Below the pieces are notes generated by a model that searched no databases, was not told the origin of the DNA, and saw only the letters and a list, made by a program, of their open reading frames with translations. Shown in pieces: positions 1 through 64,000 of a stretch of DNA of 64,000 nt. The position numbers and the translations under genes were made by a program. The stretch lies in contig JABYQR010000270.1 of the NCBI GenBank assembly GCA_022592445.1, positions 1 to 64,000 on the forward strand, in the 5' to 3' direction. Within the stretch, counting starts at the first letter, position 1. Each line of letters starts with the position of its first letter. The DNA comes from Cytidiella melzeri (lineage: Eukaryota; Basidiomycota; Agaricomycetes; Polyporales; Irpicaceae).

Positions 1-1029
1 CAAACACATGTAATTCCAGCTCAGTCTACTGTCACAGCAGACGGTATAGCCGACCTTCACATCAGAGAGGTGTTCAGGCTCCACGGCATTCTTTGACAGT
101 TTATATCCAATAGAGGACCCCAGTTTGCAGCTCGTGTCATGCAAGCGTTGTACAAACGGCTAGGCATCACTGGCGCCATGACTACCGCCTACCACCCTCA
201 GGCTAATGGTCAAACAGAAAGAACAAATCAAAAGGTAGAAAAGATTCTACGACTCTTTGTTGACCAACAACAAGATGATTGGGCAGAATACATCCCAGTG
301 GCTGAATTCGCCATCAACTCCCGGGTCAACTCATCTACTCAGCACTCTCCGTTTGAAGTCATGTACGGGTATCTACCGGACTTTACCACTCCCATTGGTT
401 GTCAAAGTCGTATGCCGAACCTAGATGCACGTCTAGAAAAGCTCAGACAGGTTCGGGCAGAAGCCGAAGCTGCCTCGCGTCTATCTAAGGAAAAGATGGC
501 CGAAGCTTCCACATACACCCGCAGAACTACTCCAGTCTTCAAGGAAGGGGACCTCGTGTGGTTGTCTTCCAAGAACGTCAAAGTACATCAGCAGTCTGAC
601 AAGCTAGGGCCTAGACAGCTTGGTCCATTCACAGTTCTTCAGAAAACCGGTGAACATATGTATCGAATCAAACTCAAATCCGGATATTGTATTCATGACA
701 ACATCAATGTTGAACAGCTATCTCCGTACAGAGGAAACGAAGTAAACGGCCTCATACCGGAACCACCAGCACCAATCATAGTAGATGATCAACAAGTCTA
801 CGGAGTTGAGAAGATCCTAGACAGTCGGATCTATCGGAAGCAAATGCAGTACTTAGTCAAATGGAAAGGCTATGGAGAAGGCGAAGTAACATGGGAACCT
901 GCAGTAAATCTGACCAATGCGAAAGAGAGCATTGCAGCGTTCCACGCCAGACATACCAATGCACCCCAGAAATTGCCCAAAGCACTCTTCGACTCCATTC
1001 CTTGGAAACCGTTGGAGAACATCACATAA
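1..1029 (+). pseudogene. Gypsy chromovirus pol 3' end: integrase core plus chromodomain, broken
   Basis: This is the end of a Ty3/Gypsy polyprotein running in from the left. The frame shows integrase signatures: an HPQANGQTER block with the third catalytic acid (Glu near 220), then the C-terminal domain, then a chromodomain (about 795-960, with YLVKWKGYGEGEVTWEP), which defines a chromovirus. Two lesions are visible. A TGA stop at 94-96 precedes the block normally written SDRGPQF. That block reads SNRGPQF, so the second catalytic Asp is Asn (codon 109-111). The copy should not make working integrase. An open stretch begins at the ATG at 139, but that Met is internal to the domain and not a true start. 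The chromodomain would normally steer integration to methylated histone heterochromatin. Confidence 0.9.
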
Positions 1030-1100
1030 ACTATTGCATCTGACCTCGAGTGGGAAGATGGCAGAGTCCCTGGTCTTAGTTCATCGAGGCGATGAATTTT

Positions 1101-1113
1101 AGGAGGGGGGTAA
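1101..1113 (+). other. Polypurine tract of the Gypsy element
   Basis: A purine run (AGGAGGGGGG followed by TAA) lies directly before the LTR start TGACATGG. This is the normal place for the plus-strand DNA primer of an LTR retrotransposon. Confidence 0.75.
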
Positions 1114-1913
1114 TGACATGGATAGTCCAACAGAGACCGGATTTTTCCAATATTGTCACCAGTTTATAGCATAAGGCGCCTATCTAGAGCGCTTATTTTC
1201 CGGCTAGGAGTGTTACCGGACCTAACCCTAACCCGGGTCACGTGACATCCTGCCTTATTTATCAATAGTCCAGACCCAAACCCTAGACTCCATCTGGAGC
1301 GGTTCCAGATCAACCTAGGCTATTGTTCTATTGTTCACAATCCATTGTTAGGGATTCCCCAGGGATTCCCCCAGTTCTTATTGTCCTATTGTCTTTCGTC
1401 TATTGTCTTCTATCTATTGTTAGGGATTCCCCAGGGATTCCCCCAGTTTCTATTGTTCTATTGTTCCAGTTTCTATTTTTCTATTGTCTTATTGTCCTAG
1501 CTCTATTGTTCTATGTACCCTGGTCTTTGACAGCTACCCTGGTCCTTGACAGTTACCCTGGTCCCTTATTGTTCTATTGTTACTCCAGCCCCACAGTTAC
1601 TCCAGTCCCTAGTGTGGGAACTTGTGCACAGACCACCCAGCCACAGTATATATAGTAGCCCTTACCCTCCCTAGCTCTGCATCTTGACCTCTCTGTCATT
1701 TGCACTGCTAGGTAAGTTACTGCATGTAACTTAGTATCATACCTTATTAACTCTGTCATTTGCACTGCTAGTATCCGGCCTCTGTGCCTGCTTGCCTGCT
1801 TATCATCAACTTTGACCTTGTTGTCATCGTTGGAGATCTACTTCCACTTCCACTTCCTCTCCTCTTCACCCTTGTTTAGGGTTTATCAGCATAGCAGCAG
1901 TCGCTCCGCGACA
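1114..1913 (+). repeat. 3' LTR of the Gypsy chromovirus
   Basis: The segment starts TGACATGG after the polypurine tract and ends near CTCCGCGACA, about 800 bp later, where minus-strand Copia gag sequence resumes. It contains a TATA box (TATATATAG near 1648) and several internal direct repeats: a 33-bp unit at 1344-1376 and 1416-1448, three copies of a roughly 20-bp CCTGGTC(C/T)TTGACAG unit near 1517-1565, and a 22-bp CTCTGTCATTTGCACTGCTAG unit near 1690 and 1750. The right boundary is inferred from where gag sequence begins. The 5' partner LTR is outside the window, so the target duplication cannot be checked. Confidence 0.75.
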
Positions 1914-1999
1914 CCAATCATAGTGGTGGACCATTTCTTGTAGTTTGAACCGTCAAAGATGATCATTTGACTACCGCTAATCTTTCCTGGTTCAGCCAT
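1914..1999 (-). pseudogene. Gag N-terminal fragment of Copia element A
   Basis: From the ATG at 1999 the minus strand codes MAEPGKISGSQMIIFDG and then SNYKKW, the usual start of Copia Gag in fungi and plants (a short acidic lead, then the FDGxNYxxW motif). The frame is cut after about 28 codons by the Gypsy LTR. The ATG overlaps the ORF3 stop codon (TAATG). Confidence 0.8.
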
Positions 2000-2529
2000 T
2001 ACAACCAAAAGCAATCAAGGATCAAGTCGTAGTACGGAATGTACACTTCAGAGATATGAGGTACTACAGGTGCAATTACAGGTGATGACGTCCGTTTAGA
2101 AGTTTCTTCTAGAAGATCTTTGACTTCGGTATTTTCTCCGGAATCTGAGTTCTTATCTAGAGATTGATTGGATGTGTCACGAATGTAAGTTGTGCCTGTG
2201 ATGATCTCTGATGGTTCCTGATCTATTACTACTTCTGGTTTGTTGTTCTGTGGTTCTGATTCTCAACAATTTGCTAAGTCTTGAAAGTATGCAGCAACTA
2301 AAGCAGGTACGTCAAGATGCGGTACAGATCCTATGTAACCTCTAATGAGTTCTTTCTGATGTTCAAAAGGTTCAAGATACCGGTCCTGTGTTACCAATGC
2401 AATAATTCTATAAACTTCGTTTAAATCTGCTTCAAACAGATATCTATAGCGGTTAGGGCACGGTTGTGTTTCACAGGGTCTTGCAACACTGTTGACGTCA
2501 CAAAAGTTCTCTGAGTCAAAGGGTGCAAT
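1999..2529 (-). pseudogene. Extra ORF3 of element A (TQPCPxR protein), broken
   Basis: In the minus-strand frame just upstream of gag there is a long open stretch with ETQPCPNR, then PHLD about 60 codons later, then an acidic and Ser-rich tail, and a hydrophobic end (YYDLILDCFWL) before TAA. Element C has the same layout (VTQPCPYR, PHLD, acidic tail, FDIVYFFLP). An in-frame TGA at 2263-2265 interrupts it and another TGA lies at 2530-2532, so this copy is dead. No ATG is seen near the start in either element, so the natural start (splicing or frameshift) is unknown. I do not recognise the family. Confidence 0.7.
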
Positions 2530-2783
2530 TCAGAATTCGTACACGCTAAAGAAGCCAGATTACAACATTACAAACTATGTTAAGAAAAGTCATAAAAGTT
2601 TGTCAGAATGCGCTACGTTATGGTTGTGACTCGAAGCAGAACAAGAGAGAGATAGAGAAAGTATACAAGTACACTACGGACTACGCTAATGAAAAATGAC
2701 CGTTTGTAACAAGTATAAATGTAAACATCGCAATATTTTATAGTATACAGTGCACGGTATAGTTCAATTTGCAGAGAGTCCGT

Positions 2784-4196
2784 TCAAAGAGAAGACGATC
2801 CAGGCTCTGAAGAAGGCTCGAGCGCAGCGGGCTCGATCTTTACCTCCTTCATTTTACCTTTGAACTCTTCCTCCCTATGAAAGATGCTCATCCAGTCTTC
2901 CTTCTTCTCCATATGTCTCTGAGTCAGCCAGACCAGCTGGTGATTGCTTAGATGATTGCGACCATTGAAGACCTCCATCGCTGTGTGAAAGTCCGCAACT
3001 GAGATAAAGTACATGTTCCAGATATTATCGCAGTCCGGCCACTGTCCCCTCTTGAGCTTGAGGTAGATCCAGGCACAGGCTGTGATCTCCTTGATCCGCT
3101 GAGACTTGGCAAATTCCTTCAGCTACTCGACCATCTCACGATAGTGCTCGCATTTGTTGCCCATGTTAACGACCATTGTATCAACCAGTCCCTTAGAGCG
3201 TAAGACCAGCTCATTGGGCGTATAGTTGGAATGTTGAACGTGTTGCATGGCGAGGATGGAACAAACTTGCTCCGGCCTGAAAACCTCCCCCTTTGGTCCA
3301 TCCACGCTGTAAACCATACCACACGCGTAGACAGGCGAAGCCGGCCTAGTGTCTGTACGATCAACGTGGAACCAGTTGTTGAATGAAAAAGTGGGAATGA
3401 CTGGTTGGGGAGCGTATACCGTTGGCCATGAATCTTCAACCTGTCCCTCCTCCTGGGTAGTGGAGGACGGAACCGGAGTAGGCTCGGCAGCAGAAGCGGC
3501 CTGGACTACTGGTTCTGAAGAATCATGAGAAACTGGTGAACTGATATTTAAACCGTTCATACCATCAACGATATCTGGAATGACTGGTGTAGGCGGATTG
3601 ACCATTGTGAAAGAAGTCTGTGGAGATGCAAAATTATTTAATGCTTGGGCAACCATGTCCCAAAGCGATAATCCTGCACTCACAAAAGGCGGTGGCATTG
3701 GAGTAGGATGACGATGAGGATAAGGGTGCAATGACAACGCAGATCGGCGAGGAGGTGCAGCATTAACCCTGGAAGAAGTTTGGGTTTGGTGTGCCCTTAT
3801 TTCCGCGCTGACATTACGAGGCCTTCGTCTGTACAAATCCAATTCCGCCTTTCGATTGGCTTCATTGATAATACGATTAACCTCCCGGAGGTGCCTTTGC
3901 CTGTCACTCTGCCTGAACCTGTCCCAGCTGTGACAACCGAGAAGGCTGTACTCCATCGATTCCATGCGCCTAACGCCGTCACTGTTAACGTAGTTGACAT
4001 TGATCCTGGCATCCTGAGCATCGGTCTGACTCATACGGATAGAGATGGGAGTTTTTGAACTCCTTATCTCCATGATGATGGGGTGACCAATACGGTCAAA
4101 CCGAGTGTAGTCATGAACGCGGTAGGGATCATTGGGAGAATGGGGAGCGAAGCGGGCATGGACGCGACGGGAAGTGCAGCGAGAGTTGTTTGGCAT
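2784..4196 (-). pseudogene. Extra ORF2 of element A, one nonsense mutation
   Basis: The frame runs from an ATG at 4196 (in the context TTTTGAAGATGCC, nearly identical in element C) to a stop at 2784, about 470 codons, with one internal TAG at 3123-3125. The N-terminal third is Arg-rich and the middle is Pro/Ser-rich and low in complexity. The last 130 residues look folded and match the element C protein, sharing the DFHTAM motif and a following segment ending in DDW or EDW. No known domain is recognised. A nucleic-acid-binding or structural role is only a guess from composition. Confidence 0.72.
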
Positions 4197-4297
4197 CTTC
4201 AAAAATATAACAGTCTGGAAGAAAGAATCAAAAGTATAAGATTTATGTTGTCGTATTCAATCCACCACACTTTCCTTGAGAAAGTCCTGGGGATTGC

Positions 4298-4483
4298 TCA
4301 TGGAAAAGTCGAATGTGAGTAAAGGTTTTCCACAAGTGATTCAAGACGAGTATGACCACTTGCAACTTCAACTTCTACCAGTCGGTATGATACGACAAAA
4401 ACATAATGGCGCATGTAAGAAACACCACGAAGTATAGGAGAGTCCACAATCTCCGTGATACCAAAAGTAAAAGTGGACGACAT
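4298..4483 (-). pseudogene. Extra ORF1 of element A, C-terminally truncated
   Basis: The minus-strand ATG at 4483 opens a 61-codon frame, MSSTFTFGITEI..., that matches ORF1 of element C (MSNFVTFGFTEI..., with shared SY.R, YR.VEVE and ESLV segments). It stops at a TGA. Beyond that stop the same frame still matches element C (IPRT followed by W.I..DN), so the TGA is a later nonsense mutation and the ancestral protein had about 77-90 residues. The family is not recognised. It is mostly beta-type and hydrophobic, with no signal peptide. Confidence 0.7.
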
Positions 4484-4781
4484 GCCTCAAGAAATTCTAC
4501 AGCTACAAAAAGAGGCGATTTCTAATTCCAGGACTGACTGACGTGCACCAACACGAAGGTCCTAGGCCTCTAAGTCACGAGCTTAGAGTGCCACTCAACA
4601 CTACCCTCCTATTGTACTACTCCACTGATCTACCACTTGTACAAGTGGGAGCTTGTTCCTCCACCACCAGATTTTACACTGCGTGTTAGGGAGATTCCGC
4701 ATAATGCACAACTTGTTAAAGTTGAGAACCACCAAGGGTGGCTTAAGTATTCAGCTGGGTTGGGAGTGCGTACGCAAGGGG
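4484..4781 (-). other. Leader of element A, downstream half
   Basis: Non-coding leader between the element B insertion site and ORF1. It shares short blocks with the element C leader, including AGCTCGTGACT and TTTTTGTAG followed by TAGAATTT just before ORF1. TTTTTGTAG (minus strand, ending at 4503) reads as a 3' splice site. A GTAAGT at 11338-11333 could be its donor. Confidence 0.5.
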
Positions 4782-4951
4782 TGTTAGAAGGCTATGCAAG
4801 TAGAGAAAAGTGTTGAGAGAGCAAGACTGAGAGAGATCACACAGTGGGAGTTGGGGATCAAAAGTGTGTAGAGTTGCATTGATCGGAGTAAGTCTTATAT
4901 ACGGTAACTACGGCGCTTGTACGTTAAGCGTCTAATTAATATAGTTGAACA
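4782..4951 (-). repeat. 3' LTR of element B (170 bp)
   Basis: On the minus strand it runs from TGTTCAACTATATT to CCTTCTAACA and carries a TATATAAGAC box. The polypurine tract GAAGGGGAG (4960-4952) directly precedes it. It pairs with 11043-11212. Confidence 0.92.
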
Positions 4952-4960
4952 CTCCCCTTC
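4952..4960 (-). other. Polypurine tract of element B
   Basis: GAAGGGGAG on the minus strand, immediately upstream of the 3' LTR and overlapping the end of the pol frame. Confidence 0.8.
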
Positions 4961-6982
4961 AAGCACGAATATGAAGTAGTTCATTGAAGGGCTTGATTTT
5001 TTCGAGAGGTAGTGCTTTAGTAAGTGTATCAGCACGTTGATTGTTAGAAGATATGTGATGAATAGTTATATACTTCTTGAGTACATGATTGCTGATGAAA
5101 TTCTTACAAATCTCGAAGTGTTTAGTTTGTTGCAAATGTTGCTCATCAGGTGAGCTAACAATGGCAATAGTTGATGCACTGTCAGTATACATTTTGACAG
5201 GATCCATAGTAAAGTTAAGTAGTTCGTCAATGAGTGCTTTTAGATATATAGCCTCAGTAGATGCATGCGCTAAGGCATATAATTTGGCTTCGGTGACCGA
5301 TAGTGTTACTAGTGAACCGCGCTTACTTGACCAAGAGATAAGCGACTCATTGTAGGTAAAGGTGTAGCCCATTATTGGTTTATTGCCGTATGTAGTCATA
5401 CCGTCAGAATCAGTGTATCCGACAAGTGAAGTATTAGTAGTAGTTGCGTGGTTTCCTAGGACAAGCCAGTAATTGCACATTCCCTTCAAGTATAGGTAAC
5501 ACTGTTTAGCTGCAGCAAAGTGTTCCTTAGAAGGGTCAGCTAAGTATCGTGCAAGTTGACCAGTGCAGTATGCAACGTCTGGTCGAGTACAGTCAGCGAC
5601 GTATCGTAAACCACCAACTAAAGACATGTATTGTTTGATAGCGTCAGCGTCCTGATGAGTTTCTTTCGAGTCATGGGGGGCTAAGTTGTGCTCGTGTATC
5701 ATAGGTGTACGGCGTGTATGATCATGGTCAAAGTTGTTTCGTTTGAGTATAGTTTGGATATAATCGCGTTGATGAAGCTTGATAACACCAGAGGCTTTGC
5801 CGTAACCGATCTCCATGCCAAGCATCCAGTGGATAGTACCACCGTTTGTTACTTCGACATGTTGTCTAAGTGCTATCTCAAATTGTTCAGCAACAACAGA
5901 AGTAATAGTACAGAGAGTAATATCGTCGACATGAACAGCGAGTATAAGTATTAGTTTGTCTCCCTTGTAAAGGTAGAAGACAGCGTTATCGTAGTCTGAA
6001 CACTTGAGTCCAAGTTGGAAAAGTATGTCGCATAGTACCTTGTACCAGCAATGTCCGGCTTGTTTAAGGCCATAGATAGTTGTGCGTAGTTTAAGTACCC
6101 AGCCCTTAGGCAAGTTGGGCAGTAAGTTGCCTGGCGGCGGACGAGGATAAAGATCTTCATCATTGTTGATTTTACTGTATAAGTAAGCAGACTTAACATC
6201 GAGTTGGTTAATCTCGAAGTGTAGTGAAGCCGCAAGTGTAAGTATGAGTCGCATAGAACTAATGCGCGCGACTGGAGCGAACAAGTTGTTTGCATAGTAA
6301 TCAATACCATCACGCTGAGAGTATCCTTGCGCAACAAGTCTTGACTTGAGTTTAGTAACTTTGCCATGTTCGTACTTGGTCTTGTAGACGAAGCGAGAAC
6401 CAGTAATGTTGGCATTTGGTGGCGGGATACAGTATTCCCAAGTGCCGAGTTGTTCTAGTGTATCAACCTCGAGTTTCATAGACTTAAACCAATTGTCTTT
6501 GAGAGGGTGATTCAGTACATCTTTGAAAGTGACAGGGTCACCGACGTCCTCAGCATAGTAAGCGTTAAACTCAGTTTAGTAGAAAGCAATGTTAGTGTCT
6601 ACTTCGTCGTAGTTTAGACCACAAGCTTTACACAATAGTTGAGGAGTTCTGTTGGAACGCCTTGGACCAGTAGGGTCAGGCTTGTCGATTTCCATTGGTT
6701 CTATGTGAGGGTTGTCCTCAAGTTCAAGTTGTTTTTCAGTAGTAAGTTTTTCGACATTTGGTTCTTTCTCCCCTTCAATTTGTATTGTAGAGTCAACAAA
6801 TTGCAAGTTACGTTCAACTCTGACACATTGTCCAAAGTAAACGTAGTGACCTTTAGATTGTTCAGCAAAGCCTATCCAGACTCCCCTTTTACCCTTAGAT
6901 GCTAGTTTATTTGTGCGATATTTGTCGTATACAATGCACGGCTGACCGAAGACTTGAAGTCCATCAAGGTTAGCATCGGTGC
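4959..6982 (-). pseudogene. Element B reverse transcriptase and RNase H, plus linker to integrase
   Basis: The minus-strand frame resumes after the solo LTR (from 6982) with the integrase C-terminal segment, a Pro/Glu-rich linker, one TAA stop (6578-6576), then Copia reverse transcriptase: SRFVYKTKYEHGKVTKLKSR, the LDVKSAYLYSKI block with a catalytic Asp, and a VHVDD box where YVDD is usual. RNase H follows. Its second acidic motif reads TEAKLYAL (Lys codon at 5283-5285) where Copia elements have TEAE, so the nuclease is probably dead. It ends in an ADTLTK tail typical of Copia. Without the stop and the LTRs this would be the C-terminal half of a single polyprotein. Confidence 0.88.
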
Positions 6983-6987
6983 CATAT

Positions 6988-7534
6988 TGTTAAAACTGTA
7001 TAATATAATATGATATGATATGTAGTTTCCCACGCCTTATTACAAGGACACTTTAGGTAGCAGAGTTCCCACAGTCTTGATATGGGAATTATGCAGCCGT
7101 ATATGGAAACTCAAGTAGTAACCATCACATTAGCTGAGACGTACAGATATGGGTTGTAGTAATACTATACATATATGTACGCCTGTGTTCTAGTAGCATA
7201 GGAAATGACATGGAAAGCACGTATGACTCCAGAGGATGCCTAAAGCATACATCTAAGGACAAGTACTAGCATGAGTCATTTACTCATTATGTACGCCTCT
7301 GGTACAAGTGCTGAGCCTAGTCATACAATGAGTCATGCACTCATAGCATGAGTCATGCATAAGTCATGCAACTAGTAATACAGTAGAATAGCTGAAGTAG
7401 ACATGTATAGTAGTTGCTTACATAAGTAGATACAGACATGTATATAAGCAGAGCTGCTGAAGCAGCAACAATAATAAGACTCATCTTCGAAGCTTAATAG
7501 CCTCTACCCCTCGCACACATATTCCACTTTGTTA
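6988..7534 (+). mobile_element. Solo LTR of the element A family inside element B
   Basis: This 547-bp unit starts TGTTAAAACTG and ends CACTTTGTTA, flanked by the 5-bp duplication CATAT (6983-6987 and 7535-7539). It is nearly identical to the 5' LTR of element A (11423-11902, opposite strand) and to 12595-13132. It has a TATA box (TATATAAG near 7441) and three TGAGTCA sites (7272, 7329, 7349). No internal region remains, as expected after LTR-LTR recombination. It splits the pol frame of B within the integrase C-terminal region. Confidence 0.92.
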
Positions 7535-8535
7535 CATATCGCTTAAAGTAAGGAGTTTTGTAGTTAAGTATAGTATGAGGAGAACGATTGTACACATACA
7601 TCGCGTATAATGCAGCGTACCACCATAGTTGATTTGGTAAAGATGCAGTATGCAGGTTTACTCGAATCAACTTCATAATAGTTTGATGTACACGCTCAGC
7701 AACACTGTTTTGCTGAGGAGTACCGTGTACAGTAAGACGTAGTATAGTTCCTTGAATTTTCAAGTAAACAGTCATAGCTTTACTGGTAAAGACACCGTTG
7801 TTATTGGCTTGAAGTATCTTGACACAAATACCATATTGCGTTAAAAGTTCAGTAGAGAAAATGACCCATTGAGTATAGGCGTCATCTTTAGTAACTAGTG
7901 GTGCAAGTATCAACCATCTAGTAGCATCGTCGATGATAGTCAACCAGTATTTATGTTTACCAGTAATCGACGCTGTGGGTAGAGGCCCAAAGATGTCGAT
8001 ATGAAAATGATCTCCGAAAGCTTCAGCTAACAATGAAGAACAAAGTTTAGGTACGGTATTGCGATGGATATTGTTAAGTAAACAATCCTTGCACGGAGTT
8101 TCAGTATGGTCAGTTATATGATCAGTAATGATTGACGAAGTTTGAAGTAGTTTCTTGATCATGAAGTAACTGAGATGAACAAGTTTTTTATGTAATTCAA
8201 GTAGAGTAATGCCAGTTCTATGCATGCTTGCTAAAGAAGTCACTCGAGTTGATGATAGCGTGTATAAATCATTTGATTTTCTAACAACAGCCACACAAGT
8301 CGAGTTTGAGTCGTATATAGTACAAAGATTGTTATGGAAAGTAAAACGATAATCAAAGTCCAGTTTTCCAACGCTGATTAAAGTAAAAGGTAGGGTTGAG
8401 TTGAAGTAGACGTTCTTTAGCAAGAGTTCAGTAAGCTTACCACTTTCCTGTTCCACCTCAAGTACCATGTCACCAGCGAGTTTCAAAACTAGTTGTTCTG
8501 AGTTGGCAACAGTCAGTACGATAGTTGGTACGGAG
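7535..8535 (-). pseudogene. Element B integrase, with second catalytic Asp lost
   Basis: This is the minus-strand frame between the two solo LTRs. A GAG-pre-integrase His/Cys finger is visible (LHKKLVH, then CKDC). The catalytic core follows, with the first Asp in HIDIFGPL and the third acid in HGTPQQNSVAER. The middle motif, usually SDNGGEF, reads ANNNGVF, so the second catalytic Asp is Asn (codon 7805-7803). The frame enters from 8535 in phase with the gag frame beyond the solo LTR, and leaves at 7535 in phase with the downstream pol frame. Confidence 0.88.
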
Positions 8536-9260
8536 TGTCACAGATGTTCAATGTTTCTACAAGACTTGCCTTACCAGGCAACGGTATTATTGGGAATATT
8601 TAAGCGCTTGTCAAGCGCTTATCCAGCGCTTATCTGGTGTCTATTCAAGCACTTATCCAGCGCTTATCTGGCGCTTATCAGGCGCCTATTCTGGCGCTTA
8701 TTCTCAGTGCCTATCAATTGATGCGCTGATGCGCCTCCTGTCTCTGATGCGCTGATGTGCTCCTTTCCTTATCTGTGTATCACATGATAGAACTCTCTGG
8801 AACCTTGTGGAACTTGCTGGAACTATGATGTCATAGTATAGAACATTCCATTAGATGATGTCATAGTTCATAGAACCTTCTGGAAAAGTCTAGCCTTGTC
8901 TTAGAACAAGCTAGAACAAGTCTAGCCTTGGAGCTGGGTCATGGGGTCAGGTCATGGGGACAATTGCTATTGGTTGATTATTGAAGTGGCACCACTAAGA
9001 CATAGGGCATGCTTAGTAAGGTAGATTACTTCGCTTACTCATGTAGGTATTAGGGGTCTTAGAGTAGTACCTGGGGTCCTCCCCTTCATGTATATATAGA
9101 GGCACTCCTGAGGGCATATCCCCTCAGTCTTATCCACTCTGTTGATAAAGGACTATCTTGTACTCTCCAGTACTTCGCTTACCACATCTCTTACTCTCTA
9201 TATCTCTATCTTCCCCTCAAGTTTACCACTTATCTGGTGAGTGTAACCTTAACTGTTACA
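8536..9260 (+). mobile_element. Solo LTR (Gypsy-like) inside element B
   Basis: This 725-bp unit starts TGTCACAGATG and ends TAACTGTTACA, with the 5-bp duplication CGGAG on both sides (8531-8535 and 9261-9265). It contains a TATA box (GTATATATAG near 9090) and, near 8605-8715, a cluster of tandem AGCGCTTAT-like units. It differs from the LTR at 1114-1913 and belongs to another family. It separates gag-protease from integrase of element B. Confidence 0.9.
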
Positions 9261-10974
9261 CGGAGTGTACATTGAAAAGTAAGTCTCGATACAGCGTACA
9301 GTGTATAGTCGCGCCAGTATCAAGAATGTGTATCGACTCGTCTGTTGACAAAGTCGCATACAGTGGAAGTAGAGTAGGGAAAGTAGTAGTAGTAAGCGAA
9401 GTACTTACGTGCATAGTGACGTCGGACTCAGAGAGAGCTGACACCCACGCGCTCTGGTTGCAACGAGGAGTAGTGGTCGACGGACCAGTGACAGCGGGAG
9501 TGGCAACAGCAGCGGCAGCAGTGGCAGCTTTGCCCTTGGCATCAGCAGCAATGGACTTTCGGGTAATACCCTTCCTCTTCATCGCCTCCTTGGACTTCTC
9601 TGTCCAGGGCAAAGGGCAAGTAGGCGTCGTGTGGCCTGTCTTGTTGCAGTTGTAACACTTCATCTTCAAAGTGTCACGGACGGACTTTGCCTTAGAGTAA
9701 GGAGCGGCAGCCGCACGAGCGGAGGAAGTGGCTTTTGCCGGACGTTCGACACGTTTGTTGACTGCTGGCAACACGGCGGATGAACCACCAGCAGGCCTAT
9801 TGCAAGGGATGAGGGTTGACAAACCCTTGGACCGAGAGCAGTCAAGTGGGTGAGCAAGTCGCCAACTATGGAAGTCGTGACGGAGCTTGACACTCAGCAA
9901 GATAGGGTTGTAGTCGTACTTCTTGTCTGCAGGAGTACGAGAACACACGCCAGCCTCGTTGCTAGCGCAAGTATGCGCATAGGCGGGGGGAATGATGCCA
10001 ACAAGGGCAGAGTAGAAGATGTGCTGAGGGAATTCAATACCCTTAGACAAAATCTTTGAGTAGAGGTTGTGCGCATCATCAAGGAGTTTGTCCATTTTGT
10101 GGACAGGAGGGCGGAGGAAGAATAGTTGGAAGATTTCGTTTGCGTCCGACATAGTAGAGGTCGGTTCGAAACGTTTGGAGAGTTTCTCCATCAGTCTGTG
10201 AGGCGCGGTCTTGTTGAGATAGTTTGCCATCACAGAGTCTGCGATGTGTCCCGCCATGACATTGAAGACGGCCCGTTGGACCTCTTGAGGAATAGTCAGA
10301 CCACCCCTGTAGCTGTAGAAGTCAACGATGGTCGACATCGCAGTATCGATACGGAATTTCCACATTGGCCAGGTATCGGGACCCGTGAGTTTGCCAACAT
10401 CTGCAAAGGCTTTGTGGACGTCGCTAAGCGACATAGTATACTCCACATCATGCTTTGGAGGCACGGAAAGGAGGGATGACACCGCTCGCGCGGAGTCAGT
10501 AAGGCCAGATGGCGAGGGGGAAGGTGCACGATGAGCTCTGGGCAGTTTGCCCCTTCGCCTTTTGTGTGCCTCGTCGTTGTCCATAGGATCATTGCTATTG
10601 TCTGACGATGGCTTAGTGGTGTGACGGCGAGCGAAGTTGTCGTGGAGAGTGTCGAATGGAGTGCGACGGCGATCAGAGGGAGGGGCTGAGACTCGACGTG
10701 ATGTCGTGATTTGGGCAGTTGGATGGTCGATGACGGCAGAGGTAGTAGGGACGTTTGGGGCCTGGTCAGAAGGTGCAGCAGAAGATGCAGGACCTGGGGT
10801 ACCAGCGTGAGAAGTGGAAGACATTGTAAGTTGAGGAGGAGTAGGAGTAGGAGTGAAGACAGGGGTACGTCTCCTGCGTGTGGTACGAGGGATAGTGCCT
10901 CGAAGAAAGTCGGTTTGTTTTTGTTCACGCGTAGAACGACAAGGTTGAGACTGATCAGCGGGATCAGAGCTCAT
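9261..10974 (-). pseudogene. Element B gag and protease, interrupted
   Basis: The ATG at 10974 lies about 55 bp after the primer-binding site. The first 170 residues are Pro/Ser/Arg-rich and unusually long for a Copia Gag. A helical Gag core follows (around PDTWPMWKFRIDTAMS). A zinc knuckle CYNCNKTGHTTPTC (CX2CX4HX4C, near residue 440) and the protease motif LDTGATIHC come next. The frame is intact until the solo LTR at 9260. There are almost no lesions in Gag, in contrast to pol. Unlike elements A and C, no extra ORF lies upstream of this gag. Confidence 0.88.
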
Positions 10975-11027
10975 CAACTGGTGGGCAGTGAGTGCAGAGA
11001 GTAGTATGAGTTAGGTAAAGAGCTCAT

Positions 11028-11042
11028 CCGGGGCTCATAACC
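11028..11042 (-). promoter_or_regulatory. Primer-binding site of element B (half tRNA-iMet)
   Basis: GGTTATGAGCCCCGG on the minus strand directly follows the 5' LTR. It is complementary to the anticodon arm of initiator tRNA-Met (loop CTCATAA), not to the tRNA 3' end. Priming by a tRNA-iMet 5' half is known for Drosophila copia. Confidence 0.85.
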
Positions 11043-11212
11043 TGTTAGAAGGCTATGCAAGTAGAGGAAAGTGTTGAGAGAGCAAGACTGAGAGAGATCA
11101 CACAGTGGGAGTTGGGGATCAAAAGTGCGTAGAGTTGCATTGATCGGAGTAAGTCTTATATATGGTAACTACGGCACTCGTACCTTAAGTGTCTAATTAA
11201 TATAGTCGAACA
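11043..11212 (-). repeat. 5' LTR of element B (170 bp)
   Basis: Pairs with 4782-4951. It is followed on the minus strand by the primer-binding site and flanked outside by AGGGG. Confidence 0.92.
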
Positions 11213-11407
11213 AGGGGCAAGTAGGTGAGGGAATTAGCTGTAGAAAATCAGTTGGGAATATTGTATTCGAAGCTGAGGCAGTCAACCAGTACAACTCTAC
11301 TACTATGTGGCCAAACAAAGTAAAGTAGAGAAACTTACTTATAAGAAAGCTTGGGGGATACTGGTTGATGAATGTTGTTGAGAGTGTGGATGTCGTTAAG
11401 TTAAAAG
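11213..11407 (-). other. Leader of element A, upstream half
   Basis: Non-coding. On the minus strand it carries a GTAAGT (11338-11333) at the place where the element C leader has GTGAGT, then conserved GGCCAC and TACAG...CCC blocks shared with element C. Confidence 0.55.
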
Positions 11408-11422
11408 CCGGGGCTCATAACC
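11408..11422 (-). promoter_or_regulatory. Primer-binding site of element A
   Basis: GGTTATGAGCCCCGG on the minus strand, directly after the 5' LTR. It is identical to the sites of elements B and C and complementary to the tRNA-iMet anticodon arm. Confidence 0.85.
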
Positions 11423-11902
11423 TAACAAAGTGGAATATGTGTGCGAGGGGTAGAGGCTATTAAGCTTTGAAGATGAGTCTTATTATTCTTGCTGCTTCAG
11501 CAGCTCTGCTTATATACATGTCTGTATCTACTTATGTAAGCAACTACTATACATGTCTACTTCAGCTATTCTACTGTATTACTAGTTGCATGACTTATGC
11601 ATGACTCATGCTATGAGTGCATGACTCATTGTATGACTAGGCTCAGCACTTGTACCAGAGGCGTACATAATGAGTAAATGACTCATGCTAGTACTTGTCC
11701 TTAGATGTATGCTTTAGGCATCCTCTGGAGTCATACGTGCTTTCCATGTCATTTCCTATGCTACTAGAACACAGGCGTACATATATGTATAGTATTACTA
11801 CAACCCATATCTGTACGTCTCAGCTAGCTACCTAAAGTGTCCTTGTAATAAGGCGTGGGAAACTACATATCATATCATATTATATTATACATAGTTTTAA
11901 CA
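11423..11902 (-). repeat. 5' LTR of element A
   Basis: 480 bp, the reverse complement of the solo LTRs at 6988-7534 and 12595-13132, with an internal deletion of about 65 bp between short TAGC repeats. It ends GTTA next to the primer-binding site. Three TGACTCA sites are present (11602, 11622, 11679). Confidence 0.88.
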
Positions 11903-12589
11903 CGAAGTGGATAGACTGAGGTTCTAGCCCCATGTCTAGCAGCTATTTATACATGTTGACCTAACTACCTATGGTCCAGTGCGATGTAGTGGTAGCCAAT
12001 CAATGGAATGGAAAGGAAGCACAATAGACAGTAGAGAGGGGGAACATGACCCAAAGAACAATAAAAGAGGGGTTGAACCCAAAACAGGGGATAGACAGGA
12101 TTAGACCCAATAGAATGGTAATGGATTTATGGAAGAGCTGAGGGTAAGACCGAGGCAATGGTAACCAATCAGAGTTAGGTCTGAAGTAACAGGAACAAAG
12201 AAAGGGAAGTCAATGACATGATCGTCCGTGTTGAACAGAAATGACAAGGCATTGGAAGTGATGGGGAAAGGACAAGTTGGATCCTCAAGGTAAAGCAAAG
12301 AAATACCTAGCTACTTGTTATGAGAAAAGAATGAAAATAGCAAAGTGTGAAGACCGTTTGTAACAGTGAGCATTCTGGGGGCCTCTCAACTGATGATGTC
12401 ACAAACACCTTGCCACAAGCAAGAGGACAACCTGTCCAACCCCCACCACCATACTACCAACGACCATAGCATAATACAACCACGTTTCATCTCCAACACA
12501 TGGCAAGTACAGACAGCTTCAACGACTATCTTGCCAATTGCCGTAGCATGCAGAGGTACAAATGTGAAGGCATACCCACACTCCGCATG
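11903..12589. other. No gene seen
   Basis: AT-rich intergenic sequence between the 5' LTR of element A and a solo LTR. Open frames here are short, lack domain signatures and show no intron pattern. Confidence 0.5.
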
Positions 12590-12594
12590 CACCC

Positions 12595-13132
12595 TGTTAA
12601 TATTATACAGTATATAATGTAGTTTGCCACCCCTTGTTTCAAGGACGTTTCAAGGTAGCAGAGTTCCCACAGTCTTGATACGGGAATTATGCAGCCGTAT
12701 ATGGTAACTCTAGTAGTAACCATCACATTAGCTGAGACGTACAGATATGGCTTGTGTAGACTAAGTAGTATAGCACTATATGAGTACTGCACATATACGT
12801 ACACCTGTGCTCTAGTAGCATAGGAAATGACATGGAAAGCACGTAGTACAACCGCAGAGGACACCTAAAGTGTACGTCTGAGGCCAAGTACTAACTAGCA
12901 TGAGTCATTTACTCAATATGTACGCCTCTGGTACAAGTGCTGAGCCTAGTCATACACTGAGTCATGCATTTAGTAATACAGTAGAATAGCTGAAGTAGAC
13001 ATGTATGGTAGTTGCTTACATCAGCAGATACAGACATGTATATAAGCAGAGCTGCTGAAGCAGCAATAATAATAAGACTCATTTTTGAAGCTTAACACCC
13101 TCTACCCCTCGCACACCACTTCCACTTTGTTA
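12595..13132 (+). mobile_element. Solo LTR of the element A family
   Basis: 538 bp, starting TGTTAATATT and ending CACTTTGTTA, with the 5-bp duplication CACCC on both sides (12590-12594 and 13133-13137). It is close in sequence to 6988-7534. TATATAAG lies near 13036, and TGAGTCA at 12901 and 12958. Confidence 0.9.
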
Positions 13133-13137
13133 CACCC

Positions 13138-13530
13138 GACAACCACAACATGCACGAAACGCACCGCAACGCCCATATTTGGTACGCAGTCGTTCACCTC
13201 CACTTCATGGAAGATCTGGACGCCTACTCCACCCAAAGGATGGCCTACCGTCCACTTCAACAACCCGCTGGGAATGCTCTTACACGTCAGCTCTGAAGGG
13301 ATCAAGTCAGTACAGGTCATGTACCAAGCTGCAGTCTCGCGGTTGAGCGGCTCCCAGTCGATCATTAGGTTCGTCATCTCTACCGGAACCAGCTCATATC
13401 TCCCAGCCATCTTCATACGGCGAGTAACCACACTTTTGATAGTGATGAAAAAGCGTACACATCTGACTATGTTGTACATGAAGAGATAATCTGCAGCGTG
13501 CGTATAGGCCCACAAGAACCATTGCCACGT
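13138..13530 (-). CDS. Hypothetical reading frame downstream of the ankyrin gene
   Basis: An open minus-strand frame that continues in phase after the stop of the ankyrin gene. It contains YELVPVEMTNLMIDWEPL and a Val-rich end. No family is recognised. It runs up to the solo LTR, and across that LTR the frame stays open for about 30 more codons. It could be a lost C-terminal extension of the ankyrin protein, a separate gene exon, or chance. The ankyrin paralogue at 35.6-37.9 kb has no matching sequence after its own stop, so I favour non-coding or unrelated origin. Confidence 0.25.
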
Positions 13531-15510
13531 TCATGTAAAACCCCCAGGTATCTGTAGTGCCTCATCGCCGTGAAGTAGCTCTTCAGGTTGCTCGTCGGGT
13601 ACATGCGCGCGGAGGATACCAAAAAATTCTGCAACTTCGCTCGTCGAACGCACGTCATAAAAAGCACTCGCTTCTGCAACCTGCAGCGCGGTCTTTCCGT
13701 CGAGTAGCGTACGAGCTTCCCAATCGATTTCATCTATTCCTGCGTGCCGAATGAGAGCTTTCAGTGCGACGAGGTCCAGCCTCTTGCATATTGAGTGAAG
13801 CGCTGTCATCCCTGTACCGTTGTACGTGTAATACGCGTTGACTCTTGCTCCTGCTTCTACGAGAGGTTTGATGATGGAGCGGTTGCCCCAATCAGCTGCG
13901 ATGGCCAGAGGACATCCTACCGTCGCATCTTCTCCTCGCCGCAACAGGCCCTCCACAAGATGTGGCAGAGTCGCAGCGGCATTATTGAGGGCCGTGGATT
14001 TAGTGAGATGTCGGAACGCCTCGGTAGGTGTGATGACTGTACTGGTCGAATAGCCGAACAGCACCGCAGCTACCGGGTCAGAGTCCAATTGCAACCCTTT
14101 CCTTTCTTCGAGGAAGTCCTCGACAACGACGATTGGGTCCGTGTGGAAGATGGATTGGCATATTTCAATTGCGAGAGGACTTGTCTTGACTTGGTGCGCG
14201 AAGACGCCGTCCGGGTGCTCAATCAATGTTTCTAACGACGATATAGCTAGCAAATGTTTAGCCGAGGGCCTGAAGGATTCAAACCTCCGTCATTCTGCTG
14301 CGAATGCGAGCATGAGGGATGTATTGACGTACGTCGTGCCTACGGAGAGCTCCAGATCTGCTCCTGCATCTGCCAAAAACTTGATCATGTCGTACGACAC
14401 CCTTTCGTCAAGGGTCGGTCGTGCAGATTGTCGGTAATAAAGCCAAAGGTTGTACGCCCACTTGCAGTTGTCTGTCAGTCGATTCGTGCCGGTGGCTAAC
14501 AGGACAAAAACTCACATGGAGTACTGTATTTCCCCGCTCGTCAACGTCGAGAACGGACGCTTCTCCTGACAGAAGCAATTCGCGCACCCCATTGATGTCT
14601 GCTCGATTGATACACCGCCAAATCGGAGCATTTCCTCGAACGAGCCTCGGTGTGCGAATAGACAAGTAGAAAGGCGACAACACTTGCACCTCCACTTTGG
14701 CCATCCACAGCGGAAGATACCAGACAACCTGACTAGCCGTGGTTCGATCCTGGCGACAAGTCTGCACGTTGCATGCCCGTCGCTTGGGTATGTTTACTTT
14801 CCCGATATACGCTGTAAGCCACCTGGCGACCACCTGTGAAGTACCCGAACTGTGGCATCGACATTCACAGCCTTCCAGACATCGCAGACTGTTCCGGGAG
14901 GGTGGGTTGACAAATCGGCAAGCAGGGGTGGACGCGCGAACGCTGAGCGCAGAGACAGTCATGTCGACTCGGTGCAATGTGGTAGCAACCTCCTCCAGTA
15001 AGACTTCGGAGCGCAAAGGAATCGTCGCCACTCGAACGTTCGAACGTCTACACCGCTATGCTCGTGAAAGGCTTCAAGTTTGATATTGAGACGACGGACG
15101 TACAGAGTGACGATATCGCACATCAACTTTAGCGTCGTCTGTAGCTTGTCAAGCTGTGCAGAGATGCTCTCGACGTTCTTCCCAAACGCCTTGCTCTGCA
15201 AAAACCGAGCCACATTAACCCTCACCTCTCCGTTCTTCCCGCTCCTTAACATCTTCGCTAGAAACTCTTCAACCTCGTCCAAACTCTTTGCAGCAATCGC
15301 CGCGAGAAGCTGCAAGTCTGCCACCTGATCCTCTACCTTGCACAAACAGCGTGCGGATACTTGGTTCAGCTCGTTCAGCAGCGTCTCAATACATGACGCG
15401 CGGATGCCTAGCAGCTGTAACTGAGTCGGTGCGTCGTTCACGTCGTCGACGGTCTGCTTGATGAACCTCATGGTCTTGTACGCCTTGTCTACACAGCTGA
15501 GTATGTCCAT
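13531..15510 (-). CDS. Ankyrin-repeat protein with N-terminal helical domain
   Basis: Four exons give a coherent 601-residue protein: 15510-15104, 15047-14516, 14460-14333, 14269-13531. The three introns (56, 55, 63 bp) have GT-AG ends and were placed by phase and by comparison with the paralogue at 35.6 kb. Residues 1-135 are helical (start MDILSCVDKAYKTMRF) and may resemble N-terminal domains of fungal STAND or ankyrin proteins. A region beginning SALSVRAST follows. Ankyrin units are recognisable at GNTVLHWA, IKFLADAGADLEL, IIKPLVEAGARVNAY and TGMTALHSICKR. It is probably a cytosolic protein-interaction scaffold, role unknown. No NACHT or NB-ARC ATPase motif is seen. It is flanked by transposons on both sides. 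Confidence 0.75.
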
Positions 15511-15659
15511 GACACCTACTTACGGGATGCAAGAGAACGACTCAGGATCAGGAGGAAAAGCAGGAGGGGTAGCGGAACAGCTGCTCGGTGAGTTCAGGTT
15601 GTGCGGTGTGCTTTTATTCCAACACTGCCAACACGCCCGACTGCGTACCATCGCGAGGG

Positions 15660-16754
15660 AGTTGGAATACTTGACGTTAATCTCCCACCCAATTGTCACA
15701 CTGCGGGCAAAGGCCGATTTCACATGACGTGAAATGATTGTGAGAGTTATTTGATATGTTAAAAATCCCGTGAATATATAGTTATGTTTGGGGGGTTAGA
15801 TTAATATACAATCAAAGACATTTTTGTGATTTTTCTACAAATTTTCAAGCCTATCTACTGGCAGCCTTTCCGCGCTCCGAAAATCTGTGTGAATATTGAT
15901 TTTTCGGGCAGATTTCCGACCGACCTAAAATTGTAAAAACAATTAGATTTCCCACGTGTGTCGGGTGATGGCAAACATAACGTGGCAAACAACTTTCACG
16001 AACTTTTCGGTAGCACGTGCATGCAACGAGGTAGGCCGCCGGAAATTCTACCCGCCCTTTCCTTTTCTTGATTTTTTCATGCCCTTTTCCCACGCCCCGC
16101 CGAATCCGTGGAAGGCATCTTTTCCACTTGGTTTTCTGAGCCTTGAAAGGTAACTTTCCTTTCATTTTTCTTTTTGATTTAACTACCACTTAAACAACAG
16201 AAATTCCTGCGCCGGAAAAGCCACAGAATTTGTATAGCATTATTTTGTATTCTCAAACATTAAGAAACAATTCCGAGCCCAAAATTGCCTATGGATTATC
16301 TGCTGATAGTTAACATTTAAATGGGTAATCATGCAAATTTCAAGGCGTGTGAAATCGGTGTTTGCCCCTAGTGTCAGCACTAATGAAACTCCGCTAGGCG
16401 CGGGCTGATGGCGGCACACCGGGAGCTTGGCGGGGGACTTGGGCCATTTGTGAGCTCATCAATAGCTAGTACACATGGTAATCTTAGGCAACTACATAGT
16501 AAAGTGGATATGATTATGAGGGTACATATTTCAGTATATAAGAGAGTACATATTTTGGTATATAAGACTGTTACATAGTGTACAAAACTCACTGATGGCA
16601 TTGTAAATCTTCCAATTCCCCTTTTCCAGTAAAGCTCTATTTATGCCTCTGTCAGGCTCTTTTTTCTTCTGTTTGCACTGCTCACACACTCACACATGTA
16701 TCATAGTGTATCAAGGTTACTTAAATGGCCTTCGGGGCAGCCACCCTGTTGCAA
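15660..16754. repeat. Older repeat unit, inverted copy of 18530-18955, carrying a MITE
   Basis: Outside the MITE (15699-16373), this stretch matches the reverse complement of 18530-18955: CTCCCACCCAATTGTCA...TCAGCACTAATGAAACTCCGC and a downstream block around GTTTGCACTGCTCACACACT. It holds TATA-like TATATAAGA motifs near 16538 and 16560. It may be a degenerate LTR, but no clean ends were found. Confidence 0.7.
15699..16373. mobile_element. CACTA-type MITE, copy 1
   Basis: This 675-bp non-coding unit has terminal inverted repeats of about 25 bp, CACTGCGGGCAAAGGCCG at the left and CACTAGGGGCAAACACCG at the right on the opposite strand, both continuing to ATTTCAC. The 3-bp duplication TCA flanks it. 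The related repeat near 18915-18920 has the uninterrupted target AATTGTCAGCAC, so this is a real insertion. CACTA ends and a 3-bp duplication fit the CACTA (CMC/EnSpm) superfamily. No transposase frame is present, so it moves in trans if at all. Confidence 0.85.
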
Positions 16755-16865
16755 CTATGTTTGAACTGCACGAGAAGGCTTAAAACATGTGACAGTGGCC
16801 TATTGATATTTCCAGCTCTCGCTCACGGACAAGGTTAACTTTTTTCTTGGATATCCTTGTTTGTT

Positions 16866-17088
16866 AAAGCGATATTGTATTGCTGATTATCAGAGATCAG
16901 ATCTATGGACAATGTAGATTAGATATGTAGATAGATAAGATCAGATAGTACATAGCATGTGATTCCACCATCCTTATGGTCACACACGATGCGATACTTG
17001 CACCATATGGCATTGTGTTCCAGTAGTTTCCATGACTGAATAGCAGAAGTACCATGAGGCTTCTGCATGACTCATATTTCATATACCT
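16866..17088 (+). repeat. Truncated LTR of the element C family
   Basis: Matches the first half of the element C LTR (from AAGCGATATTGTATTGCTG to CATATACC), then stops abruptly. No partner or target duplication is seen. Confidence 0.85.
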
Positions 17089-17486
17089 AAATGCCGTGAT
17101 GGCCAGACTACACTGAGTATCTAGGAACGGGGCTGCCACTCGGTGATGTCTGAGGGTGGTCCGGAGAAGAAAGCACCTTTAAGCATGTCAAACAGAGGGT
17201 CTGGCACAGGGTAAGCATGAGATTATATATTACAACGCATACGGCGTACCTGGCACAGGGTAAGCAAGAGATGCTGAACCCCTGTGCCTTTCGAGTCAAT
17301 TTATACAAAATGTTCGATCAGCGGGAATCCATGTATAGTAACCCGACCGTCTCTCTGCGCTGATGCGCCTCCAGTTCCCATATCCGTCTCACTTCGTACC
17401 TCCGCGCGTGTCACCAATTGACAAAGCACGAGAAAGCAGGACACAAGGAGATAACTCAACTCACCATCAGGTAGTGGGGAAACAAA
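17089..17486. other. No gene seen; small direct repeat
   Basis: Intergenic. A CTGGCACAGGGTAAGCA unit occurs twice (near 17210 and 17250). No supported coding frame. Confidence 0.5.
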
Positions 17487-17570
17487 GGGGGCAAGGGGAT
17501 TTGAACGTGCTGCATGCAGCATGCATCTCCTCACCCATGGTGCCATGGCCCACTACACCACTGTGCCCCC
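17487..17570 (-). repeat. tRNA-like sequence (tRNA pseudogene or SINE head)
   Basis: On the minus strand the ends GGGGGCA and TGCCCCC pair perfectly as a 7-bp acceptor stem. An A box TGGTGTAGTGG and a B box GTTCAAATCC are correctly placed for RNA polymerase III. The T stem pairs poorly and the centre holds palindromes (CCATGG twice, GCATGC twice) instead of a clean anticodon arm. At 84 nt it is longer than a standard tRNA without a variable arm. A working tRNA is therefore unlikely; a pseudogene or SINE head fits better. Confidence 0.55.
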
Positions 17571-18160
17571 AAGGTTACTTTGTTCTTTTCATTGTTCTCT
17601 TTCTATATGAATCACATGTTAGTGTAGCCTCATTCCCGCAGACACAGCCTTCTTGATTATCATTTCCTTATCGAGCCGTCTCTCGTTGTACTATAAGAGT
17701 TCACTCATTCCTCTCTTTTCCACCCATTGTGCTCTCTTCCTTCACACCTTGGGCTCACTCGCTCAACGCTTGTGTCTTAGGTACTCAGAGATCTGACAGC
17801 GTTGTTAGGTCTTAGCAGCATACACAACCTTGCCTTTCGACGTATCCGTTGTTATGGCCCACGTACAGGATCTCTGGGAGGTTGTTGGCAATGTTCAAGA
17901 CCTCATTGAGCTGCATAGCAAGACCCCTGTTTTGCCGCAGGACCAAGGAATGTTTCATTGTTGCAGTTCTTTGCCGTTGCTTGGTCTGGCACAGCCTGTC
18001 GTGGTCATGTGAGCCGCTTTCAAATGAAGGCCACAACACCTTTGGAGGTCAGGACACAAACCCTGCTTGAATCCTCAGATTGTTGTTTGAAGCTCCTGGG
18101 GTTTGGTCAATAAACATTGCCGAAGCCTGTCACTGTTCAGATACATTGAGACTCTGCATT
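17571..18160. other. No gene seen
   Basis: Repeat-rich intergenic sequence, with a possible TATA-like ACTATAAGAG near 17690 followed by pyrimidine-rich sequence that may be an LTR remnant. Short frames here show no domain or intron signal. Confidence 0.4.
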
Positions 18161-18164
18161 GATC

Positions 18165-18330
18165 ACGTGTGTAGCGCCAGTAGTTACTGTATATAAGACT
18201 TACTCTGATCAATGCAACACTACCACTTTTGATCCCCATCTCTTCGTCTGACCACCACCTCAGTCTCCTCTCTTTACGCTCAAAACTCTCACGGATACCT
18301 TGTAAAACTCACTCGAACTCCCGGACTGAG
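18165..18330 (+). repeat. Degenerate solo LTR of the element B family
   Basis: Resembles the B LTR in forward sense: GTAGTTACTGTATATAAGACTTACTC, a GATCAATGCAAC block, then CTTTTGATCCCCA and a CT-rich stretch. The ends are eroded and no target duplication is visible. The motif as written here is split for reading; it begins near 18180. Confidence 0.65.
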
Positions 18331-18529
18331 TGAGTCCATGCGATAGAGTTGATTTGCATGTGATAGAGTCAGCCTGCAGGCCTGGCCAACTTCCGGTTGT
18401 ATCAATGTAATAGGCAATGGAAAACAAGGAATGAGGGAAGAAAGACGAGTGTACAACCTGGGTAGTTGTTACAATTCAAATTGAATCACATAATTGGGCA
18501 GAGGTATGGCTAGAGCTTTACCACAAAAG

Positions 18530-18955
18530 AGACAGGGTGACTGTCCCAAAGACCATCTAAGTAACAATGATACACTATGAAACATGTGTCAGTGTGTGAG
18601 CAGTGCAAACAGAAGAAACAAAGAGCCTGACAGAGGCATGAATAGGGCTTTACTGGAAAAGGGGAATTTCAAGATTCACAATGCCACCAGTAAGGTTTTG
18701 TCCACTGTGTAGAAGCTTGATATACCAACATTTGTACTCTCTTGGATACTATGCTATACTAAAATATGTACACTCTTAATCACATCAATGTCCCATGCAG
18801 TTGCCTAGGATTACTATGTGTACCAGCTATTGATGAGGTTACAAATCACTCAAGTCCCCCGCCGAGCTCTCGGTTTGCTGCCATCAGCCCGCGTCTAGCG
18901 GAGTTTCATTAGTGCTGACAATTGGGTGGGAAATTAACATCAAGTAGTTGGAAGC
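18530..18955. repeat. Inverted partner of 15660-16754, without MITE
   Basis: The reverse complement of the repeat at 15660-16754. It keeps the empty MITE target site (GCTGACAATTGGG near 18915). Divergence is moderate, so the duplication is old. Confidence 0.7.
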
Positions 18956-18995
18956 TATGCCGCCTTTGTGCCAGTGTTACCACTGCCTTCAGAGC

Positions 18996-19518
18996 TGTCA
19001 AAGCGAGATTGTATCGCTAATTATCGGACATCAGATCTATGGACAATATAGGATAGATATATAGATAGATAAGATCAGATAGTACATAGCATGTGATTCC
19101 ACCATCCTTATGGTCACACACGATGCGATACTTGCACCATATGGCATCGTGTTCCAGTAGTTTCCATGACTGAATAGCAGAAGTACCATGAGGCTTCTGC
19201 ATGACTCATATTTCATATACCAAATGTATTGAGCTTACTAAAGGCTCAGTCAGCACCATTCAGTTATGTAGGATGCTCAGTCATCGCTTACATTCTCTAT
19301 TCAGTAGTATTAGCAAGCAGAACTGTGCATTACCAATCATTACTCATAGGATTACCAATCCTTACCAATCCTTACTCATATGACATTACTGTAGCATTAG
19401 TAATCTAGTTACAGACATGTATATATACAGCTCCTAGAGAGCAGAGAAATAACAAGACACTTACTCCCAGAGTTAGTTGACTCTCCTAGTCATCCCCTAC
19501 ACTAGTAACTTTCAAACA
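18996..19518 (+). repeat. 5' LTR of element C
   Basis: Starts TGTCAAAGCGAG and ends CTTTCAAACA. It has a TATATATAC box near 19420 and one TGACTCA (19202). The primer-binding site follows directly. Confidence 0.92.
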
Positions 19519-19533
19519 GGTTATGAGCCCCGG
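19519..19533 (+). promoter_or_regulatory. Primer-binding site of element C
   Basis: GGTTATGAGCCCCGG, identical to the sites in elements A and B and complementary to the tRNA-iMet anticodon arm. Confidence 0.85.
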
Positions 19534-20042
19534 CTTCTAACTCTTCTTACCACTCCTCTACTCTGAAACCATCCTCAAGCTCGACACTACACAACTGTTA
19601 CTTCGTGAGTAACATTTCTTTCTACACTTTGTAGGCCACTTTGTAGTAGAAGACCCAGTTGTAGTAGACTAAGCCTCGCCTCTCCTCGCCCATTATTTCC
19701 ATAACTATATTCTACAGAATTGCCCCTGCTTTCTTACCCCTGGAACACGCGCACAGTCACATCCAATCGGTAGCCTACACCTCATAAGTGTTCTTGGCTT
19801 GTGATTCACTATCAGAATCACGCACCTACTCGGACAAAGCCCAATAAGGTGGCGTCCAGAGGTGATCGAAAGGGTCTTTTGTCTTAGACAATTGGGAGGC
19901 TGTGAAAAGCGGTGAAAGGAAGGAAAGTAGGCATCACCTTGAGCTCGTGACTCAGGGGACTAAAAGGGAGCTGTATACGACGCACAGTTAACACCCTTGG
20001 CATTCCCAATTCGTCGGTTTTTGTAGAATTTAGTAGAGGCTT
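19534..20042 (+). other. Leader of element C with possible intron
   Basis: No coding frame. A donor-like GTGAGT lies at 19605 and an acceptor-like TTTTTGTAG just before ORF1 (near 20020-20028). Both are at positions matched in element A. This suggests a spliced leader for the ORF1-ORF3 transcript, but it is not shown. Confidence 0.45.
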
Positions 20043-20276
20043 ATGTCAAACTTTGTTACTTTTGGTTTCACGGAGATTTTGTCTCCTGCACATTCGCATA
20101 TTAGTTACGCGCGCTCTATTTGTTTCACCATTGCTTATCGTTCGGTTGAAGTTGAATTTGGGGATAATTTTCGTGAAGAATCTCTTGTGCAAGAGTTTTT
20201 CTCACAGTTTATTCCTTTCACAGAAATTCCTCGCACACTTCTGAGAATTATTTTCTGGATCGACACCGATAACTGA
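20043..20276 (+). CDS. Extra ORF1 of element C (77 aa)
   Basis: An intact frame beginning MSNFVTFGFTEI, with SYAR, YRSVEVEFG, ESLV and IPRT segments that also occur in element A. It lies 44 nt before ORF2. It has no signal peptide or membrane segment and no recognised domain. Conservation between two diverged elements indicates that it was translated. Function unknown. Confidence 0.7.
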   Translation: MSNFVTFGFTEILSPAHSHISYARSICFTIAYRSVEVEFGDNFREESLVQEFFSQFIPFTEIPRTLLRIIFWIDTDN

Positions 20277-20320
20277 CGAGCACTTCGACCCGCATTCCGT
20301 TTCACCCACAAATTTTGAAC

Positions 20321-21685
20321 ATGCCCGCCCGCCGTACCAATGCTATCTTCGAAAGGGCTGAACAGCGTTCCAGGGACTGGGAACAGTTTTTGGAAAGACG
20401 TACTGAGCGAGTTCGCCTGGCCGGAGGTAACACTCTGCAAATTCGACAAATCGAACCGAACCAGCTAAGGTTCGATTATGATCATGTGGAATCTACAACG
20501 GATCATCACCATCATACATTCTTCCTCAGTACCATTACAAACCATCAATGGAATACCGAGGCTAGAGAAGCTCGCCGCGCCAATCGAGAGGGGGGAAATT
20601 CGCAAAGCGCACAGTCTAACAATCGTCGCGCCCCTCCTGCCACCTTCGACCGCGAATCCCTTCGCCCCCGTCCGCGTCCACAGGAAGCGGTGAACCGTAT
20701 TATCAACAACATCTGCACCTCCGTTCATGCAGACATGCGTCGAAGGGAGGACAATACTCCTCGTCTTGCCGAGCTCTACGACGAGCAGCAACGCCGCCAG
20801 ACCACCTCTCAGCCCCAAAGGCAGCCGACTGCACCTCGTGGACGAGGTTTCTGCACAAACCACCGTGGACAAGTTCAATTTGAACTGGAGCAAGCCCGTG
20901 CCGCCTGTCGCAGCGAACGGAGCCAGTCTCCACTTCCTCGTCAACCACCTCGCCCACGCACTCCTGCCGTACCCGTTAACGTCAAACAAGACATCCCTAT
21001 GGTTCCGCCGTCACCAGTCACCTCAAGCACCACCATCGTCAACGAGCCCGTCGAAACCATTGAGGAGTTCTTTGGGGAAGAGCGCCCTGTCGCTCCAACC
21101 ACTGAGCTTCATGATGCGAGCTCCTACTGCTTCGAGTGGGACGAATTGACCGGGACTGCGTTGCAAAACGCACAGGACGTCGCTGACAAGATCTGGGATG
21201 GAAAGTTCACCGACGCCGAGCCACACATCATGGATGCCATGTCTTTCATCACGGACAATGGTGTGGTGCTCAAGTCGAACATCGAAGGAGGAGGCTGTCG
21301 CCTATTCTTTGCGCTTGAAGAGGACCAAATCGAGTCGTACAAATTCATTGCAGCATCAGCTCGAGTTGCAATAATGATGCGACACGGTTTTGTCTGGTAT
21401 CGCACAGATGGGGAACGGGAACCATTCCAGCTCCGACACAACGACTTCCACACTGCTATGCAGGTCGTCCAAGGCAACGACAAGTTCAGCGAGCGAAAGC
21501 TTGTTCAAATCATCGCCTGGCGCCTCAAGCAGAACGACGACTGGACCACAATGTCCGAAGAGGTCAAGGACCAAATTCGAGACTGGTCACAGCCAGCTGA
21601 GGAAGGACAAACTGTCGAGCAGCCGACTGAGGAGAATGAGCTTCTCCAGATGTTGGACAGGATGGTAGCTAGAAATAGCGAGTAA
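20321..21685 (+). CDS. Extra ORF2 of element C (454 aa)
   Basis: Starts at the ATG at 20321, in the same local context as element A ORF2 (TTTTGAACATGCC). It begins MPARRTNAIFERAEQRSRDW. Residues 1-90 are charged, with a His run (HHHH). Residues 90-240 are Arg/Pro/Gln-rich. The C-terminal part (about 270-440) looks globular, with GFVWYR, DFHTAMQVV and WRLKQNDDW; DFHTAM is shared with element A. It ends in an acidic tail. The basic disordered front with a folded back half would suit an RNA-binding or assembly protein, but I cannot assign it. It is not an Env-type protein, as no membrane segment is present. Confidence 0.72.
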   Translation: MPARRTNAIFERAEQRSRDWEQFLERRTERVRLAGGNTLQIRQIEPNQLRFDYDHVESTTDHHHHTFFLSTITNHQWNTEAREARRANREGGNSQSAQSNNRRAPPATFDRESLRPRPRPQEAVNRIINNICTSVHADMRRREDNTPRLAELYDEQQRRQTTSQPQRQPTAPRGRGFCTNHRGQVQFELEQARAACRSERSQSPLPRQPPRPRTPAVPVNVKQDIPMVPPSPVTSSTTIVNEPVETIEEFFGEERPVAPTTELHDASSYCFEWDELTGTALQNAQDVADKIWDGKFTDAEPHIMDAMSFITDNGVVLKSNIEGGGCRLFFALEEDQIESYKFIAASARVAIMMRHGFVWYRTDGEREPFQLRHNDFHTAMQVVQGNDKFSERKLVQIIAWRLKQNDDWTTMSEEVKDQIRDWSQPAEEGQTVEQPTEENELLQMLDRMVARNSE

Positions 21686-21876
21686 ACGGGCGACTGAAAC
21701 TTGAGCAATTCTGCACATGTAACATATAAAATATTGCGATGTGTATTTGTACATTTGTACATGGTCACTTTCAACAAGTTTCTGTAGTTGTACTTGTGTA
21801 CTTCTGTACCACCTTTCCTTCGTCTCTGCTGTCTTGTCGAATCATTAGTAACGCGTCTTATGTTTCCTGTAGATAA

Positions 21877-22488
21877 ACTTGTAAAAATCTGGCACCGCGT
21901 TGTAAACAACAATATCACTTCTTCGATACCACAAACAAGTGCGACACATCTTTTGCCTTCTCTGAACGATATCTCTCGTCTTGTGTCACTCAACCTTGTC
22001 CATATCGTCTATTTGGACAAGACAGAGCTGATTACTTTGAAGACACCAATCCAGTTGCTGTATACTCTGAAGGACGATATATCATTCCTAACGACAAACA
22101 GCTCGGTGAAATCAATCCAGAGAATATCGGAGAAGAACCGCATCTTGATTGGGATCTTATTGTTGACAACACTTCAACTCCATCCTCACCATCTCCGGAA
22201 CCTCGAACCGGAGAAGAAGAATCTATACCCGCGATCACAGCAGTTGCAGTTTCATCAGCGTCTACGTTAATCGAATCTCCGCCACGTCGATCAAAGGTAG
22301 ACATACCAGATACAATCGAATCTGCATCAGAATCTGACTCTGAAGTAGAACATCTTCTAGACGAAGATAGTGACATCGAGGACAACGCTCTTGAACCGCT
22401 TCTACCAGAAATACCCCTGTTGATCAACGAATACTATAGTAGATTTCACGGAGAGGAGTTTGATATCGTATACTTCTTCTTACCATGA
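21877..22488 (+). CDS. Extra ORF3 of element C (TQPCPxR protein), start unknown
   Basis: This frame is open from 21877 to the TGA at 22486-22488. It has VTQPCPYR, then EPHLDWD, a long Ser/Glu/Asp-rich region and a hydrophobic end FDIVYFFLP. Element A keeps the same motifs in order. No ATG lies in frame before the TQPCP motif, so the start must come from splicing, a frameshift or a non-ATG codon. The stop overlaps the gag start (ATGA). No family is recognised; the two Cys flanking the motif could bind metal, but that is only inference. Confidence 0.6.
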   Translation, partial: TCKNLAPRCKQQYHFFDTTNKCDTSFAFSERYLSSCVTQPCPYRLFGQDRADYFEDTNPVAVYSEGRYIIPNDKQLGEINPENIGEEPHLDWDLIVDNTSTPSSPSPEPRTGEEESIPAITAVAVSSASTLIESPPRRSKVDIPDTIESASESDSEVEHLLDEDSDIEDNALEPLLPEIPLLINEYYSRFHGEEFDIVYFFLP

Positions 22489-25400
22489 GTTCCAACGAAA
22501 TCCAGAAGCTAGCTAAGGATGACAAACCAGTTCTTAAAGGCGATAACTATCAAGAATGGAGGATGGCTATGCAGGCCACTCTGATGTTCATTGATGGTTG
22601 GGACATTGTCACCGGAGCTAGCACGGAACCAGGCTCTCCTGCTGATGCAGCAGTGATTGCTAAATGGAAGACGTTGAATATACGAGCGGCTGGATACCTC
22701 TTGTCAAAGATTTCTTTCATATTATCAAGTCCAAACTTGACACGACAAGATCACTGATGCAAAGTACATCTGGGACACCATGAAGAAAGAGTACAAAAGT
22801 CCAACGTACTCGAGAGCATGGTTGCGTTCAAGAAATTGAACAACCTGGTCTTTGATGAAAATCAAGAAATACGTCCTCAGATCGAAAAGTACCAGACCAT
22901 GATCAAAGATGTCGCTACTGCTGGTCTCACTCTTGACGACAAAATGAAGGCTTTCCTGTTGCTGGGAAAACTTCCTCCTTCATATGATCTTGCTTTATCC
23001 GCATACATCAGCACTATCAATGACCTGAAGAACTTGACCTTGAGTAACATCATTCCTAAGATTGAAGCCGAGGAAACTAGGCGTCTTTCTAACGAAGTAG
23101 GCACCTCTGCTTCGAGGATAACTCAAGTCAAGCGATTCAATAAAGGTTCAAAGAGGTGTGACAGATGTGGCAAGACCAATCATCTACCGAGGACACTGGG
23201 ACACTAAACCGTCCAATAACAATACCGGAAGAACAAGTCGTCTGGAGCGCAGAACAATCAGCAGCAGAACAAGAAGAAACAGGACAACAAGAATGGGAAA
23301 AAGGATCAGAAGGGAAAAGGAAAAGCACGAGTTCAAAGTGTTAATGTAGAAACTATGCCTGTATTCGAGACTGAGTCTTTCGAAATGATCACTGGTTCAC
23401 TCTATTCCTCGCACGAGCGTGATACTGTCCAATGGCTTATTGACAGTGGCGCGAGTAGCCATATCATTAACCAATATTCTGACTTTGTACAATATTCCGC
23501 TGCAGTGAAACCCGGATTCTGTTCGGTTGCAGGAAGGAAAATGTCACTTCAGATATTGGGAAGGGGGACTGTGATTATTGACTCAACGCTCAAAAATGGT
23601 GTAGTAAGCCGTGCCACCCTTCAGAACGTTCTTTATATCCCAGACGCAGTTACTCGATTCTTTGCACCTTGTAAGGCTTTGGCCAATGGCTATACAAGTC
23701 AAATCACAGCGAAAGGCTGGACTATACAAACAAGGGCAAAGATTTCCTGTATGGAAACTGTGACGACGCAGGCATGTACCACATAAATGCGCGCATAGTA
23801 AAGCGACAAGAGACAGTAGCAGCCATAAAGACCTCTGATAATTATCTGTTGTGGCATAATAGGCTAGGACATCCATGGAAGCGCATTGTTGAGAACTTCA
23901 CAAAGGGACTAAGGGATTACCTGAGCGTATCTCTGTTCCTCCTCAACTGCTCCATGCCACGGATGTGAACTTGGTCGAGGAAAGCAACTTCCAAAACCAC
24001 CCTCTTTATCACGAGCCAAGGAGCCACTAGAACTGGTTCACTCAGACTTAGTTGAATTTCCTTCGCTTTCGATTGATGGTTATAAGTACGCCATGACTCT
24101 CTTAGACGATGCTACTGGTATGGGGGAACAATGTTACCTCAAGCATAAAAACCAAGCATTATCCGAGTTTAAGAGATGGAAAACATGGGCGGAAAACCAG
24201 ACTGGTCGAAAGATGAAGAAGTTTCACAGTGATAGGGGTACAGAGTTCTTGAATGATGGTTCACTAAATACCTACATCAGTATGGTATAGAACATCAGAC
24301 ATCCACGCCTTATTCGCATCAGCAAATGGTAGAGCGGAACGATGGCAGCAGACAATTGTTTATAAAGCAGAAGCCATGCGTCACCACGCTGGTCTTTCTA
24401 ACGGCTTTTGGAAGTTGTCATGCGAGGCTGCCGTATATGTTTAAACCGCCTACCAAGTCAGCGTCTTAATTGGCACACACCTATTGAGAAATTTTGGGTG
24501 AAAAACCTGATATTTCTCGCCTTCGTGTATTTGGATGTCGCGCATACGTCTTTATACACAAGGAACGTCGTCAGAACAAGCTGTCTGCCAAGGCAGCTCC
24601 TATGATATTCGTTGGATATGAACCTGGTCTTAAGGGTTACCGGTTCTGGGATAAACAACGGATAGTCTTAGCGACCGACGTAAAGTTTGACGAGAATACT
24701 TTCCCATATCGTACCGATCTTGATACTTCTCTTTCCAAACAACCCCAATCCGACGATAATCCACAACCTCTACATGATATCGATTTACCTTTTGTTGATG
24801 AGGACGATGATGCTGGTCACAATGAGCTTGATGATAGAGATGATAATCATCCAAGACAACAAGAACCGCAGAATCCTCCTCAGCAGCCTGTACCTCAGCC
24901 GAGAGCACCCAGTCGTAATACCCGCGGCACACCAGTCAGTAGACCGCAGCAAGCACTGCCTCAGCCTTCACGTTCAAACGCACGTCAACCAGTACAGCAG
25001 CAACCACCGTCTCGACCAAAGAGATCAACTGCTGGAAAGAATCCTTCGCTTGGCTTTAATCCAGTCGACAAGTGAAGCGTAATGAACAGGCAGTTGCACG
25101 CGATAAGGGTGTTGAAAAGCGACAAAAGGAGCAAACGGCTAAATGGAGAGAATCAACGAAGCCAGCAGTACCTGGACCAGTAAGACGTACAGCGTCTAAT
25201 CCAGTACCTGGATCTTCTAGATTACCTTCGACACCGGAGGAATCGAACATTGATCTCCCATCTGATCTACCGAGTCAATCGGAGGGTCAATCTGAATCTC
25301 TAGAACATATATTGTCTTCATATGTCACGGCGTTCGCAATGAACGAATTTCCTCAGACTTGGAAACAAGCGATGAAAAGTGACAATAGAGATTTATGGTA

Positions 25401-26901
25401 CGCTGCTGCACAAGACGAAATTGCCTCTCAAATGAAGAATGGCACTTGGAAGCTTGTTAAACGACCAGACCCTTCACGAAAAATAGTCAAATGCAAATGG
25501 GTCTTTGCAGTCAAATCTGACGGTCGTTACAAAGCACGTCTTGTAGCAAAAGGCTTCACGCAAGTTGAAGGAATCGATTATCAAGAAACCTTCTCACCAG
25601 TCGCACGTTTTGAGTCCATCCGCACGCTACTAGCTATAGCTGCACTCGAGAATTGGGAAATCGAGGCACTGGACGTAAAAACAGCATTCCTGTACGGCGA
25701 ACTGGATGAGGAAATCTATATGGAACAACCAGAAGGTTTCGTAGAGAAGGGAAAAGAGAACCATGTTTGTTTGCTTAAGAAAGCCATTTATGGACTTAAA
25801 CAAGCTTCACGAACTTGGAATATCAAAATACACAATACGCTTGTAGCTTTAGGCTTTGAACGTATTGAGTCCGATGCTGGTGTATACATATATCACCAAC
25901 AAGGGGGGACTTTGATGCTTATCCTCTATGTTGATGATATATTTCCTATTGGCAACGATAAAGCTGGGATCAAAGCACTCAAAACAAATCTCATGAATCA
26001 ATATGAGATGCGTGACTTAGGAGAAGCAAAGCTAATCCTAGGCATGCAAGTGCATAGAAATCGTAAAGAGCGTACACTCTACCTTTCTCAAGGGTCGTAC
26101 ATTGAAGATGCTCTTAAACGTTTTCAAATGATCAATGCTAATCCTGCCCGTACACCTTTACCATCTGGACTAGAACTTCGTAAAGCAGATTCCGACTATA
26201 CAGCGGAACATGAGCTTAGGAGTTCATATCAAGCCTTGATTGGTACACTCATATATGTTATGATTGGTACTCGTCCCGACATTTCATATGCTGTCATACG
26301 TCTTTCTCAGTATATGTCAAATCCCACTCAGATCCATATGAATGCTGCAAAGTACATACTCCGTTATCTACTTGGTACTCAGTCATATGCTATCAAGTAT
26401 GATGGACGCAGCCAATCTGGACTAGTTGGGTACTCAGACGCAGACTGGGCTGAGAACAAAGACGATAGACACTCCACTACTGGCTATGCATTCCTTCTGG
26501 CCAAAGGCGCAGTGTCATGGGTCTCGAGGAAACAGAAGACCGTAGCACTCTCTTCAATGGAAGCAGAGTACATGGCATTATGCGACACAGCGAGGCAGTG
26601 TGCTTGGATACGTACTATGCTTACGGAATTGGATATGTCACCAAGAGGTCCCACTACGATCTATTGCGACAACCATGGTGCCATCTTCTTCACAAAGAAT
26701 CCAAAGATTGAAGCTCGTTCAAAGCACATTGACATTCGTTACCACTATGTTCGCGAGTTCATAAATGAAGACAAAAAGGCAGAACTCTATGCCATCCCAA
26801 CTGAAGACCAAGTTGCTGATATTATGACCAAGTCATTGGCATTTCAGAAACAGTCTAAATTCAGTGGGAGTCTTGGACTAGTGAACTTCACTGCACCCTA
26901 A
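22485..26901 (+). pseudogene. Element C gag-pol, frameshifted
   Basis: Gag starts at 22485 (MSSNEIQKLAKDD, then LKGDNYQEWRMAM). It shows compensating frame changes near 22740-22810. A damaged zinc knuckle (CDRCGKTNH) lies near 23155, and the protease motif WLIDSGASSHI near 23430. The pre-integrase finger follows, then an integrase core in pieces (HSDRGTEF near 24230, STPYSHQQ near 24300, frameshift after). A Pro/Gln-rich linker precedes a frame break at 25072-25075. From there a 609-codon frame holds intact reverse transcriptase (CKWVFAVKSDG, YVDD near 25930) and RNase H (SSMEAEYMAL, DNHGA). All domains are of the Ty1/Copia order (integrase before reverse transcriptase). At least four frame breaks make the copy non-autonomous. 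Confidence 0.9.
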
Positions 26902-26949
26902 CGAGATGCTGTCATTCAAAGTAGCTCAAAGCAAAATGATGTTGGCATC

Positions 26950-26958
26950 AAGTGGGAG
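26950..26958 (+). other. Polypurine tract of element C
   Basis: AAGTGGGAG just before the 3' LTR start TGTCAAAG. Confidence 0.75.
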
Positions 26959-27480
26959 TGTCAAAGCGAGATTGTATGCTGATTATCGGACATCAGATCT
27001 ATGGACAATGTAGATTAGATATGTAGATAGATAAGATCAGATAGTACATAGCATGTGATTCCACCATCCTTATGGTCACACACGATGCGATACTTGCACC
27101 ATATGGCATCGTGTTCCAGTAGTTTCCATGACTGAATAGCAGAAGTACCATGAGGCTTCTGCATGACTCATATTTCATATACCAAATGTATTGAGCTTAC
27201 TAAAGGCTCAGTCAGCACCATTCAGTTATGTAGGATGCTCAGTCATCGCTTACATTCTCTATTCAGTAGTATTAGCAAGCAGAACTGTGCATTACCAATC
27301 ATTACTCATGGGATTACCAATCCTTACCAATCCTTACTCATATGACATTACTGTAGCATTAGTAATCTAGTTACAGACATGTATATATACAGCTCCTAGA
27401 GAGCAGAGAAATAACAAGACACTTACTCCCAGAGTAAGTTGACTCTCCTAGTCATCCCCTACACTCGTAACTTTCAAACA
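26959..27480 (+). repeat. 3' LTR of element C
   Basis: 522 bp, nearly identical to 18996-19518, followed by the target duplication AGAGC. Confidence 0.92.
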
Positions 27481-27696
27481 AGAGCACGTACTTATGAGCT
27501 GTGTATGATATATATTCTATGGATTACGTACATTGTCATACATTACACTGCACCAAGCAAACAGATAATTGCAGGTGTTTTTCTCTTTGGTCTGCAAGTT
27601 GATTTCGGCTGTTGGTCGTACTGCATGGTGGTTGGAATAGTCATATAGCGTTGCTGGCAGCCGTTTTCAAGGATGCAGTTTTGATCAGCTTAATAA

Positions 27697-28257
27697 CACT
27701 AGGGGCAAACGCCGATTTCACACACCTTGAAATTTGCATGATTACCCACTTAAATGTTAACTATCAGCAGATAATCCATAAGCAATTTTGGGCTCGGAAT
27801 TGTTTCTTAATGTTTGAGAATACAAAATAATGCTATACAAATTCTGTGCCTTTGCAGGGGCAGGAAATTATGTTTTTTAATTGGTAGTTAAACCAGAAAG
27901 AAAAATGAAAGGAAGTTTACCTTTCAAGGCTTGGAAAATCAAGTGGAAAAGATGCCTTCCACGGATTTGGAAAAGGGCATGAAAAAATCCAGAAAAGGAA
28001 AGGGCAGGTAGAATTTCTGGCGACGTGCTACTGAAAAGTTCTGGAAAGTTGTTTGCCACGTTATGTTACCCATCACCCGACACACGTGGGAAATCTATTT
28101 GTCTTTATAATTTTAAGTTGGTTGGAAATCTGCCCAAAAAATCAATATTGACACAGATTTTCGGAGCGCGGAAAGGCTGCCAGTAGATAGGCTTAAAAAT
28201 CTGTAGAAAATTCACAAAAAATTTCACGCCATGTGAAATCAGCCTTTGCCCGCAGTG
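27697..28257. mobile_element. CACTA-type MITE, copy 2 (inverted to copy 1)
   Basis: 561 bp, with ends CACTAGGGGCAAACGCCG and, on the opposite strand, CACTGCGGGCAAAGGCTG. The 3-bp duplication TAA is on both sides. Its interior matches copy 1 (15699-16373) in the opposite orientation with some deletions. Confidence 0.85.
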
Positions 28258-28557
28258 TAATCTAACTTAATGATGTCTGAAGCTGGCTTCAATGAGAAGT
28301 CCATCAGCCACAACAAGCAGAGGGTATATCACACATTAGCACGATCTAGCAGGCAGCCTCGTCAAGCACCAACCCCGGAATTCTCAACAATCATAATTAC
28401 CTGTCAACTGAACCATCCAGTGACTACGGATTTCCTGCATCATGCAACCACACTCATTGACACACTCATTGACACAAAACGGAATCAAACATACATTCTA
28501 TCCAAAAAAAAAACCAACATCATCAAAACGGAAAAAAAGAAGAAAAAAAAACTCCCA

Positions 28558-31500
28558 TCACCACCCACGCTGCCGTGGTCCTTTCCCCCATTTCTCCACC
28601 AAAAATCCCAGCATGTACTCGTAAACCTCGCGATTCGCCCCACGCCGGAAGATAGAATGATCGCTAGTTGAGTCAAATGTCCTCAGTTTACAGATCCCAA
28701 ATCCAAGATCGTCTCCCAAATAAAACGAAACAACAAAAAAAACACACCTATCAGTAAACATCCTAAACCTAAACCTCCTCACCCGTTTCTCAGTGAGCAT
28801 ATCCAACAAATGCGCCGAATTCGCAAAATGCACATTGTCGTCCGCACTCCCGTGTGCGAACGCGAAATCGACGTTGTGGAACCCGGTCACGTTCGAGATC
28901 GACGCCGTCACGTACCCGTCTGGGTTGACGGCGGGGAGGTCCATGTATCGTTCGGTGTAGATGGAATCTTGAAACAACAAAACAAAAAACAAAAAAAAGC
29001 GCGTGAGCGAGGGCATCGATGATGACATGTTCTTTCAAGAAAGGGAATTTTTCGTATCGTACCATATAGCCGCCAACTTGTCACGGGCTGTTTGTCCAAA
29101 AGCACAATCAGTTATCGTTTTGGTTGCAGAGCAGAGCAGGAGGGTGAATATACGCACAGCGACGGCCATGACTAGGGAATGAATCCCAGCGTCAGCCTCT
29201 GCTACTTTGCAGCTCATGAAGCCCCCATACGACTAGACACAATCAACGATCCGCTTGAGAGAGGAAAGAGCACAAAAAAAAAGCCCGTACGTACCCATCC
29301 CCAAATACCTATCCTCTTGTCATCAACATAATCCTTCCCGGCCCAAATCCTGGCAAAAAAAAAAGGAATACACGTATTCAGTGCACCGGGATCCTAACAA
29401 GGGCTAAGCCGTGCATACTTACTTGGCAGCATTGATCTGATCGATCGTCTCATAACGCCCAAGCTGGTCCTTCACCGGGTTCCTCAACTTCCTGCCCTTC
29501 CAACCCGTCCCGCGGCCGTCGACGGTGACGACGATGTATTTGTGGACAGCAGCCAAGTATTGGTGCCAAGTCATACCAAACTTGACGTTCACGAGCTGTG
29601 AGAATGGACCGCCGTATCTACATTTCAGTGGGAGGGACGACCGTGAGTTTCGAGCAGACGATTCCCAAAACCCGAGGTGGGTGTTCTCGGACGTACACTT
29701 GGAAGAGAACAGGATACTTTGTTTTGCCAGAGTCGTCCATGCGCGGTGGTCGATATTCTTGGACGTTCAGCTCTTACCAAATTAGATTAGATCAAGTTCG
29801 TCGAGGAGCAAGGAGATCTTCGGCGCACCATACCCGTCGCTGTCAATGGTTGTGTGAGTAATGACAGGAAGCTCGTACTGGAGGAGTGTGCTGTTGAGCA
29901 CGTTATTCTCGGTAAACGGACGGACGAATCCTGAGTGAATCACGCGTCATGAGAGCTTGTACAGTTCCGAAAACTGTGGTCGTTGCACATACCTGAATCA
30001 TTCGTCTTCAAGATGTTCTGCCACGGTGCATTAGGCCCCATATACGTCAACAAGTAAAACCCTCCTTTAGGCGAAAAACTGGCGCTATAATATGCTGAAT
30101 TACTGGTATCTGTCAAAGGTGTAGGTTCAACTTTAAGGACCGTCTGCAGATCAGCCTGTGTCGTTGGTAGAGAGATCGAGTACAGATGGCGCTGTATAGA
30201 AGACGGGTTCGCCGCGTGGAAATAGCTATTTTCCATCAACAGCGCGCAAGAGGACAGTCAATACACGAGGAGGCCGAATGACTGCAATCTGAAATGGACA
30301 TACACTAGTTTCTGCACAGGGTCAACAGCAAGCTCGTCGCTGGTGACTTCCCAGTTCCCGCTTGTCAAAAAGTGCGGTGTGCTTGCCGACGCAGGACTGA
30401 ACAACGCGATGTGATTGAACCCATCGGCATTTGGGACGATATCAAGGTACGCAGGGAGACCTCCTGGAGTTAGTGACTGGGGTAACGGAGTGATGCTTCG
30501 GAACTGAAAAAAAAAGGGGGAGATCAACAGTGAATATGCTATACCACGCGTTCTGCAACCTACCGGCTCAATCCATCCTTCGTCGCCTTGTTCGCCGTCC
30601 TTGCCTAGTTTCCTCGTTGTGTGACCGACAGCAGCATCGCCTTGCGCCAAATCGAAGCTCACGATGCTGCCATTGTTACCGGCACGGTTCGTCTCTTTGA
30701 TGAGCACAGTCGAGTTGGCGACCCATGCTACCTCTGCGATGATACTGTTGTTGAGCGGAAACCTTCCGTCCCAAGTGAGCTCCAACGAGGCCTGGTCTAC
30801 TGCAAGCTGCTCCGGTTCACCGGCACTGGTAGACTGAAAGTACTTATCCAACTCGAAGATATGGACATAAACGAGGGGATTGCTGTATCCAGGTTTGGGA
30901 TACTTCATCGTGACGTTTCCAGGATACGGCACGACCTCGTACGAGTTTTCTGTGGGATTGTAAACAGGGAACGTGAATTCGTTCACGTTCGTCTCGTCGA
31001 ACTTTAGGTATGCGACCTTGGCACTGTCCGGACTCCACCACAACGCATAATCAGCGGAAAATACTTCCTCTTCATAAACCCAATCAGGAACGCCGTGAAA
31101 CAGGGAGGCGTTTCCTGACGAGGTCACTCGAATCGACGAGACCGACGAGGGGGAAGGGAGGATATAGAGGTCGTTGGCAGTCACGTATGCGATTGACCGG
31201 CCTGTCGGGGACCATTTCGCGTATGCGGTGACGGGAGGATTGGTTGGTGGGATGAGAGGATGTGTGATGCGTGTCGTCAGGTCGTGGATGTAGTAATTGC
31301 TGAAGCTCGAATATCGCCATTGCTATTGGACATGACTTAGGTCACAGCTTCTTTGGGGCGGGGTCATGATCGCACCTTGACGCGGTTGGCTCCAATCAAG
31401 AGATACTTCATATCCGACGACAATTCCCAGCTACTGAACGGCAAAGGAATGCCTTTGCTCTGCTAGACGTTAGTTGCAGCCATCAACAGCGGCTGAGCGA

Positions 31501-32159
31501 ACTCACATCTTTGATATCAGCAATCAAGACTAGCTCTGTCGTGTTGCCAGTCTTCAAATCCACGAGCTTGATGTGACCACCGTCGGTCGTCGCGTACACA
31601 CCGTCCCCCGCTACGGGAACATTAGTCTAAGCAGACACGTACTATCAATGTATAATCCACACCTTCCGGAACCCAGCGGACGCTATTAGCCTTTGGTACA
31701 AACGTTCCGTTGAATATGTGATCCATGGTCAAGTGTTGGCTCCCGTGCACCTGGTACGACGTGCCTCGGTACGACAATGCAGCAAAAATACCAATGACAG
31801 CAGCCATTGTCACCAGAGCAGCCAAGCTGAGGATCAAGCACCGCAGCGATGAAGGTCGCCGGTGGTTCTATGGACCACACACAATGAATTCACATCTGGC
31901 GAGCAGCATCAAACATGCGCACCTTGCTTCCAACGATCAGCTCACCGTCCTGCTCCAAAAGGTCGCCATCACGCTCCGTGTCGTCTACTTTCCTCTTCTC
32001 CAAGAACAAGTCTTCCTCGTCGTCTGAGCTAGGTGGGTCGAATTCACCTTCGCCGTAGTAGATTGCGGGTCGAGGCTGCGACGGTGGATAACTGTCAGCG
32101 AGCTCTGTGTCCTCGTACACGTCCCGAGGAAGAGGCTCGTATTGAGCAGAGGATGACAT
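28558..32159 (-). CDS. Dipeptidyl peptidase IV (S9B serine peptidase), type II membrane protein
   Basis: A multi-exon gene from the ATG at 32159 to the stop at 28558. Exon 1 codes an acidic cytosolic tail (MSSSAQYEPLPRDVYED...). Exon 2 adds the membrane anchor LILSLAALVTMAAVIGIF. The beta-propeller follows, with GDGVYATTDGGHIKLVD, WSPTGRSIAYV and the glutamate pair motif DWVYEEEVF that binds substrate N-termini. The catalytic domain has RYGGPFSQLV, GRGTGWKG, the nucleophile in GWSYGG (split by an intron at 29233-29294, Ser codon 29232-29230), the acid in AHGSADDNVHF and His in DHSI. These match vacuolar or Golgi dipeptidyl aminopeptidases (STE13/DAP2 relatives), which remove X-Pro or X-Ala dipeptides. 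The protein is about the family's usual 800-900 residues. Low-complexity A runs occur only in introns. Confidence 0.9.
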
Positions 32160-32659
32160 TGTTGCACTGAGTACTCGAGGTTGGTACTTGAGGCCTCAGG
32201 CTGCGCACGGTGGTGGTCGAGTTCAAGTGAAGTGCACTGGGTGTGAACTGGCAGATCTCAGATTGGAATGTTGATGTGTCCGAGGTGGTTTCGTTTACTT
32301 TGCAGCTACAGTACTACTGTGCGGAACGATAGTATCGAGAAAAAATAGCTACGACACTCTGGGATGATCCCGAGTTGGATACCATATACTTGCTCAATAC
32401 TAAGGATTCTTGTTTTGTTTGCTGGCCATAACGCACGTTTGCGCACGAGCTGCCCACTGCAACTATTCCGCCAAAAGTACAGTCACACGCCATCTGTGTC
32501 TCTCAGTCATGTCAAAGTCACGCATCACGGCCAGGCAGTGGAAATAACTTGATGTGTCCTGTCGCAGCCTCCTGCGTTTATTTGTGTACTATCTGTGACG
32601 AATGAACAAGTACAGATACGTAGGTAAGAGGACATTACAATGCGCAATCTGGCAGTATT
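32160..32659. other. Intergenic, shared upstream of DPP IV
   Basis: No supported gene. It contains the DPP IV promoter side and the 3' flank of the small secreted protein gene. Confidence 0.5.
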
Positions 32660-33224
32660 CTACGACGTTTTGTTGGGAGACGGTGCTGGTTTTGATTCAG
32701 GCTTCGCGTCATCCGGTTGCGCCGGCGGACCGCCATGGCCCGGCGATGCAAAACGAACTCGCTTCAATGTTTTATCAGCTTTTCCATTGCTAGGCACTGC
32801 CAACTTTTCTGCCTGAGCAACCAATTTACCAATTGACGACTCCTTTCCGCTGCGTGCGCGCAGAACGGCAGCTGGTACGTCATTGCGAGCGTACACCTCT
32901 TCGAATCGACGTGTTTGATGTTGCTGGCCAGCAGCATTCGATCGGTCGTTCACTGGCAGACTGCATCCCAAGAAGAACATTGTCAGAGACACCATTCAAC
33001 CACCATACCACATAAAGCATGAGTACTCACTGCAATTCTCCATAGGAGTCGGCTTCCAAGCCTCTCGTAGTAATGCCTTTGCCTGCGCTCAACCCCCCAG
33101 CTGAGTTGTCAGGCTCACTGAGGGGGAGTTCTCTTCTGCCCTGTGGCATGGCAGAAACAGTCACCGCATGGAATGAGCCGGTGACGATGGCGGTGAACAG
33201 AATGAGAGACGTTGAAAAGCGCAT
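32660..33224 (-). CDS. Small secreted protein, two exons
   Basis: Exon 1 starts at the ATG at 33224. A 70-bp intron (about 32961-33030, GTGAGT...GCAG) joins it to exon 2 ending at 32660. The product is 164 residues. The first 25 form a signal peptide (MRFSTSLILFTAIVTGSFHAVTVSA). The rest is hydrophilic, without cysteines of note, and ends in a Pro/Lys-rich tail (GHGGPPAQPDDAKPESKP). No domain is recognised. Its size and signal peptide make it a typical small secreted protein of a basidiomycete, with unknown role. Confidence 0.72.
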
Positions 33225-33940
33225 GATGAGCAGAAGTGTTCGATGTCGAAGGGTGAGAGAAAACACAGCAAGACAGCCAGCTATAAAAACATGAGCACAG
33301 TTACTCCCGAGGTGAGTGGCATACAGCAATAGACTCACCGACCAGCGCTGAAAACAATGGGGGACTGAGGAGTACAAGGATGATGGCAAGAGGCTATTTA
33401 TACAGTTTTCGCTTCGTGTGCTGTGCTGATGCGACAAACAGCGCACCCATGCAAAGGTCAACTCCTAGCGGCCAAACCAAAGGTCAGCTGTGTCTTCCAG
33501 TGCAATTTCCTCGCTAACCATTGTGATATATGAGATGCATGACTACGAAACGGCGTGTCAGGAAGGTCTCCAGTGGCGAAATTGCCGCTGGAGGCCGCAA
33601 GGCACTGCATTGCGTGGCCTGCATTGCGAACAGCGGGTAAGTAGTACATAGCCCCGTAGGCAGCATCGCGTGTTATGAGACAATACTTACCTTACAGAAG
33701 ACACTGCTATCGGGAGCGAGCTACGTCAGTGGCAGTTGTCTCAGCAGTCTCAGATCTACATAAAATGTGGATACTGACAAGCTAGGTCAACGCCATTTTC
33801 CCAACAGCTTTGCGAGCACAAAATCTCCTCGCGTCCACAGATTCGGCCTGGTTATCTTTTTCTCAACATGAAGCACACCCGGTCAAATCCTGGAAGGGAG
33901 TAGAGTAGAACAGACCCATCACCTGGTCCCACATCTTTGC
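33225..33940. other. No gene seen
   Basis: Upstream region of the small secreted protein gene and beyond. A TATA-like TATAAATAG lies on the minus strand near 33400. No supported frame. Confidence 0.45.
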
Positions 33941-33984
33941 ATCTGCAGTCGATGTTTATGTTTTCATCCCGCAAAACCCAAAGG

Positions 33985-34640
33985 GGGGCATATTTCCATC
34001 AGATTAACTTGAACGTACGTACTGGAGCAGTGCAGTCGCGTCCACGAAACGTATCAGACCGTACATCTGGAACGATGGGCCACTTCATCCGCCAAAGAAA
34101 AAGCGCTGCACAATCATCGCCTTCGTTGTCGGGATACACGCCGGGTGCAATGTCCTCCTACAGAAAAATCAGACATAATCATTGTCGTTTGCGTGTGGTT
34201 TACTCACTGGCACTATATGAAAACGGTCAAATAAATAGCCATCCTCCGGTAGAGAGTTTGGAGAACGGTGCGTCAATCAACTTGGCTGAGACTGAGCACT
34301 GGTCAAGGCAGTCGCTGGTGCATCATGTCTCATTATTTTTTCAGACAACCGGGTTGATCTGCCGAATGAAGTGATATTGAAGGGTCGTAAAGTACGAGCG
34401 ACAACGTACCATTCGTTCTCCCCGGGCCACGCCGACTCCACACTGTTTGGGCAGTCCATGGCCTTGAACCCTGGTTTTGAAGGCGGCAACTTGAGAGGGT
34501 GATCGGCAAACAGACCATCTGCGAGACGTCGAGAGCACATGTGCAAACAATTACATCTCGGAGATTGACTCAGGAGGTTATGACTCACCGTAACGATGTT
34601 GAGCCTACCAATATTGCCGATATAAACGCGTTAGCAAATG
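33985..34640 (-). CDS. Uncertain multi-exon gene fragment
   Basis: Two minus-strand segments look coding and are joined by GT-AG signals. One contains DGLFADHPLKLPPSKPGF, then a Trp-rich end near 34430. The other (about 34155-33990) reads EDIAPGVYPDNEGDDC and MKWPIVPDV. A donor GTACGTTG and an acceptor TTTCTGTAG flank the intron between them. I do not recognise a family and could not fix start or stop. An alternative is that these are decayed exons. Confidence 0.3.
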
Positions 34641-34873
34641 GCGCTGTCCACATGCACGAACCTTCTATGCACGAACCTTCCTTGTGGCCTAATTGCAGCG
34701 ATTCATACGATACACATATCGCATCTAAGTGAAATGCATTCGTTAACACACAGGGGTATCATACCTAAACTTGGTAGGTATACGTACCGTTACAATCTAC
34801 ATCGACCGGTGCATCTCACTTCCTTTCTCCATGTCCAAACAGTCGAGCAAGTCATGCAAGACGTTTATAGGCG

Positions 34874-35333
34874 TTATGTGTTGCCCTGTTCACATTCCTC
34901 GACAAGTACGGTCGTATATACATATTCCCCGTCGTGGCTGACCGAGCAATGTATCTGGCCAATATCGATTTGTGTGCCATGAAACGGAGAAAATAGCAGA
35001 GACGGCTTGAGTCGAAGGTGTGCGTCGTGCTTGCGATACGTGAGCTCCTTCCACGTTGGCTGCACCCGCGGAAACATGGCCTTGTAGGCAGCCTCCTTCA
35101 AGCTCCATCTGTTGCATGATCAGCGAGTATTTCCTCATTAGCCGAGAGATGGCCTACCTCACAGCCAAAAACAACACATGTCGTGACGAGTTTGCTTTGC
35201 TCACTTTGCCCCAGTCGTCCATCTCCGTTGAGCTCAGTATGCGTGAAGCCAAACGCTGCGCTGTCCTCCGCTTGACCAAATCGGCTATACGTGGCAGGTG
35301 TACCACGTCTACACCTATGCCTAGTATACCCAT
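34874..35333 (-). CDS. PPT2: 4'-Phosphopantetheinyl transferase, mitochondrial type
   Basis: Two exons (35333-35158 and 35108-34874; 49-bp intron) give 136 residues. The start GILGIGVDVVHLPRI holds the GxD metal-binding Asp of AcpS-type transferases. RWSLKEAAYKAMFP gives the second signature (WxxKEAxxKA), and a TWKEL segment and an SVSHDGEYV block complete the fold. Length and motifs match single-domain holo-ACP synthases. In yeast Ppt2 moves phosphopantetheine from CoA to mitochondrial acyl carrier protein. No clear targeting peptide is seen ahead of the motif, so the mitochondrial assignment rests on the family. The gene name is by homology. Confidence 0.82.
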
Positions 35334-35639
35334 CTAGCACAGTCAGACGTGTGTTATCGCAGGAGTTTCACTTGTGTTCGAATTTGGAGGAGGAGATGTG
35401 GTGGCAGTGAGTCGTTGCAAACCAAGTTCAAGCTATGTACAAATACAGCGAGACACCGGGATTTACCGTCAAGATCTAAGATCACTGGATCACTAGAGTT
35501 GCGCTGAACCACCACGACAATAATCAGGTCAACCGACCGCTACCAGTATGCTAAGAGCTCTGTGCAGTGTGAGATATGTACGTATGATTTCGATTTTTGC
35601 ACGCGACTAACCCATACTGACCGTACTAAAGGCCCATTA

Positions 35640-37884
35640 TTCACTCAAAGGGCGTCATGTGTAGAGGCCCTGCTGAGTGAGCTCGATCAAGTACCCGCAC
35701 GGTTTCTATCCAAGGCAGAAGACCATGCCGACTTGAGGCGTTTTGCCGCGATTGCTGTGAAGACGTTGCAGGAGGTGGAAGAGTTTCTAGGAATGATGCT
35801 GAGAAGCGAGGGTCAACAATGTGCTTCGATTTTTGCAGAGCAAGGCATATGGACAGAACATCGCGGGCCTCTCTGCACAGCTCGACAAGTTGTAGACGAC
35901 CCTGAAGTTAATGTGTGACATTGTTACACTGTACGTCGATCATCTCTACATCAACTCGGTTATTCACTTACAGAGAGTTATAGACGGTCGAGTTCTCGAG
36001 TGATGAATGCTCCATCGCAAACCGAAGTGCTAGAGAAGGTTGTTATCACGTCAAGCATAGTTGACACCACCGTTTCTGCGCTCAGCATTCACGCATCTAC
36101 ATCCGCTCGTCGAGTTGTCGTCCCACCCTCTCGGAATCGTCTACAATGTCTGTGTTTGTTGGCGCCAAGATCCGGGCTCTCCACAGGTCATACCAAGCTC
36201 GCTCACGGCGTATATCGGCCAAAAAATGGATCCAAGCGACGACCATGCAACGTGCAGACTTTTCGCCAGGATCGACTTTCGCCTCGTCAGGCTGTCTGGT
36301 ATCTTCCGTCGTGATGGCCAAAGTGGAGGCGCAAATTTCATCACCCTTCAGCTTGTCTATCCGCACACCGAGACTCGTTGGAGAAGAAGCACACATTTGG
36401 GACTTGATCTGAGACGCAGATTTCAATGGGGTTCGCGAGCTGAGTCTGTCAGCAAAAGCATCTGTCCTCGACGTCGACAAAGAGGGGCGAACAGTACTTC
36501 TGGTATGTTACATACACTTTAAGGTCTATAAAGACGCAGCCGCTTACTGACAATGCAAGTGGGCGCACCACGCTTGGCGTTACAACCGCCAATCCGCAGA
36601 GTCAGGCCAGGACAGGCCATCGTACGACATGATCAAGTTTTTGGCAGACGCATGAGCAGTGGAGCTCTGCGTAGGCACAGAGTATGTCTTGTATTGTCAT
36701 GCCTTCATCCATCGCACATTGGCTGAGCCTCCCAGGTACTCGTTCAAAATAAACTGGCATCATTGTCATTAGAAACATTGATTGAACATCCGGACATCGT
36801 GTTTCCACACCAACTCAAGACAAGTGATCTCGCCATCGACATTTTTCCACAAGGACGCTATCGACCTTGTATCGACCTTGTCGAGGACCTTCTTGAAATG
36901 ACAGGCATTCAATCAGACTCTGAGCCCGTCGCTGCAGCGCTATTTGGCTACTCGAGCAGCACAGCGCTCACGTCTTCAGACATATACCAACGTCTCACCG
37001 GACGGACACCCCCGGGATACGCAGCTGAGTACCTACCTAACCATGTCGAGAGCTTGCTTCAACGAGGAGAAGACGCAACGGTAGGATGTCCACTGACGAT
37101 GGCAGCTAATTGGGGCAGTATATCGATCATCAAGCCTCTGGTGGAAGCAGGAGCAAGAGTAAACGCATATCACACCCGTAAGATATCGTCGTTAGAACCA
37201 TTGATTCAACATCCGGACGGCGTGTTCGCGCACAAAGTCAAGACGAGTCCTCTCGCAATTGAAATATGCCAATCCATCTTCCACGCGGACCGTATCGTCG
37301 TCGTCGAGGACCTCCTCGAAGAAAGGAAAGGGTTGCAACTGGACCCTGACTAGGTGGCTGCGGTGCTGTTCGGCTATTCGAGCAGCACAGCAATCACACT
37401 CTCAGACATATACCGCCGTCTCACTGGATACACGGCCCTGGAATATGCAGCTGGTTACCTACCGGACCACGTCGAGAGCTTGTTGCAACGAGGAGAAGAT
37501 GCGACAGAAGGCTGTCCACTGGCGTTTGCAGTTGAGTGGTACAATCTATCGCTCGTCAAGCCTCTCGTGGAAGCGGGAGCAAGGGTCAACACATATCACA
37601 GTGCTACAGGGATGACACCGCTGCATCTCGCATGCGACAGGGTGAATCTTGTCGCGCTGAATACCCTAAATCAGGACACAGGAAAGGATTAAATTGATTG
37701 GGAAGCTCGTACACGAGACGGCAATAGCCCGCTGCAGCTGGTGCAAGCCAGCTTTTTCTATGGCAGGCGTGGGACAGGCGAAAATGAAGAGTTCCTCGAC
37801 ACCCTTCGGGCACATATACCCAAGCGGTACGAAGAGATGCACGATGGTGATGAGCCAGTTCAGATGCCAGGGAGCTTTGCATGA
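35640..37884 (+). pseudogene. Broken paralogue of the ankyrin gene, with internal duplication
   Basis: It matches the ankyrin protein of 13531-15510 from about residue 35 onward (RASCVEALLSELDQV versus RASCIETLLNELNQV). The N-terminal 35 residues are missing. Lesions include a frameshift near 35808, TAG after DKL near 35900, TGA within the FLADA segment (36651), TAG at 37351 and TAA near 37690. The introns are still recognisable at matching places. A segment of about 410 bp is duplicated in tandem: SLETLIEHPD... (from 36763) and SLEPLIQHPDG... (from 37190). The second copy is closer to the intact gene. The paralogues lie in opposite orientation, about 20 kb apart. Confidence 0.82.
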
Positions 37885-38390
37885 CTACGGTGGGCTCGTG
37901 CTGCGCTGGTATTGCGGTGGGGTTTGATTCGACCAAGTGTACTCCCTCGACCTTCTCTGCAGAGCGGAGAGTAGTCTTGCTAAAGCAAGGTATCTCTTAC
38001 CAATCATCTTGCATCTGTGTTTCTCTTGCACATATACCTCCTTTGGAACTCGCATTATACTCTGGAGTGAGAGTCTATTATTGTTTGTAAACTGCAGTTG
38101 TAATCCGGCTTCCGCCGTAAAGGACTAGGACACGGTTCAATAGTTCTGTCACGCATCACTGTAGCTACTACTAGCCACCAACCAACCACTATGTACTAAC
38201 ATGTTCGTGTATACTAAATATGATGCCGCGAATTTCACGAACGCGTTTGGTAAACGCGAAAGTAGGAGAATATCTTCTAGCGCCAACCGACTGATCGATT
38301 GCCATATGTGGTCGAGGGCTATCGCTTTGATGTTAAAGTCGCGCTCGGTGGTCTCCTCGCTGCACCTCGACCATTTCATCCGCATTAACC
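37885..38390. other. Promoter side of ARP2, no gene seen
   Basis: Intergenic. No supported frame. ARP2 starts at 38391. Confidence 0.5.
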
Positions 38391-40004
38391 ATGGACCCTT
38401 CAGTCCCTCTCGTAGTCGACAACGGTACAGGTGTAAGTATTTCCAGAATATATCTACCACCTCTAGACCCCAATCCTGATGTCTCATGCCAACAGTTTGT
38501 CAAAGTCGGCTATGCAGGCTCCAACTTTCCAGAGCATGGTACGAGTCAAGCCAGAGCACTGAACTCAGCCAGAATGCTCATAGGCAGACAGTATTTCCTT
38601 CAATTGTTGGCAGACCGATATTACGTGCGGAAGAGCGCGTAGGCACGTCCATAATCAAGGACATCATGGTCGGCGACGAAGCTGCGGAGAACCGCAATTA
38701 CCTCCAGGTCACTCAACCGATGGAGCACGGTATCGTCCGCAATTGGGAGGACATGAAGCATTTGTGGGATTACACGTTTGAAGAGAAGCTCAGGGTGAAT
38801 ACACAGGGAAAGAAGGTGTTGTTGACAGAGCCGCCGATGAACCCGAAAGCAAACAGGCAGCGGATGGCACAAGTGATGTTCGAGGAGTATGGGTTTCAGG
38901 GAGTGTACGTTGCTATTCAGGCTGTCTTGACCTTGTACGCTCAAGGTACGTGTCGTGCTTGCGGACTAGAACTGCACATATTTCTTGACTCCCTCACGCA
39001 GGTTTGACCACTGGAGTGGTTGTGGATTCCGGAGATGGTGTTACACATATCGTGCCTGTATACGATGGTTTTGCGCTACCGCATTTGACAAGAAGGCTAG
39101 ACATCGCTGGACGAGATGTCACCCGTTACCTCATCAAGCTTCTCCTCATGAGAGGCTACGCGTTCAACCGTACGGCGGATTTCGAGACCGTACGAGAGAT
39201 CAAGGAGAAGCTCTGCTATGTTAGGTAGGTCTGTTCTGGCTGCTCTTGCTCTCTGTCTACAGCGTTCACCTCGAGAGCAGCTACGATCTTGACCAGGACA
39301 CTCGTTTATCCGAGGAGACGACTGTCCTAGTTGAGAGCTACACAGTGAGTCACTCCCTCCGCTCGCCGTCATCTCCCAACGAAAACCTGGATATCATCCT
39401 AGCTACCCGACGGACGCACAATCAAGATCGGTTCAGAACGTTTCGAAGCTCCGGAGTGTATGTTCCAGCCTCACCTCGTGGACGTCGAGCAGCCTGGTGT
39501 AGCAGGTATACTTTTCCCCATGTTTAACCTCCCCCACACATCCACGTTGTGCTAATGAGCCGGCGATTAGAAATGCTGTTCCAAACTATTCAAAACGCCG
39601 CCGTCGACGTCAGGACCGAGCTCTACAAACACGTCGTCCTCTCCGGCGGCTCCAGCATGTACCCCGGCCTTCCGAGCCGTCTCGAGAAGGAAATGAAGCA
39701 GCTCTATCTGACTCGTGTGCTCAACGGTGACCCGTCACGGCTGAACGTATGTCTTCCTCTCTCTCTCTCTCTCTCTCTCGCTCTCTCTTCCTGCAACTTT
39801 AGCAAATGTTAACCTGCGGATTGCCCCTACTAGAAATTCAAGATCCGCATCGAAGACCCTCCCCGCCGAAAGCACATGGTCTTCCTCGGCGGCGCCGTCC
39901 TCGCGGACATCATGAAAAACAGGGAAGAGTTCTGGATATCGAGAGAGGAGTGGTTCGAGCAGGGCGTGCGGTCGTTGGACAAGCTCGGGCGTGGTGACAA
40001 CTGA
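38391..40004 (+). CDS. ARP2: Actin-related protein 2
   Basis: Eight exons (38391-38432, 38496-38538, 38592-38945, 39002-39224, 39281-39344, 39403-39505, 39571-39746, 39834-40004) give 391 residues, the normal ARP2 size. Motifs: [20 protein letters not shown] (phosphate loop 1), [39 protein letters not shown] (phosphate loop 2), [17 protein letters not shown], and ISREEW near the end. Arp2 forms the Arp2/3 complex, which nucleates branched actin at cortical patches during endocytosis. All introns have GT-AG ends and are 47-88 bp; the last carries a (CT)n tract. No lesion is seen. Confidence 0.96.
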
Positions 40005-40674
40005 TGGTGTTATAGCCTATCTAGTACGAAGTGTGGGAAGAAATTGCGAAGGTTGTACACTATTATTGTATGGAGTTGAACCACGTTTTCTGTCATCGTG
40101 TGAGATGCGTTCGTTCTGTCCGGGAGCGAGCCTGTGATTATTATCAGAGAGGACAAACTTATAGGCTTTGCTGTACTGTACTAGTAGTGTATGCAGAGAG
40201 TAAATTCCGCTCATCCAGAAAGCTAAAGCTGATCAAGGCACCGAGTAGTATATGCAGGAAATGTATGACATCGTACAAAAGATCGTAAATCATCGTCAGG
40301 AAGGGAAACCGGGACACAAAAAAGGCGTGTATATGCCACCATCCAAAGTGTCGAAAGAAGTTATCAGTTGTCTATCGAGGCGACCACGGCTTTACAGTAA
40401 TACTCGTACTCGATACAAAGGAGGGCTCGTAGGGTATATATTACTACAGAATAAAATGGAAAGAAGGGAAGATTCACGTGTATGTTCGGTGGGTGGGGGT
40501 AAACGATACTGCTGGGGGATTTGGATGCAGGTTCCCATAAGTTATAGATGCGGGGCAGTGAGTGTCCTAAGGTAGAAAGCGTGCGATAGCGATGTGGATG
40601 ACCGAGGTGAGGCAACGTGAGTTAAACATGCAAAAACAACAAGAAACAGGCAGAGAGAAGCGAGCGAAGGTGGA
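40005..40674. other. Convergent intergenic region ARP2 - histidine kinase
   Basis: Both neighbouring genes end into this stretch. It should hold both 3' UTRs. No gene seen. Confidence 0.5.
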
Positions 40675-43600
40675 TTAGGGCTGTTCGTGTATGGATACGC
40701 CGTTCCTTCGTCGTTCGTCTGCTATGGTGAGCATAGCTTTGATACTTTTTTCCAACACAGGTTTCGTTAGCACGCTGTCAATGCAAGGCGGTGAGACCGA
40801 ACGTTTGCTGTAAAAGATAGAAATGAGACACACTGATCAACTCCGGCATCCAAGTACTCCTCCTGATCACTCAACAGCGCGTTTCCAGTAACACCAACTA
40901 CGAAGTCCCTTCTTCCCATCCTCCTCAACTTGCTTACAAGCTCCAACCCAGACATCACGGGCATCTGGTTATCCAAGAACACCACAGCGTACTTGGGCTC
41001 GTCACTCGGCACGAACGATCCATCCAGAAGCCCACCAATACTACCAGTGTCTTCAGATGACGGCGTAGCCCGCGTCGCGTGCACATGCATGATATGTTCC
41101 AGCGCAATTTCGCCGTTCTCAGCAGTCGTCACCTTGCACCCTAGTCGGGTAAGCATCCGCGTCATAAGCTTCCTCGTCAGCGGGTCATCGTCCACAACCA
41201 GCACTCGGATGCCCGGTTCGTAGGTCATAGCGGGAGAGGTGTTGGAAGACAATGCACTACCGTTCTGTCGCTCTGGTATCGGTCGTGGCGGTGGTGATGG
41301 TGGTAGTGGTGGTGGCGACACGACATCTGTCGTCAATTGCGGTTCCAGCAGCTCGTTTTCAGCGATAGTAAACGCACTCCTATGCGGAAGCTCGATGTGG
41401 GCAGGTTTGAGCGTCGAAGCCGATCGCTCTTCCATGGACATTGGGCGTTCTCCAGGAGTAACTGGGGGTGCGGTCGAAGAGTCGGAACCAGACGAGTTTG
41501 TACGGCCTGCATTCCCAACTTGAGGGAAATCACCGATAGAACGAGTAGGAACACGCGTGTGATCATCATGCTTTGCTGAAATTTCAACCAAACCGCCTAA
41601 CTCGTGGCATCAGCGGTGTTCTTGTGACAAGATACAATACAAGCACCTTGCTCCATAATACTGTGGAGAGCCGACGACGTTTTTTCCGGGCCCGACGATT
41701 GAGGCACAGGTGAGAAGTTCTTGGGAATGAGGGGTGGGCGTGGGCGAAAGCTCTTCGGATGTCTCGACGTGTCGTCGTCCAAAGAAGTTGTACGCATGTC
41801 CGGCGTATGATTTACTGCGGCTACCTTGCTTCCAACACCGAAAGCTACAAGATGAGAAACGTATCAGCAATACACAGAGAAGAAATCAATACTGAGTCAA
41901 TTGCGTACGCAATTCCACCCAGAATGTCGACCCTTCATTCACTCTTGAGCGCACACCCAGTCGCCCTCCGCTTCTCTTGACAATCTGGCGTACAAGAGCG
42001 AGGCCCAATCCGGTTCCTTTGCCACCTAACCAACAATGCACTGTCACAACCATATCCACACAAAGTTCGGTTATGAAAACCTTTACCTTGCTGACGACCC
42101 ATCTCAGTCTGATTGAACGCAGCTACATACCGAAAAGAACGACCGTCAAGTCCCATACTAAAACTCAGAAAAAAAACTTACAGAACAGCTTTGTCTGCGC
42201 CATATCCTTCTGCCGAATCCCACACCCAGAATCAGTCACCTCGATCCGAATCACAATCCACTCAAGCGGCGGAGGCTTCGAGCAAAGCACATCGTGTTGA
42301 TTCAATAGCGTGGCAGATAACCCGTGCTTCTTCTCACTCATTTCTGTTAGAACAAAGGGAAAGAAATTAAGCACAGCCCTACACATGGGAAAGTCAAGAA
42401 GCAGTTACGCACCGCCGTTAGGAGACTGTGGTATCGGCGTCTGCAAAATCTCAACTGTCGGAAGCTCCAAGCCCGGCCCAGACAGATCCCTGCTCTCCTT
42501 ATTGAGCTCCGGCCAGCTGGCGTATATACGATCCGACGTAGGGAGTACGAGCTTAGTGGTAATCATCAGTTTTCCACCCGTAGGCGTGAACTTGCATGCG
42601 TTGCTAGGAACGAATTTCAACATATGAAGATTGAAGGAACACACACTGCTCGTACGTACCTCGCAAGATTGGTGACAATCTGCCTTAGCCGCGTTTCGTC
42701 GCCGACCACTATCCCGCCATCTTCCTCCGGATACTTTTGAATCGGAGAGTCGCAATTTTCGCCTTGGTATTCGAGCAATGAAGCCCGCGCTACGTCGTCA
42801 ATTGCAGGGTCGAGATCAGTAATGAACTCAAGACCTCGTGCGTCCGTAGCCATTTGCAAGGGGACGAACAAAGACCGCATGACTTGATGGAAAGGGTACG
42901 GCTGGGATGGTCAATGAGATTGCACCTTTCCGTCTGAACGACATCGAACATACCTTCAGCACATTCTCAAACCTCCCACTATCCATCCTGTTGAAGTCGA
43001 GGACATCGTTCAGGACCTTGCTCATCATACTCAGACTTCCCTCGAGCGCCTTGAACTCGATATCCTGCGTCTTCGCCACCGTCCCAGAAGCATCCATGTT
43101 CTGCACAGCCAGCAGCGCGGTGTTCAGTGGCACACGCACTTCGTGGAAGACGTAAGACGTGAGACGGCGCTTCGAGTCTGCCGCCTTACGCTCGTTCACC
43201 TGCGCTTTCTGTGTTGCGCGGAACTGAATCTTGAGCTGGTCACGCAGGGTGTAGAGACGACGCTCAGCCTACGTTTGACTGTGTCAGAAAAGGGCAAATG
43301 GTGCGATTGGATCGAAACGTACGTTTTCCCGCATATAGTGGACGTAAAGCAGGAATATTTGGAACAACAAGAAAATGAACACGCCTTTGAAGTATGGTCA
43401 GTCGCACTGACGAGCCAATTAACAAGGGACATACTGCGCAGGAAGACGAGCTTGAAAGGAACCAGCAGTCCACATGCACTAAATTTGATTGAGATGAGTG
43501 TAAGTTTCGAATAATCACATCTAGCAGAAAAACTTGCAGCGAGAAGAAAGTAACGACACCAATGAGAGCCGGAAACCGGTGTAAGCCGAGACCGAACAAG

Positions 43601-44892
43601 CCGATGGTCTGGAGAGCAGAGGTGTAGCTCATAACGAAAGAAAGTTAGCACTATAACACACGTTGCGTGCAGATATAACTCACTAGAAAGTCAGCAGGAA
43701 ATCCTTGCCTTCGCAATTGAACACCTGCGTGCTGCCGTAAAAACCGCAGAAAAACCTGGATAACAGTTATTAGGAGCACTGTAGCCGTGTTACGGTGTGT
43801 AAACTTACATGAACAGAACCTGATAACTACTCCACATCCACGTTGAGATCGCAAGGACCACTTGGTAAAAGATAGGCCTGTCCCGAGGGAAATCGTACGC
43901 AACCATGAAGAACAGGGGAAAGGTCAATGCTGGAGCTACCGCGTAGTAGAATACCGTGTCGGCTGTGTCGGCTGGACGGGGAGCAACCGCTGTCGCTAGA
44001 GCCCAATTCACGATATAGAAAGCAGCCGACCAGAGCGCCACAGACTGTAAAGGTTCAAATGTCAATAAGACACGTCGTCGAAAACCTTGGTACTTACCTT
44101 GCGCATAAACCAATTCTCCTTCCTGAAATGCCCCTCAGACTTTTCGTCTACAAAGTGCGTCGCAAAGAAGCTGTACACGAACGGCCACACTCGATACCGC
44201 AGCACCACGAGCAACGTCGCGCGCGTCCAGAACCCGTCCACATGGAACGCGACACTGTCAATGTCAGTGTTTGTCCCTCCATACCCCCCGCCGTTCCCAC
44301 TGGCCCCCGACTTTTCTGGACTCCCACCGTGGTCGTTGGAATGCACACTACTCTTGATCTCCCCGGACCACTCGCGATCGACGACAACCTCGTCCACCTC
44401 CTCGTCCATCCCAGTATCCATCCTGATCCCCCGCCGCATGCCAAAGCTGATACTGTCGCCTGTGCTCTCATCAATGGCAGACGAGCTGGACGGCGCGGTG
44501 CCGGTGCCCAATTTCCGCATAAACCTGTTCAAGCGATTTTTCAGACCGAGGCTGATACGTGTCTTCTTCTGTTTTGAACTGCGTGGCGCCGGGTGGTACG
44601 CTGCCTGCACTGGTGGAGGGAGTTGCATGTCGTCGAGCTCTGCCTGTGGTGTACGTGCTCCATCAGTTTCGCCTCGCTGGTGGACGGACGTCTCGTTGTG
44701 GGATGTGGATGCAGAGAGGACACTGGCGAGCGATATTCGAGAGCGGAAGGGCATGGGGGTGAAAGAGGACCACGTTTGCTTTCTTGAAGACGACGACGAC
44801 GGTGGAGGTGGTGGTGGCAGAAAGGCAAAGTCCCGGCGCTCAGACGTCCCAGGCGGTTCCCAGCTCGTTTTACTCTCGTCTAATCCCAGCAT
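40675..44892 (-). CDS. Hybrid histidine kinase with multi-pass sensor and receiver domain
   Basis: A multi-exon gene from the ATG at 44892 to the stop at 40675-40677. The N-terminal 230 residues are Pro/Ser-rich and cytosolic. About six hydrophobic segments follow (between 44110 and 43330), including [17 protein letters not shown] and [12 protein letters not shown] short helix leads to the dimerisation domain with phospho-acceptor His in [12 protein letters not shown] (near 43150). The ATPase domain has an N box ([12 protein letters not shown]), a G1 box (DSGCGI) and a G2 box ([10 protein letters not shown]). A Pro/Ser-rich linker leads to the receiver domain, with acidic pocket [14 protein letters not shown], phospho-acceptor Asp in [13 protein letters not shown] and Lys in LTKPV. 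There is no PAS, GAF or HAMP. It is probably a membrane sensor feeding the HOG-type phosphorelay; the signal is unknown. Confidence 0.9.
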
Positions 44893-45637
44893 GAATACTG
44901 TGCCACAGCGCTACATATCACCTCTATGGTTATAAACAATACTGAAACAAAATATCTTGACTGTCCAATGCTCAGTAATACCTTTCAGCGGTGCTATGTC
45001 TGCTTCAATCATGGTACACTTAAACTTCCTGCGTCATTCTTGTGATCGGTCGAACTTAGTGCCAAATATGGCAAGTCAGGTATTCAACATAACATGTGCA
45101 TCCGTCCAACAATCACTTGCATATATAGGTGCAGAGAATCAACTACAAGTCACAAACAGGAAAGCGCGGAACAGGGAAGAGATAAAATGAACACTGTGAC
45201 GACACGAAAAAGGAGCGAAACAAAAGCGAGGAGAATGATAAATGGTGCAACCGGAGTGTGAACTGATAAAAAGCGTAAAAAAGAGGGAAGGGGAGCGCAT
45301 ACAATGAGCAACAAGTGCAGACTGAACACGAGAAAAGGGAGAGGGCGCAGGCACATACAATAGAGAGAGGATAGCTTTGGGCTTGTGGGCAAACGAGGGG
45401 GTTTGGAAATAAATAGTAGTGTCGTCCGCAACGACACAAAGCCGAGCGTCAAAGCTGCCGTGTCAATTGGAAGGCGGGATCTGCAGAAAGCGGGACGACC
45501 GGTAGGGGAATGGAGAGACGGTAAAGACACACGAGAATAAAACACGACCGATGAGAGGGCCTGTGAGCAAAAGGGGGAAAGCAGCAACCTGAAAAGCACG
45601 GCAGAGTTCCTATCTGTCACCAGGTATGTCGCAGCCC
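44893..45637. other. Intergenic, no gene seen
   Basis: Upstream of the histidine kinase and downstream of the Flo8-like gene. Purine-rich on the plus strand. Long minus-strand frames are Phe/Leu/Ser-rich with no domain and are probably chance. Confidence 0.5.
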
Positions 45638-48248
45638 TCATGAAAATCCACCCCAAAGATCCGAACCTTCGAAATTCACCATGCTAGCTGTACAAGAGAG
45701 AAAATGAAAGTTCAGGCTTTGATGAACGCATGATCAGAACGAATTTACTCACCAAAATCCAAATCCCCGCCTGTGCCCATATGATCCGACTGGAACAGAG
45801 ACGAATCGAAAGTGTCAAAAGCGTTCATCCCCAGCGTTTGCATCAGGTCAGTCGACATGAACAAGTCATTAGACGCGTTAGTTGACGGAGGAGCCGAAGC
45901 CGGCGGGTGCGGGGGCTGGTTGTTCGACGGCCCCTGTTGACTTCCGGGTGTCTGATTGTGGCTCATGTTCGCAGAAGGAGATGGTGCAGCAATGTTGGCA
46001 GCATTCTGCGCAGGAGTGGGAGGACCTGTCCCACCGCCTTGAGATTGCTGGGATGGTGGCTGGGAGCCGTGGCCGCCTGCAACAGCAGGGAGGTTGTGCG
46101 GAGAGGAGTGGACGCTTGGAGGGTTCCCATTCCCATTTCCGTCACCCTCTTTTGGCTTTGCGCTGGGTGAAGGAGGAGGCATCATGGCCATCGGTTTATT
46201 TTGCTGTTGCGGTGGTCGATTTCCAGGGAACTGGCCGGTTCCTGGACGAGACTGCAAGCCATCAGTAGAGGTAGGGAACGGAGAGTCTGTAGACGCGGGC
46301 GAAGGTGCGCTCGGCGGCATCATGTTCAGTGCCCCAGGAGGTAGACTGTTCTTATGGATGGCGGTCATGTTCTGTCGGTACTAGAGAGTACGGATGACTT
46401 CGCGAACCCGCTGCACCAAGTAGAATGTACACTCACCTGTGTCATGGGGTTAGCCATCATCGTATTCGCCATGTGCGGGCCAGGCATCGGAGGATTGACC
46501 ATTCGCGGTCCTGATGCGAACGAACCATTCGCGCCAGCCATCATGGGCATCATTCCACCCTGGGGATGCTGAGGGCCGCCGGGCCCGCCATGCATGGGTT
46601 GCTGCGGGGGATAAACCAGACCAGCCATGGGTGGCTGCTGCTGATCTTGCCCAGCAGGGGAAGTACGTGGACGCTTGTTCACCGGCGGAGACGAATCATT
46701 CTGTCCCTGGTCGTTCTGAGAGAAACAAACCTCAGTTCGCGTCGAATTACCTCCTATATATGGTCACAACTTACTTCCTCGCCTGGTGAAGTGCTGTTAC
46801 GCTTGGTCCGCTGTTGCTGGTGTCCTTGTTGTGCGAACGGCGGACCAAGTGGGCGTGATTGATGCATCGGCTGCTGCATACGACTTGAAGGTCCCGCTGC
46901 CGCATTTTGAGGAGGGCCAGGCTTAGCTTGTGGGAGGAGCGCGCCTCGTTCCCTAGCTAAGTTAACAAGCCTCGACTGAGTTGGTAAGGGGCATAAAGTA
47001 GTACGTGAATAACGATATGAAATGGGAGTACAAGCAACACACCTTATCTTCCATACTCATAGATGGCAAGTCAACTCCCGTCAGACCTATCTCTTCTTTC
47101 AAGACAGGCAGCCGCTGCGAGTCTATCTTGAAAAGATCTGAATTTACATTAGACTCCTGAAGTTGTCGTATCTCGGGACCACCGTTTCTGTTCGGTCCTG
47201 GCTGCATTTGAGGCTGACGATTCGCCATTGAAGGGCTTTGGCTGACAGCATGGGCCGCAGGGGAGTTGGGATGACTGTTCGACGAGCCAGGAAGAGGATG
47301 GAATGGCGGCACGGATTGCTGTGGGTTACCCATGATCCCTTGTGGAGGACCTGGTGGAGGCATAGTCCCTCGCATTTGATGCATGGAGCCTTGAGGGCCC
47401 ATATTACCACCCATTTGCTGTGGCGGAGGGCCAGAGTGTTGAGGAGAATGAGTCATGATTGGCGACTGAAATTGTGCGCCATTTGGCCCTCGCTGAGGAA
47501 CAGCTCCTGGCCTCTGCCCTGTCATCATAGCAGGAGTACCAACTGCAGGGTGGGAGGGACCTGCCATACCATTCGGCGGTGGCACAGGTGCCCCAAAGGC
47601 TCCGCCTTGAGTCCCATTAGGCATGATCGACTGCCCTGGCTGTGAGTTTGTTGGCGGAATGCCGTTGGGGAGGGGTGCTTGAGGTGCACCAGGACGAGTA
47701 CCATTCACCGTGGTCATATATCTTGCGTTCGCCGGCTGTTGCGGCGGTCTTGCTCCTGGGCGCTGATTGGCTTGTTGTGTTTGATGCTGTCTCGAGAACG
47801 TCGTACCCAGCTGTAGATTACAAAGATCGGAATGTAACGCACCTGAGTATATACCAATGCATCATCTGTGCCAGTGCCACTACTTTTCGCTGTGAATAGC
47901 ACCCAAAACACACTCCACCATCTCAAAAAAGTATATCAGCGGACAGTATGAGGAAAGGAAGCAGGGTCACGCACTCAAAGAGCAGCCCTTGCTTAGCATT
48001 GATAGGTGGTGTAGACTCTGCTGGGATTTCCGCCTCCTCCACAAGCTCGCTGGCAGTTTTTACATACCCTCGCTTTATGCAATAGTCGTGTATGTATATG
48101 TTAAACCTGGAACGAACGTCAGAATGAAAACTGACGAGAGGGCTTAATCATACATTCTGTCTCCATCCCATGATGTTGGCGTAGGCGGTGGCGATTGCTC
48201 GAGCACCTGCAGCGGAGCAGGGCCGCCAGTAGGCGGACCAGTGGCCAT
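45638..48248 (-). CDS. LisH/LUFS-domain transcription regulator (Flo8/SSBP type)
   Basis: Starts MATGPPTGGPAPLQVLEQ at 48248. Residues about 33-100, joined across introns, form the LisH region FNIYIHDYCIKRGYVKTASEL followed by INAKQGLLFEWW and VFWVLFTAKSSGTG. This LUFS-type domain is shared by Flo8/Som1 of fungi and SSBP/LEUNIG proteins. The remaining 600 or so residues are low in complexity (Pro, Gln, Met, Gly, Ser), as in these coactivators, with a conserved basic NKRPRTSP and a C-terminal FDTFDSSLF segment. The C-terminal exon is not certain: a plain stop follows DLDFGE at 45745, but a GTGAGT donor there could join a last exon ending EGSDLWGGFS at 45638, which I prefer. In yeasts Flo8 acts under cAMP-PKA in filamentous growth and adhesion. 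Confidence 0.82.
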
Positions 48249-49095
48249 GTTTGCTTCGAGAATATATCTAGCAAAGAGGAAGTCTTGCACAGGTCTCTAG
48301 CGAGCGAGAAATCCCTGCGACTAGACGCGTCTGCTCCGCAGGAATTGATTACGCGGCGAAAGATAGGCAGGATGCCTTGAGAATGGGTGGAAGGTTCTCC
48401 GCGTGAAGACCGCTGTCGATGTCGCTAGGATGAAGCAATCGGACAGAGAAAGACTACAAATGAGAGATAATGGTACAATCGAGCGGTTGCTCGCCGCTTG
48501 TCGAGCAACAGGACGTCGTCGAGGATGGTGTCGTGGTCGTCGTGGTCGAGAATGAACCCGTCCGCTGAGGAGGCATCCCCGATGATCTCGGCCAGAGCCG
48601 AGGCATTCCGCGGCATCCCTGGCCAGATTGGGTCTTGAGCGCTAAGCGCCACCAGGGCCACCGCCACTCGCCCTCAGGCTGGATAGGTTGCAATCAAGGC
48701 TATACCTACAACATTGACCAGATTGTCAAGCAAGGAATGGATTGCTTCAATATGTTGGCAGATTACTTTGGTATGTTGAATATCTCTTGTACATACTTAC
48801 ATCAGATCTTGTAGACATGCTTGGATATACGTCGGCGTACCGCAATTCTCGATGCAGCTCCTGCCTCAAAGTCTAGACCAGATATACGACTCTGTCAGTC
48901 GTTTGCAGTCGTACACTACATATCAAAAGGTATGCCCGATTACAAGCGATAGAGTATATTATATGAGCTGGAGCAGCGCGACAAAACCTGGCCAAATTAT
49001 AGAATACATGTGTGCATAGATACAGTGGGGCTATTAGACGATGTAATCTAAATTATTCGATAGCACAGAGAACGAGACGACCATCCAAACATGTC
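48249..49095. other. Intergenic, one weak minus-strand frame
   Basis: A minus-strand frame (48667-48425) with an acidic stretch (DHDDHDTILDDVLLLDK) stands out but has no ATG-supported gene model or homologue that I recognise. Otherwise no gene seen. Confidence 0.35.
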
Positions 49096-52000
49096 TCAGT
49101 GACGCCGTATAAGTGCGACCTGGAAATCCCAGCCACCAACAATGTACTTCACTTCCAAAAGCCGCTTGATCTCTCGCCACCCCGAGCTAATGTCTTTTGG
49201 TATCTCGTTTAGATCAGACACGACGTACACAAAGTCTGCGGGTGACAGCATAGAACGTAGGAGCGAGCCAATCAAAAACGCTATCAATGCGACGACGACA
49301 ACCGTCGGAAGCCGATAACGGTAACCGGTATCGTGGGCGGGGGACGTGGAAGCCGAGGCAACTGTTGTCCCTGGCGGCTGCAAAAGCGCCGTTTGTGAGC
49401 CAGGACCACTCGGAGAGTGGTCATTCTTCGTCTGCATAGACGAGATGGTAGATCCTGAGAGGCTTCTGATGATCGGGCCAGCTGATCGTTGAACACCCGC
49501 AGGCACAGAAAAGCGAGTAAGAGGATTTGGATACGAGTTGAGAAAACGGAAAATCCCGTTGCTGGCAGATGTGTCTGTTCTTGTTTCTGCGGACGTGTCG
49601 TTCTGCTCAGGATGATCTTGTAAACTCTGCTTCGCATGAACCAATGAGAACATTTTGGAAATCGGGAAAAGATGCCAAAAAAATCACCTGGGGTTCTGCT
49701 GTTGGTGTTCTCAGCAACGGGTCAGTTGCTTCGTCCATACCAGAAGTATTCTCCGCTGCTTCTAGAGTAACCAAAGCTGATGGGTCTAGGAGATGCATTG
49801 CTACTGCCACAGGTACACGGAGCTCCATCGGTAGCGGCTCATCTTCGAGAGCGATCCTACAACAGTGGTAAGTATGTGTTTGTACGACAGGCTCAAAGGA
49901 CATCACCTAGTCAGCAAGTACATCTTTGACGCTCTCATATCCAGAAGCTCATCTCTTCCGAGACTTGTCAGCGACTCCTTCTCACTCATGACGTTCACAG
50001 CAACGCCGTTGACTTCTATTGCTGCAACCTTCGGTCGAGTTTTCAAAGCAAATGAGGTGCTACCGGTGGGCTTGATCTCGACTTGAATGAGCGCACGGCC
50101 TTCATCGAGATCCAGCAACCACTGAGGGCGAGCAGGCGCCGTCCTAGTCTCGCCCGTCAAGGGATCTTGTATTGTCGACATCTGATACTGAGCAGTGGGT
50201 AGCGTCAGTCGCAGCAAATGACATGGGGGTCGATCAGCGTTCAGTCCAGACGAGTGCAAGGGCGACGGAGGCATGGTGTACACAGACGTCACAAGAGGTA
50301 GCACGTCGGACCAGACTTGTGCGTCCTTCGTGTCATCGGGAAGGCTGATGCGTTGTCGTGTGTTGTCAATCCTGGAATTGATACGCAATTTGTAGCCATC
50401 CCGATAGAGTTTCGTGTCAACTACGAACTCCGCAACGATTAAATCTGTGGGCAGCTTGACTTCGCCACGTGATGTAAACACAGAGGACGAACGCAGGCCA
50501 TCGCGGGATTTGGATCGAACGGAAGCAGGAGTCGACTGCGGTAGATAGACTCTCGACTGGGCGTTGTCTTGATCTTCACCAGCTGTTGAACTAGAGAGAG
50601 TTGCCCTCTGGCTGCCTGTTCGCGCGTGACCCGACGACACCGTAGCCCGACGGATCCTTTCAGTAGAACCTGAAGATGCCACAGGAGAATGTGTCCTCTC
50701 CGTCACAGCATCTAGGAGGATGAGACTCTGATAGGATTTTGCTACGGGGTTGTAAGCCGTCATCACCGCTGTACGATTCGAATCTTTCTTCCGTATCGCC
50801 CATGCCTTGTCATCAACGACACCATCATCCTTCGCTGATATCATGTATCCAAGAGCCGGAATCCTGGTGAATGGTGATGGGGAAATGCTCTTCAGGTATA
50901 CTTCCAACGGCAAGATCGACTTTACCAGCATCGAATTGATGTTGGAGTTCACTGCAGCTGGAATTGAACCCGCGTAGTCTGCGGCAACAACTCTCGTGCA
51001 CCGTGTGGAAGGGATAGCGAAGCTTTCCGCGCCGTAAGGATCCAATGTTTCCAGTATCCATCCTTCGATAAAGATGCGACCTACAGGTAGGAGATATGGG
51101 TTGTACTTTGCGGGAACAAAGGACTGAACGGAGTCTGGAGAGAACGAAGCAGCGGCCATGTATACCACCATCCTGTTATCCCCAGCATGCTCAGATTCTC
51201 CGCTCCTCTGTTGGGCAGACGAAGCTCGTGCCACGACGTTTGCAAGATAAAATCCTCGGTCGCGGAAGGGGAAGCCGCCTTTCGTGACCATGAATGAGGT
51301 ATGCGCATGCGCACCGAACTGTTCGAAGACGGAGGCTGAGTCATATCGAGGATCCCATTGCTTGCGGCAGCTGTAACTGCTCAAGACATTTGCAATCTCG
51401 TCTGCTGAAACACCCTCGATGACCTTCTCTCCTTTGTGCACGGGTATGACTGAAGAAATTGCTGGTTCGATCTTGCGATGAACAGGAAATCCCTTATCAC
51501 TGACAAGCGTCCATCCGTCTGAGAGTGACTGCGAACGCAGGCACTGAAGGTAGAACAGAGCTTCCAGAGCGTATTGCATCGGCGCCTTCGAGGACGACGG
51601 GACCGAGTCATCGCCGGCTGCAATAGCGGGGGAAACTGCTGCCACAGCTTGCTGCGTAGTAACGGTGGCCTGCTGTACGGCAAAATTCCAGTATGATGAG
51701 AATGTACTCGCTATCGCAGGCGCCGAGGTGGTCATTGTCGCAATCGTGGTTGCTGAGGCTGACGTAGGTGAGTCGGAAGGCGGGTCGACACCAGTCTCGG
51801 TGGCACTGTCGTCTACGTCCGCATCCCATTCAGCTTTGCGTCTACGAATGAGGCCCAAGACGGGAGGCTGATCAAGGGGTATACGCGTCGGCTTGATCCG
51901 CTTCTGCTTCGCCAAATTCTTCACTTCACGTTCGGGAAGCTCTTCCACGTCGACCTCGACCTTGGCGCCATTCACCATAACAAGACCCTTCTCCTTCGCA

Positions 52001-54599
52001 ACTCCCTGGGGAGCCTTACGCACGATAATTTGCAGCCGCTCATCCCCTGCATTTACAGCATCGTGACAGATGGTAAGCCAAAGTCCACCACCGCCTGACG
52101 ATAATCGATGCCGTCTGAGACAACCAATGGATTGTGGTGGAGGATCGATTATGATATCTAACGAGGCTGCCCAGTTGTCCAGGTCGCATCTCAGCTCGCA
52201 TTCGACCGTGGGCATCGAGGGCGAAGGGGAACCGTCGGTGTTATCGTGGCCAGCGGACAACCTTGTCGGGGAACCCTCATATTCTATCCTAAGACTGCTC
52301 TTTTCATGGTCATAGCGCATGTCGTTAACCTTAGCGCCTTCCAATCTGGTCAACAAAGGAGGTCCTCCGCATTTGATGACAAAGTCACCCATTCCAGCAA
52401 CCGCAGATATCATTTGCTGAGGAATCGAGGCTTTGTTGGTCCATCCCTTCGGGTCAGATTGCTCCAAGAGCGTGACAAGTGTGGTGGTAGGTGATAGCGC
52501 CTCGATAGACCATCCTTGTAGATCCACCTGCGTCCGTATCACGTTCACATCCATGGCAGGAACACTTGGAAAGAGGTTCGGATCGTCTGCAGAGAAAGCG
52601 AATACATGCATGGTAGTCGGTGACTTGTATACCGTTTTCAGCACAACCGCATCACGGCCACTGTGTAATAACTCACGTCAATGATTCGTAGAACAAGGCA
52701 AAATCAGCGACTTACTTGACAGGCCAGGCCGGTTTAGTTTTAATGTGCCACAGTTCCGTCAGCTGGTTAACATCTTCCAGGAAGATGGAGTCTTCGTAAA
52801 GCCTATCCCAGAACGCTCGCGACCCTGGCGTAGCGATAGCAGCGTATAAATCCCACAGACTCAAACCAACAAAAGTAGCCTCCGCGCGATAAACGACGAG
52901 GGTTGGGTCAATGGAGTCCAGCTGGGCAACTGAAACTCCCCGATTTTCCGTTGCTACAAGATGTGAGCGTCAAACATGTTTCCTTATCCACGCACGACAC
53001 TCACTGCGTCTCCATTTCGCTTCCGGCTCTTGCAGCAGAGAGGAAAAATAGATGTAGTTGCGCTTGACACGAGACAAAATCGATCTGTCCCCTGCAGCGG
53101 TGCGCTCCGTTGGCGCGCGGGAGATTGGCGACGGTTCCGGTACTGTCGAGGTGCTCGAAGTGCCGGTAGCAACCGTGGTGACTGTCGACATCGAGCGGAA
53201 ACTAACGTTGGCCATGCTCGTCGTGTCCTGCAACATTGGTTGCGAGATATAGTAAGAGGACGGGTCACGCTCCTCCACGTCCTCAATCGGTTGAGGAATG
53301 CCGTTCAACCGCCATCCGCTCGAAGGACCTGATAATTCAATGATGACTCTGACCTTCAGCACCGAATGGTCGTTCGGTAGCGACGAATGCTTCACGTTCA
53401 AGACGAACTTGTCTGTGTTTGACGTCGGGCGCGTCGCGTGTGCTGTCCAAGGTAGGGATGAAACCTCTTCCGAGGATGCTTTTGTGGAAACCTGAACGTC
53501 CCAGGCCTCGCTAGTAGGTATCGACCATTCCACCGACCTCGTCAATCGTCTGTGCTCCCGCACCGCATGAAGCTCCTGCTCCCCACCACTCTTCGATCCT
53601 AGTTCCACATCCTCGGGAACTATTGCGTAGTCGACTGTCAAAGCTTCCCTGTCAATCTGAAACTGTACTCGTTCAATGGACACGCCATTGCCGTATCCAG
53701 TGAACAAAGGTATTCGCGATCCGCGAGTTGTGACTGTCTTGGAAAAACCAATCATCATAGCACATAGCTGCTGGCCAATGCTGGTTGCTGGCGCAAAATT
53801 CCACATCGCACGCAAGTCATACTGCCAGAAACAAGTCAAACGGAGCCGCGGGGAGTTGTTTGGGGACTGGACGGTCTGGATACACCAGGCGAATACTTCG
53901 CATCACATTAAAATCGGAACATACGATAGCATATTGGCACTCACGACCAACTTCAGAACGAACATACGGAGGCGCAGGGCGAAGGTAAGCAGGCTCGTCA
54001 GGCGAGCGTGGGAGGGACGTGGTGATGTCAATGAGAGTAGTTGCATCGTTGAACGTCCGTGAGATTGTAACTGCATCACGGGGGCTACAACGATGTAATA
54101 TGTATGAGAACATGCCTACACAGTGTAGGCATTACTCACCTGGCTGGCCACCCTAGTGTGAAATTAGTCTTGGCAATCCGTGTAGCTTGGTCGAACATCT
54201 CCAAAAGCTGCGCTTTCTCCACCGCAGGGTCCCATTCCTTACGTAGTTCAGGTGTTGAGAGCACGGCTTTACATGCCTCCAGAGTAAGCTGCGGCTCGTC
54301 CGCGACAGAGACGTCTAGCACTGCTCGATATACCGGTCTACCTTTGATCACTCTCCGGTGCAGTACCACATCTGCCAGGTGTGGCCCAGCTGCTGCCCTC
54401 GCCTTTCCTTTGCCGCTGCTTTGCAAACTTTCGAGACTGACACGTTTCCAATCAACGGACGAGTGAGAAGTGAGGAGCTGCCTAAAGTTGGCTTGTGCGT
54501 CATCCAACGCTTCGTACCACGACTGATGCAATCTACAGCAAGCATTGAGCCTACAGCATATGCAGTTTCTTGGTTGACTTACCGTGTACCGTCAAACAT
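49096..54599 (-). CDS. Large multi-START-domain protein with C-terminal membrane anchor
   Basis: The gene starts at the ATG at 54599 (MFDGTR, then an intron at 54533-54582) and ends at 49096, with around nine exons and about 1,690 residues. Three START-like lipid-binding regions are seen. The first (54530-53900) has VLHRRVIKGRPVYRAVLDV, CKAVLSTPELRKEWDP and TRIAKTNFTLGWPARSPRDAV. The second (52950-52400) has FWDRLYEDSIFLEDV and SGRDAVVLKTVYKS. The third (51540-50850) has SDKGFPVHRKIEP, SSYSCRKQWDPRYDS and TKGGFPFRDRGFYLANVV. The tail holds LPTVVVVALIAFLIGSLL, a likely single membrane span. The architecture suggests a tail-anchored lipid transfer protein at membrane contact sites. That role is inferred. 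Confidence 0.85.
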
Positions 54600-54910
54600 C
54601 TCCTACTACTAAGGTCATGTAGACTGGTGAGGTGACAGTGAACGTGTTACGTTAAGCTGGTCAGTGGTCATACAGCACGCGCCCAATTACGATCTTCCTC
54701 GCACCGGGCCGACCGGGCCTACGATGCTCTGCCACAGAGCAATGAGGAAAGAAGTTGAAGCATGTAACATTTATTTCGAATTCTGTGTACGCGAGTCTGA
54801 ATGGTGGATACAAGCACCCAACATCTACAATTATTGATTACAAGCACGTATCAAGCAACATAACAAGAGCACTTGGGAAATATGAGAGGCGAGGCTGGTC
54901 CAAACTCCAT
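54600..54910. other. Short intergenic region
   Basis: Between the 5' end of the START gene and the 3' end of POLD4. No gene seen. Confidence 0.5.
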
Positions 54911-55827
54911 TTAGGCTTCGTCGAAGAACACGCACTCTCCTAGAGTGCGGCTCTCCTTGGCCTGATCGTCTAGGAGGATTTCTTTCACCTACACAAAAGT
55001 AAGATCAGGCTGATATACTAGCATTTTAATCACGTACTGCAAAAGGAGGTTTAAGCCCCATCGCCTCAGCGCGTTCCCACCGTTGGAGACGGGTCATGCC
55101 AATGCATGGTCCATATTCATATGAACTGTTACGCGAGGTAAGTGCCAGACAGATACTGTGCATATAGTCTGGTCACTCACAGGTCAAAGACACGTAAGAT
55201 ATGTTGCTCCTTTTGCTGGCCTTCCGCGTGAACTGTGCACCCAGTCAGAACTACAAGCCATAGAAACGCATATAACCAACGGAACGAACTTGGATTGAGA
55301 TATCCCATCTTTGCTCGCACTTTGCCATAGTGCCGGAGAGCCCGCGTTTTCTTGGCTTTCTCACTCGTGTCGAGACTGAGCGATTCGTCTGGTTCGATAT
55401 CGCTGCTGGAAGCATCGTCGCGAGCCTCTGCCTCGCGGCCCTCAACGTTCTCCAAGCTTACTCGAGACCTAAACACTCTCTTGCCTTTGTCCTCTCCCTT
55501 CTTCTTCGGCTTATCTTGCTTAATCGACGCCTTCTCTACCTCTTGGAGCTTCCTCTTCTTGCCCGCGACCTTCTCCTCCTCTACAGGCTGCGCCTTTGCA
55601 GCTGCCCTGGTTTTCCGTCTGGTAACACTCGGTGCGGCTTTCTCTTCATCTTTCAATGCAGCATCGCCAGCCTGTGTAGAAGCAGTAACTGCTATTGGGT
55701 CGGGCGTTGATGGTGTTGTAATTGGCGACTTGGAGCCTTTAGCCTTTGCAGTGAAGGTTGCACCAGATCGTTTCGTGGTGAATCCTAAAGATTGCAGCTT
55801 CATTGTGCGCGTCGATTGAGGTGACAT
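54911..55827 (-). CDS. DNA polymerase delta small subunit (Cdm1/POLD4 family)
   Basis: Starts at 55827 (MSPQSTRTMKLQSLGFTTKR) and ends CVFFDEA at 54911. The first 180 residues are basic and disordered, with a possible nuclear signal (GKKRKLQ). The conserved C-terminal part is split by three introns: ILRVFDLSYEYGPCIGMTRL and then QRWERAEAMGLKPP, then VKEILLDDQ. These are the hallmark motifs of POLD4/Cdm1, the fourth subunit of polymerase delta. The first intron has a non-standard donor, GTTCGT. The family is nuclear, and strengthens polymerase delta and its PCNA contact. The protein is longer than human POLD4 because of the basic front part. Confidence 0.88.
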
Positions 55828-56161
55828 GGCTAGTCGCTAATTGTGGAGGAAGATTGTCAAGGTACAGTATAAGCTGCAGTGTGGTGCGTTCAATCCAGGA
55901 GCACGCGCTAAACTCCGAGTCGGGTTAGCTCGAAATGGAAGTCCCGCCTCTCGCTCCCGGAAAGCGGGCCGCTAAGATGAATCGTGGCGCAGTGCGCAAA
56001 CTTCAAAGTCACGGTGCACAATTCGCCTCTCACCCGTGCAATTACGTCGCGTCGGCGTCGCTCATCTCGCGACGAGCAACGAGCCAGCAAGAACTTGAGC
56101 ATTCTCAAGACTCTGTGTATAAGCCAACTTTGAAAGCTTCAATCACACCCCACCAGTCGTA
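55828..56161. promoter_or_regulatory. Bidirectional promoter POLD4 / ZW10
   Basis: The starts of two divergent genes are 334 bp apart. No clear TATA box is present. Both promoters must lie here. Confidence 0.7.
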
Positions 56162-59100
56162 ATGGCGTTTCCGGTCCCGACTCATTTACCTCGCAAGAAG
56201 AATGCAGATGTCTCGACAAGACTGCTGTCTGAGATCTCGGAAACGACCTTCAAGTCATTGAGCCAGGAGGTAGCATCGAAATGGATTACTGAGCTAGACG
56301 TGGCAATACGTCAGACGAAGGTGCGCACACCGTTTACTTTGGCAGCAGTCCTGTCTAACACAATGTTATGCCAAAGGACGAAATACACAAACGCATAAAT
56401 TCTGAGCTACCTGCCTTTGATCAGCAACTATCCTCTTCAAAGTACGTGCAAGAGCGACTGAATACGTTGGAGACCAATGTGGACAAGTTGAGCGCCACTC
56501 TCACCCATCCAGAGGTAGCTAGCAGCTTCATCGCGCTGATGAACATGTTCCTCTTACTCTTTTCTCAGTCAGGTCTAGTTCCGAATCTCATTTCGACCCT
56601 TACACGGCATGCTGCCCTCGCGCAAGAATTGGCCGATGCTGAAGTCATGCATCAAGTGATGTCACATCTTGCCCACTGCAAGCGTGAAATGCAGACTCTC
56701 GCGTCCCTAGTAGGGCAAGGAAGGCTCCCAGACGCCGTAGCTTTATGTGTGAGCATAGACCACCTGCTAGCGACGTCTCCGCCGCCCCTGCCGGCTACAG
56801 CAGTCATGCATGACTTGCAGGTGAGCTTGTCCGAGTGTTATATACGTACAAGGTTGTTTGACATCTTGTAGCGTCGGTTCCGTGCTTTGAAAGACCAAAC
56901 AGAAGAACAGTTGCATGAAGCCTATTCTCGCAGCATAGTGGTTACGGCCAATGAGCTGCTGATTAGACCGTCAGTTCAAGGTAAATTACTTACCCGCGTT
57001 CACTGAGTTCTGCTGAGTTCTACGTTGTGCCGGCGTAGTGCGGGCATCGGAAACTGTTTTGTCCCTCTCTGATATTCTTTCGTCGCTATCGTCGGGATCT
57101 TTGACCTCATTGGTGAACACACTGCGACGCGACCTGACTTCGCACTATATCGACCGCCTACTAAGCCAGGCGGCAACAGTTGAACAGTCCTCTGTGAGGC
57201 ATCTGGCAGGGGTCTCAGAAGTCAAGCTGACAGTATTCCCATCACCGCCTAATGAGGAGCAGCTCACCTCGCGTCTTGAGAGTGTATCTGTCGTCCTCAG
57301 GTTCCTCAACGACAAACTGTTCCCCCATTTTCCGTCACAAGCTAAGCTTGCAACATTCCTCTACAGGCCTCTAACCAGCGGTGTGCTAGAGAAGCTGCTT
57401 GTGCCTGCACTACCATCCTCGGTCACAGCGTTACCGGCATTCTTATCCTTGATGCAGCGTGCAGTAAAATTCGAAGGCCAGTTCATGCATGGCTTGCTGG
57501 AAGCAGGTCACGACCAGAAGGAGATCAAAACTTGGGCCGATGGGGTAGCAGGTCACTACGAAAGGAAACGGCGCGTGGAGTTACTCGAAAGAGCTAGGGT
57601 TATTATCCTGCATGAAGACAAAGATGGCGTATCTTTCCGTGCGGAAAGAGCAACGATAATGCAGACGGCTCCTGTGCGCACAAAAGCTTCTCAACCGGAC
57701 AGGACCACATCACCAGAGGACACGGCGTGGGGCTTCGATGGCGATGCAGACGTGGATGCATCGCCTACAACAGATGAGGATGGATGGGGCTTGGATGACG
57801 ACGACGTGGATGCTGACAATCCATCTGCTGCAGTTGAGCCTGAGCCTGAGCCAACGAAGGGGGCCCACGGCGATCCGGGAGATGCTTGGGGTTGGAACGA
57901 AGATGATCAAGAAGCAGAGGCTCTCAACGGCGATGGCGAAGAAACTTTAGACTCCTCTGCTTGGGATGATCCTTGGGGCGATGTCTCAGAGTCGACTCCA
58001 GCTTCCACTGTTCCCTCTAAACTCGCGAAGACGGCCTCAAGACTCGAGAAATTGTCCAACAAAGGTAAAGCAAAGAAGTCATCGCCGCCTATATATTCTC
58101 CCATACCTCTTGCGCCACCTCCACCTACGCCCGCTATGCCAGCCTTGAGTACGAAAAAACAGGCGGTGAATCCGATCCAGCCTGTGACTGAGAATGAGTC
58201 TTACCTCGTCTCCGGCCACATGAAAGAGCTGCTCTCTCTAGTGGAGGCAATCTTGCGCGAAGCTGCTGAACTTACGTCTTCGGGTGTCCTCTCGCCGTAT
58301 ATTATGGGTGCGTCTCAAGTTGGAGGAACGATTGGCTCGACTGCTGCTTCGGTCCTGGACCTCTTCCGTGCACTGTACCCCGTCCACGCCACATCGAAGC
58401 TTGCAACCTCCCCAAAATGGCCTATATTGTTCTCGAACAACTGCATCTGGCTAGGTAGTGAAGTAAGACGAGTCATTCATAGTGGTCATGCCGCAGACTT
58501 GACCGCACAGAAACTCATTGAGTGCGCCGACCGATTGGAAGTGGTGGGAGAGCTGTGTTTCGAAGAGGCTGTGGTACGTTATGAATAAATCTTTCATGCG
58601 GCGGACGCTCACGGAATCATCGCGTAGGATGATCAATGTCAAAAGGTTGACGAGATCTTGAACGACGCTGAAGGCTTCGCCAATACCACCGACCAGGATT
58701 GCTACGATGATTGCGAGGCCGCTGTGAACCAAGTTCTGCAACACATCCGCGGCTTTTCGCAGACGTTCAAGGTAAGTTCTTGACTGTTCGGCTTCTCTAG
58801 CTTCCCTCAACTCTACCGTTAGCTTGTATTACCCAAAAGCAAGTATTACGAGGCGATGGGAGCTGCGGTAGACGTCGCACTGTCTCGAATACTCAGCGAT
58901 GTACTTTCGTTATCGGACATTACTGATGAGGAATCGCATAAGCTGAGCGAGCTGTGCCGAATTATGAATTCCTTGGAGGGCCTCTTCGTAGAAAACCCAA
59001 ATCTTGTAAGTGACATGGTTCTCTTACTAAACATGCGCTAATTCATGCCCTCAGCCATCCTTCGTCGTCGAATACGTACCCTCATGGTTCAAGTTCTCCT

Positions 59101-59344
59101 ACCTCTCTGAGTTACTGGTCAGTATCTATGTTGTCTCAACTTCGCTAAGCGCCGCTGACCCGTGTTGTGCTGGTGACTGTAGGAAGCTTCCATCGCAGAC
59201 ATCTCGTATCTTTTCGAAGAGGGTGCACTCGTCGACTTCAGCGTCGACGAGCTGGTCAATCTCGTGCGCGCGCTGTTCGCTGATACGCCGCTTCGGACGA
59301 ATACCATCAATAAAATTATGCAAGGACACCCGCTGCAATCTTAG
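56162..59344 (+). CDS. ZW10/Dsl1-family vesicle tethering subunit
   Basis: Starts MAFPVPTHLPRKKNADVSTRLL at 56162. The intron 56320-56375 joins KQT-K to DEIHKRINSELP. Later introns lie near 56822-56871, 56981-57038, 58573-58630, 58772-58830 and 59007-59180. The protein has about 850 residues. The N-terminal half is helical. The middle (57700-58140) is a disordered acidic Trp/Asp-rich insert (DEDGWGLDDDD, DAWGWNEDD). The C-terminus ends EEGALVDFSVDELVNLVRAL and FADTPLRTNTINKI, the ZW10 signature. In fungi this protein acts in the Dsl1-type complex that tethers COPI vesicles to the ER. A kinetochore role, as in animals, is not implied. Confidence 0.9.
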
Positions 59345-59900
59345 TTGTACAGTAGTCTCTTCAACAGATTTATGCTACAACTGCGTGTGGCAAGCTTCGC
59401 CATGACTGGTGTTGAGACGCTTCATTGCGTTGCAGTATGTACAGATCCCCACCTCTTGACCATGGCAGCCATCTGCCTGCCGATAACGCACCCGCTGTGC
59501 AAAAGTACGAGAACATAGGATCCGGAGACTGTCCTCTAATAGCAGAACTTCCATGACTGCGGCCATTCCGCCTGTTACGATTGAAAAGGTACGGCATGAA
59601 GTTGTTCACCTGGTCTCGCCCTCGCCCGCTCGTACCTCCAATTAAGTCCCGCGCTGTGTACTGGGTATCCTTCGCGGCTGGCACTGGCAAGAGAGTCAAC
59701 CACGTCTGAGCTCGTCCGAGTTGCTGCTTGAATTGTAAGCTTGGCTACTTTCTAGATTTATTGCACTTGGACATGCAACCAGTTATGTTTAACATCGCAA
59801 TGTCCAGGGTTAGATTGCTTCAGCATGCGCTGAGCTCGAGTTCCGATGGTTTGGAGAGAGCTACTGTATAGCAGAGATACAACATACATTTGGTTCTGTT
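59345..59900. other. Convergent intergenic region
   Basis: Between the ZW10 stop and the TMEM14 stop. Minus-strand frames here show no domain. Confidence 0.5.
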
Positions 59901-60383
59901 TTACTGACGAAGGTTTCTCAAAGCATACAGAGTATTGCCGTAGTAAGCGGCCGATGTCGCACCAGTAACGGTGAGAAGCTTAGGAACAGGGCCCTTCTTG
60001 AAGCGTGGTGCTGAGGACAAGAGAAGAATAGCAGATGCGACTGCAAGGAATCCAGCAATGAGTTCGACTTAACAGTCGGCTAGCTGTAAACTCACGGAAT
60101 GCGCCTTCCAATCCGTTGGGTGTGCCCTGGCGAATTCGGTCTGCGCTCCACAGGTAGAGCAAACCTACACTATAAAAGCGGTTCAGTATGTATGATTAAG
60201 GTGGTATAGTGGTACCAGACCCACCTAACACCTGCGACGAGAGAGGGCACGCTACGCGTCCTCGCGAAGCCAGTCAAGCCGCCGACTATGCAGAGACCGC
60301 CCATGAGAAACGCGGGGTAAGCAGACTACGAGCACGGCTGATCAGCACAACATGTTCACTAAGTTTCCAGAACTACTTGCCAT
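59901..60383 (-). CDS. TMEM14-family small membrane protein (UPF0136)
   Basis: Ends LYALRNLRQ at 59901. Exons contain PAFLMGGLCIVGGLTGFART, SVPSLVAGVSVGLLYLWS, then GTPNGLEGAF. These and LASAILLLSSAPRFKKGPVPK are the four short hydrophobic segments of TMEM14 proteins. One intron is 55 bp (ending TTATAG) and another about 55 bp (GTGAGT...TTGCAG). The start is less clear: an ATG at 60383 would need an intron of only 34 bp, so the real first exon may lie further right. TMEM14 proteins sit in mitochondrial or ER membranes; human TMEM14C acts in porphyrin transport. Confidence 0.75.
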
Positions 60384-60602
60384 ATTGTTCGACGATGAGC
60401 CAGAGTTGTCGTGGAGGTTGGAGACGAAGGGAGGTCGTGAGACTCTGCTTTACTGTGCCGAGCCTACATTGATTGCCGCCATGAGAGCAGGTGTGGGAAT
60501 ATTGCAACTCGTGGTCATCACTTCATTTCCTCAGAGTGCAACCCACATTCTCGTGTTCTCGACGCGTTCTACCATCTGGGCACAAGGAATAAGGCTGAGG
60601 AT

Positions 60603-62243
60603 GTCGGACGCCACGTTCTCACCAGAGAAGTATGCGTGTACGCCGTACAGTGTGTTGAAGCTTGTTGACGCGTGACATTCACAGGACGAAACCACTGCGA
60701 GCAACTTATGCAGGTCGAATGAAGGTACACAGTCCGTGTGGTATGGAGCGTAAATACTGAAAGGTTGTGCAGAAGAAACAACAGGAGAGGCAGAAGGCCC
60801 AGTATGTGACTTGATCTAGCTTCGCTAACACAGTGTTGAAACCCAATTGACCGTTAGAACCCCGTCGGAAAAGACGGAGGATTCGGAGAAGGAGGAGGAT
60901 GGAGAGGGCAAAGGGAAACAGAGCGCACAAGAGGAGGAGGGCAGCACAAAGAAAACGTGAGTACATGGCCGCACTTCTACTCTGTTCTCTAATTGTGACA
61001 ACGGTCGTCAGTACTTCCCCACCGGTTTCCAAACGCTCTGCGCCAGAAACAATCTTTGCTATTCCGGAGACTCCTATAACTCATCAGAAACCACCGTCAA
61101 GCGTGTCCTCAGTGGTATCCACCGGAAGCTCGAAGCACGCACGGAAGGGCTCGACTTCTTCCGTGAAGGGAAAACTGGCTTCGTAGGGTTATATGTGCCT
61201 TGTCCCGCGTGTGCATCCTGACATCGACTGTAGGCATGCAAATACTGAGGATACCGAGAGCATATCGGACACAGAATCTGCTGTCGATGGGAAGCAACGT
61301 CGTAAGCGCAAGAGCGAAGCCGAACGAGTACAATTCTTTAAAGACGATCCGTGGTGCCAAGAGCTCGAGCCTCATCGAATCTTGTGCAGTCAGTGTGGAG
61401 AATGGCAGGAGCTACACTCAAAGAGGCGGTATGTAATGCAAGGATGGGTCACACATAGAAAGACATGTCCCGGAGTGCACAATTCTCCTTCGCTTTCGGT
61501 TTCTCAACCGTAAGCCCAAATACCACTCCATGTCGAAATGAACTCATTGTCAGTTTCCAGTGCATCGCAGCCTTCAACGCCGCTGTTGAAAGCTACGCCT
61601 CTTAAAGTGCCAACCACGAGTAGTAGTAACAAGACTGACGACTCGCTTAGCCCGATGGAGGAAGAAGGCAAGACTATACTAGAGAACGACTCCAGGATAG
61701 GCGCGATGCGGCCGCACGAGGTGTTTTGCACGCAATGTGCGACTTGGGTCAAGCTTTATCCTACGACAAAGTACTCCCCGCGAAACTGGCAAAGTCACGT
61801 CCAGCAGTGTTTTAGTGCTGCGTAAGCTGGTGCTACTCGAGATCATCCTCAATAGCTATTGACTTGATCTTAGGTCGCCGTCAGCAGTCAACGGAGCAGT
61901 TGCAGCTGCGTCAGAAAGTGTACAGGACGACACTCCCAGCACCGCTATACCCTTTACATCCTCTATACCAACGAAGACACGCGTCGACTCGGACGCACCC
62001 CCCTCATTGACTCGAAAGCGAGCTCGAGACGACTCGCAAATAGACTCGGATGATTCGCCTTCAAAAAGACATATTCGGAGACGGACCGACTCTTACAAAC
62101 CGTCGCTGAGTAAGGCTTTATGGAACATGGTCACTAAACCTATCGTCAGCTTTATAGAAGGCTTCAAACATGGTTTGAAGCCGGATGCTCAAGGCCATGC
62201 TGCTGAGGATGATCCGGGCATTCTACATCAACCAGCAGCATAG
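60603..62243 (+). CDS. Protein with two C2HC-type zinc-binding repeats
   Basis: The clear exons begin near 60767 (VVQKKQQERQKAQ) and run to the stop at 62241-62243. Introns with GT-AG ends precede TPSEKTEDSEKEED, TSPPVSKRSAP, HANTEDTESIS, SVSSASQPSTP and SPSAVNGAV. Two related motifs are seen: CSQCGEWQELHSKRR...W.THRKTC (near 61385-61475) and CTQCATWVKLYPTTK...W.SHVQQC (near 61728-61812). Both have the pattern CxxCxxWxxL, then Trp, His and Cys, which would suit one zinc each. The rest is acidic and Ser/Lys-rich. A basic stretch KRARDDSQIDSDDSPSKR suggests a nuclear protein. The family is not recognised. The start is a guess (ATG near 60603). Confidence 0.65.
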
Positions 62244-62459
62244 GTCGGGATACCCAGGTTTATCTGAAGCTCCTGCTCACATCGTGCTGTCATTTATCGT
62301 TAGTCGCTTGTATATTTCTTGTACGGAATTCATGTATTCTTGTGCTGTGACATGCGTAAAAAGTTCATAGTGCTATATACTCGTATAATCAAGTACAGCA
62401 CGAGTGACTGCTCAATACTGCTGTCACGCCGCTGGGTTGGGTCACAATGTCGGGTCACA

Positions 62460-64000
62460 ATGCTGACTGTAAACGCGTTTGCATGCCTTGCACAACGTCC
62501 ATCGCGCCATACTCGTGTTCAAATGATACTTGCGCATCGCTCTTCATCTCTATGGGCTAACGCACGTCTACCAGCATGCCGCTGCACGTTCTCTACGTCG
62601 ACCGCGGTCCTCAAACATTCGCGCGCGGTGAAGACGAACTACAACCACTTCACGTTTTCTGATACACCGGATGCGAAACATGTCAACTACAGACGAGTTG
62701 ACGCTAATGACATGGAAAATTCGAGAGAGCCACCGACGGAGGTAAAGATGCTGGTTCGGGACTTCATAGAGGATTCGCTATACAACCCACACTACGGGTA
62801 CTTCCCCAGGCAAGCGACCATCTTCACGGCGACAGACCCTATAGACTTCAACAACATGCGTAATGGTGTTGAGTTCCAGAACGAGGTGGCGAAGCGGTAT
62901 GAGACGTTGGAAACAGAGGGGGAAGGACCAGGGCGACAGATATGGCATACACCTACGGAGCTGTTCAAGGTGTGTCAAGCTGTCTCTACCCTGACTGTGG
63001 TACGCGTTGCTGAAGGCTAACAGCTTTCTTAGCCTTGGTATGGTCGAGCAATAGCTCAGTGTCTCGTCGCAGAGTACCTTCTCAAGTACTATCCGTACGA
63101 GGACTTGGTGATCTACGAAATAGGTGCAGGTAACGGCACGCTCGCGAAGAATGTCCTTGACTACCTACGTGATCTACATCCGAAAGTGTATGAGCAGACG
63201 CGTTACCATATCATCGAGATTAGTGCAAGCTTAGCCGACCTGCAGAGAAAGCTGCTGCTGAAGGAGCATGCCAACGTTACTGTGACAAACAAGAGCATAT
63301 TCCGCTGGGATACTCCAGAGCCGTCACCGTGTTTCTTTCTGGCAATGGAAGTGATAGTGAGTTGTTTGTAGACTCCCTCGATGTCCGCAGAGGCGACCAT
63401 AACTTTGCTCCTCAGGATAACTTTGCACATGACATGATCCGCTATGACATGAAAACATTAGAGCCCTATCAAGGAATTGTAACAATTGATGACCACGGGG
63501 ACTTCTCGACATACTACACGCGCGTTACGGACCCTCTCATCGCATCCTTCATTGCGCTGCGACGTCAACTAGGTCATCCACCGCCGATCCCAAGGTTACT
63601 GAAGCTCGCACCGTCACTACGTTCAATATACACGTCTCTTCCCCTCGCACCCAACCTCTCCGCTCCAGAGTTTATACCTACCCGTCTCCTGACCCTCCTC
63701 CGAACCCTCCAGCGCTGTTTTCCTAGACACCGCTTGCTATTGTCTGACTTCTCGTCTCTACCAGACACAGTCCCAGGTGTCTGCGCACCGGTCGTGCAAG
63801 CGCGTATACGAGGAACAGTAGTCCCCTGCGACACTGTGTTCGTCAAGCAAGGCTACTTTGACATATTCTTCCCGACGGATTTCTCGAAGCTCAATGACAT
63901 GTACGAGCATGTCTTGACGGAGCCCAATGTCCACCCGAGCTTGGACATGGATGATTCTCGAGCGACACCGCTGTCGACGACCATCTCGCCGCTGACCGCC
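62460..64000 (+). CDS. NDUFAF7/MidA-like mitochondrial methyltransferase (partial)
   Basis: Starts at the ATG at 62460 and is cut by the window end. The N-terminus is rich in Arg, Ser and Ala with no acid (CRCTFSTSTAVLKHSRAV), a typical mitochondrial targeting peptide. Introns at 62970-63032 and 63358-63415 have GT-AG ends. Domain motifs: VRDFIEDSLYNPHYGYF, the S-adenosylmethionine loop IYEIGAGNGTLAKNV, YHIIEISASLADLQRK and the DNFAHDMI segment. This is the DUF185 (MidA/NDUFAF7) family. The human protein dimethylates an Arg of complex I subunit NDUFS2 during assembly. The C-terminal domain part ends at YEHVLTEPN, beyond which the gene leaves the window. Confidence 0.88.

Follow-up and report, generated by a model that had tools for sequence, protein, structure and literature searches.

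Results

Element C carries three open reading frames between its primer-binding site and gag

The window, that is, the whole 64,000-nucleotide stretch of Cytidiella melzeri DNA that we analysed (contig JABYQR010000270.1, positions 1 to 64,000), contains element C, a Ty1/Copia retrotransposon that forms one insertion at 18996-27480, with all its features on the + strand. Its LTRs, of 523 nt (18996-19518, TG...CA) and 522 nt (26959-27480), are 98.1% identical and are flanked by the same AGAGC target-site duplication on the 5' side (18991-18995) and on the 3' side (27481-27485). Directly behind the 5' LTR lies the primer-binding site (PBS; 19519-19534, GGTTATGAGCCCCGGC), whose sequence, GGTTATGAGCC starting at 19519, we take to be that for tRNA-iMet (half-tRNA type); it also holds the start of a five-codon ATG frame. 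The gag-pol region extends from the gag ATG at 22485 to 26901 and is frameshifted in the window copy, where it is recognisable as gag, Pol_BBD and RVT_2 pieces. Searches against Pfam gave Retrotran_gag_2 on the second gag piece (E 2.4e-10), Pol_BBD at 23355-23786 and, downstream of the latter, an RVT_2-type reverse transcriptase (E 6.2e-73). Element C is a member of the Ty1/Copia LTR retrotransposons, sharing LTRs, a 5-bp duplication, a Copia gag and RVT_2 with the Ty1/Copia elements that have a half-tRNA-iMet PBS. Among the 120 protein matches listed for pol, the named fungi were Rhodofomes roseus, Moniliophthora roreri and Trametes species; the best-ranked named match in the same list was a plant (Hibiscus), and the two top matches carried no name.

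The PBS and gag are ~2.96 kb apart in element C. In two other Copia loci in the same genome (L033 and L034; reverse transcriptase 50-53%) the distance is ~125 and ~220 nt, with no module in between, and the core motif of the PBS recurs in them as it does in the family D described below. A short distance from PBS to gag is a usual, not a defining, trait of Ty1/Copia elements. The first-pass annotation of this DNA had placed three open frames in the interval, at 20043-20276, 20321-21685 and 21877-22488, and all three are indeed open in the window and located between PBS and gag. The first two correspond to ORF1, of 77 aa in the window copy, and to ORF2, of 454 aa; the third contains ORF3, whose start is considered below. 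Congruently with the earlier view that these frames do not look like Gag, Pol or Env, none of the three proteins matched such a family, or any other Pfam family above the cut-off, the best being PID_2 with an E of 0.09, below the cut-off.

The three frames recur in many copies and in a second family

We searched the 49.7 Mb genome and found at least 40 DNA places that match ORF2 (40 of 66 candidates were scored). These places, together with the occurrence of the same three proteins in a second family, D, indicate that the frames did not arise by chance. In each of the ten long C loci that we read (L019-L028) a C LTR lies upstream of the module, which speaks against a module residing in the host genome outside LTR elements, an option raised by the first-pass annotation; a second, partial copy inside L026 has no upstream C LTR within the locus. 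The alignment of the C module comprised 14 copies, the window and 13 loci, and left aside L025, interrupted by an insertion, as well as the second L026 copy; L001, L004, L006 and L008 are repeats of the window, L020, L023 and L019, respectively. ORF2 is open in eight of the 14 aligned copies and broken in the other six, so part of the variation among them is decay after insertion, and ORF3, covered by 12 copies, is open in five of them. The earlier statement that all three frames stay open despite a frameshifted gag-pol thus describes the window copy but not all of the other copies.

Family D was found by tblastn with ORF3 as a distant set at ~30% identity. The ten D loci read (L009-L018) have the gene order of C, namely PBS, ORF1, ORF2 and ORF3, with gag next in the nine loci that reach it. 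Protein identity between C and D is 41% for ORF1 (BLASTP E 9e-15), 28% for ORF2, 35% for ORF3 and 30% for gag (first 154 aa), against ~84% for the reverse transcriptase, a disparity that may reflect an exchange of pol by recombination.

When we compared the copies within each family, ORF2 had a pN/pS of 0.28 in C (0.83 and 1.35 in the other frames) and of 0.14 in D (1.68 and 1.57), and is under strong purifying selection. The values for ORF3, 0.52 in C and 0.46 in D (0.76-1.62 in the other frames; the bootstrap ranges of ORF3 and of another frame overlap), suggest purifying selection weaker than that on ORF2, and those for ORF1, 0.48 and 0.41, are not frame-specific. ORF2 is divided in both families into an Arg-rich, basic N-terminal half (pI 11.3 in C and 11.1 in D) and an acidic C-terminal half (4.5 and 5.0), and ORF3 is acidic. 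Searches of the protein database, one of which scored the best 7992 word-sharing candidates, returned no homologue of ORF2 or ORF3; in the control, the pol query found 7907 of 7961. By sequence, ORF2 had no solved relative in the PDB, and none of 40 pattern matches in viral contigs was related to it. The structure models were poor, with a mean pLDDT of 37.4 for ORF1 and 34.7 for ORF2.

The segment with ORF1 and ORF2 has splice signals at its ends and is precisely missing from one copy

ORF1 and ORF2 are housed in a segment of 2268 bp, 19605-21872, delimited by the donor GTGAGT and the acceptor CTGTAG, whose ends have neither terminal repeats nor a target duplication of their own. The donor at 19605 is the only match to the donor pattern within 19501-22500. 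In C and D alike a strong donor lies ~80 nt past the ATG of the PBS, and the acceptor of C is rich in pyrimidines (TTTCCTGTAG). The genome holds 61 C donor sites, and the GT is retained at 57 of them. The D donor reads GTAAGT in nine of the ten copies and GTGAGT in the remaining one, and a TAG acceptor (TTTACWTAG) stands ahead of ORF3 in all ten.

Both splice sites were set down from these motifs and from the AUG-free zone described in the next section before we searched for copies without the segment. Besides D, we read three loci with ORF3 but without ORF2 (L029, L030 and L031), leaving out fragments on C526 and C428. L029 (C336:34800-37700) joins 18993-19604 to 21873-22614 with zero bases lost or gained. 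The two ends share no bases at this junction, and shared bases therefore do not explain it as a chance deletion. With up to three mismatches allowed, the spliced junction occurs at one place genome-wide, on C336. L031, which is also short in this region and served as a control, carries a deletion that does not conform to GT/AG, and the similarity of L030 to C is confined to 21686-22366. For D, the genome search returned no spliced junction against 101 donor-like sites.

In a 13-tip tree, L029 falls within the intron-bearing copies (local support 0.38-0.80), to which its identity rises as high as 98.9%. Given this grouping, and given that the segment occupies the same position in the far more divergent family D, L029 most likely lost the segment via RNA and is, again most likely, a reverse-transcribed spliced RNA and not an ancestor. 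The removal of 19605-21872 at GT and AG, recorded in this single genomic copy, identifies the segment as a spliceosomal intron at the level of genomic sequence. The intron had been overlooked in the first-pass annotation, which regarded the three frames as one module; ORF1 and ORF2 are instead intronic, and ORF3 belongs to the exon that follows, immediately ahead of gag. Nor do the GT...AG ends, free of repeats and of a target duplication, resemble those of a different transposon nested in the element, as had also been considered.

AUG codons are scarce between the splice acceptor and gag

In the window copy, exon 2 as far as gag (21873-22484) is devoid of ATG in every frame, where 9.4 would be expected; a count of zero did not occur in 1000 shuffles. 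Likewise, exon 2 of the D copy L018 has none against 8.3 expected, with zero reached by 1 of 1000 shuffles. The depletion is absent from ORF2, and in C and D the AUG-free zone starts at the acceptor. Among 12 C copies, exon 2 has no ATG in two, one in eight, two in one and three in one; in eight of the ten ATG-bearing copies an ATG begins a frame of two codons, and L024 and L028 have only longer frames. Exon 2 is free of ATG in nine of the ten D copies (L017 was read in part), and L016 has a single one. On the other side of the donor, and continuing into the intron, the count of ATG is zero from 19526 to 20042. Ahead of ORF2, a stop codon, two nucleotides and then the ORF2 ATG follow one another in 12 of 14 C copies and in all ten D copies (in frame with ORF1 in eight of these); ORF1 itself ends 14 codons early in the window copy; in the relative L019 it has 91 aa and stops 2 nt short of the ORF2 ATG.

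ORF3 has no in-frame ATG, and position 21877 is merely the codon after a stop. This stop (21874-21876) is found right behind the acceptor in all 13 C copies that reach it, in the frame of the CTG described next in 11 of them, and in nine of ten D copies, so that in those copies ORF3 cannot be joined to an upstream AUG after splicing. The first near-cognate codon behind the stop is in both families a CTG with A at -3 and G at +4. All 13 C copies and all ten D copies retain it, and the alignment of the C and D ORF3 proteins opens at it, with LAP and LAS, the query having been cut there. We lean, on these signals, towards initiation of ORF3 at CUG 21889, which would give a protein of 199 aa (21889-22488) with a Cys/His-bearing N end. 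The stop of ORF3 overlaps the gag ATG, as ATGA in 12 of 12 C copies and as TAATG in the nine D copies with data.

An ATG also lies 12 to 18 nt upstream of the acceptor in all 14 C and all ten D copies, with an identical phase to ORF3 in both families. Entry into ORF3 from this AUG on unspliced RNA, through a -1 shift, is a possible alternative, disfavoured by the location of the ATG inside the intron and by the lack of a classical slippery heptamer on inspection by eye. A hydrophobic mini-ORF that starts at ATG 21739 was rejected as a source of readthrough into ORF3: in 12 of 14 C copies it terminates after 36 codons and in a different frame, and in nine of ten D copies it stops earlier; the window copy and L018 are the only ones in which it reaches or passes that place in frame. 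Joining of ORF2 to ORF3 by an intron is disfavoured, since 19605 is the sole donor match within 19501-22500 and a stop in the ORF3 frame comes right behind the acceptor.

Two non-coding parts of the intron have the highest DNA conservation between C and D

We compared seven stretches of C and D DNA, with one copy of each family and 30 shuffles. The two non-coding parts of the intron ranked highest: the AUG-free intronic leader (19605-20042), with 67.6% identity against a shuffle maximum of 63.2%, and the stretch from the ORF2 stop to the acceptor (21686-21872), with 71.4% against 67.9%. The DNA of ORF1 was slightly above its shuffles (65.9 vs 64.9), and the stretch from PBS to donor (65.4), ORF2 (59.1), exon 2 (60.9) and gag (59.9) were not above theirs. 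The leader is a candidate packaging or splice-control region; its RNA fold has a z of -1.74 against shuffles, which is not significant, and a consensus fold of the acceptor region drew on four sequences, too thin for use. Within the second stretch, the conserved block TATAAAATATYGCGATGTGTA is followed by the run-up to the splice acceptor (21725-21872). The conserved TATAAAATAT at 21725 would suit an internal promoter.

Discussion

A proposed division of roles between two RNAs

It is a long-standing question how LTR elements prevent a single RNA from serving as genome and messenger at once, and in element C both roles appear to be separated by an intron upstream of gag. We consider it likely that element C is a Ty1/Copia element with a gene-carrying intron between PBS and gag, in which the spliced RNA would give rise to Gag-Pol and the unspliced RNA would be the genome. 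The finding of one spliced junction against 61 donor sites suggests that the unspliced RNA is the normal genome. The role of the spliced RNA as the Gag-Pol messenger is suggested by the few or absent AUGs that precede gag once the intron is removed, as compared with the many ORF2 AUGs if it is retained. The pattern is a strong argument for a division of labour between the two RNAs, one acting as genome and the other as messenger.

The unspliced RNA would, besides being the normal genome, be the messenger for ORF1 and ORF2, and ORF2 would be translated via leaky scanning or via reinitiation at the ATG that follows the ORF1 stop by two nucleotides. On the spliced RNA, the presumed Gag-Pol messenger, some ribosomes would begin at CUG 21889 and produce ORF3, and the others would continue scanning until the gag AUG or reinitiate behind the ORF3 stop that overlaps it. 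ORF1 and ORF2, produced only from the intron-retaining RNA, could in turn favour that RNA through export, splicing restraint or packaging, with the conserved non-coding stretches of the intron as their likely cis targets; the two proteins would then be an RNA-binding helper for the RNA that encodes them. Only tentatively do we extend this to a Rev-type action of ORF2 and ORF1 on the conserved intron RNA, in export or packaging, together with a packaging signal carried by the intron and with Gag-Pol made from spliced RNA only. In retroviruses the rule is that gag is translated from unspliced RNA; if the Gag-Pol of element C did come solely from spliced RNA, this would be retroviral gene expression reversed.

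Other readings of the locus must be weighed against this one. A short RNA with ORF3 and gag-pol could arise from an internal promoter, TATAAAATAT at 21725, with splicing as a side event. The conservation of TATAAAATATYGCGATGTGTA between C and D and the AUG-poor zone downstream of it would be congruent with such a promoter, but the TATA-like box is followed by the last ATGs ahead of exon 2 (21739, 21761 and 21860 in the window; 4606 and 4739 in L018), the AUG-free zone begins only at the acceptor, and an exact GT/AG-spliced copy exists in L029, all of which makes the promoter an unlikely explanation. L029 might also be read as an ancestor from before the insertion, since precisely this segment is missing from it, in which case the module would be a nested insertion and no intron would exist. 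We find this extremely improbable when comparing it with the near-identity of L029 to the intron-bearing copies and its place among them in the tree, with the presence of the module at the same place in the far more divergent D, with the GT...AG ends devoid of terminal repeats or target duplication, and with the fact that donor and acceptor were predictable from their signals.

The intron could, on the other hand, be mainly a decoy or buffer, with ORF1 and ORF2 as captured passengers and ORF3 as an AUG-poor leader that only seems open. The absence of homologues or of a known domain for ORF2 and ORF3 in our searches, the low confidence of the structure models and the selection on ORF1, which is not frame-specific, would agree with this picture. 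It is nevertheless very unlikely when the pN/pS of ORF2, 0.14-0.28, is set against 0.83-1.68 in the other frames, and when all three proteins are conserved across C and D. We therefore retain the reading of a gene-carrying intron that would set the genome apart from the Gag-Pol messenger.

Comparison with known systems

Besides its intron, element C offers three conserved proteins and a concrete stop-start arrangement. The glyco-gag of gammaretroviruses starts ahead of the gag AUG, at a CUG in good context, and extends Gag in frame. ORF3 is unlike it in that it occupies a different frame and ends at the gag AUG. A likeness in position is found in walleye dermal sarcoma virus, a fish retrovirus whose accessory orf c immediately precedes gag, at a distance of 7 bp from its start; in the available text of that source, orf c is presumably expressed from the full-length RNA and no such intron is described (PMC3185748).

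Among retrotransposons, the earlier claim that in known Copia elements gag directly follows the leader was too strong, given that a survey of plants, in its accessible part, includes 582 Ty1/copia elements with extra ORFs of at least 250 codons in 5' or 3' position (PMC6317226). Plant Ty1/copia elements with 5' extra ORFs may exist, the same part of the survey giving no number for the 5' position (PMC6317226). The Ogre/Tat elements of Ty3/gypsy are described, in the available portions of two sources, as having an extra ORF between LTR and gag and partial splicing, like C (PMC1142308, PMC6317226), and for mosses and a clubmoss some Tat elements are reported in which an RNase H ORF precedes gag (PMC10508981). 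The intron of Ogre is reported to lie between GAG-PROT and RT, unlike that of C, which lies before gag. As of 2005, no example of an intron upstream of gag was known in retroviruses or LTR retrotransposons, in the words of one such excerpt (PMC1142308), and we found none in the full-text literature, screened by titles and the starts of abstracts, most subscription journals being outside its scope.

In the matter of RNA roles, the closest parallels are the Copia elements BARE1 and EVADE, where, in the sections available of the two reports, alternative splicing separates RNA pools and the genome is the unspliced RNA (PMC3735527, PMC8892269). Element C would resemble them in having splicing separate its RNA pools, an idea with which its one spliced junction against 61 donor sites is in keeping. 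The difference lies in what the spliced RNA carries: in BARE1 and EVADE splicing is reported, in those sections, to produce a Gag-only RNA, the BARE1 intron being located just after gag, whereas the intron of element C precedes gag and its spliced RNA should carry all of gag-pol.

Repeats around element C and family D traces

Element C, the Ty1/Copia insertion at 18996-27480, is surrounded by inverted-repeat arms, in which positions 15668-16749 pair with 18532-18946 and 27696-28258 at 86-95% complementarity. These arms are probably a separate repeat, inside or next to which the element sits. A partial copy of the C LTR (72%) at 16882-17181 is perhaps a relic LTR. The second, divergent Copia family of this genome, family D, left a minus-strand copy at 2029-4196 (ORF3, 2029-2520; ORF2, 2787-4196), adjoined by a plus-strand fragment at 139-1029 that we named Gypsy-like pol by eye. 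An additional donor-like site of family D lies at 11326-11349 (minus strand), and minus-strand pieces within 4959-8486 resemble, again as named by eye, another Copia pol.

Mini-ORF and possible pol exchange

Inside the element C intron, a hydrophobic mini-ORF of ~36 codons (21739-21846) has a conserved ATG start, its peptide beginning MC.CTF.. or MCTF... It is 36 codons long in 12 of the 14 C copies and 37 in five of the ten D copies, and is altered in the window copy of element C itself. It may encode a small membrane peptide or be due to chance.

Because reverse transcriptase identity between families C and D is ~84% (contigs C246 and C366 and other RT loci) while the gag N end is only 30% identical (C locus L019 against D locus L010), the comparison suggests that pol was exchanged by recombination.
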